Source of the DNA: a virus
Length of the DNA: 34,585 nt
Virus record (IMG/VR): IMGVR_UViG_3300043470_000880
Span: 1-34,585 of that record
Reading direction: 5' to 3' (one strand)
How positions within the stretch are numbered: position 1 is the stretch's first letter; each line of letters begins with the position of its first letter. A program made the translations under genes and the position numbers. Below are positions 1-34,585 of this stretch, in pieces. A model generated the notes under the pieces. The model had not been told where the DNA came from and searched no databases. It was given only the letters and a program-made list of their open reading frames with translations.

Positions 1-1
1 A

Positions 2-166
2 GATGATTATTTAGATGATTTTTTTATATTACCAATTAAAGAACATAGAAAAGCACATACTTTTTTAATCAAATATGATAATATTTTTAAAGGTAATAAT
101 GAAGAAGTTTTAGATACAAGAGAAAAACATTTTAAATATTTATTAAGCAAAGAAATAAATTTCTAA
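2..166 (+). CDS. 3' end of an unidentified phage gene (partial)
   Basis: An open frame runs in from the left edge and stops with TAA at 164-166, giving the last 54 residues of a protein that ends LLSKEINF. The fragment is charged and mostly helical in character, with no motif I recognise. It is followed 14 bases later by a clear intrinsic terminator, so it is the last gene of the operon that ends here. Its start lies outside the window. Function unknown. Confidence 0.6.
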   Translation, partial: DDYLDDFFILPIKEHRKAHTFLIKYDNIFKGNNEEVLDTREKHFKYLLSKEINF

Positions 167-179
167 AATTGTTAATAAA

Positions 180-214
180 AACCTGCAATTAATTTTGCAG
201 GTTATATTTTTTTT
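180..214 (+). terminator. Intrinsic terminator
   Basis: A perfect 9-bp stem, AACCTGCAA (180-188) with TTGCAGGTT (195-203), encloses a 6-base loop and is followed by an almost uninterrupted T run. It ends the operon entering from the left. Its right arm also carries the TTTTG that fits as the -33 box of the next promoter, so the terminator and the promoter are interlocked. Confidence 0.85.
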
Positions 215-224
215 GTATATTTGC
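193..224 (+). promoter_or_regulatory. Bacteroidota-type promoter for the replication operon
   Basis: The -7 box TATATTTG lies at 216-223 (consensus TAnnTTTG), with TTTTG at 193-197 about 18 bases upstream as a -33 box. Transcription should start near 227. It drives the structured leader and the operon beginning at 329. Confidence 0.75.
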
Positions 225-226
225 AT

Positions 227-328
227 ACGTAAACCATCACTTACAGGAAAATATTGCTAATTTATTAGCACGACAAACCCTTAAAGATGTGTGATGGCTC
301 TTTAGGGGTTTTGTCTTTTTATTATAAT
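227..328 (+). ncRNA. Structured 5' leader RNA with predicted kissing loop, copy 1
   Basis: Hairpin 1 is GTAA (229-232) with TTAC (241-244), and its loop carries CCATCAC (234-240). A second small hairpin is TGCTAA/TTAGCA (255-260/265-270). Hairpin 2 is a long stem, 272-287 with 299-315, of 16 pairs with one bulge and one G-U pair. Its loop carries GTGATGG (291-297), the exact complement of CCATCAC. Hairpin 2 is followed at once by TTTTTATT, so it also looks like an intrinsic terminator or attenuator. The start codon comes 13 bases later. The same architecture recurs at 3512-3619. It could be a cis-acting switch for the replication operon or a terminated small RNA. No known riboswitch family is recognised. 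Confidence 0.6.
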
Positions 329-946
329 ATGAAACCAACAAAACGAAAAGCATTTAATTTCTTAAGAAGTTATTTTGATGTTTTTAATGAATTGAAAGAA
401 GACAAGGATAAACTTGAATTTTTAACTTCAATCATTAATAAACAATTTTTAAATGAAGACCCAAAAGATTTATCTTTTATTGTAAAACTATGTTATGAAA
501 GTCAAAGGCATATTATTGAATCAAGTGTAAAAGGTTGGTTAAGGGTAAGTAATACTGATGTTTTAGGTAACCCTACAATAGACCCCACGACTAACCCTAT
601 GAATAACCCTATGACTAACCCCCAAGAAGAAGAAGAGAAAGAAGAAGTAGAAGTAAAAGAGAAAGAAGAAAATATAAATAAGCCTTTGCCTTTTTCTTTT
701 TATAATTCTTTAATTAATTTAGGTGCTAAAAAAGAATTAGTTTTTGATTGGATTAAAGTACGTAAAAACAAAAAATTAACAAACACACAAACAGCTTTTA
801 ATAAATTTGTAATACAATACAATAAAAGTGGATATAATATAAACGAGGTATTAGAAAAATGTGTTGAGAAAAGTTGGGGTGGTTTTGATGCGGATTGGTT
901 TTCAAAAACAAATAAACAAAATACACGAATACCATTAAAATTTTAA
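329..946 (+). CDS. Probable replication-associated protein, DUF6291-like N-terminus
   Basis: This 205-residue protein has a helical N-terminal domain (about residues 5-72) resembling small phage domains found on replisome-organiser-like proteins. A low-complexity linker follows (about 80-120), with repeated N-P-M/T units and a long Glu/Lys stretch, and then a compact C-terminal domain containing WIKVRKNKK and SWGGFDADWF. A two-domain protein with an acidic linker at the head of a replication operon suggests an initiator or helicase-loader role, but this is inferred from position and layout. The start at 329 is preferred over an in-frame ATG at 287, because 287 lies inside hairpin 2 of the leader RNA. 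The next gene begins 2 bases after the stop. Confidence 0.65.
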   Translation: MKPTKRKAFNFLRSYFDVFNELKEDKDKLEFLTSIINKQFLNEDPKDLSFIVKLCYESQRHIIESSVKGWLRVSNTDVLGNPTIDPTTNPMNNPMTNPQEEEEKEEVEVKEKEENINKPLPFSFYNSLINLGAKKELVFDWIKVRKNKKLTNTQTAFNKFVIQYNKSGYNINEVLEKCVEKSWGGFDADWFSKTNKQNTRIPLKF

Positions 947-948
947 TT

Positions 949-1458
949 ATGAGTTGGAAATCGCAATCAGCATTTAAAAGATTAGGAAATACTTTTAAAA
1001 GACTATACGAAAAGAAACAAGTTTATAAAGAAGATTTTGAAGCATTAAAAACTTTGCAAGAAGAGATTAACTATTTAACCGAATTAAGAATTACTGAACA
1101 AACGTTATTTGCAAAGGTAGTATGTGCCAATATGTTTTTTTCTTTATTAAGGCACGGAAATATAAACGCATCAATTAAAGAAGTTCAAAACGATTTAGAT
1201 TTACCTTTGATTTCACATTTAGAACGATTAACAAGCGAACTAAATATACAAGCATTACAAAACTTAATGAAAGAAAAAGGTATTACTTTTGAATTAGTTG
1301 AAAGTTTAGAAGCTAAAAACAATAATTTAGAATTAATAAAAAAACACGAAAAAGAATTTAGTAATAAGATTTTAGAAAAGTGGGAGTTTGACGATGTTAA
1401 AAAATCTTTTGAAAAAACTATAAACGAATTTATTACTAACACAAATAATTATACATAA
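949..1458 (+). CDS. Hypothetical helical protein of the replication operon
   Basis: This 169-residue protein is strongly charged and almost entirely helical in character, with likely coiled-coil stretches around residues 15-50 and 110-150. I recognise no motif. Its stop codon shares a base with the start of the ATPase gene (TAATG arrangement), which implies translational coupling. By position it could be a loader or partner of the ATPase that follows. That is inference only. Confidence 0.6.
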   Translation: MSWKSQSAFKRLGNTFKRLYEKKQVYKEDFEALKTLQEEINYLTELRITEQTLFAKVVCANMFFSLLRHGNINASIKEVQNDLDLPLISHLERLTSELNIQALQNLMKEKGITFELVESLEAKNNNLELIKKHEKEFSNKILEKWEFDDVKKSFEKTINEFITNTNNYT

Positions 1459-2288
1459 TGGATATAAATTTTGACGAATTAATTAGCGAAGAAAATTTAA
1501 AATATTTTAATATAAATGATATTGAAATTAGTAGTTATGTAGATTTAAGCGAGGAACTTTTACCACCTGATACGCTTTTATCTATTGGCGAACATACGTA
1601 CAAAGGAAATAGTTATCCAACTTCTTTATGTACTTCAAGTGAATTTTCTGCAATTATAGCTGAAAGTAAAAAAAAGAAATCGTTTATTAAATCTGCATTT
1701 ATAGCCAGTTTTATAGGTGGAAATACAAATCAATTATTTCCAAACATAAAAAGCCATCGTAAAGAAGATTTTACTATATTAGATTTTGATACAGAGCAAG
1801 GTGCTTATTATGCACAAAGAACATTTAGACGAGTAAACGATATGGTAGGGAGTTTATACACGCATTACAAATGTTACATAACTCGTAATTTACCAAGTGA
1901 GCAAAGATTAAAGTTAATTGATTATTGTTTATCTAACCAAAATAAGTTATATGATAAAAAAGTTAAGTTTGTTGCTATTGACGGAATTGCTGATTTAATA
2001 GAAAATACTAACGATATTGTAATGAGTAAACAAGCATCTGATTATTTGACTAAATGGACTTACGAATATGGAATACACATTATGACGGTTATACATAAAT
2101 CAGGAACTACTGGAAAACCTTTGGGGCATTTAGGAACTTATGTATTAAAAAAAGCAGAAAATGTAATATCTTTAGAACAAAATGAAGATGGAAGTATAAA
2201 CGTTTCAAATCCATTCTCAAGAGGTTATAGATTTGAAGATTTTAACTTTGATGTAAATAGTAATGGTTTACCTTATTTAATTGAATAA
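1458..2288 (+). CDS. RecA-fold ATPase, helicase-like (AAA_25 type)
   Basis: This 276-residue protein resembles the RecA-like ATPases that serve as replicative helicases or accessory ATPases in phages. The nucleotide-binding loop, around residues 66-76 (AESKKKKSF), is a degenerate Walker A without the usual glycines. A hydrophobic strand ending in Asp175 (KFVAIDGIAD) fits Walker B, and TVIHK at 210-214 with GTTGKPLGHLGT fits the sensor region. The segment FTILDFDTEQG (about 105-115) is typical of the family. There is no primase domain and no separate DnaB-like helicase in view, so this may be the main replication motor or a recombination ATPase. It overlaps both neighbours by one base. Confidence 0.7.
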   Translation: MDINFDELISEENLKYFNINDIEISSYVDLSEELLPPDTLLSIGEHTYKGNSYPTSLCTSSEFSAIIAESKKKKSFIKSAFIASFIGGNTNQLFPNIKSHRKEDFTILDFDTEQGAYYAQRTFRRVNDMVGSLYTHYKCYITRNLPSEQRLKLIDYCLSNQNKLYDKKVKFVAIDGIADLIENTNDIVMSKQASDYLTKWTYEYGIHIMTVIHKSGTTGKPLGHLGTYVLKKAENVISLEQNEDGSINVSNPFSRGYRFEDFNFDVNSNGLPYLIE

Positions 2289-2722
2289 TGAATTACGAAA
2301 TAATCAGCGAGGTTAAAAACGGAACTTTAACACGCAATACAAATTTAATTAAAGATGCAATACAAACTTTTGAAGGTAAGCAAATAGTAATTAAAATAGA
2401 AAAGGCAAAGAAGAAAAGAAGTACTCCTCAAAATTCCTACCTATGGGGTGTGGTTGTGCCTATTGTTCAAAACACTCTAAAAGAAGTTGGGCATACTTTA
2501 ACAAAAGACCAAACACACGACTTACTGAAACTTAAATTTTTAAAAGAAACTTTAATAGTAGATGAAAGCACAGGAGAAACTATTGAAAGAATAAAATCAA
2601 CAACTGAATTATCAACCAGTCAAATGATGGATTATTTTGCAGGAATAAGAGAATGGATATTTGATTTTTTTGGTGTTACTATTCCTGAACCAAACCAAGA
2701 TTTAACTTTAACTTTAGAATAA
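2288..2722 (+). CDS. ninB: NinB-like recombination protein
   Basis: The 144-residue product matches the size and layout of phage lambda NinB-type proteins, which bind single-stranded DNA and assist phage recombination. The recognisable segment is KKKRSTPQNSYLWGVVVPIV (about residues 41-60), corresponding to the family's RS-x-Q-N-x-Y/W-x-x-x-V pattern, followed by a helical region. It sits directly before the ninG-like gene, sharing a base with it, as in lambdoid nin regions. The family call rests on this motif and on synteny. Confidence 0.7.
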   Translation: MNYEIISEVKNGTLTRNTNLIKDAIQTFEGKQIVIKIEKAKKKRSTPQNSYLWGVVVPIVQNTLKEVGHTLTKDQTHDLLKLKFLKETLIVDESTGETIERIKSTTELSTSQMMDYFAGIREWIFDFFGVTIPEPNQDLTLTLE

Positions 2723-3270
2723 TGCAAAAAGTATATCAAAGAAAATGCGTAAGCTGTAAAGATAAATTTACACCGCAGAATAATACCCAAGTTGTGTGTT
2801 CGATTGCTTGTTCAATACAATTTATGAAAAGTAAAAAAGCAAACGATTGGCAAAAAGAAAAGAAAGTACTTAAGGAAAAGTTAATGACAAAATCAGACTA
2901 CTTAAATATTTGCCAAAAGGTTTTTAATACTTACATACGTACAAGGGATAAAGGAAAACCTTGCGTGTCGTGTGATAAGTTTTTAAAAGAAAACGATGTA
3001 AATGCTTCACACTTTTTTTCCGTAGGTTCAAGTCCTAATTTACGATTTAATGAAGATAACGTACATAGTTCCTGCATCAAATGTAATAAAGAATTGCATG
3101 GAAATATAATAGAGTATGCTTTAAGGCTACCAAAAAGAATTGGAATAGAAAGATATAACCAACTTGTAAACGATAGAAATAAACCCGCTCTATTGACTAT
3201 TGAGGATATAAAAGAATTAATAGCAATATACAGAGTAAAAACAAAAGAGCTTTTAAATGGCAAAGCGTAA
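2722..3270 (+). CDS. ninG: NinG-like recombination nuclease
   Basis: The 182-residue protein resembles lambda NinG (Rap), a structure-specific nuclease acting on recombination intermediates. It has an N-terminal zinc-binding segment (RKCVSCKDKF and CSIACS, residues 8-31), a helical middle, and a C-terminal HNH-like zinc site with CVSCDKF, ASHFFS, a histidine-rich VHSSCIKCN and H-G-N. This order of motifs is characteristic of NinG. It overlaps the next gene by 14 bases. Confidence 0.8.
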   Translation: MQKVYQRKCVSCKDKFTPQNNTQVVCSIACSIQFMKSKKANDWQKEKKVLKEKLMTKSDYLNICQKVFNTYIRTRDKGKPCVSCDKFLKENDVNASHFFSVGSSPNLRFNEDNVHSSCIKCNKELHGNIIEYALRLPKRIGIERYNQLVNDRNKPALLTIEDIKELIAIYRVKTKELLNGKA

Positions 3271-3487
3271 AGAAATAGAACGTTTACCTGACTTTGGAAA
3301 TAAAAACTATGAGCTAATTAAAAAAGGTTACAAAGTATATCCTGTTTACCATAAATATAAATGGTGGATTGAATACGAATATAAAGAAGAAGTAACACGA
3401 TTTACAAAACCAATATCAGCAAACGAAATCAATCTATCTATTCATAAGACAATTTTACATTTACACCAAAAAATATTTGGTAGTTAA
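3257..3487 (+). CDS. Small hypothetical protein at the end of the recombination operon
   Basis: This basic, aromatic-rich protein of 76 residues (YKWWIEYEYKEE near its middle) has no motif I can name. It overlaps the end of the ninG-like gene by 14 bases and is the last gene before the second structured leader. The -33 box of the next promoter lies within its final codons. Confidence 0.6.
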   Translation: MAKRKEIERLPDFGNKNYELIKKGYKVYPVYHKYKWWIEYEYKEEVTRFTKPISANEINLSIHKTILHLHQKIFGS

Positions 3488-3508
3488 AAAAACTATTTTT
3501 ATATTTGC
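3476..3508 (+). promoter_or_regulatory. Bacteroidota-type promoter for the small early genes
   Basis: The -7 box TATATTTG lies at 3500-3507. A -33 TTTG lies at 3476-3479, with exactly 20 bases between them, which is the best-formed promoter in the window. Transcription is predicted to start near 3512, at the 5' edge of the second leader RNA. Confidence 0.8.
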
Positions 3509-3511
3509 ATC

Positions 3512-3619
3512 ATACTTACGCTTCAACAATTTAGTAAGTTTAACAATATTAGCCTATTTGTAGGAGTGTTGAGGTTGAAGCCAACGCAAATACAGGTAGG
3601 CATTTTTATTTAAAATATT
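3512..3619 (+). ncRNA. Structured 5' leader RNA with predicted kissing loop, copy 2
   Basis: Hairpin 1 is ACTTAC (3514-3519) with GTAAGT (3534-3539), and its loop holds GCTTCAACA (3520-3528). Hairpin 2 is GCCTATTTGTA (3552-3562) with TACAGGTAGGC (3591-3601), 11 pairs including two G-U, followed by ATTTTTATTT. Its large loop holds two tandem complements of the hairpin 1 loop: TGTTGAGG (3567-3574) and GTTGAAGC (3574-3581). The first occupies the place equivalent to GTGATGG in copy 1. The second pairs perfectly over 8 bases. This 132-base gap between genes (3488-3619) contains no coding sequence. A regulatory leader or a short terminated RNA are both possible. Confidence 0.6.
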
Positions 3620-3880
3620 ATGAGCAAAAAACACCACCAGCAGAGCCACAAAATAGCAGTACTAAGTTATTTACTAATTACAGAGCTAAACAATATTAAA
3701 GCCAATAGTTTATTAGCTAAAGAAATAATAGACAAAGGCGAACAACTTGAAAAATCATTAGAGCCTATGCTTGAGGTTATTTTCGATAGCAAACAAATAA
3801 GCAAAGGAACTTATTTAAATCAAATGGGTTATCAAATAGAAACAGTAATAAGAAAGAATTACGAAAGAATAACAGAGTAA
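3620..3880 (+). CDS. Small hypothetical early protein
   Basis: The 86-residue product is helical with a His/Gln-rich start (MSKKHHQQSHK). It is the first gene behind the second structured leader and so the most direct candidate for control by it. No motif is recognised. The start follows a TTTAAAATATT spacer without a Shine-Dalgarno sequence, as is normal in this phylum. Confidence 0.6.
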   Translation: MSKKHHQQSHKIAVLSYLLITELNNIKANSLLAKEIIDKGEQLEKSLEPMLEVIFDSKQISKGTYLNQMGYQIETVIRKNYERITE

Positions 3881-3898
3881 TAATTAAACAAATAATAT

Positions 3899-4132
3899 AT
3901 GGAACAGACAGCAGTAGAATTTTTACAAGAGGCATTATCTATTCATTTTACTCACGAACAAGAGATGCAATTTATAGGTCTTTTTAATCAAGCATTAGAA
4001 ATGGATAAGGAACAGAAATTAGAAGCATTTATAGAGGGCTACAAACAAAAATCCGAACAAAGTAATTTAATTTTTGATAATGATTCAAGAATTTTTGCAA
4101 TCCATTTATACAACGAAACATTTAATAAATAA
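3899..4132 (+). CDS. Small hypothetical early protein
   Basis: The 77-residue product is acidic and helical, with F-I-E-G-Y-K-Q in the middle, a pattern that recurs in short phage early proteins of this group. It is separated from its neighbours by 18 and 3 bases and is probably in the same operon. Function unknown. Confidence 0.6.
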   Translation: MEQTAVEFLQEALSIHFTHEQEMQFIGLFNQALEMDKEQKLEAFIEGYKQKSEQSNLIFDNDSRIFAIHLYNETFNK

Positions 4133-4135
4133 TAT

Positions 4136-4363
4136 ATGAAAAACATTTTTAAAAAATACAGGGTAAAAGAAATAAACGGTAAGTTTATACCACAACGCAG
4201 AGATTTCCCTTTTTGGGAAGGTATTGATAAAGAACTTAATTTTTTATGGTTTGGAAGTGAATATCAAGAAAAGTATTGCTTATTTGATAATTTAGAAGAT
4301 GCAAAAACACACTTATTTAAATATAAAGAAAAAGAAAAAGAAAAAATAAAATATTATTATTAA
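4136..4363 (+). CDS. Small hypothetical early protein
   Basis: The 75-residue product has a basic N-terminus, an aromatic middle (FPFWEG, FLWFG) and a C-terminal run of Lys/Glu dipeptides encoded by A-rich repeats. No family is recognised. It is followed by the spacer AAACAAATAAGAT that also precedes the genes at 4718 and 6318. Confidence 0.55.
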   Translation: MKNIFKKYRVKEINGKFIPQRRDFPFWEGIDKELNFLWFGSEYQEKYCLFDNLEDAKTHLFKYKEKEKEKIKYYY

Positions 4364-4376
4364 AAACAAATAAGAT

Positions 4377-4721
4377 ATGAAACACGAATTTAAAATAATA
4401 CCAAAAGAAGAAGTATTGGCTAATAGAAGTAACGCTTATGAGTTTATTGATTTTGATAAACAAGAAACACTTGAATATGGTTTATTACAACACATTAAAT
4501 TCTGTCTTGAATGTGGTAACGAAGCACAAGCTATAAGACTTATTGAGAAATATGGTTTTGAAAAACAAGAACAAAACAAGAATAAGTATAGTGAGGAAGA
4601 TATGAAACTATCTTTTGAAGCTGGTCATAAAAAAGGATTTAGTGGTTATCCAAACATAGAAAATTGGAAAGAGTTATCTTTTGAAGAATGGTTTGAACAA
4701 TTAAAAAAAAATAAGATATGA
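4377..4721 (+). CDS. Hypothetical early protein with shared KYSEEDM tail motif
   Basis: This is a 114-residue acidic protein. Its second half contains NKNKYSEEDMK, also present near the end of the protein at 5493-6233, followed by FEEWFEQLKK. The motif appears to be a modular C-terminal tail reused in several small phage proteins. The stop codon overlaps the start of the interrupted gene at 4718 (ATGA). Function unknown. Confidence 0.6.
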   Translation: MKHEFKIIPKEEVLANRSNAYEFIDFDKQETLEYGLLQHIKFCLECGNEAQAIRLIEKYGFEKQEQNKNKYSEEDMKLSFEAGHKKGFSGYPNIENWKELSFEEWFEQLKKNKI

Positions 4722-4753
4722 AAAACATACACGTATTACCAAAGTTGGTATAA
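4718..4753 (+). pseudogene. 5' remnant of the gene interrupted by the homing endonuclease
   Basis: After the recurring spacer ATAAGAT, an ATG opens the peptide MKNIHVLPKLV and then stops at 4751-4753. The first eight codons match in style the start of the downstream protein (NLWVIPTDKPSK). The ancestral reading was therefore probably MKNIHVLP continuing into TDKPSKLYL, now split by about 770 bases carrying the GIY-YIG gene. An 11-residue product is unlikely to function. Confidence 0.5.
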
Positions 4754-4759
4754 TTATTG

Positions 4760-4767
4760 TATCTTTG
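4760..4767 (+). promoter_or_regulatory. -7 promoter box of the homing endonuclease gene
   Basis: TATCTTTG fits TAnnTTTG and lies 24 bases before the start of the endonuclease gene, inside the inserted segment. No convincing -33 box is seen at the right distance. The element therefore seems to carry its own weak promoter. Confidence 0.5.
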
Positions 4768-4791
4768 TATTGAACTAAAAATTTAATACAA

Positions 4792-5520
4792 ATGGCATAC
4801 GTATATACTTATACAAGACTTGATAAGAATGAAATCTTCTATGTAGGAATAGGTTCTGATACTAAATACAAAAGAGCAAAAAATCTATCACTAAGAACTG
4901 ATTACTTTAAAAAAATTATAAACAAAACTGAACACAAATTAGATATAGTTTTTGATAATCTATCTTGGGAAGAAGCTTGTTTAAAAGAAATAGAGCTTAT
5001 TGCTCTATATGGAAGAAAAGACTTAGGAAAAGGTACTCTTGTAAATTTTACTGATGGAGGAGAAGGAAGAAAAGGTTCTCAAAACAGAATAACTCCAACG
5101 TATCAAATAGATTTAAAAGGAAATATTGTCAAAGAGTGGATTAACATAGAAACTATTTGTAAAGAACTTAAAATTCATAGACAAGCTTTATATGCTGCTC
5201 TTAACGGTAAAGTATTAACTTGTAATAATTTTATATGGTTATATAAAGAAAAATATTCTTCAGATAAAGTTGATAACATATTAATAAAGTTAGAAAAAGA
5301 AAAAGTTAGAAGAAAAAATAATCCTACACCAGGTAAAAAACCAATTGCAGTATTACAGTATGATTTAAACAATAATTTTATAGCAGAATATAATTCTGTT
5401 ACAGAAGCATCAAAGAAAACATTAACAAGATGTTCTTGTATAACACAATGTGTTAATCCAAAATACAATAGAACAACAGCAAATAATTTTATATGGAAAA
5501 GAAAAGAAATTTATGGGTAA
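4792..5520 (+). CDS. GIY-YIG homing endonuclease with two NUMOD1-type DNA-binding repeats
   Basis: The 242-residue protein begins with a GIY-YIG nuclease domain: YTYTR (6-9) and FYVGIG (16-21), basic residues near 28-35, the helix KEIELIALYG with the likely catalytic Glu at 66 or 68, and LVNFTDGGEG (83-92). Two C-terminal repeats follow (about 103-153 and 183-238). Each starts with a Y-D/Q-L-x-G/N-x-I/F strand and ends in NNFIW, as in NUMOD1/IENR DNA-binding modules. It is a free-standing homing endonuclease. The upstream space is too short for a group I intron core. Its last codons overlap the start used by the downstream gene, and its insertion splits that gene's original beginning. Confidence 0.88.
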   Translation: MAYVYTYTRLDKNEIFYVGIGSDTKYKRAKNLSLRTDYFKKIINKTEHKLDIVFDNLSWEEACLKEIELIALYGRKDLGKGTLVNFTDGGEGRKGSQNRITPTYQIDLKGNIVKEWINIETICKELKIHRQALYAALNGKVLTCNNFIWLYKEKYSSDKVDNILIKLEKEKVRRKNNPTPGKKPIAVLQYDLNNNFIAEYNSVTEASKKTLTRCSCITQCVNPKYNRTTANNFIWKRKEIYG

Positions 5521-6233
5521 TTCCAACAGACAAGCCAAGTAAATTATATTTAAGTTTTAATAATATATTAGATTTAGATAATCACGAAAGTCAAAATACT
5601 TTGATTCATAAAAACCAAAACATCTACATTACTTCTGATGAAGAAATTAAAGATGGGGATTATTTTTTTAATAAAAGCACAAATTACATAAGAAAATATA
5701 CAAATTGCAATCTTGATAAATCAGACAAAAAAATCATTCTTACAACAGACCAAGACCTTATCAAAGATGGTGTTCAAGCTATTGATGATGAGTTCTTACA
5801 ATGGTTTGTTAAAAATCCTACTTGTGAGGAGGTTGAAGTTGAAAAGTTTAGAAGTTTTAAAGAAATATATAGTCCTTATGAATATATGATAATCATTCCA
5901 AAAGAAGAATCTAAACAAAAATTACCAATAGTAAATGGTAGTTATGGTTGCACTATTGAAACTGAAAAACAGGAAACACTTGAAGAAGTTAATACATCAT
6001 CTTTAGAAAATTTATTAGAAAATAATTATGATTTTAATGTACAATTTCATCAATTAAAAAGAGAATCTATATTTTCTTTTGCAGTGGTAATTTATGGAGA
6101 ATCTTTATCATTTAAAGAATGGCAAGAAAAACATTACGGTAAGTACATTGAAATATCTAAATGGCAACAAGAACAAAACAAGAATAAGTATAGTGAGGAA
6201 GATATGAAAGAAGCATTTGAAAATGGAGTATGA
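5493..6233 (+). CDS. Hypothetical early protein, start rebuilt inside the homing endonuclease gene and truncated by an in-frame TGA
   Basis: This 246-residue protein begins inside the last codons of the endonuclease gene. The ancestral family start is probably the remnant at 4718. The N-terminal part has VIPTDKPSKLYL, a phrase common to small phage proteins whose role is unknown. The C-terminal part has the KYSEEDM tail and stops at TGA (6231-6233). The same frame stays open after that TGA for 26 codons, ending DFNYFIKKLKNK and TAA at 6312-6314, three bases before the next start. Either the TGA is a recent nonsense mutation or it is read through. Function unknown. Confidence 0.6.
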   Translation: MEKKRNLWVIPTDKPSKLYLSFNNILDLDNHESQNTLIHKNQNIYITSDEEIKDGDYFFNKSTNYIRKYTNCNLDKSDKKIILTTDQDLIKDGVQAIDDEFLQWFVKNPTCEEVEVEKFRSFKEIYSPYEYMIIIPKEESKQKLPIVNGSYGCTIETEKQETLEEVNTSSLENLLENNYDFNVQFHQLKRESIFSFAVVIYGESLSFKEWQEKHYGKYIEISKWQQEQNKNKYSEEDMKEAFENGV

Positions 6234-6314
6234 AGTGGAAAGTATCAGCAAGAATATGGTCTAAAAGGAAGTATGGATTTCAATTACTTTATTAAAAAAC
6301 TTAAAAACAAATAA
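6234..6314 (+). pseudogene. In-frame 3' extension behind the premature TGA
   Basis: There are 26 sense codons in the same frame as the preceding gene, spelling SGKYQQEYGLKG and SMDFNYFIKKLKNK, then TAA followed by GAT and the next ATG (TAAGATATG). The protein-like sequence and the natural end at the recurring spacer show that this was the original C-terminus. Confidence 0.55.
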
Positions 6315-6317
6315 GAT

Positions 6318-6845
6318 ATGATAACCATAGAAGATATTAAACAAAATTTAGGAATTGATATATCCAAACCAAATAGAAAAGTAGTTCCTATAGTTTTAAA
6401 AGCGATGTACGCTGAAATGCTAACTAATAAATTAAAATTACCAATAGGTAAGTTATTTGAAAAAATAGGAAATGATATAAAAACAGATAGAACCAATATT
6501 TATAATTTAAGAAAAAAAATAAAATATTATAAATTAGACCCAGCAACTAAATTAATTATCAAAGCATTTCAAACTCAAGATAAAAAATACATACAAGATT
6601 ATTATAATTACATAGAAAAGCAAAAACAAAATAATAGCAAGTTATTTTATAGTTATCAACCTGTAATTAAAATAAAAATTAAAAATAGAATGAATAATTT
6701 GCAAGTAGCAACTTTTCTAAAAGCTAATAACGATTTTAAAACTAAAAAGTATTGGGACGTATTAGTTACAGAATATACAGATAACGATTGGTTAAAATTA
6801 AGAGATATGAATCCTGAAATGTTTGATAAAGTTGTTAATAATTAA
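6318..6845 (+). CDS. Hypothetical basic early protein
   Basis: The 175-residue Lys-rich protein is mainly helical. The region of about residues 45-75 (LFEKIGNDIKTD, TNIYNLRKK) could form a helix-turn-helix-like segment, so DNA binding is possible but unproven. It starts after the TAAGAT spacer and ends 24 bases before the lipoprotein gene, whose promoter lies in the gap. Confidence 0.6.
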   Translation: MITIEDIKQNLGIDISKPNRKVVPIVLKAMYAEMLTNKLKLPIGKLFEKIGNDIKTDRTNIYNLRKKIKYYKLDPATKLIIKAFQTQDKKYIQDYYNYIEKQKQNNSKLFYSYQPVIKIKIKNRMNNLQVATFLKANNDFKTKKYWDVLVTEYTDNDWLKLRDMNPEMFDKVVNN

Positions 6846-6856
6846 AAATAAATAAG

Positions 6857-6864
6857 TATATTTG
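6857..6864 (+). promoter_or_regulatory. -7 promoter box almost touching the lipoprotein start codon
   Basis: TATATTTG ends only 4 bases before the ATG at 6869. With the usual distance from this box to the transcription start, the mRNA would begin at or within a base or two of the start codon, giving a leaderless message. Confidence 0.6.
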
Positions 6865-6868
6865 TAAT

Positions 6869-7174
6869 ATGAAAAAAATATTATTATTAGTAACACTTGC
6901 TATCGGAATGGTAGCGTGTTCAACAGATGAAGTACCAACGCCAACAACACAACTTGTATATTGTAATTGTTATAAGGTTTTAGAATATAACGATTACACG
7001 TATAATTGGAATACAGGACAAGGTAGCTCAACTGGTTGGTATTTTGTTTTAAATGTAGTAAATTCTACTTCAACAGATTGCACAACTAATGGTGTAATTT
7101 TACCTTTGCAAACTTATACTAATACAAATAATACACTTACAAGGTATAGCAGACATAGAACTGTTTGTAATTAA
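6869..7174 (+). CDS. Small lipoprotein with a type II signal peptide
   Basis: The 101-residue product has a classic lipoprotein signal: basic MKK, a hydrophobic core LLLVTLAIG and the lipobox MVAC, with Cys17 as the lipidated residue followed by STDE. The mature part contains four further cysteines (CNC, DC and the C-terminal VCN) and many Thr/Asn/Tyr residues, suggesting a small disulphide-bonded, surface-exposed fold. It has its own promoter and terminator, so it is a single-gene transcription unit between the early and packaging genes. A role in superinfection exclusion or lysogenic conversion is plausible, but inferred only from its lipoprotein nature. Confidence 0.75.
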   Translation: MKKILLLVTLAIGMVACSTDEVPTPTTQLVYCNCYKVLEYNDYTYNWNTGQGSSTGWYFVLNVVNSTSTDCTTNGVILPLQTYTNTNNTLTRYSRHRTVCN

Positions 7175-7178
7175 ATTT

Positions 7179-7208
7179 AAACCGATATGTAATGTATCGG
7201 TTTTTTTT
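7179..7208 (+). terminator. Intrinsic terminator after the lipoprotein gene
   Basis: A perfect 9-bp stem, AAACCGATA (7179-7187) with TATCGGTTT (7195-7203), has a 7-base loop and runs straight into an eight-T tract. It isolates the lipoprotein gene from the late operon. Confidence 0.88.
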
Positions 7209-7209
7209 G

Positions 7210-7218
7210 TATATTTGC
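7210..7218 (+). promoter_or_regulatory. Late-operon promoter -7 box upstream of the terminase genes
   Basis: TATATTTG (7210-7217) follows directly on the terminator T run. No strong -33 TTTG is present at the usual spacing, which fits a promoter needing an activator. Transcription should start near 7221. Confidence 0.6.
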
Positions 7219-7236
7219 GTATTGAATAATCAATAC
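7219..7236. promoter_or_regulatory. Inverted repeat over the late transcription start, possible operator
   Basis: GTATTGA (7219-7225) and TCAATAC (7230-7236) form a perfect 7-bp inverted repeat with a 4-base spacer, placed directly over the predicted start site. TTCAATA just before the ATG repeats part of one arm. The position suits an operator better than an RNA hairpin, because transcription would start within the left arm. Confidence 0.4.
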
Positions 7237-7246
7237 TTTTTTCAAT

Positions 7247-7555
7247 ATGGAAAAAACAAAAGGAGGAGCGCGCGATGGCGCTGGAAGAAAACCAAAAGTA
7301 GACGAAGAAAAAGTAAACAATTTATTTTCTATTGCTTTAAAGGAATTATACGATAAAGAAACAGATGACGAAGCAAAGATACATTTTATTAAAAAAGTAT
7401 TGTTAGAAAGCCAAAGAGGTCAGTTATTTGTAGCAGAACACGTATTTGGAAAAGCACCTCAAGAAATTAAACAAACTAATTTTAATATCGAGGCTAAGGA
7501 TTTAGACGATGCAGAAATAAAAAGAATAAAAGAGGCTTTAGATAATGCTTACTAA
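7247..7555 (+). CDS. Terminase small subunit-like DNA-packaging protein
   Basis: The 102-residue protein begins with GGARDGAGRKPK (about residues 6-17), a phrase typical of small terminase subunits and related phage DNA-recognition proteins, followed by two helical segments. It would recognise phage DNA and recruit the large subunit. It is the first gene of the late operon and overlaps the large subunit gene by 11 bases, the standard arrangement. The call rests on the motif and on position. Confidence 0.75.
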   Translation: MEKTKGGARDGAGRKPKVDEEKVNNLFSIALKELYDKETDDEAKIHFIKKVLLESQRGQLFVAEHVFGKAPQEIKQTNFNIEAKDLDDAEIKRIKEALDNAY

Positions 7556-8933
7556 TGAAGAAAAGGTTTTAAAAGTAATGTGTGAAAGTGATTTATTATT
7601 TTTCACTAGATACATATATAAAGAAAATACAAGGCGCAATTTTAACACTGCGCCTCATTTTGTAGAAATAGCTAACACACTTCAAGAAGTTGCAAAAGGC
7701 AATATAAAAAGGCTTATTATTAACATTCCGCCACGTTATGGAAAAACAGAGCTAGCCGTTAAATGTTTTATTGCTTGGTCACTTGCAAAAAATCCCTCTT
7801 CTAAATTTATACACTTATCATATTCCGATAGTTTAGCACTAGATAATTCAAGTCAAACAAAAGAATATATTGAAAGTGATTCGTTTCAAAAGCTATGGCA
7901 AATGAAACTTAAAAAAGATGCACAATCAAAATCAAAATGGTTTAATGATTGGAGCGGTGGTGTTTATGCTACTGCTTCAGGTGGTGCGATTACTGGTTTT
8001 GGTGCGGGTGTTACGGATTCAAAAGAATTTAGCGGAGCTATTATTATTGATGACCCTTTAAAACCTGACGATGCATTTAGCGAAGTAAAAAGAAAAGCGG
8101 TTAATGAAAGATTTAACAACACAATTCGTTCACGTGTAAACGATAGAGATACTCCAATTATTGTAATTATGCAAAGATTACACGAAGACGATATGTCTGG
8201 GTTTCTTTTAAATGGAGGTAGTGGGGAAGAGTGGACCCATTTATGTTTACCAGCTTTAAATGAAAACAACGAGCCATTATGGAAAGAAAAACATACCTTT
8301 GAAGAATTAGAACAAATTAGGCAAGGAAGCCGATATACTTTTGCTGGTCAATATATGCAAACTCCTTCGCCTGATGAGGGCGGTGAATGGAAAAAGAATT
8401 GGTTTCAAATTATACCAAGACAATTAATTCCGCCTATAAAATGGAATATGTATATTGATGGTGCGTATACAAAAGATAACGCAAACGACCCTACAGGAAT
8501 ACAAATTGCTGGAAAATATAATAACGATTATATTATACTAACTTCTATTGATAAATATTTAGAAATGCCTGAACTATTAAAATTCATTCCTGAATTTATA
8601 AAAGCTGTAGGCGTTCAAATAAGCATGATTTATGTAGAACCAAAAGCAAGCGGTAAAAGTATTGCACAATTAATAAAACAACAAACAAGATTAAATATTG
8701 CAGAAATTAAAAGCGACTTTGTGCAAATGTCAAAAATTGAAAGGGCAAGGTCTGTAAGCCCATTTATTGAAAGCGGAAGAGTAAAATTAATAGAGGGTAG
8801 TTGGAATGAACATTATCTACAACAAATTGCAGTTTTTCCAAATGGTAAACACGATGAGCATATTGATTTAACATCTTATGGAATTGAAAAAGAATTAATG
8901 CAAAAGAGCAATAATATTAATATTAGAGTATGA
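7545..8933 (+). CDS. terL: Terminase large subunit (ATPase and nuclease)
   Basis: The 462-residue motor protein packages DNA into the prohead. The ATPase domain shows the Walker A variant PPRYGKTE (62-69), the adenine-region phrase HLSYSDSLA (90-98) and Walker B AIIIDDP (165-171). The C-terminal nuclease domain shows MYIDGAYT with Asp305, YVEPKASG with Glu365, and HDEHIDLTSY with acidic residues at 437-441, consistent with the RNase H-fold metal site. Length and order are normal for the family. It shares four bases (ATGA) with the next gene. Confidence 0.95.
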   Translation: MLTNEEKVLKVMCESDLLFFTRYIYKENTRRNFNTAPHFVEIANTLQEVAKGNIKRLIINIPPRYGKTELAVKCFIAWSLAKNPSSKFIHLSYSDSLALDNSSQTKEYIESDSFQKLWQMKLKKDAQSKSKWFNDWSGGVYATASGGAITGFGAGVTDSKEFSGAIIIDDPLKPDDAFSEVKRKAVNERFNNTIRSRVNDRDTPIIVIMQRLHEDDMSGFLLNGGSGEEWTHLCLPALNENNEPLWKEKHTFEELEQIRQGSRYTFAGQYMQTPSPDEGGEWKKNWFQIIPRQLIPPIKWNMYIDGAYTKDNANDPTGIQIAGKYNNDYIILTSIDKYLEMPELLKFIPEFIKAVGVQISMIYVEPKASGKSIAQLIKQQTRLNIAEIKSDFVQMSKIERARSVSPFIESGRVKLIEGSWNEHYLQQIAVFPNGKHDEHIDLTSYGIEKELMQKSNNINIRV

Positions 8934-9469
8934 AACAAATAACAGTAAGACAATACACAGAATTGTTACCGAAAAAACAATTACCTTACATTACATTGTT
9001 CACTTCGCTGAAAGAAAAAGCATTGCTTAAAATCAAAATAAATGAACTTTCTTATAATGAAGTTAGAAGCATATTTAAAAAATTGTCAACTTCTGCAGAA
9101 ATTGAAGACGTAAAAGATATATTTGTCATTGCTTTAAAAATAGATGAATTAGAATTTTATGAGCTACCTTTACAAAACTTTTTCCAAATAAAAAAATATA
9201 TATCAAATTATTTTGTAAATTTGCAAAAGAAGGAAGTTCAATTATTGCAATCTGTAAATGAAGATACAGGAGTTTGGGATATGGCTGGAGGAGAAAGGTT
9301 AAACGAATTTGCAGATATATTACCACTTTCACAATTAGCTAAAATATACGGAGGTTATCCGTTTGATTATGGAACTAAAAAATATGTAGAAATAATATAT
9401 TTGCTTAGAATGAATAACATTCAAGGACAAGTTGAAAATGAATATCAAAAATTAAAAAGTAAAAAGTAA
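8930..9469 (+). CDS. Hypothetical virion-assembly protein after terL
   Basis: This 179-residue protein has a helical, hydrophobic first half and a C-terminal part with MAGGERLNEFADILPLSQL and a tyrosine-rich end. In place and size it could be a tail-assembly or connector protein. I do not recognise a family. It overlaps both neighbours (ATGA and TAATG), so translation is coupled. Confidence 0.55.
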   Translation: MKQITVRQYTELLPKKQLPYITLFTSLKEKALLKIKINELSYNEVRSIFKKLSTSAEIEDVKDIFVIALKIDELEFYELPLQNFFQIKKYISNYFVNLQKKEVQLLQSVNEDTGVWDMAGGERLNEFADILPLSQLAKIYGGYPFDYGTKKYVEIIYLLRMNNIQGQVENEYQKLKSKK

Positions 9470-9642
9470 TGAAAAGTAGAATTATACTTAATAAATTTAT
9501 TAAAGAAATTGATCATAATGCTTTAGCTGAACAAGGTAAAACAATTGATGACGTTTCTTTATGCGTTACCGAAAAGATTTACAACGGTATGAAACCATTT
9601 TTAAAAGATGGTAAGTACAAAGGGTTTAAATTATATTGTTAA
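9469..9642 (+). CDS. Small hypothetical late protein
   Basis: An open frame of 57 codons starts in the TAATG overlap with the preceding gene and ends in a TAATGG overlap with the next. It starts MKSRIILNKF and ends KYKGFKLYC. It exactly fills the gap between two genes with coupled junctions on both sides, which is the main reason to believe it. No function is recognised. Confidence 0.6.
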   Translation: MKSRIILNKFIKEIDHNALAEQGKTIDDVSLCVTEKIYNGMKPFLKDGKYKGFKLYC

Positions 9643-10076
9643 TGGCGGATTTAGTTAGAATATTAGAAACAGTTTCAAAGGCTAATGGCATTGAGTTTAA
9701 GTATGGTAATAAATCACACTTAAATTTAATCGATGCAAATTCCGACCTTTGCCCTGATAAAATACATTTGCTTTTATTTCCATTAAGGCGTGGTAATGTA
9801 GTGGATAGTGCAAGGGTTTATAATGGTAATTTCTTCTATGTAATGCCAGATGATTTTGCACAAGAATATCATAACGAAACAGAACAGGAACAATGTGAGG
9901 CTAAATATACGCACCGAATAGAACCATTAATAAAATCATTAGACTTATTAGAGCAAAAGTTAAAATGGTGCAACGAAATTGATATAGTTAGTTTTGAAAG
10001 CGTTGATGCTATTGATGTACTCGATGCCAATATGTCGGGATTATGGGTAACATTCCAATTTAGAGTATATGAGTAG
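9642..10076 (+). CDS. Hypothetical head-tail or tail-completion protein
   Basis: The 144-residue protein begins at ATG 9642 (MADLVRILETV), overlapping the preceding stop. An upstream in-frame non-ATG start is not needed. It has an alpha/beta character with LHLLLFPLRR-like hydrophobic strands and a C-terminal strand LWVTFQFRVYE. Its place before a gp10-like protein suggests a head-closure or tail-terminator role, as in siphophage gene order. This is inference. Confidence 0.55.
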   Translation: MADLVRILETVSKANGIEFKYGNKSHLNLIDANSDLCPDKIHLLLFPLRRGNVVDSARVYNGNFFYVMPDDFAQEYHNETEQEQCEAKYTHRIEPLIKSLDLLEQKLKWCNEIDIVSFESVDAIDVLDANMSGLWVTFQFRVYE

Positions 10077-10533
10077 CAAAATACTTTCAAAGGAATTTGA
10101 ATTATTAAAAGACGATTTAATAAAAGCCTACGACGCAAAGGGAATGCGTGCAAGTGGTAAGTTTGCCGATAGCTTAGAAGTTAGGGTAAACGGATTAACA
10201 GCGCAGCTATGGGGAGAAAGTTATGCACAAAAATTAGAAACAGGGCGAAGACCAGGGGCGTTCCAACCAATTAGTGCAATAGAGCAATGGATTAAAGACA
10301 AAGGCATAGCAAACAGAATACAGGGCGAAATATCAATAAGTAGCTTGGCATTTTTAATAGCACGTAAGATAGAACAAAGAGGTTGGAAACGAGAAGAGTA
10401 TGGAGGCGTGGAATTAATTAGCGAAGTAGTTACAGACGTACGCATTCAAAAGATTATAGATGAGGTAGGGGTTGAGCAGGCAATGATATACAGTACTGAA
10501 ATTATAAATTTAACAAAAGAATTAGCAATATAA
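10069..10533 (+). CDS. HK97 gp10-like tail completion protein
   Basis: The 154-residue protein carries YAQKLETGRRPGAFQPISA (about residues 52-70), then an amphipathic helix with IEQWIKDKGI and a later IARKIEQRGW. This resembles the tail-completion/neck family (HK97 gp10, lambda Z-like), where a Y-x-x-x-x-E-x-G-R motif precedes a basic helix. Such proteins join the tail tube to the head. It overlaps the preceding gene by 8 bases and shares one base with the next. Confidence 0.65.
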   Translation: MSSKILSKEFELLKDDLIKAYDAKGMRASGKFADSLEVRVNGLTAQLWGESYAQKLETGRRPGAFQPISAIEQWIKDKGIANRIQGEISISSLAFLIARKIEQRGWKREEYGGVELISEVVTDVRIQKIIDEVGVEQAMIYSTEIINLTKELAI

Positions 10534-11627
10534 TGGCGATAATATTTGACAAACAATTAGACAATGAAACTTTATTATTGAGTTACAATAATAACACAAT
10601 AACATTTTATAGCGATACAAACGTTACAAATACAAAAGCGACCGTTTTATTTGCTGGTTTAATTTTTACGCTTTTTCCTGACCCACTTGGTAAGTATCAT
10701 TTTAATTTTAAACATAGCGTTTCTACATTATTAAACCAAAATAATTTTTCAGACTTTGTAGATTTAAATACTACTTTTTTAATTGATTATACAGGCGATA
10801 TTTTTAGAAATATTGAAATTGATTTTACAATAGGGTTTATAAACAACACTACCGAAAGCACATCATACAATTATAACTTTTTAAGTGCATTTGTAAACGT
10901 ACAGAATTACAAAAAATTATATTCAAATTATCCATTTGATATTGAGATTCAAATGTTTTTAAAACCAATTACGTATTTAAAATATTGGGTAGGTTATCCT
11001 TTTGATTTTACTTTTTATAATGGATTGAGAAATGATATTGATATAACAGTAAATGGAACTTTAGAAACTTATACAAATGACAAGGCTATAAATAGAATAG
11101 TTGTAAATAATGGTAATGGAAGTTTAGGGATTGTTGATGATTTTGCAATTTCTAATGGTTACAATAGAATTACTGTAAATGATAATAGTATTGACTTTGA
11201 GCAAATAACAAATAGTTGTGAGGGGCATTATTTAAAATGGTTAAATTCATTCGGTGGTTGGAATTACTGGCTATTTAACAAAGGCAACAATACGCTTACA
11301 ACAAAAGATACAGGAATTATAAATAACGATTATGAAGACGTTGTAGATAGCATATCGCCTTATGTGGCTATTGGTAAAACTTCTGAAAATAATATAACAA
11401 TAGTACAGGAAAATATAACGCCTGAAGAATTTTCAATTTTAAGGGATTTATTAGACAGTCCTAAAGTTTATTTATACACAGGAACTTATAACGAAATTTC
11501 CGTTGCTAATGATTGGTTAGAAGTTACAATAAAAAGCGGAGCTTTTAGAACTTCAAATGCACGTGAGAAAATGACTTCTTTAAACTTGAATATTGATTTA
11601 CCAATGAATACTACTAAAACACTATGA
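10533..11627 (+). CDS. Probable tail/baseplate structural protein
   Basis: The 364-residue protein is beta-rich, with many Asn/Thr/Tyr residues and alternating hydrophobic strands. It lacks signal or membrane segments. It lies between tail-completion and baseplate-like genes and overlaps the next gene by 4 bases (ATGA). A distal-tail or minor-tail role is inferred from context. No family motif is recognised. Confidence 0.6.
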   Translation: MAIIFDKQLDNETLLLSYNNNTITFYSDTNVTNTKATVLFAGLIFTLFPDPLGKYHFNFKHSVSTLLNQNNFSDFVDLNTTFLIDYTGDIFRNIEIDFTIGFINNTTESTSYNYNFLSAFVNVQNYKKLYSNYPFDIEIQMFLKPITYLKYWVGYPFDFTFYNGLRNDIDITVNGTLETYTNDKAINRIVVNNGNGSLGIVDDFAISNGYNRITVNDNSIDFEQITNSCEGHYLKWLNSFGGWNYWLFNKGNNTLTTKDTGIINNDYEDVVDSISPYVAIGKTSENNITIVQENITPEEFSILRDLLDSPKVYLYTGTYNEISVANDWLEVTIKSGAFRTSNAREKMTSLNLNIDLPMNTTKTL

Positions 11628-13807
11628 GGCTAATTATAAACGGATTTGATATTGAATTAGAACCAGACGAAAAGATAGCGAGAACTTTACAAGTTAACGA
11701 TATTTTAAGTTTGAATAATAGACAGGCAAATTATACAAATAGCTTTTCTATTCGTAGAACTGACAAAAATAAAGAAGCGTTTGAAATGTTGGGCGTTGTT
11801 GGTATTACAAGTTATTTGCCTTATCAAAAAAATGAGGTTTATCTTTATACAGATGACGGCGAATGCATTATTTATAAAGGGTGGGCGGTTATTCAAAGTA
11901 CAGACAAAGATTATAAGATTAATATTTACGATGGTAATATTGATTTGTACAAGGCAATAGAAAATAAAAGTTTAGGGGATTTAGACTTGTCAGAAATTGA
12001 CCACAATAAAACGCTTACAACTGTTGTAAATTCTTTTACTGCTAATTTAAATTACAAATACATAGTAGCCGATTATAACGGTAAAATGGTTTATAATACC
12101 AATAGAATTAATATTGATTATTTAGTTCCTAGTGCAAAGGTTAGTTATTTATGGAATAAGATATTTGAAACTTATGGATTTACTTACGAGGGTAGCGTTT
12201 TTAATACGGTAAATTTTACAAACCTTTGGTTGTCATATCCAAAATTTGTAGCTCCAGTAGACGTGCCTATCGAATTATTTAACGGTAAAACAGTTCAAGT
12301 TGTTGGCACATCATTTGAACAACCTTTGGCATTTACACAATCAATTGTTACTGATACTATTTTAGATTTTGATAAAAAGGAATTTATAATACCAACAACA
12401 GGTACTTATCAGTTAGAAATAAATAAGTTAGGAAACGGAAGTATTAATTATTTTACCGATAGTGTTGATGGCGAAATATTAGTATTTTCAGCAAACACAC
12501 CAAGAATTTACAGAAATGGAGTTCAAATTATAAGTCCATCTCAAAATGCAACAGATATAAATCTAATTGCAAACGATGTTATTACTGTTTTGTACGATTT
12601 TCCTCCTAATATTCTAGGGTTACAAGTTTCTTATGGAGGCACTTTTGAAGACCAACTAATTATAAAAGAGTATCAGGGTCAAATCGTATCTTTTACAAAC
12701 GAATTAAAGGATTTTAATATTAAGGATTTTATTACTGAAATATTAAATCGTTTCGCATTAACACCATTCAAAGACAAATATACAAATCATTATAAATTTT
12801 TAACATTACAGGAATTGTTACAAGATAATTCAGTTGTGGATTGGAGCCGTGAACAAAATAAATTTGTAGAGAAAATATCAGAAAGATATATTTATGGTAG
12901 CTATGCACAAGAAAATAATTTTGCTTACAAATACAATGACAACGAAAGCGACTATTACAATAGCGAAATTTTAATAAATAATGTAAACCTTGCAGATGCT
13001 AAAACCGTTGTTAATTCTCGAGTATATGCGCCTGAAAAAGACCCTACATTTTTAATACACGATTTACAAACTAATGTTTATAAAATGTGGAATAAAGAAG
13101 TCAAAGATAATGGCGATGTAGAATACAAAGGATTGCAAAAAAGATATTATCTAATGCGTGAAAATACTCACACATTTACAGATAGTACTCAAATAGGAAG
13201 TCAAAGTGCTGGTTTGCACCAAGCAATTACAACTATTCCAGTTGAAAGTTTCTATAATTTACGAATGGAAGATATTGTAAGAAATTATTATAAAAATATA
13301 GGCTCGATTTTAAATCTATCAAAAATGGTGGATGCTACTATTTACCTAAATGAAACCGATATAGCTAATATTGATTTTAGCAAATTATATTGGATTGAAC
13401 AATTAAGCAGCTATTTTATTTTAAACAAAATAAGTAACTTTACAAAAAAAGGAATTACAAAAGTAGAACTTATAAAAGTAGATTATACAGGTAGCTCAAA
13501 TGCTTTTCCAAAAACATTAATAGAAGAGAATATAATATTAGTACCTCGCATTCATTTAGGATTGGGTCAAGTTGTAGGAGAATACCAAGCGAGAACACCA
13601 TTTACAATATATCAAGATACTATCTATAATGCTAATGAATATCAATTACCTACAACACCGATAGGAGCTACTTTAATTTCAAGGAATATGAATTCAATTA
13701 CAGTAGAATTTGCAACTACAGGAACTTATACAGTTTCCACAATTGTAGCGAGTACTAGCAAAGGGGTTTCAATAACATCAAATGAATTAACAATAACAAT
13801 AACATAA
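11624..13807 (+). CDS. Probable baseplate / tail-tip protein
   Basis: The 727-residue protein begins MRLIINGFDIELEPDEKIA, the compact N-terminal strand pattern of large tail proteins from Bacteroidota siphophages that include ARTLQVNDI and a NYTNSFSIRRT segment. The middle is beta-rich and alternates with helices. The last about 90 residues (from GEYQARTPF) look like an immunoglobulin-like domain (TVEFATTGTYTVST) that could face the host surface. It directly precedes the tape measure gene. Confidence 0.65.
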   Translation: MRLIINGFDIELEPDEKIARTLQVNDILSLNNRQANYTNSFSIRRTDKNKEAFEMLGVVGITSYLPYQKNEVYLYTDDGECIIYKGWAVIQSTDKDYKINIYDGNIDLYKAIENKSLGDLDLSEIDHNKTLTTVVNSFTANLNYKYIVADYNGKMVYNTNRINIDYLVPSAKVSYLWNKIFETYGFTYEGSVFNTVNFTNLWLSYPKFVAPVDVPIELFNGKTVQVVGTSFEQPLAFTQSIVTDTILDFDKKEFIIPTTGTYQLEINKLGNGSINYFTDSVDGEILVFSANTPRIYRNGVQIISPSQNATDINLIANDVITVLYDFPPNILGLQVSYGGTFEDQLIIKEYQGQIVSFTNELKDFNIKDFITEILNRFALTPFKDKYTNHYKFLTLQELLQDNSVVDWSREQNKFVEKISERYIYGSYAQENNFAYKYNDNESDYYNSEILINNVNLADAKTVVNSRVYAPEKDPTFLIHDLQTNVYKMWNKEVKDNGDVEYKGLQKRYYLMRENTHTFTDSTQIGSQSAGLHQAITTIPVESFYNLRMEDIVRNYYKNIGSILNLSKMVDATIYLNETDIANIDFSKLYWIEQLSSYFILNKISNFTKKGITKVELIKVDYTGSSNAFPKTLIEENIILVPRIHLGLGQVVGEYQARTPFTIYQDTIYNANEYQLPTTPIGATLISRNMNSITVEFATTGTYTVSTIVASTSKGVSITSNELTITIT

Positions 13808-16800
13808 TGGCACAAAAAATCGTAATAGCAGAGTTAGACATCGACATAAACGCACTTTTAAAATCTACTTCGGATTTAAAAAAAGAAATTGACGCGCTTA
13901 AAAATACACAAAAAGATTTAGCAGCAAGTGGCGATAAGTCAAGCGAAGCATTTGTACAAAATGAAGCGGTTTTAAAATCTTTAAATAGTGCCTATGCTTC
14001 AAACGTTAAAGTAATACAGGAAAGCGGACAAGCTACAAAAACGCAAGCCGACCAATCTGAACTTTTAGCGTTAGCATTAAGTCAAGAAGCAACGAGCATA
14101 GCCGAAGCAAGACAACAAAATCAATTGCTTAATAAATTACGCAATGAAACCAACACCACAACTGCTGAAGGTAGAAATCAATTAACAGCATTAAACGCTA
14201 AGCTAGACCAAAATAATAAGTACATAAAAGAAAATGCAGATGCTTATTTACAACAAAAAATAAACGTTGGAAATTATAAAGAAAGCATTAAAGAGGCATT
14301 TCAAGAAATGAATATTTTTAATGGTGGAATTGGTGGCTTTATACAGCGTAGTCAAGAAGCTGGAGGTGTTACAAATTTGCTATCTGATTCATTTGGCACG
14401 ATTAAAAATTCCATTATAGGAATGACAAAAGCCGCACTTACTTTTATTGCCACTCCAATAGGTGCAGCGCTTGCTGGATTAGTTGCTATTGGAGCGGGTG
14501 CTAAAGAAATATTTGATTTCAACAAAGGATTAGTTGAAATGAATAAAGAGTTAAAAGCACTCGGTGTAAACTCAAAAGAAATATCTTCCGTTAGAGATGA
14601 ATTAAAAGCAACTGCCGACACATTTGATAAAGATTTTAAAGACATAGCGAGCAAAGCGAATTCACTTTCGCAATCTTACGGAATATCAATGTCAGAAGCC
14701 AATAGGATAATAGCTGAAGGATTGGCAAATGGTGGCGCTCAAAATCAGGAGTTTTTAGATTCACTTGGAGAGTATGATGTTTTCTTTGCAAACGCTGGTT
14801 TTTCTGCTCAAGAATTTACAAATATTATAAACTCAGGTTTTGAATTAGGAATTTATGCAGATAAATTACCAGATGCTTTAAAAGAGGCAGACTTGGCATT
14901 AAAAGAAAATACAAAATCGACACGTGACGCTTTGGTAAATGCTTTTGGTGCTTCTTTTTCAGATGAAATTTTAACAAAAGTAAAGACAGGCGAACTGACA
15001 ACTAAACAAGCTATTGACGAGATAGCAAAAGCATCACAAAATGCAAACCTTTCACAACAGCAATATGCACAATTAACAGCCGATGTTTTTAAAGGTGCTG
15101 GTGAAGACGTAGGAGGTTCTCAAAAAATATTTGAGGCATTAGGAAAAGCAGCTACAAAAGAATTAAACTCTACTACTTCGGCATCTTTAAAATTAGTTGA
15201 AGCAAATGAGCGTTTAAATAAGGCACAATCTGCACTTTTTGAAGTAGAAGGTTTTGGCGATATTTGGACAAACATAAAGGCTTTATCTGTAGATGCGTTA
15301 TCTTCAATGTTAGAATATATTTCAGACGTTAAAAAAGACATACAGCCTCTTTTGGATATTATTGCTGTTCTTTTTGTTGGCGCATGGAATAATTTAAAAT
15401 TTGTTGTAACTAATGCTTTTGATATAGTTTCTGGTGTTATAAAATCTTTTGCAAGTTATTTTAATGGTGTTGTTCAATTTTGGAAAAAAGCATTAACAGG
15501 GGATTTATCAGGAGCTTTTAGATCGTTAGCAGATGGTGTTGGTAACGCTTTTAAACATATTGGTAATATTTTTGTTAATCTTTACAATAATGCTATTAAA
15601 TTAGTTAGCGGTTTAGTCGATGCAACTGCTCCAATTTTAAAAACATTAGGCATTGATGTAGATGCACTTCAAAAGAAAATAGAAGGGTTTAAGTCTAAAA
15701 CTTTTGAAATAAAAGGACAAACCACTACAAATACAACTTCTGCAACTACTACTACAACAAAACAATTTGGATCAGGTGGTGGTGGTGCTACAGCAGACGA
15801 AGCTAAAGTTCAGCAAAAAATTGAAGAACAAAAAGCAGCAGCAAAAGCAAAGGCAATTGAAGACGAAAAGAAAAAATTAGAAGAACTAGCAAAAGCAAAA
15901 ATAGATTTAGCAAAAGCCGAATTGGATTTATTTTTAGCTACTGAAAAATCAAAGCTAGATGGTGCTAAATTTTTAACAGATGAATTAATTGCAGAAGAAG
16001 AACGTAGATTAAAAGAAATTGAAAAAAGAAAACTTGAGCAATTAGCAATTGAAAAGAAAGTCGATGTTTCTAAATTAGAAAATAAAAAATTAAACAATGA
16101 GGCGTTAACTCAAGCTGAAATCGAATATGAAACTCAAAGAATAATTTTAGCTGGTGAAACAGAAAAAACAATACAAGCCAATAAGAAAAATTTAGAAGAC
16201 CAAATTAAAACACAAAAAGCGGAGCAGTTAGCAGCACAAAACGAAATAGATTTAGAAAACGCTCAAACTAAATTCGAAGAGGATATGATAAGAGCGCAAC
16301 AAGTTTACGATGCGGAGCTTGTTCAATTAAAGGCGAATTTAGAATCTAGAAAAATAACCGAAGACCAATACCGACAAAAAGCGCAACAAGCCGAAGATAA
16401 AAAAAGAGAAATGGAACGCTTGGCATCATTAAATGATACTAGCGCAAAACTTCAAGAAATGCAAAAGGTAGGTGCTGGTTTAGAAGGATTGTTTGGTAAA
16501 AACAAAGCCATATCATCTGCAACCGCTTTAATAAATGGTGGTTTAGCTGTAACTGAAATTTTAAAAACTCCTTCGGTATTACCAGAGCCAGCCGCATCTA
16601 TTTCAAGAGCTATTCAAATTGCTGGAACTATTGCTACAACCGCTCGAAGTGTGGCGCAAATTAATGGTGCAAGATTTGAAAAAGGAGGTATTCAAGAAAT
16701 TGGAGGCAAACGTCATAGCGCTGGAGGCACTAAATTTTGGGGCGAAGACGGTACAACTTTTGAAGCTGAAGCTGGCGAAGGAATTGGGATTTTAAACCGA

Positions 16801-17031
16801 CGTGCCTTTAGTTCCTTTATGGATTTTAATAATTCTAACGGAGGCGGAGTTAGTACGGGTGGATTTTTTCAAGGCGGTGGAATTATTACACAAGGAGTAC
16901 GCCCTGAAACTTTAAACATCGATAGCGTTGTTGAAGCAATAACAAGCATTCCAGCTCCTAGAGTTGCTGTCGAAGAAATACAAACTGTTGGTAATAGATA
17001 CGCACAAGTTATTAATGGTGCCAATTTATAA
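13807..17031 (+). CDS. Tail tape measure protein
   Basis: At 1074 residues this is the largest gene in the window. The N-terminal 150 residues are coiled-coil. A hydrophobic segment follows at about 209-230 (ALTFIATPIGAALAGLVAIG), with another around residues 515-550. A long Lys/Glu/Ala coiled coil lies at about 660-890, and a Gly-rich C-terminal region contains GGKRHSAGGTKFWGEDG. This layout is diagnostic of tape measure proteins, which set tail length and help DNA cross the envelope. Length times the usual pitch of about 1.5 angstrom per residue would give a tail of roughly 160 nm. It shares one base with the preceding gene. Confidence 0.9.
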   Translation: MAQKIVIAELDIDINALLKSTSDLKKEIDALKNTQKDLAASGDKSSEAFVQNEAVLKSLNSAYASNVKVIQESGQATKTQADQSELLALALSQEATSIAEARQQNQLLNKLRNETNTTTAEGRNQLTALNAKLDQNNKYIKENADAYLQQKINVGNYKESIKEAFQEMNIFNGGIGGFIQRSQEAGGVTNLLSDSFGTIKNSIIGMTKAALTFIATPIGAALAGLVAIGAGAKEIFDFNKGLVEMNKELKALGVNSKEISSVRDELKATADTFDKDFKDIASKANSLSQSYGISMSEANRIIAEGLANGGAQNQEFLDSLGEYDVFFANAGFSAQEFTNIINSGFELGIYADKLPDALKEADLALKENTKSTRDALVNAFGASFSDEILTKVKTGELTTKQAIDEIAKASQNANLSQQQYAQLTADVFKGAGEDVGGSQKIFEALGKAATKELNSTTSASLKLVEANERLNKAQSALFEVEGFGDIWTNIKALSVDALSSMLEYISDVKKDIQPLLDIIAVLFVGAWNNLKFVVTNAFDIVSGVIKSFASYFNGVVQFWKKALTGDLSGAFRSLADGVGNAFKHIGNIFVNLYNNAIKLVSGLVDATAPILKTLGIDVDALQKKIEGFKSKTFEIKGQTTTNTTSATTTTTKQFGSGGGGATADEAKVQQKIEEQKAAAKAKAIEDEKKKLEELAKAKIDLAKAELDLFLATEKSKLDGAKFLTDELIAEEERRLKEIEKRKLEQLAIEKKVDVSKLENKKLNNEALTQAEIEYETQRIILAGETEKTIQANKKNLEDQIKTQKAEQLAAQNEIDLENAQTKFEEDMIRAQQVYDAELVQLKANLESRKITEDQYRQKAQQAEDKKREMERLASLNDTSAKLQEMQKVGAGLEGLFGKNKAISSATALINGGLAVTEILKTPSVLPEPAASISRAIQIAGTIATTARSVAQINGARFEKGGIQEIGGKRHSAGGTKFWGEDGTTFEAEAGEGIGILNRRAFSSFMDFNNSNGGGVSTGGFFQGGGIITQGVRPETLNIDSVVEAITSIPAPRVAVEEIQTVGNRYAQVINGANL

Positions 17032-17041
17032 AATAAATTTG

Positions 17042-17049
17042 TATATTTG
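17042..17049 (+). promoter_or_regulatory. -7 promoter box 4 bases before a GTG start
   Basis: TATATTTG lies directly behind the tape measure stop codon, and the GTG at 17054 follows after CAAC. The predicted transcript would begin at or next to the GTG, so the message would be leaderless. There is no clear -33 box. Confidence 0.6.
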
Positions 17050-17053
17050 CAAC

Positions 17054-17302
17054 GTGGGAAAATTATTTAACATATTAAACGGCTGGGGAAACTTCATTGA
17101 TAAAAGTGAGGTTACAGAAAAGATAGCTGAAGAGCGTGCCAAAATTTGCGTGACTTGTTTTGAATGCAAAGAGGGCGAACTATTGGCTTTAATAAAAGAT
17201 GACTTAAAAGAAATACAAGGGCATTATTGTAAATTATGTTACTGTCCAATAAGTGCAAAGATTAGAAGTGAATTAGAAACTTGTCCGCTACACAAATGGT
17301 AA
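17054..17302 (+). CDS. Small zinc-ribbon-like protein, GTG start
   Basis: The 82-residue protein starts at GTG just after a promoter box. An ATG further upstream in the same frame lies inside the tape measure gene and ahead of the promoter, so it is rejected. The sequence carries CVTCFEC and HYCKLCYC with a final TCPLHKW, enough cysteines for one or two zinc sites. Similar small cysteine-pair proteins sit between tail and head genes in other phages, with unknown function. It overlaps the next gene by 7 bases. Confidence 0.65.
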   Translation: MGKLFNILNGWGNFIDKSEVTEKIAEERAKICVTCFECKEGELLALIKDDLKEIQGHYCKLCYCPISAKIRSELETCPLHKW

Positions 17303-17520
17303 ACTACGAATTTTTAAAAAAAATTAATTATAAGGTATTTTTAGAATATGTAAAACGTGGAATTATTCCAGTACATATTATGGATTATATTACAGTTTAT
17401 GAAACTTATTTAAGTGAAGTAAAAAATAATAAAAAATCAATAGCTATAACTTATTGTGCGGACAAGTATAATTGTTCAGAAAATACTATTAGAAACATTA
17501 TTAACTTTATGCTTCGCTAA
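17296..17520 (+). CDS. Small protein with a possible helix-turn-helix
   Basis: The 74-residue protein starts at ATG 17296 (MVNYEFLKK), within the end of the preceding gene. The last 30 residues (SIAITYCADKYNCSENTIRN) read as a helix-turn-helix of the type found in small phage regulators or terminase small subunits. It ends just before a terminator, so it closes the two-gene unit that starts at 17042. It could regulate the head genes that follow. That role is inferred. Confidence 0.6.
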   Translation: MVNYEFLKKINYKVFLEYVKRGIIPVHIMDYITVYETYLSEVKNNKKSIAITYCADKYNCSENTIRNIINFMLR

Positions 17521-17661
17521 AATTTTATACAATTGATTTTTAAACTCCTGGTATTCGGGAGTTTTTTTATACGCTGGAGTGAATGCTTTTTTTATAGCCC
17601 GATAGCTTTGAACACTCAAAGAATAAATAAGTGCTAATAAAGAAATTGTAAGTAATATCAT
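17476..17661 (-). CDS. Possible small single-pass membrane protein on the opposite strand
   Basis: A frame of 61 codons from ATG 17661 reads MILLTISLLALIYSLSV, one membrane segment, then a basic soluble part with PEYQEFKNQLYKILAKHK. It looks like real protein rather than a random shadow, and no plus-strand gene covers most of it. Against it, its 3' third overlaps the end of the gene at 17296-17520 and the terminator, and no clear promoter is seen on this strand. Function unknown. Confidence 0.38.
   Translation of the reverse strand: MILLTISLLALIYSLSVQSYRAIKKAFTPAYKKTPEYQEFKNQLYKILAKHKVNNVSNSIF
17544..17568. terminator. Intrinsic terminator after the two small genes
   Basis: The stem AAACTCC with GGAGTTT and a 9-base loop is followed by a T run on the plus strand. 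It separates the small-gene unit from the head operon. On the other strand the same bases read as codons of a possible small gene. Confidence 0.7.
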
Positions 17662-17731
17662 ACTCAAAATTACCTACTTACAATATATTTTTTTACAAAA
17701 TACGTTGTAAAAAACACAATAAATAGCCTCG

Positions 17732-17739
17732 TATCTTTG
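17732..17739 (+). promoter_or_regulatory. -7 promoter box of the head operon
   Basis: TATCTTTG ends 5 bases before the ATG at 17745, again predicting a leaderless or nearly leaderless mRNA. A TTG at 17705-17707 could be a -33 box but is about 24 bases away, longer than usual. Confidence 0.6.
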
Positions 17740-17744
17740 TACGT

Positions 17745-18803
17745 ATGGAAGGAACTATTTATATAAACGGACTTATCGGAAGCTATGAAGACCAAAAAGG
17801 TACAGAGCTTATCGATATTATTCAACAAGTCAAAGCACAAGCAGGTGCAACTTCTTTTCGTGTACATATAAATTCAGAGGGTGGTGTTGTAGATACTGGC
17901 TTTGATATTTTCAATTACATTAAATCTTTAAAATTACCAATTACAACTGTAGGCAGTGGCTTAGTTGCTTCTATTGCTACGGTTATTTTTATGGCTGGTG
18001 ATAAAAGAATTTTAACAAGTGGTACTCAATTTATGATTCACAGCCCTATGGGTGGAATTGATGGCACCGCTGATGAAATTGAAGCGTATGCACAAAGCGT
18101 AAGGGATTGCGAAAATAAACTTATTAAATTTTACACAAACCAAACAGGATTAGGAACTGATGCAATTGCACCGCTATTAAGAAATGAAACTTGGTTAACA
18201 GAAGACCAAGCAACATCTTTAGGTTTTGCAACAGTATTAAACGAGCCTATCCTTGCAAAAGCGTATCTTAAATTAAATAATGATAAACCAATGACAAAAG
18301 AAGACAAAAGCTGGATTGAAGAGAAATTCTCTGCAATTCTAAACACATTTAAAAAGCAAATTGTAAACATAGTTTTACAAGACGCTAACGGTGTAGCGAT
18401 AGACTTTGCAGAAGTAGCAGAAGGAGAAACTCCAGCTGTTGGTGCAATGGCTACGATTGACGGACAACCTGCAGAGGGAGAGTACATTATGCCTGACGGT
18501 AGTACTTATATTTTCGCTGCTGGAGAATTAACAGAAATTGTTGTAGTAGACGACGTTAACGAAGAGTTAGACGCCTTACGTAAACAATTAGCTGAAAAAG
18601 AAGCTGAATTACAAGCTAATGCTACAAAAATTGAAGAGCAAGAAGCTCAAATTACTAACATCGTAAAAGAGGTTAAGGAATTGAAAGCTGGTATCACTTC
18701 AAGATTTACAGCAGAAGAGAAAAAAGAAAACAAAAAAGGTGAGCTTGTTACAAACAACGCTTTATCTGCATTAGAAAATTTAAAAAACAAAAGACGTAAA
18801 TAA
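17745..18803 (+). CDS. ClpP-like prohead protease with scaffold-like C-terminal domain
   Basis: The 352-residue protein has an N-terminal ClpP/S14-type serine protease domain (1-165). The nucleophile is Ser76 in GLVASIAT, the histidine is His99 in IHSPMGG, and an acidic residue sits near NETWLTEDQA (147-155). HINSEGG at 41-47 fits the oxyanion/substrate loop. A linker and small beta domain follow, then a coiled coil from about 275 to 320 (LDALRKQLAEKEAELQ), as in capsid scaffolds. Head maturation proteases fused to scaffold are known in HK97-like phages. The protease would process the scaffold and capsid inside the prohead. The capsid gene follows 2 bases later. Confidence 0.85.
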   Translation: MEGTIYINGLIGSYEDQKGTELIDIIQQVKAQAGATSFRVHINSEGGVVDTGFDIFNYIKSLKLPITTVGSGLVASIATVIFMAGDKRILTSGTQFMIHSPMGGIDGTADEIEAYAQSVRDCENKLIKFYTNQTGLGTDAIAPLLRNETWLTEDQATSLGFATVLNEPILAKAYLKLNNDKPMTKEDKSWIEEKFSAILNTFKKQIVNIVLQDANGVAIDFAEVAEGETPAVGAMATIDGQPAEGEYIMPDGSTYIFAAGELTEIVVVDDVNEELDALRKQLAEKEAELQANATKIEEQEAQITNIVKEVKELKAGITSRFTAEEKKENKKGELVTNNALSALENLKNKRRK

Positions 18804-18805
18804 CT

Positions 18806-19876
18806 ATGGCATCAGAAATTACATCAAGTTTTGCTTTTAATAGAGAAGAACTTAAAGACTGGTCAAAAGTAATCAATGAATTAACTTTTGGCGACCCAAC
18901 TCTTAATGAGTTGCACGATATCGAACAAGGTATCAAATACAATCAGCAAATCGTATTCGCTGGTAGAATGGGTTTAATGGGTAAAACCGTAACAGGGTGT
19001 ACGCCAAACGCAGTTGCGGGTGTTGCATTAACTGAGAAAACTTGGACTCCAGTTGATATGGACTTTAGATTAGAACACTGTTCAGCTGACGCAAACGCAC
19101 AAGACAAATTGATTCGTCAAATGTCAAAAATGAATCCTGACTTTTACAATGTAATTGAAGGTTCAAACAGTGTAGTAGGTAACTTTTTAGTTGCTAAAGT
19201 TGTAGAAGGTTTTAACGAAAACTTACTACGTCAAGCTTGGTTTAATGATACTGCTGCAGCCTTAACAACTGGTGGAGGTGTATTTAAAGTAGGTACTGAC
19301 TTAGGTTTCTTTAATTCTTACAACGGATTTTTCAAACAAATTTTTACAGAGGTTCCAACTACTGACGCTAAATATGTAGCAATTACTAAAAACGCTGGTG
19401 CATCTTATGCATTACAAGCATTAGCTTCAGGAGATGCAATCGCAACTTTAAAATCTATGTATGCAAAAGCTGACTCTAGATTATTAGATTCAGGAAATGC
19501 TAAATTTTACGTAACACGTTCAATATTTGATGGTTACTTAAATGACTTAGAATCAATCCAAAATAGTGGAGCTGGTAATACTATTATAAACGAAAATGGA
19601 TTAGTAACATTAACTTACAGAGGAATTCCTGTTGTAAAAATTGATGTTTGGGATAGAGTTATTGCAGCTTACCAAGACAACGGAACTAAATGGAACTTAC
19701 CTCACAGAGCGGTTTTATCAACTCCAAGGAACTTAAAAATTGGTACTTTAGCAACTGATGACTTTGGAGCTTTAGATGCTTTCTATGACCAATATCATAA
19801 AGTAAATGTTATCGATGGTGTTTACACTATGGATGCTAAACATTTAGAGAAATATTTAACAGTAGCGGCTTACTAA
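18806..19876 (+). CDS. Major capsid protein (HK97-fold expected)
   Basis: The 356-residue protein directly follows the prohead protease. It has an N-terminal helical stretch and then alternating beta segments. LPHRAVLSTPRNLKIGTLA and a final DAKHLEKYLTVAAY resemble the end of capsid proteins of Bacteroidota siphophages. Codon use is smoother, with fewer A runs, than in the early genes, as expected for a highly expressed gene. Its stop codon lies inside a terminator hairpin. The call is from position, length and sequence character. Confidence 0.85.
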   Translation: MASEITSSFAFNREELKDWSKVINELTFGDPTLNELHDIEQGIKYNQQIVFAGRMGLMGKTVTGCTPNAVAGVALTEKTWTPVDMDFRLEHCSADANAQDKLIRQMSKMNPDFYNVIEGSNSVVGNFLVAKVVEGFNENLLRQAWFNDTAAALTTGGGVFKVGTDLGFFNSYNGFFKQIFTEVPTTDAKYVAITKNAGASYALQALASGDAIATLKSMYAKADSRLLDSGNAKFYVTRSIFDGYLNDLESIQNSGAGNTIINENGLVTLTYRGIPVVKIDVWDRVIAAYQDNGTKWNLPHRAVLSTPRNLKIGTLATDDFGALDAFYDQYHKVNVIDGVYTMDAKHLEKYLTVAAY

Positions 19877-19891
19877 GCCGTTACTTTTTTT
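19861..19891 (+). terminator. Terminator overlapping the capsid gene stop codon
   Basis: GTAGCGGCTT (19862-19871) pairs with AAGCCGTTAC (19875-19884) over 10 bp with one G-U, around a 3-base loop. A seven-T run follows. The TAA stop at 19874-19876 is part of the hairpin. Because the following genes lack an obvious promoter, partial termination here would give excess capsid mRNA. Confidence 0.75.
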
Positions 19892-19911
19892 AACTTTTAA
19901 AATATAAAAAT

Positions 19912-20496
19912 ATGGCTTGCGAAGGATTAATCACCGCAGACTTTTTATTTGATTGTGCAAATCCAAGTGTAAGAGGTTTAGAAACTGATGTATTGTTAAT
20001 CAATGCTGAGGATATAAACATTGCTACTACTACGGTAAGTGGAACGAATAAAATATTACTTACAAACTTGGCATTAAAAGCTACTAAAACGGCTTTTTTA
20101 TTACAAGGTGTAAAACAAATCAATGGTACTAGTTACGAATTGGTTAAAAAAGAATTTGGACCTGACAAATTTAAACATATGTTTACAGGTGTTATTTTAA
20201 ATCCAAGTGCTGCAAACAAATTACAAGCTACTCATCTTTCAGAAGGTGGTAAATATGTAGTTGTTGTAGAGCAAAAATGGAAAGGTGCATCTAATGCTGA
20301 TGCGTTTCAAGTTTATGGGTTAAAATCAGGTTTAGAGTTAATGACTTTGACTTACAACTCAAAAGAAAACGACGGTACAATTTCATTCACTTTGGAAAGT
20401 ACAGAAGGATTTGAAGAGCCTACAGTTCCAATGACATTATTAGAAACTGACTACGCTACAACTAAGACTGCATTTGATGCAAAATTTAGCTCATAA
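19912..20496 (+). CDS. Probable major tail tube protein or capsid-associated protein
   Basis: The 194-residue protein is beta-rich with a conserved-looking start (MACEGLITADFLFDC) and an end with TYNSKENDGTISFTLES, as in tail tube proteins of Bacteroidota phages. A capsid decoration protein is the other possibility, given that it follows the capsid gene. It has no membrane segment or signal. Confidence in a structural role is good, and in the exact role moderate. Confidence 0.6.
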   Translation: MACEGLITADFLFDCANPSVRGLETDVLLINAEDINIATTTVSGTNKILLTNLALKATKTAFLLQGVKQINGTSYELVKKEFGPDKFKHMFTGVILNPSAANKLQATHLSEGGKYVVVVEQKWKGASNADAFQVYGLKSGLELMTLTYNSKENDGTISFTLESTEGFEEPTVPMTLLETDYATTKTAFDAKFSS

Positions 20497-20506
20497 GTGG
20501 CATGAA

Positions 20507-20911
20507 ATGAATGTGGAATCAATTATCGGGGGCAAGACCTCCGATAATGTTTCACTTTTAAAATTATTCTTAATAGATTATAAATTAGAATTCTTTGTTG
20601 AAACTGTAAACGCTGCTTGTCAAAAATGCATTGTAAGTTATCACAAAGAATTTATTAAAAAGTACAGAAAAATGGAAAATAAATCACAATATTTACTGCA
20701 CAAAAAAAGAGAAGGTTTACAATTAGAATTTGGTGGTTCTCTTTTAATTACAAATGAAAACATTACAGACCGTTACGCTGAAAAGTTAATAAAAAGATTT
20801 AAAGATTTAAACAAAGATTTTAAATTAGAAGATTTATTCGAGGTATATCCTACAGAAATAAAAGAAGTAAAAGAAACTACACAAATTAAAAATAAAAAAA
20901 CCACTAAATAA
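20507..20911 (+). CDS. Hypothetical head/tail assembly protein
   Basis: The start at 20507 (MNVESIIGGKTSD) gives 134 residues. Upstream ATGs at 20474 and 20477 would overlap the preceding gene by about 20 bases. The product is a basic helical protein with LQLEFGGSLL in the middle and a Lys/Thr-rich tail. A strong hairpin covers codons 6-14 of this gene. It shares one base with the portal gene. No family is recognised. Confidence 0.55.
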   Translation: MNVESIIGGKTSDNVSLLKLFLIDYKLEFFVETVNAACQKCIVSYHKEFIKKYRKMENKSQYLLHKKREGLQLEFGGSLLITNENITDRYAEKLIKRFKDLNKDFKLEDLFEVYPTEIKEVKETTQIKNKKTTK

Positions 20912-22089
20912 TGAAAGTTACAGTCCTAGATATAATCAAAAGGGCGGTTAAGTGGGATAAAAAATTAGAAATTTATCAAAACGGAGAGGATAATTTATAC
21001 CCTGAGCGAATTGATAGAGTTATAAACAACTCCGTAACTGCTAAAATGGCATCTGAAATAATGGTACAATACTTATTAGGTAAGGGGTTTGGCGAAGCTG
21101 ATAACTTTCAAATAAATACAGACCAAAAATTAATTGATTTTGCTATTGATATAGCGGATAGTTTAGTACGCCAAAGAGGTGTAGCCATTCATTTTGATTA
21201 TAACCTAAATTTTGAGGAGTTAAACCCAAAAGTTATTGATTTTACAAAAATACGTTTAGGTAAAAAAGATAGTAAAAATTATAACGGAAAAATACTATTC
21301 AAAAATGACTGGTCAGATAGTAAAGAAACCCCTATAATTTTTGATGTATTTAACAAAAATCAAAATGTAGTTAAATCACAAATTGAAAAGGCTGGAAGTA
21401 TTGAAAAATACAAAGGACAAATTTTGTATATAAATTTAGATAGCAGGTATTTTTATCCACTATCTAGAATTGATGCGGTTTTAAATGATTGCGATTCTGA
21501 AAGTCAAGCGGCTATCTATAAGAATATGATTTTACGCAAAGGTTTCTTTGGTAAAACAGTTATAATGACGCCTCCTTTAGTAAGCAATGATGAGCCTGAA
21601 ATGATTGTAAACGATGCGGGACAATTAGTAAGAAACAGACAATTTGCAACAAGACAAGCGGAGGCGGATGAGGTTAAGGCAACAATTGAAAAGTTTATCG
21701 GTAGTGAAAATGCTGGCGGTGCTTTGATGATTGAAAGCCCGGACTTTATAAATGGTATAGATAGTATTTTTAAAATACAAACTATTAATTCTGAGCTTGA
21801 TGATAAGATGTTTGAATATACTGAAAATTCAGTATCTAAAAATATATTAATGGCGTTTAATAACTTGCCCGTTGCTTTGGTCAAATCACCTGATAGTGCA
21901 ATGTTTGGTAACAGCGGGGCAAGTTTATTAGAGGCTAAAAAAATGTATTGGGAAAACACATCAAAAGAGCGCAATATGTTAGAAACTATTGTAAATGATA
22001 TAGTGCAAAATTTACCAAATTGGAATGGAAAATATATTTTTATACAACCGTTAATCGCTTTACCAGCACCTAACAACACGATAGTATGA
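20911..22089 (+). CDS. Portal protein
   Basis: The 392-residue protein has the feel of the small portal proteins of Bacteroidota siphophages: an N-terminal segment with YQNGEDNLYPERIDRVINNS, a central beta region, and a helical C-terminal half with NILMAFNNLPVALV, SGASLLEAKKMYW and a final QPLIALP. The portal forms the DNA entry ring and the docking site for terminase. Unusually, it lies about 12 kb from the terminase genes and downstream of the capsid gene. It overlaps the connector gene by 4 bases. Confidence 0.75.
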   Translation: MKVTVLDIIKRAVKWDKKLEIYQNGEDNLYPERIDRVINNSVTAKMASEIMVQYLLGKGFGEADNFQINTDQKLIDFAIDIADSLVRQRGVAIHFDYNLNFEELNPKVIDFTKIRLGKKDSKNYNGKILFKNDWSDSKETPIIFDVFNKNQNVVKSQIEKAGSIEKYKGQILYINLDSRYFYPLSRIDAVLNDCDSESQAAIYKNMILRKGFFGKTVIMTPPLVSNDEPEMIVNDAGQLVRNRQFATRQAEADEVKATIEKFIGSENAGGALMIESPDFINGIDSIFKIQTINSELDDKMFEYTENSVSKNILMAFNNLPVALVKSPDSAMFGNSGASLLEAKKMYWENTSKERNMLETIVNDIVQNLPNWNGKYIFIQPLIALPAPNNTIV

Positions 22090-22595
22090 TAACAACGCCT
22101 TTAATAACACGTGCTGAAATACAGCAATACAAACAGTTAAGTAATTCAATTAATAATGCAAAATTAAATGAATTAATTTTACAGGCACAAATGGTGGATT
22201 TATACCCTTTGTTAGGTGAGCAATTATACTACGATGTAATAAATAATACTTCAGATTGGACTGATTTATTAGAAGGTGTTATTTACGAATATAATGGCAT
22301 AACATATACTAACGTAGGTTTAAAAGCTGTTTTAGCGCATTATGCTTATGCAAGATATGTTCTTTATGGTGATGTAATAGATACTGCATTTGGTTTAAAA
22401 GCCAAAATGAATAATGACGTTTCAGAAAAGATTGACTACCCAATGAAAAAAACATTATACGAGCATAATTGCAACTATGCTTTTAACCTTTGGTTGAATG
22501 TTGAAAGCTATTTAATGCGAAATAATATAGCAAAGTATTTTAAATGTGGTATAAAATCGAATAATAAAAATTTTAGAATTTCAAGAATAGGATAA
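22086..22595 (+). CDS. Head-tail connector protein (DUF6712-like)
   Basis: The 169-residue helical protein starts MITTPLITRAEIQQYKQLSN. It then shows LILQAQMVDLYPLLGEQLYY and an AHYAYARYVLYG segment, the pattern of gp6-like adaptor proteins in Bacteroidota phages. Its place directly after the portal gene, with an ATGA overlap, agrees. It would form the ring under the portal. Confidence 0.7.
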   Translation: MITTPLITRAEIQQYKQLSNSINNAKLNELILQAQMVDLYPLLGEQLYYDVINNTSDWTDLLEGVIYEYNGITYTNVGLKAVLAHYAYARYVLYGDVIDTAFGLKAKMNNDVSEKIDYPMKKTLYEHNCNYAFNLWLNVESYLMRNNIAKYFKCGIKSNNKNFRISRIG

Positions 22596-22596
22596 C

Positions 22597-22950
22597 ATGA
22601 GCTGTGCAAATAACAATTTTATAAAAGATATAAGACAAGGCGATACTTTTACAGGTTTAAAAATGACTTTGTATGATGGTGTGGGCGAAGATAAAACTCC
22701 TATGGATTTAACAGGTTATACTATTAATATTCCATTTAAAAAAGGGGCTGGTCAAAATAATGCTTTTTTATTTTCAACAGAAGACAATACTATTACAATT
22801 CCAACGCCTACAAATGGAGAAATATTTTTAATGCCTCGTGATATGAATTACCCAGCATTTAATTATATTTTTTCTTTAGAAATAATTACAGAAACTAATA
22901 CTAAAATAACTTATTTTACTAACTTTTGGCAAATTACACAAGATGTCTAA
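22597..22950 (+). CDS. Small beta-sandwich tail/baseplate protein
   Basis: The 117-residue product starts with the phrase DIRQGDTFTGLKMTLYDG and has a repeated strand pattern (DLTGYTINIPFKKGAG). This resembles the N-terminal domain of baseplate upper proteins and similar Ig-like virion domains. It overlaps the fibre gene by 8 bases, so it may anchor or assemble with the fibre. Confidence 0.6.
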   Translation: MSCANNNFIKDIRQGDTFTGLKMTLYDGVGEDKTPMDLTGYTINIPFKKGAGQNNAFLFSTEDNTITIPTPTNGEIFLMPRDMNYPAFNYIFSLEIITETNTKITYFTNFWQITQDV

Positions 22951-24022
22951 CACAACTATTATAATTGAGCCTAACGACTTTTCGGCAACTGTTTTAATTG
23001 AGGAAAACGATATTTTAACTACGGTTGTTTTAGAGCAAAACAATAATGATGTTACTATTGTAGCTAATGGATTAGGAGAGCAAGGTTTAAAAGGAGATAA
23101 AGGCGACCAAGGTATACAAGGAATACAAGGTATACAAGGTATTCAGGGAGAGCAAGGCATACAAGGTTTAAAAGGAGATAAGGGAGATAAGGGAGACCAA
23201 GGCGAACCAGGAACTACAATTACAAATACTTCAGAGCTTGTTAACGATGGCGAAGATGGTGTTAATCCGTTTATAACTTTAGAAGATATTCCCGCACCAA
23301 TTACAATAGATGCTGTACCAACTGACGGTAGTTCAAACGCTGTAAGCTCGAATGGTGTATTTGATGCTTTAGCTACAAAGCAAAATGTAATCACAAACCC
23401 AGTTACAGGAACAGGTGCAAATGGTCAAGTTGCTTTTTGGAACGCCACAAATACTCAAACAGGGGATAATGGTTTGTTTTGGGATAATACAAATAAGAGG
23501 TTAGGGGTTGGAACAACAACACCACAAGCAAGACTTGACGTTCGCTCACAAGGGGTATTATCCACTGACATACCTTTTAGAGTTAGAAATAGTGTTGATA
23601 CGCTAGATACAATTCAAGTAAGAGGAGATGGCGTTACAAACTTTAACTTAGCAACAGGGCAAAGCATCTCTTTAGTGTATTTAGCAGGTACAGCTATTAA
23701 TATTGATGGAACTAGATTTGTCGTTAGAAGTGGAAACTCTTTTTCAGTAGGAAGCGGAAGAGATTTTTTACGATTACAAACTGTAGCTACCGATAGGATA
23801 GTTATTGATTCATTAGGAAGAGTAGCGATAAGTACTGCTAACCCAGTAAATTCAGCCCAATTACAAGTAGATAGTACAAATCGGGGTTTCCTACCGCCAA
23901 GAATGACAAACGCACAAAGAATAGCAATAGCAAGTCCAGCTATTGGATTAATGGTGTATTGTACCGATGTGGTAGAGGGATTATACGTAAACAAGTCCAC
24001 TGGATGGCAATTTATAATTTAA
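22943..24022 (+). CDS. Collagen-like tail fibre
   Basis: The 359-residue protein has an N-terminal anchor strand region (1-50), a collagen-like stretch of about 17 G-x-y triplets (about 50-100, GIQGIQ, GDKGDQG, GEPG), then beta-helix-like repeats with LDVRSQG and VRGDGVTNF. It ends in GFLPPRMTNAQRIAIA and GLYVNKSTGWQ, a C-terminal phrase frequent in Bacteroidota phage fibres. It is probably a trimer and the receptor-binding fibre or its shaft. The triplets are encoded by near-identical 9-base units, a hot spot for length change. Confidence 0.8.
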   Translation: MSNTTIIIEPNDFSATVLIEENDILTTVVLEQNNNDVTIVANGLGEQGLKGDKGDQGIQGIQGIQGIQGEQGIQGLKGDKGDKGDQGEPGTTITNTSELVNDGEDGVNPFITLEDIPAPITIDAVPTDGSSNAVSSNGVFDALATKQNVITNPVTGTGANGQVAFWNATNTQTGDNGLFWDNTNKRLGVGTTTPQARLDVRSQGVLSTDIPFRVRNSVDTLDTIQVRGDGVTNFNLATGQSISLVYLAGTAINIDGTRFVVRSGNSFSVGSGRDFLRLQTVATDRIVIDSLGRVAISTANPVNSAQLQVDSTNRGFLPPRMTNAQRIAIASPAIGLMVYCTDVVEGLYVNKSTGWQFII

Positions 24023-24034
24023 AACAAAAACAAA

Positions 24035-24349
24035 ATGGGATTATTAGTAAAATCAACAGAAACAACAAAAATTATTATTACTGGCACAACTATTGAAATG
24101 CCTGAAGTGTATTGTAGAATCGAGTTTGCTGGTAGAGCAAACGGAACTACTTTAGAAATTGCCACATCAAACTACGCAAGTATAAAAGCTTTCAAAGAGA
24201 GAGCGAATGAAATTAGTACAAACGTACCAAATGGTAACATTACAGTAGAATTGCAAAAAGGCGAAACTCAAACTATTGAAACTGCGTTATATTATACGCA
24301 AGTTGCACTTGAACAAGCTGGTTACGAAGTTGTAAATTTATTAAAATAA
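24035..24349 (+). CDS. Small hypothetical protein after the fibre gene
   Basis: The 104-residue protein is beta-rich at the start (ETTKIIITGTTIEMPEVYCRIEF) and helical at the end (YYTQVALEQAGYEVVNLL). Proteins of this size next to fibre genes are often virion components or fibre chaperones, but no family is recognised. Confidence 0.55.
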   Translation: MGLLVKSTETTKIIITGTTIEMPEVYCRIEFAGRANGTTLEIATSNYASIKAFKERANEISTNVPNGNITVELQKGETQTIETALYYTQVALEQAGYEVVNLLK

Positions 24350-24368
24350 AACATATTATTGATTAGTA

Positions 24369-24803
24369 ATGAAAACATATCTTAATTATATATTTACAGG
24401 ATTAGCTTTATTTTTTGCACCTATTCAAGGTTTACTTATTTCGGTAGGTATTGTTATATTTTTAGATACGTTTACAGGTGTATTTAAAAGCATAAAACTA
24501 AATGGGTGGGTTTCCATTAAAAGTAGAAAATTATCTCACGTTATAAGTAAAATGTTATTATATCAGCTTACTATAATTATGTTATATATAATTGATAAAT
24601 TTTTATTAAACGAGTTTGTTACTCAACATTTTACAATTCAATTTATGTTTACCAAATTAGTAGCAATACTTTTAATTTTTATTGAGCTTGTAAGTATTAA
24701 AGAAAATATAGAAGCTGCTTTAAAAATTGATATTTGGAAAATGTTAAAAACATTATTAAACAGAGCAAAAGAAGTAAAAGAAGATATTGATTTAATTAAA
24801 TAA
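24369..24803 (+). CDS. Phage holin (toxin secretion / phage lysis holin family-like)
   Basis: The 144-residue protein has at least three membrane segments: about 6-35 (with FAPIQGLLISVGIVIFLDTF), about 56-78 and about 88-108. A short cytoplasmic, charged tail follows (RAKEVKEDIDLIK). The phrase FLDTFTGVFKS after the first hairpin is typical of this holin family. It lies directly in front of the endolysin gene, completing a lysis cassette. Confidence 0.8.
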   Translation: MKTYLNYIFTGLALFFAPIQGLLISVGIVIFLDTFTGVFKSIKLNGWVSIKSRKLSHVISKMLLYQLTIIMLYIIDKFLLNEFVTQHFTIQFMFTKLVAILLIFIELVSIKENIEAALKIDIWKMLKTLLNRAKEVKEDIDLIK

Positions 24804-24804
24804 T

Positions 24805-25215
24805 ATGCGTGAAATAAAATACATAGTTATACATTGTACAGCTACACAACCAAATGCAACTAAACAATCAATTTTAAATTATTGGAAAGATGTATTAAAA
24901 TGGAAATCTGTAGGTTATCATAGGTTAATTGATGCAAATGGAATTATACACGAATTAGCAAATTACGAACAAATTACAAACGGTGTTAAAGGATATAATT
25001 CTAATTCAATACATTTTAGTTATATTGGAGGCATAGACGAAAAAGGAAAGCCAAAAGATACTAGAACACCAAAACAAAAAGAAAGTTTATTATATCTAAT
25101 AAAACAAGCTAAAAAAAAATCCCCTAATGCAATAGTACAAGGACACAAAGATTTTAAAGGAGTATTAAAAGCTTGTCCAAGTTTTGATGCCAAAACAGAA
25201 TATAAAAAAATTTAA
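24805..25215 (+). CDS. N-acetylmuramoyl-L-alanine amidase (T7 lysozyme-like endolysin)
   Basis: The 136-residue protein matches the Amidase_2 fold, which cleaves the amide bond between muramic acid and the peptide in peptidoglycan. His10 (YIVIHCTAT), His114 (GHKDF) and Cys124 (KACPSF) fit the zinc ligands. Tyr38 (GYHRLI) and Lys122 fit the catalytic Tyr and Lys, with the same Lys-x-Cys spacing as T7 lysozyme. There is no signal peptide, so release depends on the holin just upstream. Confidence 0.92.
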   Translation: MREIKYIVIHCTATQPNATKQSILNYWKDVLKWKSVGYHRLIDANGIIHELANYEQITNGVKGYNSNSIHFSYIGGIDEKGKPKDTRTPKQKESLLYLIKQAKKKSPNAIVQGHKDFKGVLKACPSFDAKTEYKKI

Positions 25216-25219
25216 ACAA

Positions 25220-25253
25220 AAAAAACCCTTACAAATATTGCAAGGGTTTTTTC
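25220..25253 (+). terminator. Terminator of the structural/lysis operon
   Basis: AAAAACCCTT (25221-25230) pairs with AAGGGTTTTT (25242-25251) around an 11-base loop, with A and T tracts on both sides. It ends the operon just behind the endolysin gene. Confidence 0.85.
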
Positions 25254-25306
25254 TTAACTATTAACTCTAAACTTAATTATGAAGTAGCAAATATAAAAAA
25301 AATTAT

Positions 25307-25314
25307 TATATTTG
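25307..25314 (+). promoter_or_regulatory. -7 promoter box for the metallophosphoesterase operon
   Basis: TATATTTG lies 23 bases before the ATG at 25338 and after the endolysin terminator. No clear -33 box is seen. It begins a new rightward unit running to 28014. Confidence 0.65.
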
Positions 25315-25337
25315 ACAAACTTTTAAACAAAATAATT

Positions 25338-26534
25338 ATGGGAATTTCAAAATGGAAAAATTACGATACACAATTAACCGATTTATTGCAAGATAATCGA
25401 AACTCTACCGATACTGAAATTGCAAGGAAACTATTAAACACAAATGATAGTAATTCATTTAATAAAGATTTAGATTTACTTCGCACTTATGTTAAAAGAA
25501 ATAGAAAGCGTTTATTAGACACACACGAGGGCGTATTTGATGCGACAGATGAATTAGACGTACCAAATACTTCAGTTAAGCATTTGTGGTTTAAAACAAA
25601 GAAAAGTAGTATTTTTGTTAAAAATCCTAACTTTGTAGACCCTGAAAAAGAAGTAGAAAAAGAAATTGATTTTACTAACATTTTTAAAGATTTAATAACT
25701 CCAATTAAATTACCTAAAATAAAACGTAAATTAGATTTATCAATATTTGATAGATTAGTTTATACCGATGTACATATTGGAATGGAAGTAAACCAAAACG
25801 GATATAGTTTATATGATGGTGCCTGGAATGAAGCAGAAGTAGATAAGCGTTTAGCAACTATGGTTTCGCAAACTTTAATTAATCAACAATCCGATACTTT
25901 GCACATACATGAATTAGGCGATTTTATGGATGGTTACGATGCAGTTACTACACGTGGAGGGCATAGTTTACCGCAAAATATGGATAATCAAAAAGCATTT
26001 GATGTAGGATTAAGTTTTAAAATACGTTTAATAGATGCTTTAATTCCTTACTATAATAATATAGAATGTATTAATATTTGTAATGACAACCACGCTGGAA
26101 GTTTTGGATATATCGTTAATAGTGCATTTAAAGCGTATATAGAGCTTAAATACGAAAATGTTAAGGTAGTCAATCAAAGAAAATTTATCGACCATTATAT
26201 CGTAGAAAACAGATGTTTTATTTTAACTCATGGTAAAGATGATAAAAATATGAAGTTTGGCTTTAAACCACATTTAGACGCAGTACAAATTGAAAAAATT
26301 AAAAACTATATTGACGAATATAAGCTACATAATTACAAAATTGAATTTAGCAAAGGTGATAGCCACCAATTACTATTAGATTTTACTTCTTCAAGTGCTT
26401 TTGAATATCAAAACTTTGGGGCTTTTTCTCCACCAAGTGATTGGGTTAAAACTAATTTCAAAAATACAAATAGCAGTTTTGTTATTTATAATTATTACAA
26501 AAACCAAAAAAGTATTAACCCTATAATTTTTTAA
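25338..26534 (+). CDS. Calcineurin-like metallophosphoesterase (SbcD/Mre11-like fold)
   Basis: The 398-residue protein has an N-terminal helical domain (1-60) and then the ordered two-metal phosphoesterase motifs: D-x-H at 144-146 (YTDVHIGM), GDFMD at 194-198, CNDNH at 248-252, THG at 297-299 and GDSH at 340-343. The family hydrolyses phosphodiesters or phosphomonoesters, and phage members are thought to act as nucleases in DNA processing. The helical N-terminus could bind DNA. It has its own promoter, separate from the late genes, so it may be expressed at a different time. Confidence 0.8.
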   Translation: MGISKWKNYDTQLTDLLQDNRNSTDTEIARKLLNTNDSNSFNKDLDLLRTYVKRNRKRLLDTHEGVFDATDELDVPNTSVKHLWFKTKKSSIFVKNPNFVDPEKEVEKEIDFTNIFKDLITPIKLPKIKRKLDLSIFDRLVYTDVHIGMEVNQNGYSLYDGAWNEAEVDKRLATMVSQTLINQQSDTLHIHELGDFMDGYDAVTTRGGHSLPQNMDNQKAFDVGLSFKIRLIDALIPYYNNIECINICNDNHAGSFGYIVNSAFKAYIELKYENVKVVNQRKFIDHYIVENRCFILTHGKDDKNMKFGFKPHLDAVQIEKIKNYIDEYKLHNYKIEFSKGDSHQLLLDFTSSSAFEYQNFGAFSPPSDWVKTNFKNTNSSFVIYNYYKNQKSINPIIF

Positions 26535-26536
26535 AT

Positions 26537-26695
26537 ATGAAAACAAAAGAAAAAATACAATCAGAATTAGTTGAGTTACATTTTGAACTTGAACAATTAC
26601 AAAAAGATATTTTTAATGGTTATTCAAATAGCATTATTGAGGTACAAGAAATTAAAATAAAAATAAATACCCTTGAATGGGTTTTAAATAATTAA
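26537..26695 (+). CDS. Small coiled-coil hypothetical protein
   Basis: A frame of 52 codons begins 2 bases after the phosphoesterase stop: MKTKEKIQSELVELHFELEQ, then a helical remainder ending TLEWVLNN. The heptad-like spacing of Leu/Ile suggests a short coiled coil. Tight spacing on both sides supports it as a gene. Confidence 0.55.
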   Translation: MKTKEKIQSELVELHFELEQLQKDIFNGYSNSIIEVQEIKIKINTLEWVLNN

Positions 26696-26699
26696 AATT

Positions 26700-26837
26700 A
26701 TGAATGTAAAAAAATATTCAAACTTACAAAGAATACAAAGAGTATTAAATTACTATTATAAAATGGGTTGCAACAAAGAATCAGTAAACAAAGTATATCA
26801 TAAAATTTTAAAATTGAAATATGAAAATAGAAATTAA
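26700..26837 (+). CDS. Very small basic hypothetical protein
   Basis: A frame of 45 codons (MNVKKYSNLQRIQRVLNYYY, ending KLKYENRN) overlaps the next gene by 17 bases. It is basic and Tyr-rich, with an NKESVNKVYHK helix. The spacing in the chain of coupled genes supports it. No function is recognised. Confidence 0.5.
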   Translation: MNVKKYSNLQRIQRVLNYYYKMGCNKESVNKVYHKILKLKYENRN

Positions 26838-26985
26838 AAAATACGGAACTACTTACACAGTAGAAACTCAAACCGATGATTTTGAAGTGGTAGAAATGTT
26901 TGATATTTTTACAGGTTTATTAATTCAGTTAGGTTACAAACAAGAAAGTATTAACGATGCAATAAAAGAGTTAGCAGATGAGTGA
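26821..26985 (+). CDS. Small hypothetical protein
   Basis: A frame of 54 codons (MKIEIKKYGTTYTVETQTDD, ending NDAIKELADE) has two beta strands followed by two acidic helices, a compact fold seen in small phage proteins of this phylum. It overlaps the following gene by 8 bases. Function unknown. Confidence 0.6.
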   Translation: MKIEIKKYGTTYTVETQTDDFEVVEMFDIFTGLLIQLGYKQESINDAIKELADE

Positions 26986-27184
26986 TATAGCTAAATGCAA
27001 GGACAATAAATGTCCATCAAGATTAATGTGTTATAGATTTACAGCACCAGCTTCAGAATTTTGGCAATCTTATTGTAATTTTAACAGAGAAGAAGACGCT
27101 AATAATTGCAATATGTTTTGGGGAAACAAATACGAAAATATACTTAATCAATTAAAAGATATTGTAAATGGAAAAGAAGATTAA
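26978..27184 (+). CDS. Small cysteine-containing hypothetical protein
   Basis: The 68-residue product has five cysteines (AKCKDNKCPSRLMCYRF, SYCNF, NNCNMF), suggesting a metal or disulphide site. It ends NGKED, encoded by the same bases that start the next gene (GGAAAAGAAGATTAA). It overlaps the next gene by 17 bases. Function unknown. Confidence 0.6.
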   Translation: MSDIAKCKDNKCPSRLMCYRFTAPASEFWQSYCNFNREEDANNCNMFWGNKYENILNQLKDIVNGKED

Positions 27185-27404
27185 AATAACTTTTGAGGAA
27201 TGGGATTACACTTGCGGGGACGGTTGCTGTACTACATTTGGCACAAAATTACTTTTAAACGATAAAGAATTAGAACACCCCAACCCTGAAATATTTGATA
27301 ATGGATATGTTGGAGATGATGTTCAAACAGCATTACACGCAATTTTAAAAGAATTAGGTTACAACGTTGAATTTGAAAATAAATACTATGGAAAAGAAGA
27401 TTAA
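27168..27404 (+). CDS. Small acidic hypothetical protein
   Basis: The 78-residue product starts MEKKIKITFEEWDYTCGDGCC and ends YGKED. A CGDGCC cluster near residue 16-21 is notable. Its last bases again encode the start of the following gene, repeating the overlap module seen at its own start. Function unknown. Confidence 0.6.
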   Translation: MEKKIKITFEEWDYTCGDGCCTTFGTKLLLNDKELEHPNPEIFDNGYVGDDVQTALHAILKELGYNVEFENKYYGKED

Positions 27405-28014
27405 TTTAGTAGATATATTCCAATGGTTTGGGTGGATATTATTATTAGGAGTGCTATTTTTTCGTGGTTGCAATCCAGAGCCAAAAATTGCAGAAAAGAT
27501 AAAAATACAAACCAAAGAAATCAAAGGAAAAGCAATAATCAAAACCAATGTTGTACACGTGCCAATAACAAAAAAAGTAAGTGATACAGCTGGAGTAGGT
27601 TTTTACGTTTCTCAAATAGATAAATTATTTGAAGAAAATAATCGTATGCAAATGGAATTTTTAAAAATGGATAGTTTGCAACAAATAGAAGCGTATAACA
27701 AAGCAATAGAAATAAACGCTTTTAAAGAACGATTTCAAGATAACAATATTGATGCTTATGTAAGCGGAGAAGTTGTGGGAAAAATAAAACAAATGCGTTT
27801 TGATTATGTTATTAAAGCACAAAATATAGAAGTAGATTTGCCAAAAGTAAAAAATAAATACTTTGTAGTTTTTGGAGTAAGCAATAATAGTCAATTTAAC
27901 GCACCATTATTTAATGCTTCAATTGGTATTCAAAATAAAAAATCCAATATTTTAAGTATTGGATTTGATAATGAAAAGCGTATAGGTTTGAATTACTTTG
28001 TTAAATTATTTTAA
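27388..28014 (+). CDS. Single-pass membrane protein, possible spanin-like or envelope protein
   Basis: Starting at ATG 27388 (MEKKINLVDIF), the 208-residue protein has one membrane segment at about 11-27 (FGWILLLGVLFF) followed by RGC. A basic linker and a helical region (about 70-120) follow. The C-terminus is beta-rich and ends GLNYFVKLF, as outer-membrane-directed beta proteins often do. Position behind the lysis genes and topology would suit an envelope-disrupting protein, but the family is not recognised. Its TAA shares bases with the stop of the convergent gene at 28011. Confidence 0.6.
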   Translation: MEKKINLVDIFQWFGWILLLGVLFFRGCNPEPKIAEKIKIQTKEIKGKAIIKTNVVHVPITKKVSDTAGVGFYVSQIDKLFEENNRMQMEFLKMDSLQQIEAYNKAIEINAFKERFQDNNIDAYVSGEVVGKIKQMRFDYVIKAQNIEVDLPKVKNKYFVVFGVSNNSQFNAPLFNASIGIQNKKSNILSIGFDNEKRIGLNYFVKLF

Positions 28015-28202
28015 AAAGGACAGATATTTTTTTCTTTTGGCTTAATAATTTCTATTTTTTCTCTTTGTAGCTTTTCGGATATAGCTTGTCTAATAAATTC
28101 AGCTACATTTATATTAAAACTTGCTAATTTATTAAGCGTATTATCTTGAACTTCTGAAAATTTAATAGTTCGAGGTTTATTATATTTTATAGGGCGTGGC
28201 AT
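28011..28202 (-). CDS. Ribbon-helix-helix-like DNA-binding protein
   Basis: The 63-residue basic protein has the layout of a MetJ/Arc-type regulator: a strand KPRTIKFSEVQ (9-19), helix NTLNKLASFN and helix VAEFIRQAISEKLQRE (33-48), with a basic Pro-rich start. Such proteins are repressors or antitoxins. It converges on the rightward late genes, sharing stop bases, and lies just left of the cassette array. Being tightly fitted to the phage gene, it is likely phage rather than cassette DNA. Confidence 0.6.
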   Translation of the reverse strand: MPRPIKYNKPRTIKFSEVQDNTLNKLASFNINVAEFIRQAISEKLQREKIEIIKPKEKNICPF

Positions 28203-28225
28203 AGATAAGTATTACTTTTATAGCG

Positions 28226-28238
28226 TTTAGCCAATAGT
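28226..28238 (-). repeat. Truncated attC-like end at the left edge of the cassette array
   Basis: Read leftward, TGCACCTAAC followed by TATTGGC begins like the other attC-like sites and overlaps the stop codon of the last cassette gene. No matching GTTA arm follows before the next gene. The same 10 bases appear inverted at 28582-28591, at the other side of this cassette. Confidence 0.45.
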
Positions 28239-28558
28239 TAGGTGCAATGCTGCGACACCCACCAATTGACAGCTTTAATAACGGCTTCAAGTTTTGTTTT
28301 TCCGACAAATTCTTCATCACCAAGTTGAACACAATTATCAAAAATATCCAACTCGTTTTCATCACCACCAAAACTTTCAATCTTTATGACAACAGGCATT
28401 ATTTCATTCCAATTATCATAAAATGGTAATCCTTCGTAATCTTGCATTTCAGCATTATTGTAGTAATAATAATGATTGCCTGTGTGTTCATTAAAGCCTT
28501 TAATTGGGTTTAATCCCATAAATTTGGCTATTTTTAAAATTTCTTCTGTGTATTCCAT
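28228..28558 (-). CDS. Cassette gene 6, hypothetical acidic protein
   Basis: The 106-residue acidic protein has tyrosine-rich NHYYYYNNAEMQDYEG, a middle with FYDNWNEIMPVV, and an end KTKLEAVIKAVNWWVSQHCT. The last phrase is common in small Bacteroidota proteins found on mobile DNA. It is the last (left-most) unit in the leftward cassette array. Its stop codon is in the truncated attC-like end. Function unknown. Confidence 0.65.
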
Positions 28559-28587
28559 ATTTCAAAATTTGTGAAAAGCACTGCACC

Positions 28588-28712
28588 TAACAAGGTATTG
28601 CCAAAAGCAGGGCATTCTCGGTTAATTAATCGTTTGTACTTCTATTGGGCATTTGTGCAAGGTTGAAACTTTTGTCTTTCAAATCCCTGCCTTCGGCAAT
28701 ACCCAACCGTTA
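28588..28712 (-). repeat. attC-like site behind cassette gene 5
   Basis: Plus strand: TAAC (28588-28591) to GTTA (28709-28712), 125 bases. The outer arm TATTGCC (28596-28602) pairs with GGCAATA (28695-28701). An inner arm GCAGGG (28607-28612) pairs with CCCTGC (28685-28690). The unpaired AA against CCAACC next to the ends gives the asymmetric bases expected in attC. The stop of the gene at 28710 lies inside GTTA. Confidence 0.7.
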
Positions 28713-28713
28713 T
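28666..28713. repeat. 48-base direct repeat, copy 1
   Basis: A stretch identical to 29164-29211, starting AAACTTTTGTC and ending CCAACCGTTAT. It forms the end-proximal half of the attC-like site behind gene 5. Confidence 0.85.
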
Positions 28714-29069
28714 AAAACATTTTTTGAAACCATGTCGTAAAGTTGAAGTTTATATTTTTCTATTTCAGAAACTTTTAAATTTTCTATTTCTAATCCATTT
28801 TTTTCTGTGTATTCAAAATCTTCTAAAAATAAATCAATTGTTTCTTTTTTAAAATCTTTTACTTCTCCAATCCAAAATTGAATATCTGCGTGTTTAGGTT
28901 TATTATTATTTCGTGCGTATAATTCTAAATGAAATCCTAATAACCATTTGTTTTTTATTTTTACATAACCAATATCAAATGATGACTTTCTTGTTATTTT
29001 AGACACAAATTTCTCTGCTATTTGAAAAATATTATGTATTTCATTTATTTGTTTTTCATTTAATTTCAT
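28710..29069 (-). CDS. Cassette gene 5, hypothetical protein
   Basis: The 119-residue protein starts MKLNEKQINEIHNIFQIAEK, has a central strand pair (DIGYVKIKNKWLLGFHLELY) and acidic helices at the end. No family is recognised. It lies alone between two attC-like sites, its stop within GTTA and its start 16 bases from the neighbouring site, the compact layout of a gene cassette. Confidence 0.65.
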   Translation of the reverse strand: MKLNEKQINEIHNIFQIAEKFVSKITRKSSFDIGYVKIKNKWLLGFHLELYARNNNKPKHADIQFWIGEVKDFKKETIDLFLEDFEYTEKNGLEIENLKVSEIEKYKLQLYDMVSKNVL

Positions 29070-29084
29070 TGATAAAACGTTTTA

Positions 29085-29210
29085 TAACATCGGTTTTGCT
29101 CTATTGCGGTTTAGTGCTTAACTCTATGTTCGGTTTGTATTTGTTAATTTTGTTTTTAAATCTAAACTTTTGTCTTTCAAATCCCTGCCTTCGGCAATAC
29201 CCAACCGTTA
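29085..29210 (-). repeat. attC-like site behind cassette gene 4
   Basis: Plus strand: TAAC (29085-29088) to GTTA (29207-29210). The arm CGGTTTTGC near 29091-29099 pairs with GCAATACC (29194-29201) with one mismatch. The right half is the 48-base repeat shared with the site behind gene 5, while the left half differs. The stop codon of the 68-residue gene overlaps GTTA. Confidence 0.6.
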
Positions 29211-29211
29211 T
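29164..29211. repeat. 48-base direct repeat, copy 2
   Basis: Identical to 28666-28713. The two copies lie 498 bases apart and flank exactly one cassette unit. Confidence 0.85.
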
Positions 29212-29414
29212 GCTCCATTTTGCTTTCCCTCCCACCACTTCGTAAGAAAGTGAGTAAGTGAATGAACGCATTGTTTTACATAAACCCTTTTCCATTTAGT
29301 AATTCCGCTATCTAAATCAACACGCCTTAATAGTTCAAAGGTTTTAATTCCTGCTCGGAAATCTTCTACAAACATTACGTGTTCCCATTTTGTCCAGTTT
29401 CTTTTTTTAAACAT
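29208..29414 (-). CDS. Cassette gene 4, small basic hypothetical protein
   Basis: The 68-residue basic protein is rich in Trp and Lys (MFKKRNWTKWEHVMF, LTHFLTKWWEG). No family is recognised. It is a single-gene cassette with its stop inside the GTTA of the attC-like site. Confidence 0.55.
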   Translation of the reverse strand: MFKKRNWTKWEHVMFVEDFRAGIKTFELLRRVDLDSGITKWKRVYVKQCVHSLTHFLTKWWEGKQNGA

Positions 29415-29471
29415 TGTTTCTATTTTTTAAGTTAATAATTTCGTTAATCCTGCCCACGCAAAACGAGAGCA

Positions 29472-29538
29472 TAACAGCACATACACGCTATTTCCCTCCC
29501 TCATTCCAACGCTCACAGCGTGTATCTGCAAAACGTTA
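29472..29538 (-). repeat. attC-like site behind the methyltransferase cassette
   Basis: Plus strand: TAAC (29472-29475) to GTTA (29535-29538), 67 bases, a typical attC length. The arm ATACACGCT (29481-29489) pairs perfectly with AGCGTGTAT (29517-29525). Extra unpaired bases lie between arm and end on one side. It sits 10 bases after the methyltransferase stop. Confidence 0.75.
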
Positions 29539-29548
29539 CCAGCAAGCA

Positions 29549-30511
29549 CTACGGACGTTCTTCGATTAAGCATTTCGGTTCAGTTTTAAATAATTTTTTT
29601 TCCTCCCCTTTTAAAAAAGAAAAGATATGTTCAACTATTCCAACAGTCCATCCATCCCCAATCAAATTGCCCGCTTGTGCCTTGTTTAAATTTCTTGTAT
29701 ATCCTTCGGGTATATTATGCAGCCTTTCAAGTTCCGTTTGTGTGCAATATCTTACTCCTTTACTTTCATCCATTGTTTCATCCGTATAAATAATGGTAGT
29801 CATTCCAGTAGTAGCGTATCTATGCAACATATACCTTTGGTTTGCGTCTCGGCCACAACTTGTATTTAAACAAGTGTGTTTCTTTTTATCAGAATATCCG
29901 TATTCCAAAACATCATTTAACATTATCTTTTTATCTCTCGGTTGTGGTATTGCACACTTTCTGTTTCCAAATAAATCAAAAGTTTCAGGCCCGATATTAG
30001 TCCAAAATAATCTATCTCTCAATGCACCACTTACTCTACTTCCGCAAAGTCTTACAGGTTCAGTTCCTAATAATTCAGATATTGTATTATAACCTAAATC
30101 ATCCATTATCACATTTTCAAGCAAATAGTAATCGGGTTTAGTTTCTTCCAGTAATCTTATGTATTCATAAAATAACATTGATTTCATTCCTTTCAATCCA
30201 TCCCTTACACTATTTGCCCTGCTAAAATCTTGACACGGGCTACCTCCAATCAATAAATGAATTTTTGGTAAATCTTGGCCTTTCACTTTTGTAACATCTC
30301 CAATCTGAATAGTATCAGGGAAATTATCCATTGTGCATTGTATGGCGTGTTTCTTTATTTCGGCTGCATAATATCGTGTAGGTTTCAATCCTACATTATT
30401 AAGGGCAATTTGTCCGCAGCTCATACCATCGAATAATGATAATACGTTAAATTCTTCGGCAAAGCCGTTTTTGCCATCCCTCAAAAAATTATTTAAAACT
30501 GTTTCGTTCAT
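29549..30511 (-). CDS. C5-cytosine DNA methyltransferase (cassette gene 3)
   Basis: The 320-residue protein transfers a methyl group from S-adenosylmethionine to cytosine C5 in DNA. Motif I is VLSLFDGMSCGQ (about 23-34), motif IV GGSPCQDFS has the catalytic Cys93, motif VI is LLENV (131-135), motif VIII includes RDRLFWTN, and motifs IX-X are RYCTQTELERLHNIPEGYT and GNLIGDGWTV. The form resembles DNMT3-type and phage orphan methyltransferases rather than long restriction-linked ones. No restriction enzyme gene is adjacent, so it is probably solitary and could protect DNA from host nucleases. It is a leftward cassette with an attC-like site at its 3' end. Confidence 0.92.
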   Translation of the reverse strand: MNETVLNNFLRDGKNGFAEEFNVLSLFDGMSCGQIALNNVGLKPTRYYAAEIKKHAIQCTMDNFPDTIQIGDVTKVKGQDLPKIHLLIGGSPCQDFSRANSVRDGLKGMKSMLFYEYIRLLEETKPDYYLLENVIMDDLGYNTISELLGTEPVRLCGSRVSGALRDRLFWTNIGPETFDLFGNRKCAIPQPRDKKIMLNDVLEYGYSDKKKHTCLNTSCGRDANQRYMLHRYATTGMTTIIYTDETMDESKGVRYCTQTELERLHNIPEGYTRNLNKAQAGNLIGDGWTVGIVEHIFSFLKGEEKKLFKTEPKCLIEERP

Positions 30512-30549
30512 CTAATTAGCTTTTGTTGTTAATAATCCGTGCCAGCTGG

Positions 30550-30607
30550 TAACAACGTGTATAAGCAAGCGGCAGAAAAAGCCGCCAGCCCATACACGCA
30601 ACCGTTA
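30550..30607 (-). repeat. attC-like site behind cassette gene 2
   Basis: Plus strand: TAAC (30550-30553) to GTTA (30604-30607), 58 bases. The arm CGTGTAT (30556-30562) pairs with ATACACG (30592-30598), and the inner GCGGC (30569-30573) pairs with GCCGC (30581-30585). It shares CGTTACCAGCAAGCACTA with the site behind the methyltransferase gene. Confidence 0.75.
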
Positions 30608-30617
30608 CCAGCAAGCA

Positions 30618-30878
30618 CTAATCCTCGTCTTTCAAATCAACACTTCGACAAGGAAAACCCCTTGTCCATCTACTTGCTTTCATTCCTTCCCTTTTCACAA
30701 GTAATTCAACAGTCGGGTGTATTGCCTTCATTGTTTTCATATTCATTACTTGTGCGCTTCCCCATCGCCAATCAAGTACATCATACTCTTGCATTGGGGT
30801 TTCCTTTTGTCCAAACAATCCACCTCCAAGTGTTTGTTTTGTGCCTATTAGGTCTTTAAATTCTTTTGGTGCTTCCAT
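30618..30878 (-). CDS. Cassette gene 2, small hypothetical protein
   Basis: The 86-residue protein begins MEAPKEFKDLIGTKQTLGGG and ends SRWTRGFPCRSVDLKDED. The Gly-rich loop GGGLFGQ and a WRWGSA segment are its only marked features. It sits between the methyltransferase and synthetase-like genes as its own cassette, with a stop 10 bases from the attC-like site. A partnership with the methyltransferase is possible but unsupported. Confidence 0.6.
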   Translation of the reverse strand: MEAPKEFKDLIGTKQTLGGGLFGQKETPMQEYDVLDWRWGSAQVMNMKTMKAIHPTVELLVKREGMKASRWTRGFPCRSVDLKDED

Positions 30879-30930
30879 TTTTATTTATCTTTTAAAATTA
30901 AGTTTCTACTAAATTACCCGTGCCAGCTTA

Positions 30931-30979
30931 TAACAGCACATTGGCGGCATTAAAACGACCGCCAATCTGCAAACCGTTA
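30931..30979 (-). repeat. attC-like site behind the leucyl-tRNA synthetase-like gene
   Basis: Plus strand: TAAC (30931-30934) to GTTA (30976-30979), only 49 bases. The arm ATTGGCGG (30940-30947) pairs perfectly with CCGCCAAT (30959-30966). It is short for attC but has the same ends and the asymmetric spacers AGCAC and CTGCAAACC. The synthetase-like gene stops inside GTTA. Confidence 0.7.
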
Positions 30980-32305
30980 CAAGACAGTTTCAGAAACCTC
31001 TCGTAAATCAGAAAGTTTAGTTCTGACATTTGGCATATAAATCTCTAAAAGTGAAATCAATTCATTTTTGCAATCGTCTGACAAACTTTTGTTTTTGTTT
31101 TGGTTCAACAAAATCATAAATGAACTTACTACTTTATTAAATTTGAAACTTTCAGTATAGTCAAAAATTTGTTTCTTGAATGTAGCAAAATCAATAGTTT
31201 CATTTCCGCTTTTATTCAACCAATTTGCCATTTTTTTAATAAATCTTTGAACTCCAATTATATTTTTATCTGACCAACTTCCACCATCAAAATAATGACC
31301 GATAAACATCAAATAAAAACGAATTTCATCACTATCATAGTTATCTAAATTTATAATATTACCTTTTGATTTACTCATTTTTTCGCCATTATTCAAAATC
31401 ATTCCCTGATGAATTACTTTTTTAAATGGTTCTTCAAAATCAATTACTCCAATATCAAACAAAAACATTGTTATAAATCGTGCATAAATTAAGTGCATAC
31501 AAGCGTGTTCACTTCCGCCTACGTACAAATCAACTTGTTTTGGTTTTATTCCTTTGATTAAACAGTAAGTAATGAAATAAAAACTACTGTCTACAAACGT
31601 ATCTAAAGTATCAGTTTCATTGTCTAACGGAATTGGACAACCCCAATTTCTTTGACGAGAAACACACCAATCGTGCAAATTTTCCAACCATTCACGTTGT
31701 TGTTTTTTAGTGCTTTCAGGATAATCTATTTTATCTAAATTATCAATCAATCTTTGTTTGTACCAAGTTGTTTTAAAATACCATTGGTTTAAATTTTTCT
31801 TTGATATTTCAGTTTCACAACGCTCACATTTATTATTTTTAACTTGCTCACGAGCCAATGTAGTTTCACAACTATTGCAATAATCTACTTCGCTATCTTT
31901 TTTATAAGCTAAACCATTTTCTAATAATTTGGTAAATAGCCATTGTGTTTTTTCTTGATACTCTTTATCAGAAGTAATCAATAATTCCTCATAATTAGTA
32001 TTCATTGACTGCATTTGTTTTCTGAAATTATTTATATTTTCATAAGTAATTTCTTTTGCATCACGACCTACTTTTTTAGCGTAGTTTTCAGCAGGTAAAC
32101 CAAAAGCATCATAACCAAATGGTTGAAACACTTGGTTTCCGATAAACTTTTTGTATCTGCAATAACTATCCATAATTGCATAATTGTAGTAATGTCCGCA
32201 ATGCAAACCGCTTCCACTTGGATAAGGAAACATTACAGTTATGTACAAAAAACCGTCTTGTAACACGGGTTTGGCAAAATTGCCGTTTAGTGCTTCGTTT
32301 GACAT
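30977..32305 (-). CDS. Reduced leucyl-tRNA synthetase homologue without editing domain (cassette gene 1)
   Basis: The 442-residue protein is clearly homologous to bacterial LeuRS (normally about 800-900 residues). It keeps the catalytic core: FPYPSGSGLHCGH with the HxGH motif at 35-38, QPFGYDAFGLPAEN (61-74), a zinc knuckle with Cys143, 146, 160 and 163, SRQRNWGCPIP (216-226), DTFVDSSFYF (235-244), YVGGSEHACMHL and KMSKS at 309-313. At about 206-212 it jumps from QREWL to HDWCVSRQ, where LeuRS carries the CP1 editing domain, so that domain is entirely absent. The insertion before KMSKS is also shortened. The anticodon-binding bundle is cut short and the C-terminal domain is missing. It may activate leucine or a related acid, with or without tRNA, or act as a resistant decoy enzyme. 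Confidence 0.88.
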   Translation of the reverse strand: MSNEALNGNFAKPVLQDGFLYITVMFPYPSGSGLHCGHYYNYAIMDSYCRYKKFIGNQVFQPFGYDAFGLPAENYAKKVGRDAKEITYENINNFRKQMQSMNTNYEELLITSDKEYQEKTQWLFTKLLENGLAYKKDSEVDYCNSCETTLAREQVKNNKCERCETEISKKNLNQWYFKTTWYKQRLIDNLDKIDYPESTKKQQREWLENLHDWCVSRQRNWGCPIPLDNETDTLDTFVDSSFYFITYCLIKGIKPKQVDLYVGGSEHACMHLIYARFITMFLFDIGVIDFEEPFKKVIHQGMILNNGEKMSKSKGNIINLDNYDSDEIRFYLMFIGHYFDGGSWSDKNIIGVQRFIKKMANWLNKSGNETIDFATFKKQIFDYTESFKFNKVVSSFMILLNQNKNKSLSDDCKNELISLLEIYMPNVRTKLSDLREVSETVL

Positions 32306-32365
32306 TTTATCTTAATTTTAAAATTCGTAATTATATTGAAGTTTTGTGTTCAGCCACTTCGCCAA

Positions 32366-32390
32366 GCCCGAAAACGTTATATAATATAAC
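32366..32390. repeat. Half attC-like end and inverted repeat at the right edge of the array
   Basis: CCCGAAAACGTTA (32367-32379) resembles the GTTA ends of the other sites, but no TAAC partner lies between it and the synthetase-like gene. The same bases form a perfect inverted repeat, GTTATAT-A-ATATAAC (32376-32390). It may be a truncated site, a recombination junction or an operator near the leftward promoter. Confidence 0.45.
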
Positions 32391-32394
32391 AATG

Positions 32395-32402
32395 CAAATG
32401 TA
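32395..32402 (-). promoter_or_regulatory. Leftward -7 box in front of the cassette array
   Basis: On the minus strand these bases read TACATTTG, fitting TAnnTTTG, 90 bases upstream of the synthetase-like gene. No clear -33 box is visible. It is the only candidate for a common promoter of the array. Confidence 0.45.
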
Positions 32403-32473
32403 CAAATATTATTTTTAATAAAAAAATATTTAACTAAAATAATTTATTTTATTTTTATTTTATCAATATTTTC

Positions 32474-32505
32474 AATGTCTTACGTAATTGTAAGACATTT
32501 TTTTG
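32474..32505 (+). terminator. Rightward terminator with no rightward gene nearby
   Basis: AATGTCTTAC (32474-32483) pairs perfectly with GTAAGACATT (32490-32499) and is followed by a T run. The nearest rightward gene ends at 28014, more than 4 kb away, on the other side of the leftward array. Confidence 0.85.
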
Positions 32506-32520
32506 CATGAATTTTAAAAA

Positions 32521-32588
32521 TAATTAGTAAAAAATTTTTTTATTAAAATTAAACGTTTTATATTTGTACCATAATAACAAACAAATAA
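32521..32588 (+). promoter_or_regulatory. Twin promoter block, copy 1, for the pentapeptide-repeat gene
   Basis: TATATTTG at 32559-32566 is embedded in a 68-base block that aligns without gaps to 34361-34428. Shared parts are TAATTAGTAAAAA, TTTTTTTATTAAAA and ATAATAACAAACAAATAA. It drives the gene at 32609. Confidence 0.7.
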
Positions 32589-32608
32589 CAATTTAAAAAA
32601 AAAATATT

Positions 32609-33208
32609 ATGAAAACAAAAATTGAAATTAAAAGTATTTTTGGTAATGTATTATTTACCTATGAATCAGAAAATGCAACTATTAAAGATGCAGTAGAAAA
32701 AGCGGTAAAAGAAAAGGTTTCTTTACTTTCAGCCGACTTGCGTTCAGCCGACTTGGAATCAGCCAACTTGTATTCAGCCGACTTGCGTTCAGCCGACTTG
32801 GAATCAGCCAACTTGTATTCAGCCGACTTGCGTTCAGCCAACTTGCGTTCAGCCGACTTGCGTTCAGCCGACTTGCGTTCAGCCAACTTGTATTCAGCCG
32901 ACTTGCGTTCAGCCGACTTGCGTTCAGCCGACTTGCGTTCAGCCAACTTGGAATCAGCCAACTTGTATTCAGCCGACTTGCGTTCAGCCAAAAATAAAGA
33001 TAAAGCATATTTACCTATTTTTTGTAAATGGAATCACTCAATTATTGGCAATAAAATAAAAATAGGTTGCAAAGAAAAAACTATTGAGGAATGGGATGTT
33101 TTTTTTGAAAGCGATGAAATTTATAAAACTCAACGTAATACAGAAGATTTTAAACAAATACAAGCAGTATATGAAGCGTATAAGGCTTATTTAACTTTTT
33201 TTAAATAA
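32609..33208 (+). CDS. Pentapeptide-repeat protein
   Basis: The 199-residue protein has a small N-terminal domain (1-35), about 17 consecutive pentapeptides of the A-D/N-L-x-x class (about 41-127), and a C-terminal domain with [21 protein letters not shown]. The repeats predict a right-handed quadrilateral beta helix, whose surface can mimic DNA; some members protect or inhibit gyrase. The DNA repeats are almost identical 15-base units using only gac/aac and cgt/gaa/tat at the variable codons, so the array expanded recently. Its promoter is shared in sequence with the one at 34361. Confidence 0.85.
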
Positions 33209-33215
33209 ATAGACT

Positions 33216-33434
33216 ATGAAAAATTTATTTGAAAGATTATCAGAAAAAAACAAAAAGAAATTAAAAGATTTCAAATTACAATACTCTGCATTAGGTAGTA
33301 ATTTAATTTCAACGCTTGAGCAAGAAATGGCTTGGGTTAATTTAAAAATATATGATGCGGGAATAATATTACAAGAAACAAGCGAAAAAGAGTTAAGTGT
33401 TAATAATTTAAATGATTTATTTAATGGCAACTAA
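33216..33434 (+). CDS. Small hypothetical protein
   Basis: The 72-residue basic, helical product (MKNLFERLSEKNKKKLKDFK) begins 7 bases after the pentapeptide gene and overlaps the next gene by 11. It is probably coupled to both. The second half is acidic with LQETSEKELSVNNL. No family is recognised. Confidence 0.6.
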   Translation: MKNLFERLSEKNKKKLKDFKLQYSALGSNLISTLEQEMAWVNLKIYDAGIILQETSEKELSVNNLNDLFNGN

Positions 33435-33597
33435 ATTAGAAGAATTAAGAGCAGAAATGCACGAGCTTTATTGTAGCGAATTAGTAGACGCTGAAGTAAT
33501 GGCACAAACCGAATTAGGTTTAGCATTTATTAAAATTGAAAACTATATCAGCGAGTTAGAAAAAACTATTGAAAACCTTAAAAAACAGATAAAATGA
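33424..33597 (+). CDS. Small coiled-coil hypothetical protein
   Basis: Starting at ATG 33424 (MATKLEELRAEMHELY) gives 57 residues. An ATG four codons earlier is possible. The product is acidic and helical, ending ELEKTIENLKKQIK with heptad spacing, so it probably forms a coiled coil. It shares four bases (ATGA) with the next gene. Confidence 0.6.
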   Translation: MATKLEELRAEMHELYCSELVDAEVMAQTELGLAFIKIENYISELEKTIENLKKQIK

Positions 33598-33827
33598 CAC
33601 CAAAAGAAAAAGCAATTGAGTTAGTTGAAAATTATGCAGAAACTATTAAGCCAATAGAGTTTGGAGTAATATTAGAAAGAGATTGGAAAACAGCAAAACA
33701 ATGTGCATTAATAGCAGTTGATGAGATAATTGAAGTTATAAATAAATATTCAATTCATTCAGATTGCCCTGAAGATGCAGATTTAGAATATTGGCAAGAA
33801 GTAAAACAAGAAATTTTAAAATTATAA
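33594..33827 (+). CDS. Small hypothetical phage protein
   Basis: The 77-residue acidic helical protein begins MTPKEKAIELVENYAE, contains KTAKQCALIAVDEIIEVI and ends YWQEVKQEILKL. Proteins with this pattern are very common in Bacteroidota phages and prophages, always without known function. The pattern identifies the gene as phage-derived. Confidence 0.7.
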   Translation: MTPKEKAIELVENYAETIKPIEFGVILERDWKTAKQCALIAVDEIIEVINKYSIHSDCPEDADLEYWQEVKQEILKL

Positions 33828-33829
33828 AT

Positions 33830-34045
33830 ATGGCAAATGCAATAGAACAATTATTAAGACAAACAGATTTAACCGCATATAGGTTAAGTAAGTACACAGG
33901 AGTAAGCCCACAAGCATTACACTACCAAAAGAAAAAGGAATACAATTTAAAGGAAGCTGTAAACCTTGCTACAATTTTAAAAGAAAAAGGGTTAATTAAA
34001 AAAGATTTAATTTTAACAGAAAATGAAATAATAACTAAAATTTAA
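33830..34045 (+). CDS. Small helix-turn-helix DNA-binding protein
   Basis: Starting at ATG 33830, the 71-residue protein contains TAYRLSKYTGVSPQALHYQK (about residues 14-33), a helix-turn-helix of the Cro/CI (XRE) type, then NLKEAVNLATILKEKGLI. It is a candidate regulator of the phage early genes and possibly of the twin promoters on either side. An in-frame non-ATG start further upstream would overlap the preceding gene and is not chosen. Confidence 0.65.
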   Translation: MANAIEQLLRQTDLTAYRLSKYTGVSPQALHYQKKKEYNLKEAVNLATILKEKGLIKKDLILTENEIITKI

Positions 34046-34048
34046 ATT

Positions 34049-34363
34049 ATGAAAAACAGATTAACAAATTATTGGAATATTTTAACAGGGATTAAAAACC
34101 AAAACGAAAATTTACAAGATTTAAAAATTATATTATTCAGAGATAAAACCACCGCTGAAAGTATTAATTTATTTATGGAGTTAAAAAGGGATTTTGAAGA
34201 GGAATTATCTAAACGTAAATTAGAGGCAATAAACGAAAATATTAACATTAATGATTATTTTAGCAGTAGAGATTCTTTGCTTTACACAACGATAAAAGAC
34301 GGCAATTCTTTGGTGTATGACAACGGTAAAAGATGCAGTTTTTCAAGAACCAATACAAAATAA
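34049..34363 (+). CDS. Hypothetical early protein
   Basis: The 104-residue helical, charged protein starts MKNRLTNYWNILTGIKNQNE and ends CSFSRTNTK. It begins 3 bases after the HTH gene stop, so the two are likely co-transcribed. No motif is recognised. The twin promoter block, copy 2, begins at its last codon. Confidence 0.55.
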   Translation: MKNRLTNYWNILTGIKNQNENLQDLKIILFRDKTTAESINLFMELKRDFEEELSKRKLEAINENININDYFSSRDSLLYTTIKDGNSLVYDNGKRCSFSRTNTK

Positions 34364-34428
34364 TTAGTAAAAAGTTTTTTTATTAAAAAAAGTATTTATA
34401 TATTTGCAATATAATAACAAACAAATAA
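34361..34428 (+). promoter_or_regulatory. Twin promoter block, copy 2
   Basis: TATATTTG at 34399-34406, followed by ATAATAACAAACAAATAA. The block aligns base for base with 32521-32588. It drives the gene starting at 34435. Confidence 0.7.
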
Positions 34429-34434
34429 TTTTTT

Positions 34435-34585
34435 ATGATACATTATATAGGCTCAGAATGGAATACAAAATTTATAATTTCAAAAACTTTATGTGGTATT
34501 GATTGGAATAAAGTAAACGATTCAACTTCAAATAAAGAATACGTAACATGTAAAGTTTGTTTAAATAAATTAAACAAAAAAATAG
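34435..34585 (+). CDS. 5' part of a small zinc-finger-like early protein (partial)
   Basis: The frame is open to the right edge for 50 codons. It begins MIHYIGSEWNTKF, has a cysteine in TLCGIDW and a CKVC pair in VTCKVCLNKL, which together could hold a metal ion. Short proteins of this pattern occur in Flavobacterium phages. It is the first gene after the second twin promoter. Confidence 0.55.
   Translation, partial: MIHYIGSEWNTKFIISKTLCGIDWNKVNDSTSNKEYVTCKVCLNKLNKKI

Follow-up and report, generated by a model that had tools for sequence, protein, structure and literature searches.

A Phage-Borne Cassette Array That Very Probably Belongs to an Integron-like System of Bacteroidia with Mirrored Polarity

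An Inserted Cassette Array in a Phage Genome

The analysis of a 34.6 kb viral record (hereafter the window, meaning the whole stretch) indicated that a block inserted near its right end is very probably a phage-borne array of a Bacteroidia integron-like system with mirrored polarity. The block (28016..32444, no strand assigned, right edge approximate) comprises six cassettes, a phage promoter copied in leftward orientation, an attI-like site and then a small ribbon-helix-helix-like gene. The preliminary description of this DNA had proposed an integron-like array without integrase inside a phage genome, and both the location and the absence of an integrase were confirmed: an integrase model search and the open reading frame list revealed no integrase gene, IntI included, in the window record, a linear sequence that may be incomplete. 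The further assignment to classical attC sites and a CALIN array is unlikely to hold, given a different site family, linked integrases devoid of the IntI insert and an inverted polarity.

Comparison with related phages, as the preliminary description had advised, showed that the whole block is missing from L059 and L062, in which position 28015 is fused to about 32445, and likewise from L060, L064, L065, L067 and L068. As the record is metagenomic, host array DNA might have been joined to phage DNA during assembly, an explanation to which we assign hardly any probability. The block is not an assembly chimera, because its two flanks come from a single phage type and are directly joined in relatives, and because cultured phages bear arrays of the same type; the junction of attI and the small gene also recurs in four other phage contigs. 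At the right end of the block, a promoter-like sequence (32395..32437, minus strand; inverted repeat I1) points leftward into the array and repeats, in inverted orientation (81%), the promoter region that the phage has at 32524-32566, which reads rightward TATATTTG. It contains a presumed Bacteroidota promoter motif and is a putative promoter of the array.

Six Recombination Sites and Their Cassette Genes

The search for sites used R1, a covariance model with 23 consensus base pairs that was trained on 35 sites from elsewhere and on none of the window sequence. This revealed six minus-strand sites with E values from 5e-20 to 2e-5 in the 34.6 kb window, the remainder of which produced nothing better than E 0.26. 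The five palindromic TAAC...GTTA sites reported previously were all present and all detected at E ≤1.7e-5, that is, not as background, in this model of our own rather than an attC standard; a sixth, at 32254-32386, had been overlooked. This site, C6 (32254..32386, E 3e-17), is attC-like, lies upstream of and overlaps the start of the LeuRS-like gene, and is related to Muminvirus phage DNA (79% over 119 b). It is followed leftward by C5 (30924..30986, E 1.8e-7), by C4 (30543..30614, E 5.2e-6), which moves together with the Dcm gene, and by C3 (29465..29545, E 1.7e-5). C2 (29078..29217, E 5.4e-10) forms a much worse hairpin than the other window sites and is probably a hybrid, and C1 (28581..28719, E 4.8e-20) has a core that is 95% identical in L140 and L044. 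All six exhibit the attC-like combination of outer AAC/GTT boxes, inner complementary arms and a variable loop, in the layout R'' TTGCnnnTAAC, L'', loop, L', R' GTTAnnnGCAG. An independent palindrome scanner recovered five of the six at a score of at least 33, none in the first 28 kb of the phage and a single weak match (33.1, at 34015-34182) elsewhere in the window, against a background of 0.05 per 4.2 kb dinucleotide-shuffled array.

No Rfam family matched the sites, and R1 produced no matches in class-1 and Vibrio integron regions or in Polaribacter phage P12002L, although the palindrome scanner sees similar asymmetric sites in the latter. By this model, the R1-type sites form a Bacteroidia family apart from classical attC. 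Being intergenic imperfect palindromes, they might also be read as dispersed hairpins (terminators or REP/MITE-like elements) between unrelated inserted genes; this we regard as extremely improbable, since sequence labels match between neighboring sites and not within a site, the sites are linked to one recombinase family and absent near 20 control recombinases, and no Rfam family accounts for them.

Each site is followed by a leftward (minus-strand) gene. The first encodes a short LeuRS-like protein of 442 aa (30977..32305), whose start codon lies within C6; it matches TIGR00396 at 3e-105, yet with 353 bits against a cut-off of 548, as well as the Pfam domain tRNA-synt_1g. Next comes an 86-aa open reading frame (30618..30878) with a homologue in Winogradskyella phage Peternella_1 (74% DNA), and then a cytosine-5 DNA methyltransferase (Dcm; 29549..30511, 320 aa, PF00145 at 1.8e-28). 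The array continues with open reading frames of 68 aa (29208..29414) and 119 aa (28710..29069) and ends in one of 106 aa (28238..28558), the stop codon of which lies within the final TAAC. Family searches with the 86-, 68-, 119- and 106-aa proteins gave no match. The six leftward genes described previously were therefore all present, and a further leftward gene of 63 aa (28011-28202) had escaped notice.

Polarity of the Cassette Unit

Judging from sequence comparison, the cassette unit consists of one site and its downstream gene, with the genes directed toward attI and the integrase. Evidence came from near-isogenic Muminvirus isolates, cultured phages of Flavobacterium: mumin6-2 and mumin6-3 differ in a single site-plus-gene unit with breaks exactly at TAAC, filifjonk carries an additional cassette inserted exactly at attI, between AAC and TACAATATTACATG, and tooticki carries a third last cassette at the same attI. 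Across 52 segments, the 3-nt label after GTTA equals the label before TAAC at the segment's other end in 60%, compared with 8% within one site and 7% at random. Five of the six window segments match at six or more of seven compared positions, the 86-aa cassette being the exception to this rule. Where two sites have one flank in common, it is the downstream gene in 12 pairs and the upstream gene in no pair (threshold 28; six independent cassettes), and start codons within sites that read out downstream were found in 41 of 178, versus 8 antisense. Of the 14 integrase loci with sites, 13 have their genes directed toward the integrase, as determined from coordinates; in L224, one of the 14 blind loci, the sites read away from the integrase, which is 7 kb off. 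The window genes read toward the attI-like site. Strand stability was also considered as a polarity test: of 192 sites, 177 fold better as the gene-sense strand, and the same is true of 0 of 3 class-1 versus 4 of 4 Vibrio attCs, so that this measure carries no evidence on polarity and was dropped.

These observations bear on whether the block is a classical CALIN, i.e., ordinary attC cassettes from an IntI-type integron with genes directed toward an attC at their 3' end. The palindromic sites with AAC/GTT cores, the stop codons close to a site and the single-gene units would all agree with it; moreover, phage CALINs with methyltransferases are already known, and one P12002L site was recombined by IntI1 (PMC9892861). 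Nevertheless, breakpoints and common flanks link each site to its downstream gene, and the Muminvirus breakpoints largely refute this explanation. In addition, class-1 and Vibrio integron regions are unmatched by R1, the arrays have the integrase at their 3' end, Bacteroidia genomes commonly have the sites but rarely IntI (see below), and the window block also has an attI-like site, a feature that need not be present in a CALIN. We consequently consider a classical CALIN unlikely.

The attI-like Site and the Linked Integrase

The attI-like site (28203..28240, minus strand) reads in gene sense TAAC followed at the junction by TATTGGCTAAACGCTATAAAAG. At this array end, the cassette side is variable and the other side conserved across five phage contigs, and the barcode of the last window cassette matches with 0 mismatches. 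Beyond it lies the 63-aa gene (28011..28202, minus strand; phrog_25647), whose ribbon-helix-helix-like product has a weak RelB-type match (0.0019) and which occupies the integrase position of related arrays. In host relatives, as in phages L026 and L266, attI adjoins the integrase. Most host loci of convergent arrangement have 93-110 bp between the end of the last cassette and the integrase stop, the cassette ending at a conserved junction between AAC and TnrTTTATA.

By its sequence, the array-linked integrase (A2 family) is a tyrosine recombinase of an IntI-related clade. The proteins of the relatives score below the TIGR02249 cut-off, lack the 47-residue insert when aligned to IntI1 and, in hosts, are usually extended at the N-terminus by about 75 residues. 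In the phylogenetic tree, they group with IntI (support 98/96), separately from the remaining Bacteroidia recombinases that were tested. As the tree leaves unsettled whether IntI falls inside or beside the array-linked integrases, no ancestry is claimed. R1 sites occurred in 14 of 20 blind-chosen integrase loci versus none of 20 control recombinase loci, and sites and integrase co-occur across 295 genomes with an odds ratio of 10.9 (p 3e-17). The A2 integrase was found in 156 of these genomes and in phage contigs L026, L266 and G005. L026 and L266 combine array, attI and integrase; L026 encodes a Dcm protein 99% identical to that of the window, with the integrase at the array-end position.

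Homologous recombination between phages, with the hairpin repeats as landing homology and no site-specific recombinase acting on phage arrays, would offer another route to such a block. Neither the window nor the Muminvirus stretches that were read contain an integrase, the sites are repetitive, phages recombine freely, and this process could yield both the hybrid-looking C2 and the mismatched label of the 86-aa cassette. It accords poorly, however, with the TAAC breakpoints and the label rule, given that neighboring sites are often alike in little but the core, with insertion exactly at attI, and with the existence of phage arrays that have an integrase; we find it as unlikely as the classical CALIN.

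Spread among Bacteroidia and Their Phages

R1-type sites were detected in 202 of 295 Bacteroidia genomes. The IntI search of host genomes suggested in the preliminary description returned only one Bacteroidia genome of 198 above the TIGR02249 cut-off (G148), and within 20 kb of this one true IntI the palindrome scanner recognized no sites. The Dcm cassette is present in 32 related viral contigs and in 1 of 295 genomes. The only host-side sharer of cassettes with phages is a MAG contig (L138), which may have come from a phage and been binned with the MAG. Hence, the earlier idea of the phage as a vehicle moving cassettes between hosts survives in part: movement between phages is well supported, and no phage-to-host traffic was seen. 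Together, these observations suggest that most Bacteroidia are likely to have a second kind of integron system, a mirror image of the first that has an integrase clade, a site family and an attI of its own, and that their phages have taken it over to store and exchange methyltransferases and other cargo. This system would have been overlooked because IntI-based searches miss its integrase clade.

Relation to Known Systems

Integrons are usually seen as one architecture, in which genes read away from attI and the site stands behind the gene. The mirrored system shares with the IntI integrons (class 1 and Vibrio chromosomal) a cassette made of a palindromic site and usually one gene, the AAC/GTT core, per-cassette labels at the site ends and insertion at attI beside an IntI-related tyrosine recombinase. 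It differs in that the gene reads away from its site and toward attI, in an integrase without the IntI-specific insert and usually with the N-terminal extra in hosts, and in sites with uneven spacers (5 and 1 nt) that often contain start codons. The window has neither an intI with the insert nor cassettes of gene plus 3' attC reading away from attI; it has R1-type sites with cassette-specific end labels and genes directed toward an attI-like site, and no A2 integrase.

XerA serves in chromosome resolution. Of named models and structures, those of XerA-type recombinases (NF040815; PDB 5hxy and 4a8e) come closest to the array-linked integrase and likewise lack the IntI insert, but the array-linked proteins adjoin arrays and group with IntI. 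In the reverse-orientation integrons of Spirochaetota, the integrase gene is flipped and the gene-to-attC relation is normal. An unusual orientation of integrase and cassette genes is thus common to these integrons (mentioned in PMC9668308) and the mirrored system, only the latter of which inverts the relation of gene to site. Phage attC arrays without integrase are known, including that of P12002L (Qi et al. 2023, PMC9892861), and resemble the window block as integrase-less phage arrays with DNA methyltransferases, P12002L also in its Flavobacteriia host and asymmetric sites. In contrast, no separate site family or inversion was recognized for them, nor an attI for the arrays of virulent phages, and the P12002L sites are unscored by R1. 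A search of published open-licence papers brought up no account of such a mirrored system.

Proposed Mechanism and Significance

In the proposed mechanism, the sites would fold as single strands, and a tyrosine recombinase of the IntI-related clade would join them within the TAAC/GTT core, excise site-plus-gene circles and insert such circles at attI, leaving the genes pointing toward attI and the integrase. The window array lies between the leftward phage-promoter copy, which may transcribe it, and the attI-like site with the ribbon-helix-helix-like gene behind it. Since the window holds no integrase gene, recombination would have to be supplied by the host or a co-infecting phage, and a foreign integrase presumably acts on the array in trans. 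The likely benefit of the DNA methyltransferase cargo would be escape from host restriction.

If this is correct, a large gene-capture system of bacteria from gut, soil and water would have gone unnoticed in integron surveys, and the mirrored relation would occur in a major bacterial class that rarely has IntI itself. Phage arrays that keep only attI raise the question of whether the phage is edited by its host's integrase. In cultured Muminvirus phages, the absence of one methyltransferase accompanies poorer plating on strain LMO6 (PMC7077304), so that an effect on host range could be tested with existing isolates. With such a system, phages would gain a modular route for swapping anti-restriction genes.

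Recombination Sites and Cassette Units of the Array

The ORF layout of the window, a linear record of 34,585 bases, bore out the leftward block amid rightward phage genes noted in the preliminary description, the block lying near 28-32.4 kb. The palindromic sites claimed there were examined with a covariance model (R1) trained on 35 aligned sites from other loci, where candidates were gathered with a small scanner; the model held no window sequence, which avoids circularity. R1 recovered all five reported sites and one more, each on the minus strand (C1, 28581-28719, to C6, 32254-32386; E 4.8e-20 to 1.7e-5). The next-best match anywhere in the window had E 0.26, and although these E-values are rough owing to a short calibration, the gap is wide. 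One arm of the second site, C2 (29078-29217), resembles C1 and the other differs, so that it is probably a hybrid of two sites. In the gene sense, the right end of C6 holds the palindrome GTTATATTATATAAC (32380-32392), with an R' box seemingly abutting an R'' box; it may be a scar left by a cassette that was excised or had no gene.

The gene-sense consensus reads TTGCnnnTAAC - site - GTTAnnnGCAG. The variable triplets (labels) after GTTA and before the next TAAC, which mark the opposite ends of a single gene segment, agreed in 60% of 52 such segments, compared with 8% within one site and 7% in random pairs. This is the expected trace of circle excision and reinsertion through one crossover point. 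Five of the six window segments obey this rule; the exception, holding the 86-aa gene (30618-30986), has the mismatched labels GTTATAAGC and GTTACCAGC, suggesting that the cassette was fused or rearranged.

Among the cargo, the LeuRS-like protein (30977-32305, minus strand; 442 aa) has HIGH-like (HCGH) and KMSKS motifs, is far shorter than LeuRS, and is possibly a small stand-alone tRNA synthetase or a decoy; its gene shares 71.6% DNA identity over 27% of the query with a 634-kb uncultured phage (LR745206). Outside the block, a pentapeptide-repeat protein with 13 in-phase 15-bp DNA repeats lies directly to its right (32609-33208), and an ORF at 4792-5520 resembles, by eye, a GIY-YIG type homing endonuclease.

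Insertion of the Block in a Phage and Its attI-Like Site

In the related phage contigs lacking the block, a comparison proposed in the preliminary description, the left flank (to 28015) is joined straight to the phage sequence right of the block, at about window position 32445 in L059 and L062, and the block is likewise absent from L060, L064, L065, L067, and L068. Both flanks thus belong to one phage, which disfavors an assembly chimera. The cultured Flavobacterium phages of Muminvirus (filifjonk, tooticki, and mumin) have as many as 15 sites belonging to the window's site family. Another cultured phage having the system is Winogradskyella phage Peternella_1, with an R1 site (5651-5791; E 2e-6) near a homolog of the 86-aa gene. 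A contig filed under a Bacteroidales MAG (JAQVOJ010000113) has several cassettes in common with phages and may itself be a phage contig.

At most loci where cassettes and integrase converge, 93-110 bp separate the integrase stop codon from the end of the last cassette, whose label matches exactly; after this cassette comes a conserved stretch, AAC|TnrTTTATA, the attI. At the window's left end (28203-28240, minus strand), the sequence closing the last cassette, TTGCACCTAAC, agrees with that cassette's label, and beyond it comes TATTGGCTAAACGCTATAAAAG. The window and four other phage contigs (L137, L139, L140, and L141) have this stretch in common as far as a small ribbon-helix-helix-like gene and vary on the cassette side, which is attI behavior. 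In Muminvirus, a small protein weakly of the same family lies directly behind attI, and in three further phage contigs (L026, L266, and G005) this place is taken by an integrase of 265-289 residues without N-terminal extension; in L026, the last cassette before it encodes a cytosine-5 DNA methyltransferase (Dcm) 99% identical to that of the window. On the right side, the phage's own promoter region recurs as an inverted copy reading into the array.

An Integrase Family Linked to the Sites

Of 295 genomes drawn from the class to which a Bacteroidales MAG belongs, R1 matched at least 202, a lower bound since at most 11 candidates were scored per genome; true IntI was present in 1 of 198 genomes of this class. 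In ten array-rich genomes, the array end is often occupied by a tyrosine recombinase roughly 350-380 residues long, which matches PF00589 and PF13495, and for which the best NCBIfam model is of the XerA type, IntI being second and below the cut-off. It is 28% identical to IntI1 and lacks 47 residues, including the IntI-specific insert termed essential for integron function (PMC8138268). A tree places it together with IntI and separate from 12 other Bacteroidia recombinases (support 98/96), without resolving the order inside the group.

This family (A2) occurs in 156 of the 295 genomes, and R1 sites were found in 140 of these 156 versus 62 of the 139 without it. Sites were present at 14 of 20 integrase loci picked regardless of sites; R1 had no hit across 380 kb at 20 control loci, which were drawn from comparable genomes and hold other tyrosine recombinases. 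In five of the six site-negative integrase loci the contig stops no more than about 1.5 kb from the integrase, and coordinates place the genes reading toward the integrase at 13 of the 14 site-bearing ones. In a subclade (L195, L201, and L242, from genomes G087, G238, and G252), the integrase and the cassette genes are codirectional rather than convergent, and the attI differs, reading AAC|TCTnTA.TAT.CG.

Mirror Polarity and Relation to Known Systems

Classical integrons have the site behind the gene, whereas here four lines of evidence place it in front. Among site pairs with exactly one shared flank (threshold 28), the downstream gene was common in 12 and the upstream gene in none, these homologous pairs deriving from six independent cassettes. 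Of 178 sites, 41 contain a start codon reading out into the gene, whereas the antisense control gave 8; the window's LeuRS-like gene is one example. The near-isogenic isolates mumin6-2 and mumin6-3 (99.9% identity) are set apart by a single unit in which a site precedes its gene; the breakpoint falls at TAAC. Finally, filifjonk has one cassette more than mumin; the insertion point, at the array end, coincides exactly with AAC|TACAATATTACATG, and the cassette's gene points toward this end. At the same place tooticki has a third, different last cassette. Strand stability, considered as a fifth line, failed its control and was therefore left out.

Phage CALINs, including that of Polaribacter phage P12002L with methyltransferases, are already reported, as is IntI1 recombination of phage sites, one from P12002L among them (PMC9892861). 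Several uneven palindromes with boxes ACAAC...GTTGT or TAAC...GTTA lie on the P12002L minus strand (31121-40948) and are possibly a marine branch of the window's site family; although R1 gives no match, the similarly uneven sites found by the scanner make a tie to the window's system likely. Reviews list integrons in Bacteroidota as IntI-type, and we found no account of a mirrored integron-like system within open-licence papers. The observation itself is real, but the initial view of it as an ordinary CALIN does not hold, given that the site precedes the gene and the genes point toward the attI/integrase end. The block is a phage-borne member of what appears to be a separate, mirror-polarity integron-like system.

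Proposed Mechanism and Function

From units, breakpoints, attI, and linkage demonstrated at the sequence level, we infer that a Bacteroidia-type integrase would act in the TAAC/GTT core, recombining two sites with each other or a site with attI, and would in this way form site-plus-gene circles and insert them. The genes would be read from the phage-type promoter at the far array end, and possibly also from within sites. Cassettes often encode DNA methyltransferases, and Muminvirus isolates from LMO9 without one methyltransferase plated more poorly on LMO6, for which restriction was proposed (PMC7077304). The phage itself would retain the array and attI, and would take the enzyme from its host or from another phage.
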